NCBI GenBank assembly: GCA_003663565.1
Contig: QMTT01000001.1
Span: 1-10,746 of the forward strand
Length of the DNA stretch: 10,746 bases
Origin: Thermoplasmata archaeon
GTDB taxonomy: Archaea; Thermoplasmatota; B47-G6; B47-G6B; 47-G6
Direction of reading: 5' to 3'
Positions 1-10,746 of the stretch are shown here, piece by piece; position 1 is the stretch's first letter; every line of letters begins with the position of its first letter. Under the pieces are notes generated by a model. It saw nothing but the letters and a program-made list of their open reading frames with translations. It had not been told where the DNA came from and searched no databases. A program made the position numbers and the translations under genes.

Positions 1-60
1 TTGCTCCCAATGGGCCACGGAATCTGATGGAGTGGCTGAGGGGAAGCCCGCGCGTGCTCC
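1..60 (+). mobile_element. Possible 3' end of a tnpB/omega-RNA-like IS605 relic (truncated by window edge)
   Basis: This short GC-rich segment lies between the window edge and the 3' end of the glycosyltransferase gene. In one frame bases 1-27 read LLPMGHGI then stop, which resembles the tail codons before the stop in the better-preserved tnpB relic ending at 7169 (DLLPMVEADVP, stop). Both begin with the bases ttgctccc followed by atgg one base later. Arms 13-18 and 32-37 can pair (GGCCAC with GTGGCT, one G:U on the plus strand). The 8-mer GGAATCTG (19-26) recurs at 10710-10717 in the relic at the far end of the window. That this is an IS200/IS605 right end is inference from these resemblances; the zinc-ribbon part would lie outside the window. 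Confidence 0.38.
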
Positions 61-97
61 TATAGTCTCGAAAATATCTTAAATACTACGCGCGGGC
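46..97. repeat. Perfect 10-bp GC inverted repeat with 32-base spacer
   Basis: GCCCGCGCGT at 46-55 is exactly complementary to ACGCGCGGGC at 88-97, while the spacer between them is AT-rich. It lies 7 bases beyond the stop codon of the glycosyltransferase gene, so on the minus strand it could fold behind that gene's 3' end. On the plus strand it directly follows the IS605-like segment and could be an expanded right-end hairpin. The complementarity is certain; the role is not. Confidence 0.6.
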
Positions 98-104
98 AAC
101 CACG

Positions 105-1268
105 TCAATGGTTTTCCATAACTTCCTTATATACATTGACGTGTTTAATCGCAGTCTTTTCCCATGAAGTAGCAAGGGCATATTCTTTGAGGATATCTAC
201 GTATACCTCGTACTCTTTTCTGTTTTCCATAAAATCAATAATCTTTTTAGCAATTTCCTTTGGATCATCTGGAACTCTTATTACTAGGTCTGGTGCTATC
301 TCATAGAGCTCTACAAGTCTATCTGTTCTAGTACCTATGATAGGCTTCATGCTTCCTAACGCTAGATGAAGTATGCCACTCACTGAAAACTTTCCAGGCC
401 TTGACCTATAAGGCATGACGATCAAATCAACGATTGCCAATAGTTTTTCGAGTTCTTCTTTGCTTAGGAACTTATGAATGAATGTCAAGTATTTCGGAAT
501 CCTACCATCGACTTTAATGAATTCAAAGATCTTTTCACTGTATTTTCCTTGTTCTATTCCGGAAATTATTAATCTAACGTCATATCTTTGGTTTACGATC
601 TCTATAGCTCTTACAAGGACATCAAGTCCTTTATCTATACGCAGGAATCCAGGAGATGTTATTAAAAAATCTTCATCATTAACTCCTGATAAATTTAGCT
701 CTTGAACAACATCATCTCGAGTTATTTTTCCAATGTACTCATTTATCTTTGTCCCATGGGGAATCCTATAGAGTTTTCTAGGATCCTCTATTTGAACTAA
801 TAGTTCGAATTCTTGCAAAGAACTATGTACGACCACGGCATCTACAGCTTTTAGTAATTCAATTTGATGCTTCACACGCTCTTGATATTCATAGCTTTTG
901 TGGTACACCGTGTGAAGCGTTACCAGTACTGAGTCAGCATACTTTTTGAGATTCTCTATTAGCTTTATGAACTTCGCAGATGAAGGAAATATTCCGTATT
1001 CGTGTTGTATATGTACCACGTTAAATGGTCCATTCTCCTTTATGAGCTTTATTAAATGGTCATATTTTGAAACCCCTCTCTGAAACGATGGTATGATCAC
1101 TTCTCCAAAGCGTCCTATATATTGATCCGTGTTTTTGAAATCCTTATCTGAGAAAACATATATTTCAGAGCCTCCACAAACGTTTCTGAGGCTTTCTATT
1201 AAATATGACGTGTACTCGGCTATACCACATGGTGTAGGTGGATATGTCGTTATATATGCTACTTTCAT
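105..1268 (-). CDS. GT4-family glycosyltransferase (GT-B fold)
   Basis: This 387-aa protein is expected to move a sugar from a nucleotide-sugar donor to an acceptor in the cytoplasm; neither substrate can be read from the sequence. The N-terminus (KVAYITTYPPTPCGIAEYT, residues 2-20) is the first strand and acceptor-side loop of a glycogen-synthase-like GT4 subgroup. HIQHEYGIF near residue 87 fits the N-domain. The C-domain has a donor-binding start (SPGFLRIDKGLDVL, about residues 205-218), followed by an SGILHLALGSMKPIIGT segment. The usual EX7E acidic pair of GT4 enzymes is not evident there, with Ser/Gly at the expected place, as in some relatives carrying the PPxxCGIAxY start. The ATG has a strong GGGGGTG ribosome site (1276-1282) seven bases upstream. 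It follows the GH130 gene on the same strand, suggesting related sugar metabolism. Family is confident; specificity is unknown. Confidence 0.88.
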   Translation of the reverse strand: MKVAYITTYPPTPCGIAEYTSYLIESLRNVCGGSEIYVFSDKDFKNTDQYIGRFGEVIIPSFQRGVSKYDHLIKLIKENGPFNVVHIQHEYGIFPSSAKFIKLIENLKKYADSVLVTLHTVYHKSYEYQERVKHQIELLKAVDAVVVHSSLQEFELLVQIEDPRKLYRIPHGTKINEYIGKITRDDVVQELNLSGVNDEDFLITSPGFLRIDKGLDVLVRAIEIVNQRYDVRLIISGIEQGKYSEKIFEFIKVDGRIPKYLTFIHKFLSKEELEKLLAIVDLIVMPYRSRPGKFSVSGILHLALGSMKPIIGTRTDRLVELYEIAPDLVIRVPDDPKEIAKKIIDFMENRKEYEVYVDILKEYALATSWEKTAIKHVNVYKEVMENH

Positions 1269-1371
1269 AATAGAACACCCCCACTAAACGATAAGTGCAT
1301 GTATTACCATGATCTCAACGAGAAACACTGAAATCAACAAGTATGTGATGTTAATGAATATCTGCGACTTC

Positions 1372-1391
1372 TTAGAAACAATGATTTCTAA
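1372..1391. repeat. 7-bp inverted repeat upstream of the glycosyltransferase gene
   Basis: TTAGAAA (1372-1378) and TTTCTAA (1385-1391) are exact complements around a 6-base spacer. They lie in the 228-base gap (1269-1496) between the GH130 gene and the glycosyltransferase gene. A TATA-like ATTTACC on the minus strand lies beside it at about 1391-1397. It could be a regulator site or a weak transcript end; AT-rich palindromes this short also occur by chance. Nothing else recognisable was found in that gap. Confidence 0.3.
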
Positions 1392-1496
1392 ATGGTAAAT
1401 AATGGAAAATTACTATAACATAATTCAAAAATAACCTTGACAAATATGAATCTTATCGAAATTGTTCAAATAATACTTATTCACTTTTTCTTAAGA

Positions 1497-2582
1497 TCAC
1501 TCTATTGTCGTCTTATCGAGCTCAGACATAAGAACATCCATAGGAATTTCAGCAAATCCTATGGCATAATCAGCAGCACCATATGCAATAATTAGCTTGT
1601 CATCTACCACAGCGTTCCCACATGGGAACACCACGTACGGCCTATCGCCAAATATCTCATAGAGTGCTTTGGGCTCCATTATATAATGTGGTGTCACGGC
1701 TATAGGCCTGGGACCCGTATCCTTATCGTACTTTATCATGGCAGCGAATACCCTATAACCTTCTATCTCATTGTCAATGCCATGTATAAGTATTAGGTAT
1801 GTATCTCGTTCGATCTCTATTGGCGGGGCCGCCCACCCTAATTTTATCTCGAAACCCTGTGGCTCTAGCATTATCTTAGTATCTTTTACTTCTATTTCTA
1901 CAGGATTCTTTTCGAAGCTCATATCAAGGAAATCATCTCTAGATATAATGCTCACAGTCAGGTAATAGCGTTCATCCATCATGTGAGGTCTATGGAATAA
2001 AAGAACGTCGCCAGTAGATGATCTAATTATGAACGCATCTTTATCACTTATAAGGATCTTCCTAAACCTTTTATCAAGCACTAACACAGCTTTTTTCTCC
2101 CACTTATTCAGTCGTTTGTCCACAGCCTCTGCGACTATTGGTAAAGTTCTCTCATATCTGATTGAAGGATTGAAGTAATTTATCCCTCGTCCCACGTATA
2201 CCATAAAGACTCTTCCATCTATTTCAACAACCCTTGGATCCTCAGTACCCCAAAGATCATACCTGATCGACGGATAAACTACTATCTCCGCTGAGTAGTC
2301 TGAGAAATTCATTACGTCCTCAGAGAGATCCTCTACAGGAATCTCCATCTTTAAGATAGCACTAACGTACATAAAGTAACCAAGAATTGCTCTAGGGAAC
2401 AAATAGACTATATCTCCTTTTATGACCATTGCAGGGTTAAACGCCGTAATAGGACTATCAACAAGATAGTTCCTTATGTGAATCCTATCTGGGGAGATAA
2501 CACCTATTCTCTTTGCTATATCCTTTGTCTCAAATTTTCTCTTCTGAGAGAGCTCTATAGCATTCTCAGCATATTGAAACAT
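1497..2582 (-). CDS. GH130-family glycoside phosphorylase/hydrolase
   Basis: This 361-aa protein matches the five-bladed beta-propeller GH130 family, whose characterised members cleave beta-mannosides, mostly by phosphorolysis giving mannose 1-phosphate. Visible hallmarks in order are FNPAMV (48-53), WGTEDPRV (111-118, holding the family's catalytic Asp at D115), KDAFI (181-185), FHRP (196-199), the GWAAPPIEI phosphate/substrate loop (249-257) and FPCGNAVVDD...AYGAAD (319-338). No signal peptide is seen, so it is probably cytoplasmic. The ATG has AGGTGA (2589-2594) six bases upstream. The GT4 gene lies downstream on the same strand, so the pair may build and recycle a mannose-containing glycan or solute; that is inference. 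Mannan phosphorylase, mannosyl-glucose phosphorylase and mannosidase cannot be told apart by eye. Confidence 0.85.
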   Translation of the reverse strand: MFQYAENAIELSQKRKFETKDIAKRIGVISPDRIHIRNYLVDSPITAFNPAMVIKGDIVYLFPRAILGYFMYVSAILKMEIPVEDLSEDVMNFSDYSAEIVVYPSIRYDLWGTEDPRVVEIDGRVFMVYVGRGINYFNPSIRYERTLPIVAEAVDKRLNKWEKKAVLVLDKRFRKILISDKDAFIIRSSTGDVLLFHRPHMMDERYYLTVSIISRDDFLDMSFEKNPVEIEVKDTKIMLEPQGFEIKLGWAAPPIEIERDTYLILIHGIDNEIEGYRVFAAMIKYDKDTGPRPIAVTPHYIMEPKALYEIFGDRPYVVFPCGNAVVDDKLIIAYGAADYAIGFAEIPMDVLMSELDKTTIE

Positions 2583-2588
2583 CAGGCT

Positions 2589-2639
2589 TCACCTAGATGC
2601 AGTGCTATATTCTTACTTTAGTGAGTTCACTTATTTAAC
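2589..2639 (-). promoter_or_regulatory. Promoter and ribosome site of the GH130 gene
   Basis: On the minus strand GTTAAATAAG (2630-2639) is a good archaeal TATA box. A transcript starting about 25 bases downstream would carry a short leader with AGGTGA at 2589-2594 before the ATG. This supports an independent transcript for the GH130 gene, and perhaps GH130 plus the glycosyltransferase. Confidence 0.5.
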
Positions 2640-2681
2640 TGTTTACCTGTTTTTCTCTTACTTACTGTAATAGTAAAGTAA

Positions 2682-2846
2682 TCTTTACATTCCGTTTGTC
2701 CCTACCGCTTCTTTTTGTTTAAAACTGTAGCGAATTGTGTCTACAGTAGGGACTTCCACCTCACCCACAAGGACGGGAGCAGTGCTCCAAATGGCGTATG
2801 GCACAGAGGGAAGCTCACGATGACAATGAATCCCGGCTATGGTTAG
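2682..2846 (+). pseudogene. tnpB zinc-ribbon/C-terminal relic (IS200/IS605)
   Basis: An open frame between stops at 2679 and 2844 encodes a decayed TnpB C-terminus. HSVCPYR (2688-2708) and NCVYSRD (2733-2753) resemble the two CxxC knuckles of the TnpB zinc ribbon followed by the conserved RD, but the second Cys of each pair is lost. Each loss is one base from a Cys codon (CGC for TGC at 2706, AGT for TGT at 2745). The tail continues with LTHKDGSSAPNG and ends LTMTMNPGYG before TAG. No start codon, RuvC domain or upstream tnpB body is present, since the GH130 promoter begins about 40 bases before it. It is therefore a non-coding fragment with 3' sequence intact. The match is by eye; a profile search would settle it. 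Confidence 0.55.
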
Positions 2847-2885
2847 CAAAAGCTAATTATAGCTGGGAAGAGGAGCAACGCTTAG
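2741..2885 (+). ncRNA. Candidate structured RNA (omega-RNA-like) in tnpB relic
   Basis: This segment overlaps the 3' part of the tnpB relic and reaches almost to the stop of the PEP carboxykinase gene. It contains GGAGC/GCTCC (2776-2780 with 2784-2788, three-base loop) and a long stem, 2831-2847 with 2852-2868, of 17 bp around an AAAA loop. Three of those pairs are G:U when read as plus-strand RNA and would be C/A mismatches in a minus-strand RNA, so any selected RNA is plus strand. Omega RNAs of IS605 elements arise from the tnpB 3' end, which fits. A TATA-like TTTAAAA at 2718-2724 could start it near 2750. Transcription and exact ends are unknown. Confidence 0.45.
2831..2868 (+). repeat. 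17-bp hairpin with AAAA loop
   Basis: The left arm 2831-2847 pairs continuously with the right arm 2852-2868. There are 14 Watson-Crick pairs and three G:U pairs (2835 with 2864, 2841 with 2858, 2842 with 2857). It lies 23 bases from the PEP carboxykinase stop codon. Read on the minus strand the same positions are C/A mismatches, so it is a poor terminator for that gene. Confidence 0.8.
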
Positions 2886-2890
2886 GTAGA

Positions 2891-4777
2891 TCACTCATAA
2901 TCAAAACTTTCTAAGGTAAATGGTGAAATATAGTCTCCAAGATGCTCTCTTACCTTAATAAGTCTCTTTCTTTCGGCTTCTAGCACTTCGAAGACTTCTT
3001 TAGGTATCCTTCCTCCAACATCTCTGTAGATCTTTATTATCCTATCTACTTTAGAAAGATTCTCTGGTATTCTTATCGTGAACTGTTTTTCATAGGCCTC
3101 TTTCGAGTATTCCTTATTGAGAACTCGCTTGAAGAGCTCCCTGAGATCCTCATATCTTGGGATGTATCCAATAGGAGTCCACACTGCGCCTACATCATCG
3201 TGCACTCTAAGTTCCATCCACTTAAGCCATACTGCTTTATCAACTTTGTCATTGATGTAGTTCCCGTGTTCATCCCTAAGGAAGTAGTTTACTGCGAATA
3301 TCTTTGGCTTTTTCTTAAGTTTCTTACCGAATTCAAGATAGTTCCTCAAGTAATCTCCAATGTGAACTGAAAGGAAGTCTCTTATGGCCATTGGATTAAA
3401 CTCCCTAACACCCTCTTTGCCGAGAGTAGCGGCTGTGGTCTCAGACTCCAAAGCAGCGCCCTTAGTGATAACACCATGTTCCCAATTGAAGGCCTCACAA
3501 ACAGGGGGCCATGTGTCAGGATCCCTTCCACCAAATATTATGCCTCCTAGAGGAACTCCTTCGGGAGCGTTTAGGGCTTCTTTGTCAAGGTTCTTGAAGG
3601 CCTCTAGCCTTACAGTGAATCTTGCGTTCTTGTGAGCAGGAGGCACCTCTTTTCCATCAGGTCCTATCTTACCTTTCCACCACTTCCCTGAGAAATTCTC
3701 GCCTTCTTCTGGCAATTCTATACCCATCCCTATCCAATACGGTTTCCCATTATGTACTAATACATTTGAGAATATGATCTCATTTGGCGAATGAAGCACT
3801 TCCCATATTATAGGATCATCTACGGGATTTATTCCAGTTATTATCCCAAAAACTCCTTGTTCAACGTTTACAGCCCTCGCCTCTCCGTTTATTTCCTTTA
3901 TAAATGCTAGGTCATCTCCAACGATGTTCTCGTGAGGCATAGTACATGTGGAAGTCTTCCCACACATTGATGGGAATGCTCCTGTGAAGTACGTTTTTCT
4001 ACCGTTTGGACCATTTACTCTCATTAAGAACATATGTTCTGATAACCATCCTTCCATCACGGCTCTTCTTATTGTCAGCCTGAATGCCAGCTTTTTTAAT
4101 CCCATGCTATTACCGCCATACTGCGTGTTCACTGAATACACGGTTTCAGACTCTAGATCTATGTATATCCTTCTCTTATCAATGTTTTTACTAGTCTTCC
4201 TCTCATCAAGCTCTCCAGCAGAATGAACGAACTTCAGGAATCTTGCATTTCTTCCCAAGCGTACGAACTCCTCATAGCCCTTCCTATAGAGTATGAATTC
4301 AGAGTGAGCTACATAGGCTGAGTCCGTCATCTGCACAGCAGGTATGGTAAACGGAGACTTATTAGGTCCTAAAACGAAGAAACAGATAAAGACTTCTTTG
4401 CCACGCATTATTCCATCCATTATCTCATATATCTCCTTAAGTCCTTCTTCTCTTGGCATCGTATTTACGTAGGGTATCTCAACACCTGAAGGCACTAAAA
4501 TCTTTGTGTTCTTTCTATCTCTTGCCTGATCGAAATATCCATCAAAGTGCACAGTATGACCAGGGGTTCTCAATGGGCTTTCTTCTCCGTATTCTATGGC
4601 CTTTTTTCTTACGTACTCCTCGTCTTCAGGGCTATCACTACACACGTATATTTTCGATGGTTTACAAAGGTCTATATACTTAGCAATAAATGCGTGAAGC
4701 TCTGGGTTATCTATCCTTGCGAGCTTTTCAAAGTGATCCCTCTTAAGTATTTTTTTCAGATACTCAAGTGCATCCAT
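2891..4777 (-). CDS. pckG: Phosphoenolpyruvate carboxykinase (GTP)
   Basis: This enzyme interconverts oxaloacetate plus GTP with PEP, CO2 and GDP in the cytosol, linking C4 acids to gluconeogenesis, or running anaplerotically. Its 628 aa match the GTP family. It has the PEP/substrate loop YGGNSMGLKK (220-229) with the metal-site Lys, GWLSEHM (243-249) with the metal-site His, and the kinase loop AFPSMCGKTS (267-276) with the hallmark reactive Cys272. The metal-binding GDDLAF (287-292), the nucleotide-side FGGRDPDTWPP (415-425) and NYFLRDEHGNY (about 497-507) follow. The start is ATG with GAGGTG (4785-4790) seven bases upstream. It is last in a minus-strand gene run, 49 bases after the eIF2B-like gene. 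A TATA-like TTATACTTAA (4804-4813, minus) could give it its own transcript. No defects are seen. Confidence 0.97.
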   Translation of the reverse strand: MDALEYLKKILKRDHFEKLARIDNPELHAFIAKYIDLCKPSKIYVCSDSPEDEEYVRKKAIEYGEESPLRTPGHTVHFDGYFDQARDRKNTKILVPSGVEIPYVNTMPREEGLKEIYEIMDGIMRGKEVFICFFVLGPNKSPFTIPAVQMTDSAYVAHSEFILYRKGYEEFVRLGRNARFLKFVHSAGELDERKTSKNIDKRRIYIDLESETVYSVNTQYGGNSMGLKKLAFRLTIRRAVMEGWLSEHMFLMRVNGPNGRKTYFTGAFPSMCGKTSTCTMPHENIVGDDLAFIKEINGEARAVNVEQGVFGIITGINPVDDPIIWEVLHSPNEIIFSNVLVHNGKPYWIGMGIELPEEGENFSGKWWKGKIGPDGKEVPPAHKNARFTVRLEAFKNLDKEALNAPEGVPLGGIIFGGRDPDTWPPVCEAFNWEHGVITKGAALESETTAATLGKEGVREFNPMAIRDFLSVHIGDYLRNYLEFGKKLKKKPKIFAVNYFLRDEHGNYINDKVDKAVWLKWMELRVHDDVGAVWTPIGYIPRYEDLRELFKRVLNKEYSKEAYEKQFTIRIPENLSKVDRIIKIYRDVGGRIPKEVFEVLEAERKRLIKVREHLGDYISPFTLESFDYE

Positions 4778-4784
4778 AATTCTA

Positions 4785-4813
4785 CACCTCTCTATGTAGA
4801 GGATTAAGTATAA
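4785..4813 (-). promoter_or_regulatory. Possible internal promoter and ribosome site of pckG
   Basis: In the 49-base gap before pckG the minus strand carries a TATA-like TTATACTTAA (4804-4813) and the ribosome site GAGGTG (4785-4790). CCTCT/AGAGG arms (4787-4791 and 4798-4802) flank and overlap the ribosome site and could form a small 5-bp hairpin. A start about 25 bases below the TATA element would leave almost no leader, so the two signals suit alternative transcripts: a readthrough operon message using the ribosome site, or a near-leaderless one. Confidence 0.35.
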
Positions 4814-4826
4814 CTTAACAGGTCCC

Positions 4827-5666
4827 TTAAAGTGGTTTCACAATATCCCTTTCAGTCAAGATAGCAGTGACCAATCTACTTGGTGTCACATCAAAAAGAA
4901 TGTTTCTCACGGCTTTCCCTTGAACAGTCAGTTCCCTTTCCATGAGCTCCAATTCCTCTCCATGGTTTATTATGGGATGAAACTTGAACCTCTCTGCAAG
5001 AACGTAAAAAGGAACACTGTAATAATTTGCAGACAGTGCTAATAGGAACGTTCCTGCCTTATTTATTACATCCAACCTCCTCGTTATACAATCTGCACCG
5101 ACAACCACGACATCAGCCCTTTTGATCATGAGACCCATTTGTGCATCTGTTATTATCTCATACTTAATTCCAAGGTCTTCAAGTTCATTTGCGAGATGTA
5201 TTCCTTCAAAGTCAGGTCTTGACTCCGTTAATATAACTTCAAAGCTTATGTCCATAGATGAAAGCTTCTTAAACAGCTCCAGAACAGCAGAAGAATAAGA
5301 GTGTGTCATGAACACTACTTCTGAGGGGATCTCAATATTTTTAATAAATATTTCTGCTGTTTTTGATTTCGCACTTTGTATCTCAGTGAGATAATCCTTT
5401 AGTCTTTTGAGAATAACGTCTTTGTCATCTATTTCCCTCACAAGCTTCATAACGTGGTCTGATACGTTATATATTGGCGCAACAGTAGGAAAAAGTCTCA
5501 CAATTTCATTAGACAGTCTAACAATCTCCTTATTACTTATGTTCTCTTCTATAAGTGCAATATAAAACTCAACACATTTCTCAGCAAGATAACTTGCACC
5601 CTTTATCTTCTCAGAGATCATACTGTTCAGAATCTCCTCAGCTCTTTGAGGCAACTTTAATAACAT
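4827..5666 (-). CDS. eIF2B alpha/beta/delta-like family protein (aIF2B / sugar-phosphate isomerase superfamily)
   Basis: This 279-aa protein has a helical N-terminal half (1-110) and a Rossmann-like C-terminal half. That half carries the superfamily signatures TESRPDFEG (147-155), GADCIT...DVINKAGT (190-206) and FDVTPSRLVTAILTE (258-272). The superfamily includes eIF2B regulatory subunits, archaeal aIF2B, ribose-1,5-bisphosphate isomerase and methylthioribose-1-phosphate isomerase. The Cys that serves the isomerases aligns by eye with S123 in THSYSS (121-126), a form more like eIF2B-alpha, so isomerase activity is doubtful. It may bind a nucleotide or sugar phosphate in a regulatory role. The ATG has GGAGGT (5672-5677) just upstream, in the last codons of the preceding membrane-protein gene, implying coupled translation. 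Superfamily is sure; exact function is open. Confidence 0.85.
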   Translation of the reverse strand: MLLKLPQRAEEILNSMISEKIKGASYLAEKCVEFYIALIEENISNKEIVRLSNEIVRLFPTVAPIYNVSDHVMKLVREIDDKDVILKRLKDYLTEIQSAKSKTAEIFIKNIEIPSEVVFMTHSYSSAVLELFKKLSSMDISFEVILTESRPDFEGIHLANELEDLGIKYEIITDAQMGLMIKRADVVVVGADCITRRLDVINKAGTFLLALSANYYSVPFYVLAERFKFHPIINHGEELELMERELTVQGKAVRNILFDVTPSRLVTAILTERDIVKPL

Positions 5667-5668
5667 TT

Positions 5669-6121
5669 CTAGACCTCCTGACGCACTATCTTGCTTTCTA
5701 CGAATGCAATTATGGACGTAAGAAGTGGTACAACAAACCCGAATGCTACTATAGGATATAGGACTAGTCTAATATCTGCCTCGTAGTATATGCTTGTCCC
5801 TTGGTACTCTATATATCCACTCACGATCCCTCCCTTTAACACTGAAAGAAATACATACAGTATAATCACTCCCTGAAACATCAAAACAAGAATACGCATA
5901 GGGGTTCTTCCTGAAACCCTATCAACAAAATATATGAAGAAGAATGCCACAAAACCTCCATAAAAAACCGTATGTGGCATGGGTATGTTCTCTACAAACA
6001 ATGAGAGAACCATGTAGGGGATGTAAACGAATCCCAAATACGCTATCGTAGAATCCACAAGAGCCAATACAAGAGCTTTCACAACAGTTCTCAGAGGAGA
6101 TCTCACTTCCTTATCTTGCAT
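5669..6121 (-). CDS. Four-helix integral membrane protein, unknown function
   Basis: I do not recognise this family. From the ATG at 6121 it is 150 aa, with hydrophobic segments at about 12-45 (long, perhaps two helices joined at a Pro), 50-67, 76-96 and 117-141. Basic residues lie between segments 2 and 3 (DRVSGRTPMR). A longer form of 163 aa from TTG at 6160 is open, but it overlaps the preceding gene by 20 bases and has no ribosome site. The ATG form has GGGAG about 12 bases upstream and starts just after the preceding stop, so I prefer it. Its 3' end contains the ribosome site of the eIF2B-like gene. It probably forms a membrane complex with the two small upstream membrane proteins, judged only from gene order. 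Confidence 0.68.
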   Translation of the reverse strand: MQDKEVRSPLRTVVKALVLALVDSTIAYLGFVYIPYMVLSLFVENIPMPHTVFYGGFVAFFFIYFVDRVSGRTPMRILVLMFQGVIILYVFLSVLKGGIVSGYIEYQGTSIYYEADIRLVLYPIVAFGFVVPLLTSIIAFVESKIVRQEV

Positions 6122-6140
6122 GTCTTCTTCACTCTCCCAG

Positions 6141-6584
6141 TCAAAGTATTGGCACTTCAAATGTCATTTTAAATGGCAAGAACCCAGAGATATTCATTCT
6201 TATGGAGACCCTCGCTGTAAAGGACTTTGGAAAACCCTTTAAGTATAGTGTAAGGTTCCTTTCAACACTCTCTTGTGGAGATAAACTCCCAATGTACACC
6301 TTGATGATCTTGCTATATGTCCTGTCGTCAATTGTCGTATAGTTACACTGTATTTCGACAAATATATCCGTTATTTTTACCCTCCCGTTGTTAAACCCAC
6401 ATACTGTGAAATTTATCACAATACTGTCATTTTCAAGCCTTGATATTACTATGTTCCTAAGAGATATGTCAAATTTTCCACCCTTGGCATCCTCAATGAA
6501 AGTATATAGTGGATATCCTATTACTACAAGGGATATTATCATAATAGTAGCAGAAGTAACAGACAAGAAGGTAGTATACCTCAC
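6141..6584 (-). CDS. Membrane-anchored exported protein with beta-rich domain, unknown function
   Basis: This 147-aa protein has one N-terminal hydrophobic segment (about 8-28), an uncleaved anchor or signal sequence. It is followed by a beta-rich, presumably extracytoplasmic domain. The domain carries five N-glycosylation sequons (N52, N58, N81, N110, N131) and two Cys (62 and 80) that could form a disulfide. The alternating polar/hydrophobic pattern (SIVINFTVCGFNNGRVKI) looks like an immunoglobulin-like or LEA-like sandwich of archaeal surface proteins, but I cannot name the family. The start is GTG with GGTGAT close upstream. It sits between two polytopic membrane-protein genes, overlapping neither if the downstream gene starts at 6121. 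A surface or pseudoperiplasmic partner of those proteins is inferred. Confidence 0.72.
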   Translation of the reverse strand: MRYTTFLSVTSATIMIISLVVIGYPLYTFIEDAKGGKFDISLRNIVISRLENDSIVINFTVCGFNNGRVKITDIFVEIQCNYTTIDDRTYSKIIKVYIGSLSPQESVERNLTLYLKGFPKSFTARVSIRMNISGFLPFKMTFEVPIL

Positions 6585-6604
6585 AGGATCACCTACAGTG
6601 CTTA

Positions 6605-6889
6605 TTAACTTATTTTCATGAGAAGTTGAATTCCCCTATAAAGCAGTATAGAGCCTATCCAGATCATGATAGATAGAAATGCAAGTCTTAATCCATAGTA
6701 AAGTATCAGTGGGGTTACATCGGAGACAAGGTCTTCTATGCTGTTGAGTTTTGGAAGAGTCTCTTTTGTTATTGTGTTATACTCTTTATATGCTAGAATC
6801 CCAGAAAATATCAGCACTGCAAGTCCTACAACTACTAAAAGTATTGTGAGACCAATTCTGAAAGTAGCCTCCTTATCAGATTCTGACAA
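6605..6889 (-). CDS. Small two-TM membrane protein, unknown function
   Basis: This 94-aa protein has two predicted membrane helices (about 11-33 and 61-85) joined by a charged, mostly polar loop (KEYNTITKETLPKLNSIEDL). The short acidic N-terminus (MSESDKEATF) suggests a hairpin topology with both ends on the same side. The start codon is TTG, chosen because a strong GGAGGTG (6896-6902) lies six bases upstream and no in-frame ATG gives a sensible protein. It is the first gene of the minus-strand run leading through two more membrane proteins and the eIF2B-like gene to pckG. The family is not recognised. Confidence 0.68.
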   Translation of the reverse strand: MSESDKEATFRIGLTILLVVVGLAVLIFSGILAYKEYNTITKETLPKLNSIEDLVSDVTPLILYYGLRLAFLSIMIWIGSILLYRGIQLLMKIS

Positions 6890-6895
6890 AAGTTA

Positions 6896-6931
6896 CACCT
6901 CCTAAAGCCTTGCGGAACTGTTAAATATTTG
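6896..6931 (-). promoter_or_regulatory. Promoter and ribosome site at the head of the membrane-protein/pckG gene run
   Basis: On the minus strand AAATATTTAAC (6921-6931) is a TATA box placed so that transcription would start about 6900, just before GGAGGTG (6896-6902) and the TTG start. The TATA box lies inside the tnpB relic, which is read on the other strand (codons for LLNIW). The element is nearly symmetric, so it could also serve plus-strand transcription of the relic. Confidence 0.45.
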
Positions 6932-7169
6932 GATAGGTAAATATGGAACGACTTTATACGATGAAAGAAACCATGCCTGTCCCAAATGTGGCAGAGGATA
7001 AAGCACCGAAAGGGACAGGCATAAGCCCATACCCAAGGATGTGGGATTTTCCTTCCCCAATGAAGATTTGGAAGGAATTAATCCTCCAATCCTAAGGGGG
7101 AGCAAGGTTACCCTGAATGGGGGCGAGACCAATGACTTGCTCCCGATGGTTGAGGCTGATGTGCCCTAA
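6906..7169 (+). pseudogene. tnpB C-terminal relic with zinc-knuckle codons (IS200/IS605)
   Basis: In one frame 6906-6998 reads SLAELLNIWIGKYG, TTLYDERN, then HACPKCGRG and an in-frame TAA (6999-7001). This resembles the TnpB stretch in which a helix with a YG is followed by a strand ending in an acidic V/LDER motif, then TS, then CPxCG. The two residues before the His/Cys appear deleted. After the stop the same frame stays open to 7169, ending NDLLPMVEADVP. There is no start codon and no RuvC body; bases upstream are the leader and start of the minus-strand membrane-protein gene. It is a dead fragment as protein. Base composition is richer in G+C than the flanking genes. The identification is by eye from motif order. 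Confidence 0.6.
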
Positions 7170-7210
7170 GGCGGATGCTCGCTCATCAATGCGGACATCC
7201 GCTGAACCCC
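6970..7210 (+). ncRNA. Candidate multi-hairpin RNA (omega-RNA-like) in tnpB relic
   Basis: Three strong stems and two weaker ones lie in about 240 bases. They are a perfect 11-bp pair 6973-6983 with 7012-7022; a 6-bp stem CCCATA/TGTGGG with one U:G near 7026-7045; CCTTCC/GGAAGG near 7052-7076; a perfect 9-bp pair 7098-7106 with 7136-7144; and an 8-bp stem 7170-7177 with 7196-7203, one G:U on the plus strand. Such density is unlike the surrounding intergenic DNA and fits the tnpB 3' end, where omega RNA is encoded. The 3' boundary is uncertain; the run of T after CCCC at 7207-7213 could end a transcript. The conserved cores of SRP RNA and RNase P RNA were looked for and not found. Confidence 0.45.
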
Positions 7211-7256
7211 TTTGTGTTAATCTCCTAAGTTTCTAATTTTTCTTTTACGTTAAACA

Positions 7257-8354
7257 TCACTTAACTTTTACGGGTACTTTATAGTACGTCTCAAGAATCA
7301 TCCTGTCTTCGGAGCGAACACGTCCTTTTGACACTTCGATGACAATACACTTCCTTGAGAATTCAAGGATTTCCATCTTAACTTTTCTATGTTCAAAATA
7401 TTCGTAAATACTTACCTCGTCTCTCAGCGTGTAGTTTCCACAAGGTCCATGACTGCACAGATTACAACCCATTCCATGAGAGATTATATTCGCTGAACAA
7501 GCAAATGGAAAGGTTTTTAGACCAACGTCTAGCGCAATACTTTCTATTTTTCTTTTTATATCGTTAGTAAATACTGAAACTTGATCGGACTTGTCTTTGA
7601 ACTCCTTTCTTAACATCCTCTTGAGAAGCTCATCTTTTAAATTAAATCTCTCTGAGAGTATTCTAAAAACACGTGGAGTGACCCTTAACGATCCCAACAC
7701 TATACCCTGCACGCCAGCATCTTTCAGACCTTGCAACAGAGTTTCTATGTCTTCTTCAGTTATTCTCGGAACTATGGGTCTTATGAATCCTACTGTCTTT
7801 ATTCCGACATTACTGAGTTCTTTTAAGCACATAACCCTGTCTTTAACTGCTACTTTAGGTTCAAGTACTCCAGAATATGATGAAAAACTCATGAGAAAGC
7901 TGATATCCTTGTCAAAGTTAAGCAATCTATAAGGATCCGATGGACATAACTTTGCTGATATTTGAATGGGATTTCTTAACCATGTTGAGACATGTTCTAT
8001 GAACTCGTATGTTTTCTCCTCTAATTGCGGTAAAAATGGTTCTGTTATCGATCCCACAGCTATGAGAGTCTCCTTAGGAAGAAAATATTTATTAATAAGT
8101 AAGGCATAAACAAGCTCCATTCCAGAGAGCTTTGATTGTGTAACCGTGGTTATCCCCATATCGTAAACATAACAGTAAACGCATCCCAGCGAACATCCAT
8201 ATCCTGGATGTATTGTCATCCCGCAAAAGATCGGTCTCCTCCTACTATGTTCATCCTTCTTGACTTTTTTCATGTCCACGTTCTTCCTAAGATCTTTAAG
8301 CAGAGACTCTTTAAGGGATAACAGATCAACAAGTTTGTAACCCTGCATACCCAT
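7257..8354 (-). CDS. Radical SAM protein (SplB/COG1533-like)
   Basis: This 365-aa enzyme from ATG 8354 has the radical SAM cluster motif CSLGCVYC (CX3CX2C, Cys 54, 58 and 61), which binds a 4Fe-4S cluster and S-adenosylmethionine. It is followed by VYALL and an AVGSITEPFLPQLEE segment typical of the SplB-like branch of the TIM barrel. A second Cys set near the C-terminus, CX10CX2CX4C (286, 297, 300, 305), could hold an auxiliary Fe-S cluster. The substrate is not deducible; spore photoproduct lyase itself is not expected in archaea. An upstream in-frame TTG (8357) and a later ATG (8348) are alternatives. A TATA box at about 8383-8391 puts the transcript start close to the ATG, so translation is probably leaderless. 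It is transcribed away from cheW. Confidence 0.88.
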   Translation of the reverse strand: MGMQGYKLVDLLSLKESLLKDLRKNVDMKKVKKDEHSRRRPIFCGMTIHPGYGCSLGCVYCYVYDMGITTVTQSKLSGMELVYALLINKYFLPKETLIAVGSITEPFLPQLEEKTYEFIEHVSTWLRNPIQISAKLCPSDPYRLLNFDKDISFLMSFSSYSGVLEPKVAVKDRVMCLKELSNVGIKTVGFIRPIVPRITEEDIETLLQGLKDAGVQGIVLGSLRVTPRVFRILSERFNLKDELLKRMLRKEFKDKSDQVSVFTNDIKRKIESIALDVGLKTFPFACSANIISHGMGCNLCSHGPCGNYTLRDEVSIYEYFEHRKVKMEILEFSRKCIVIEVSKGRVRSEDRMILETYYKVPVKVK

Positions 8355-8382
8355 CAATCTAGTGTTATGTTATTATGTTCTT

Positions 8383-8391
8383 GTATAATTT
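8383..8391 (-). promoter_or_regulatory. TATA box of the radical SAM gene
   Basis: On the minus strand AAATTATAC lies 29 to 37 bases before the ATG at 8354. This predicts a near-leaderless message, which agrees with the lack of a ribosome site before the start. Confidence 0.45.
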
Positions 8392-8414
8392 ATTATGCAC
8401 AACGCTTATTACCA

Positions 8415-8434
8415 ATTCTAGGGCACACTAGAAT
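8415..8434. promoter_or_regulatory. Candidate operator: 7-bp inverted repeat between divergent promoters
   Basis: ATTCTAG (8415-8421) and CTAGAAT (8428-8434) are exact complements around the 6-base spacer GGCACA. The repeat sits between the TATA boxes of the radical SAM gene (8383-8391) and the cheW-like gene (8466-8473). A further copy of half of it in reverse, CTAGTGT at 8359-8365, matches ACACTAG at 8425-8431. The spacing suits a dimeric helix-turn-helix regulator; no regulator gene is in the window. Confidence 0.4.
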
Positions 8435-8465
8435 ATGCACGAAGGATGCTAAACTTAAGACCCAT

Positions 8466-8495
8466 CTATAAATAAGCAATTATACACATGGTGAT
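8466..8495 (+). promoter_or_regulatory. Promoter and ribosome site of the cheW-like gene
   Basis: CTATAAAT (8466-8473) is an archaeal TATA box and GGTGAT (8490-8495) is a ribosome site six bases before the ATG at 8502. The TATA box predicts a start near 8495, so either the leader is only a few bases or the real start is slightly earlier and includes the ribosome site. Confidence 0.55.
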
Positions 8496-8501
8496 ACCGC
8501 C

Positions 8502-8906
8502 ATGAAGATCCTTACGTTCTCCATTGGAAACAGCATATATGGGATTGACATAAAGTATGTAAGACAAGCTCTTTTCAGAATAGAGATTGAGGAATATTAC
8601 TCTGGAAAAGAATACATTCTCGGGGTTGTAGACATAAAGGGAACCTTATATCCAGTGGTGGACTTTGGGAAGCTTCTCAAAGGAAAAGAAAGCACTGGAG
8701 AATATTTCATAGTCCTTACTACATCCAACGGAGGACTCGTTGGAAAGGTTGATGCCATATTAGGAATTACAGATATTAGCGAAAGAATACTTGATTCTCA
8801 GATGAATGTCTCAGAAACACTGAATCCCTATATTATAGGTGCTGCTAAGGTTAATAACAAAGTAATATTCATCGTAGATGTAAACAAGATCCTTACTATT
8901 ATATGA
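8502..8906 (+). CDS. cheW: Single-domain CheW-like protein
   Basis: This 134-aa protein is one complete CheW domain. It has an N-terminal FSIGNSIYGIDIKYVRQAL (6-24), the central GVVDIKGTLYPVVDFGKLL (41-59) matching the G-x-V-x-x-R/KG-x-x-x-P-V-x-D core, a GLVGKVDAILGI segment (about 78-89) and C-terminal IGAAKVNNKVIFIVDVNKIL. In bacteria and archaea CheW couples chemoreceptors to the CheA kinase on the cytoplasmic side of the membrane. The usual Arg of the NIRG motif is Lys here. No chemoreceptor, cheA, cheY or archaellum gene lies in the window, so it is an orphan as far as can be seen and may serve another signalling array. It has its own promoter and diverges from the radical SAM gene. Confidence 0.88.
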   Translation: MKILTFSIGNSIYGIDIKYVRQALFRIEIEEYYSGKEYILGVVDIKGTLYPVVDFGKLLKGKESTGEYFIVLTTSNGGLVGKVDAILGITDISERILDSQMNVSETLNPYIIGAAKVNNKVIFIVDVNKILTII

Positions 8907-9101
8907 CAATAGCTCATGGCTTTAAGATTATTTCATCAAAAGAACATAAAGGACACGTTAATACCATCGAAAACCCTTAATACTCTTGAGATTATCGCTG
9001 CTGCAACAGAGCACTCTCCAGACACGAACAATTACCGCATTCTAGAGTCTCACAGCTTTCCTTTATGTACATTTTATTGTAAAATTATGTATAGGATAAC
9101 A

Positions 9102-9110
9102 TTATATATT
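9102..9110 (+). promoter_or_regulatory. TATA box of guaAB-guaAA
   Basis: TTATATATT is a strong archaeal TATA box centred 27 bases before the guaAB ATG at 9133, with no ribosome site between. The message is therefore probably leaderless. The rest of the 226-base gap after cheW (8907-9101) shows no recognisable gene or RNA. Confidence 0.65.
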
Positions 9111-9132
9111 ACACTATTTTTGATAAATATGT

Positions 9133-10056
9133 ATGAACGTTCGCGTGATAGTCGATGAGATAATTAAATTTATAAAAGAAGAGGTTGGATCTAATCTTGC
9201 TATATCAGCATTATCTGGAGGAGTTGATAGTACTACTGCCACAGTACTCGCGAGGAAGGCACTGGGGGAGAAAGTAATCCCAGTATTCGTAGATACAGGA
9301 CTTCTTCCTTATGGAGAAATAGGACACATAAAAAAGCTTTCGAGAGATCTAAACATACCAGTAAAAATAATCAATGCATCGAACGAGTTTTTCAGAGCTT
9401 TAAAAGGAGTTACAGACCCGGAATTAAAGAGGAAAATTATTGGAGAGACTTTTATAAGAGTATTTGAGAGAATAGCTGAAGATCATGGTGCAAAGTGCCT
9501 CATACAGGGAACAATAGCTCCTGATTGGATAGAAAGTAAAGGAGGAATAAAAAGCCATCATAATGTTGGAGGCCTTCCAAAGGAAATTAAGCTTAAGATC
9601 GTAGAGCCACTTAAAAACTTCTATAAGGATGAAGTACGTGAGATAGCACGCTATATTGGAATCCCAGAATATGTAATCAATAAAAAGCCTATTCCAGGAC
9701 CTGCTCTTGCTGTAAGAATCCTTGGAGAGGTTACCCCTGAAAAAATTGAAATAGTAAGAAAAGCTACGAAAATAGTCGAAGAGGAAATGATGAAAACTGG
9801 ATTAGATTTCTGGCAAGCTTTTGCAGTTTTATTACCAATAAGAACGGTAGGGGTTCGAGGAGATATAAGAGCATATGAGTGGACTATAGCTGTAAGAATA
9901 GTAAATTCTACAGATGGAATGACAGCAAACTTTTCAAAGGTCCCATGGGAGGTCCTTGAACGTATTTCATCTAGGATAACATCTGAGGTTCCACACATTG
10001 GAAGGGTACTTTATGACATAACAAACAAGCCTCCTGCAACTATAGAGTTTGAGTAG
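9133..10056 (+). CDS. guaAB: GMP synthetase, ATP pyrophosphatase subunit B
   Basis: This subunit activates XMP with ATP to an adenylyl intermediate and aminates it to GMP, using ammonia from the partner amidotransferase. The 307 aa contain the PP-loop SGGVDS (28-33), GTIAPDWIES (126-135), KSHHNVGGLP (140-149), EPLKNFYKDEVREIA (158-172) and the PGPALAVRILGEV segment (188-200). The C-terminal XMP-binding dimerisation domain contains GVRGDIRAYEWTIAVR, STDGMTANFSKVPW and ends ITNKPPATIEFE, the signature end of GuaA. In bacteria this unit is fused behind a glutaminase domain; in many archaea it is separate, as here. The start is ATG with a TATA box 27 bases upstream. guaAA follows after 13 bases, so the two are co-transcribed. 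Confidence 0.97.
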   Translation: MNVRVIVDEIIKFIKEEVGSNLAISALSGGVDSTTATVLARKALGEKVIPVFVDTGLLPYGEIGHIKKLSRDLNIPVKIINASNEFFRALKGVTDPELKRKIIGETFIRVFERIAEDHGAKCLIQGTIAPDWIESKGGIKSHHNVGGLPKEIKLKIVEPLKNFYKDEVREIARYIGIPEYVINKKPIPGPALAVRILGEVTPEKIEIVRKATKIVEEEMMKTGLDFWQAFAVLLPIRTVGVRGDIRAYEWTIAVRIVNSTDGMTANFSKVPWEVLERISSRITSEVPHIGRVLYDITNKPPATIEFE

Positions 10057-10062
10057 GGTGAT
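10057..10062 (+). promoter_or_regulatory. Ribosome site fixing the guaAA start
   Basis: GGTGAT lies directly after the guaAB stop codon and seven bases before the ATG at 10070. It supports that ATG over the in-frame TTG at 10049 (overlapping guaAB) and the ATG at 10061, which would itself overlap the ribosome site. Confidence 0.65.
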
Positions 10063-10069
10063 GAAGTTC

Positions 10070-10648
10070 ATGGAGATAATTATAGTAGACAATGGAGGAC
10101 AATACGTTCACCGTATTTGGAGAAGTCTTAGAGAAATTGGCGTAAAGGGTAAGATCGTAAGTAACACAATTCCCCCTGAAAAAGCAATAACATCAGATGT
10201 CATTGGAATCATACTCAGTGGAGGTCCTGATATAAAAAAATCAGGGTATTCAGAAGATTACTTAGAGTACTGCATTGAACATAATCTTCCTATACTTGGC
10301 ATTTGCCTTGGGCATCAAATAATAGGTAGATATTTTGGTGCTGAAGTGGGAAAAGGGTCCAAGGGCGAATATGGATCGACTTTGATAAAAATATTAGAGA
10401 AGAAGTATCTTTTTGAGGGTTTTCCAGACAAAATCTCAGCTTGGGCCTCACATATGGACGAAGTAAAGGATGTTCCAAAAGAGTTCCTCCTAACAGCGAC
10501 ATCAGATGTGTGTCTTGTCGAAGGAATGCGCCACAAGAGGCTACCCATATTCGGCATTCAGTTTCATCCAGAGGTGTCTCATACGCCGGATGGAAAGAAG
10601 ATTTTGAGGAACTTCTACGAAATATGCCGTTTTAAGCTGTTTTTGTGA
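10070..10648 (+). CDS. guaAA: GMP synthetase, glutamine amidotransferase subunit A
   Basis: This class I glutaminase subunit hydrolyses glutamine and passes ammonia to GuaAB for GMP synthesis. From ATG 10070 it has 192 aa, normal for the free archaeal subunit. It starts MEIIIVDNGGQYVHRIWRSL, the usual GuaA amidotransferase opening. The oxyanion-loop LSGGPDI (49-55), nucleophile elbow GICLGHQ (77-83, Cys79) and His166/Glu168 in FGIQFHPEVSHT (161-172) complete the catalytic triad. SHMDEV (127-132) is the family's substrate-coupled loop. It is in tandem with guaAB with its own ribosome site, giving the whole enzyme in two adjacent genes in the order synthetase, then amidotransferase. An extended start at TTG 10049 would add seven residues but spoils the usual N-terminus. 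Confidence 0.96.
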   Translation: MEIIIVDNGGQYVHRIWRSLREIGVKGKIVSNTIPPEKAITSDVIGIILSGGPDIKKSGYSEDYLEYCIEHNLPILGICLGHQIIGRYFGAEVGKGSKGEYGSTLIKILEKKYLFEGFPDKISAWASHMDEVKDVPKEFLLTATSDVCLVEGMRHKRLPIFGIQFHPEVSHTPDGKKILRNFYEICRFKLFL

Positions 10649-10650
10649 TA

Positions 10651-10746
10651 GTTTAATATATAGAAGGGATTGTGTAATTGTTGTGGCTAGTATGGAGGCC
10701 CCCACTGCAGGAATCTGCTAATACCCCAAAGGGGCAATTAATGAAA
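10651..10746 (+). mobile_element. Possible tnpB tail / omega-RNA-like relic running off the window
   Basis: After guaAA a TATA-like TTTAATATAT (10652-10661) precedes a GC-rich segment. In one frame it reads VASMEAPTAGIC then TAA (10719-10721), similar in place and composition to the tail codons before the stops in the other relics. No zinc-ribbon coding is visible. Small hairpins follow: GCAG/CTGC (10707-10710 with 10715-10718, loop GAAT) and CCCC/GGGG (10724-10727 with 10731-10734, loop AAA). GGAATCTG at 10710-10717 is shared with the segment at the window start. The sequence continues past the edge, so the structure and any downstream end cannot be judged. Confidence 0.4.

Follow-up and report, generated by a model that had tools for sequence, protein, structure and literature searches.

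A PATE-like IS605 element described from Halanaerobium hydrogeniformans lacks tnpA and consists of 28 nt of left end, the final 58 nt of tnpB, and the complete right end (PMC7290912). As far as that description goes, the elements analyzed here follow the same plan of both ends plus a tnpB tail, but the Halanaerobium element belongs to IS605, has a bacterial host, and is given as one copy, whereas ours are assigned to IS607, retain the first tnpA codons, and form several multicopy families (PMC7290912). For the archaeon Staphylothermus marinus, 14 MITE copies of about 260 nt have been linked to IS607-family genes (PMC2678158). These resemble our elements in being archaeal and IS607 linked, but the similarity described for them covers the stretch upstream of the transposase frames, and the account of the MITEs makes no mention of a tnpB tail or guide-RNA end (PMC2678158). 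For the IS607 TnpB of ISXfa1, the right-end RNA is described as running past the transposon boundary into the guide (PMC10711439). IS607 ends and a right-end RNA are shared with our elements, here known from sequence only; in ISXfa1, TnpB is present and was tested, while our elements have no protein left (PMC10711439).

The window, meaning the whole 10,746-nt stretch of Thermoplasmata DNA, comes from a hydrothermal-sediment lineage of archaea. The nearest available relative, a Guaymas Thermoplasmata MAG (G001), stood in for the window's own genome, and profiles built from G001 copies, with no window sequence in them, were searched against both strands. Four segments, all on the plus strand, matched G001 repeats: S1 (3-103; top match E 7.2e-9), S2 (2765-2881; 3.2e-35), S3 (6906-7180; 2.2e-33), and S4 (10656-10735; 2.3e-5). 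The sole further match with E < 0.01 was the S2 hairpin on the opposite strand (2868-2831; 1.4e-6). The four segments are real, above-chance matches to G001 repeats, and we consider it very probable that they are short nonautonomous PATE/MITE-like IS607 elements from several families that retain an omega-RNA-like end. They are a further example of an already known kind of mini-element, curiously often at gene ends. The original prediction had described four tnpB 3' ends, each with a foldable end; G001 homology, rather than a profile match, supports this for S1 to S3, but S4 proved to be a left end joined to internal zinc-ribbon codons. All four do share one orientation, as predicted, which has a chance of 1 in 8 and so says little.

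The full plan is visible in the window only for S3, since S1 and S4 are cut off and the left end of S2 was not found. S3 (family B) comprises the following features:

6907-7210, plus strand: S3 mini-element of about 304 bp, from left end GCCTTGCG to right end GCTGAACCCC
6907-6942, plus strand: left end with a TTAAATA stretch, promoter-like in appearance (C20 alignment, motif scan)
6943-6969, plus strand: IS607 tnpA-start remnant of about nine codons, MERLYTMKE, resembling MEKLYRIKEA of G001 copy C15 (translation)
6970-7169, plus strand: tnpB remnant made up of zinc-ribbon codons plus tail, interrupted by a stop at 6999 (aligned with C20 and C87; no direct profile match)
7170-7203, plus strand: right-end hairpin (fold; stem kept through changes over five copies)
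7211-7230, plus strand: would-be guide of an assumed ~20 nt, placed from the right end, in the spacer before a radical-SAM gene end at 7257

The left end, the tnpA-to-tnpB junction, and the right end of S3 are all shared with C20, which lies at a different G001 locus. At the orthologous G001 locus there is no insertion (57 bases versus 367 in the window), an empty form read at this one locus, where the spacer has diverged; IS607 elements are expected to insert at matching dinucleotides and to leave the target unduplicated. Because the same deletion product occurs elsewhere in G001 and the orthologous site is empty, S3 cannot be put down to simple decay where it stands, nor is it a conserved gene of the host. 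At least the S3-type element moved or was exchanged once the deletion had arisen. Among 97 genomes, family B turned up in 1, namely, G001.

The other three segments contain the following features:

1-103, plus strand: S1, right-hand part of a family-D element truncated at the contig start, its right end (GGGCAACCAC) reaching 103
46-97, plus strand: S1 right-end hairpin, omega-RNA-like (RNA fold; compensatory changes over 9 copies)
104-123, plus strand: would-be S1 guide, placed from the right end with ~20 nt assumed, antisense over a glycosyltransferase gene end (stop at 105)
2765-2881, plus strand: S2, family-A tnpB tail and right end, ending in GAGGAGCAACGC (alignment A2)
2831-2868, plus strand: S2 17-bp hairpin (RNA fold of 2765-2881, z -5.08; 0 of 200 shuffles as good)
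2882-2901, plus strand: would-be S2 guide, likewise placed and of assumed length ~20 nt, antisense over the PEPCK gene end (frame ends at 2891)
10637-10746, plus strand: S4, family-C left end (10637-10696, with a TATATA stretch) joined to zinc-ribbon codons, cut by the contig end

The right end of S1 is common to eight G001 copies; in C76, C3, and C142 it differs by one base. Six G001 relatives of S1 are units of 244 to 273 bp with both ends and without the zinc ribbon, and in four of the six the 3' part begins at a common point (query 324-326). Both ends, a deleted coding body, and occurrence at several loci, the marks of PATE/MITE-like elements, were thus found for S3 with C20 and for the six family-D units. 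S2 is 89 to 90% identical to C121 and C57; family-D and family-E left-end profiles searched against the window gave nothing better than E 1.4. S4, whose relatives are C80 (seemingly without part of its right end) and C81, shares 12 bases with the end of the frame for GMP synthase subunit A. Fully readable copies keep the left end and the guide-RNA end of tnpB, and the transposase is absent. The idea that just the tnpB 3' part had been kept is wrong wherever the copies allow a check: a left end is present in S3 and in S4, and both ends are present in six G001 relatives of S1. The predicted lack of a RuvC body cannot be asserted of S1, which starts at base 1, or of S4, which runs to the last base.

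TnpB profiles (PF07282 and NCBIfam) gave no match to window frames 2682-2846 and 6909-6998, which lie in the two regions predicted to carry zinc ribbons, and a PF07282 search gave none for 7002-7166. In G001, the PF07282 zinc ribbon was matched by C76, a relative of S1 (E 2.1e-15), and by C87, a relative of S3 (1e-12); C67, a relative of S2, directly adjoins a PF07282 match, and S4 aligns with the zinc-ribbon codons of C81. The TnpB identity of the segments is thus supported by their G001 relatives and not by a profile match of their own. Two details of the original reading were lost: homology in S2 starts only at 2765, which leaves the supposed ribbon at 2682-2764 unsupported, and the KYGTTLYDERNH stretch of S3 spans the tnpA start (ATG at 6943) read in another frame. 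The supposed open frame 6906-7169 has a stop inside it, and S3 contradicts the claim that tnpA is missing from every segment.

Conserved structure at the element boundary followed by a variable flank is expected of an omega-RNA, and of these the structure and the boundary were found. The family-B hairpin was paired in 39 of 40 cells, a value reached by 1 of 2,000 shuffles. In family D (9 copies), 91.1% of 90 cells were paired, and 9 cells showed changes on both sides, compared with 3.7 on average in shuffles; with 97 of 500 shuffles as high, this is not above shuffles. The conserved hairpins are in keeping with an omega-RNA-like portion of a mobile element, and their changes may date from full-length ancestors. 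S2 and S3 are 83 to 90% identical to their best G001 copies, compared with 68 to 77% for neighbouring genes, which fits recent movement or constraint. The search for omega-RNA families came up empty, no Rfam family matching the window at E <= 1, and a tRNA scan of the window found nothing.

Through internal deletions, the left end with the opening codons of tnpA became fused to the zinc-ribbon or 3' part of tnpB along with the right end. An IS607 TnpA supplied from elsewhere in the cell could move the products in trans. The leftover tnpA promoter might transcribe the short unit, with the structured right end as omega-RNA and flanking host DNA as its guide; TnpB acting in trans could cut the empty allele with that guide, favouring retention of the element. 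That the units are living solo guide-RNA elements, pared down to promoter and omega-RNA, with both TnpA and TnpB borrowed in trans, is a doubtful proposition that we put forward tentatively. If it holds, survival should be best with a guide antisense over a conserved gene end, where the guide would still match empty alleles in diverged relatives and insertion would be harmless. The copies form a natural set for testing whether an omega-RNA without a nuclease gene helps a mobile element stay and whether gene-end guides match a wider range of alleles.

Plain decay, the null explanation of the original prediction, would have several full-length insertions each mostly lost in place, with 3' ends left over. 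S1 to S4 indeed lack an intact frame, C67 and C76 represent stages with more tnpB remaining, and S2 has no detected left end. We nevertheless regard this account as unlikely, given that S3 and C20 have one deletion junction at two loci, four family-D copies have a common junction, and S2 and S3 are nearer to G001 copies than neighbouring genes are. Apparent leftover tnpB tails can be whole mini-elements, and both ends should therefore be checked before such tails are called relics or co-opted RNAs.

The family assignment rests on G001 copies in which the beginning of a serine-recombinase tnpA of the IS607 type is preserved. IS607 tnpA start codons lie at the left end of C15, C57, C76, C20, and S3. 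The 53-aa frame of C15 matched HTH_17 (2e-10) and the IS607 transposase model (7.8e-7), which ranked second in NCBIfam to BldC (1.1e-8). C106 is a frameshifted IS607 tnpA (4.6e-24 and 5.1e-14) whose match to the IS607 model begins in the HTH and extends into the recombinase domain; the IS607-model scores of both copies are below the whole-protein cutoff. A serine-recombinase tnpA with a MerR-like HTH was thus seen as a start in S3 and as relics in G001 (C15 and C106), and G001, a fragmentary assembly, yielded no intact copy of either tnpA or tnpB. PF00239 was matched in 31 of 60 genomes, G001 included; among 20 loci read, 0 of 11 PF00239 frames with the catalytic motif had a MerR-like start. 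Right-end hairpins are typical of IS605, and NCBIfam TnpB models rank IS200 TnpB over IS607 TnpB for C15 and C92, as would suit the predicted IS200/IS605 (HUH TnpA) remnants with an unrelated tnpA-like start. The recurrence of the HTH start at the left end of five copies and the tnpA relic extending into the recombinase domain make that assignment very unlikely.

An unexpected result concerned the position of the IS607-type copies. Of 23 copies, 10 had their right end <=20 nt from the stop codon of a gene running the opposite way (null 0.048; p 4.2e-8); any guide at such a site would be antisense to the end of that gene. Facing the next gene was seen in 14 of 23 copies against 0.389 expected (p 0.027), with C106 and C81, whose right ends fall inside a frame, and C84, whose contig stops before any gene, counted as misses. 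Facing had stood at 14 of 16 before seven further copies were added, which brought it to 14 of 23 and left closeness at 10. Facing was not seen as a general habit of TnpB elements: six other genomes supplied 20 TnpB loci, of which 17 had a frame of at least 349 aa and 19 had a next gene, and 10 of these 19 opposed it (p 0.16 versus 0.389). Host co-option, in which the units would be kept as stand-alone guide-like RNAs acting antisense over the end of a neighbour gene, could draw on the conserved hairpins and on the closeness to opposing stops but is highly improbable, because the S3 site is empty in G001, different genes adjoin different G001 copies, facing alone is modest, and landing just behind a stop may simply do no harm. 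Closeness to genes was also not absent from the left ends.

The window encodes a glycosyltransferase, GH130, PEPCK, an IF-2B-like protein, three small proteins that gave no match in the Pfam scan, a radical SAM protein whose Pfam score fell slightly below the cut-off, CheW and two GMP synthase subunits. The closest match to its PEPCK (89%) lies on QMTU01000064.1, contig L001 of the related Guaymas MAG G001 (Thermoplasmata archaeon isolate B1_G16), and positions 3411-8894 match L001 colinearly, with the order kept. The single CheW-domain gene (8502-8906, Pfam E 5.6e-21; L001 counterpart at 31-423) stands alone; the scanned window genes include no second one for chemotaxis.

When the window DNA was searched against G001, its genes matched at 68-77% identity, and four tnpB-derived segments found kin among the repeat copies of G001 (C-numbers):

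1..103, + strand: S1 (family D), 86% to C111 across 35 bases (E 0.003)
2765..2881, + strand: S2 (family A), 89% to C121, 90% to C57 and 79% to C67
6907..7210, + strand: S3 (family B), 83% to C20
10637..10746, + strand: S4 (family C), 86% to C80 across 43 bases

Each segment is also the best match in the window for profiles built from the G001 copies, and G001 contains nine matches to the TnpB Zn ribbon (PF07282) at E <= 0.001. Copies C81, C87, C89, C134, C36, C120, C121 and C57 lie at contig ends, as do S1 and S4. Because assemblies are broken by repeats, S1 and S4, which the original prediction had ranked as its weaker cases, are probably cut off rather than short.

The tnpA-like start of these elements belongs to IS607 TnpA. 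C106 contains a frameshifted tnpA, the pieces of which align to positions 30-117 (4.6e-24) and 116-169 (5.1e-14) of the IS607 model. The C15 reading frame specifies a 53-residue stretch of MerR-like HTH (HTH_17, 2e-10), for which BldC ranks first in NCBIfam (1.1e-8) and the IS607 transposase scores 7.8e-7; the C15 element is a middle stage of a deletion series. On its contig (L154, 131-515), the 53-aa tnpA HTH frame overlaps the tnpB Zn-ribbon frame. We found no intact tnpA or tnpB in G001, where the matches sit on short contigs.

In family B, S3 (about 304 bases) and its nearest kin, C20, share one layout: both begin with the left end GCCTTGCG and an ME-LYT-KE start, then jump into Zn-ribbon codons and finish with a common right end. 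C20 neighbours an EamA-type gene, at a locus different from that of S3, and the genes flanking the S3 site are separated by 367 bases in the window and by 57 in L001. The shared plan at different loci, together with the 57-base gap, therefore indicates that this element type moved or was exchanged after its deletion.

Family D includes six short units of 244-273 bp (C88, C129, C3, C134, C111 and C142). They run from GAC(T/C)ATTTCG to GGCAA(C/T)CAC, lack a Zn ribbon and are flanked by unrelated sequence. C76 (500 bp) retains both the tnpA start and a full Zn ribbon, and C120 is interrupted by a contig end. In family C, C80 shares its left end and Zn-ribbon codons with S4, and its right end appears incomplete against C81. 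In family A, C57 starts with MEKLYRLGEAAQ, and the profile match to S2 begins only at 2765. Positions 2682-2764 matched nothing found; they contain GTCCCTAC and GTAGGGAC, separated by about 45 bases, and may conceal the left end of S2. A fifth family in G001, E, follows the same plan (C92 on L152, 710-929 and 2030-2666; C84 on L158): C92 unit 1 and C84 have a common left end, and the 33-base right ends of the two C92 units are 94% identical.

S1 (z -2.60), S2 (z -5.08) and the 3' part of S3 (z -3.13) all fold better than shuffled sequences. In the family-D right-end stem, defined from the S1 fold together with the alignment, 91.1% of the 90 cells are paired (21-44% after sliding). Both sides are changed in nine cells, against a shuffle mean of 3.7 (0/500 as high); doubly changed pairs are no more numerous than in shuffles (97/500 as high). 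An eight-pair family-B stem is kept in 39/40 cells over five copies (1/2000 shuffles as high). These stem changes may date from full-length ancestors. According to PMC10711439, IS607 elements recombine via a double-stranded circle at matching dinucleotides. A hairpin has no obvious use in that step, which would favour an RNA role. The left ends carry TTTAAAT (5/7 family-D copies), TTAAATA (S3, absent from C20) and TATATA (S4 and C80), as expected for a putative left-over tnpA promoter.

The comparison establishes that deletion products keep both ends, that copies occupy several loci, that one orthologous site is empty and that hairpins are conserved. IS607 TnpA could mobilise such mini-elements in trans; the left-over promoter would drive their transcription, the RNA would be loaded into TnpB made elsewhere, and cutting of empty alleles might then favour retention. 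Stand-alone omega-RNAs have been studied before, as has retention aided by TnpB. Omega-RNA-bearing IS607 mini-elements appeared in none of the titles and abstract openings searched, a body of literature with subscription papers mostly outside it. Since a PATE-like IS605 element of the same plan (PMC7290912) and IS607-linked MITEs of about 260 nt from one archaeon (PMC2678158) have been published, the mini-elements are a further example of an already known kind.

In a test conceived post hoc, with genes taken as ORFs of at least 90 aa and same-family copies partly dependent, 14 of 16 copies have their right end facing the end of a gene on the other strand (null 0.389), and for 10 the distance to that gene end is no more than 20 nt (null 0.048), both nulls being drawn from random intergenic points. 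Seven further copies added clearly to neither count (facing, 14/23, p 0.027; <=20 nt, 10/23, p 4.2e-8). Right ends near an opposing stop codon are:

Window: S1, S2 and S3
G001: C129, C3, C134, C111, C142, C120, C57 and C20

A putative guide from a right end within 20 nt of the stop codon would therefore be antisense to the gene end. A plain reading is that, in a compact genome, insertions directly behind stop codons survive. All 10 right-hand G001 genes scanned carry a Pfam domain. Left ends, too, often contact gene ends (13 left ends): the frame of the left gene stops within the element in C76, C88, C84 and S4, as well as in C3, where it reaches further in, and abuts the element in C20 and C92 unit 1.
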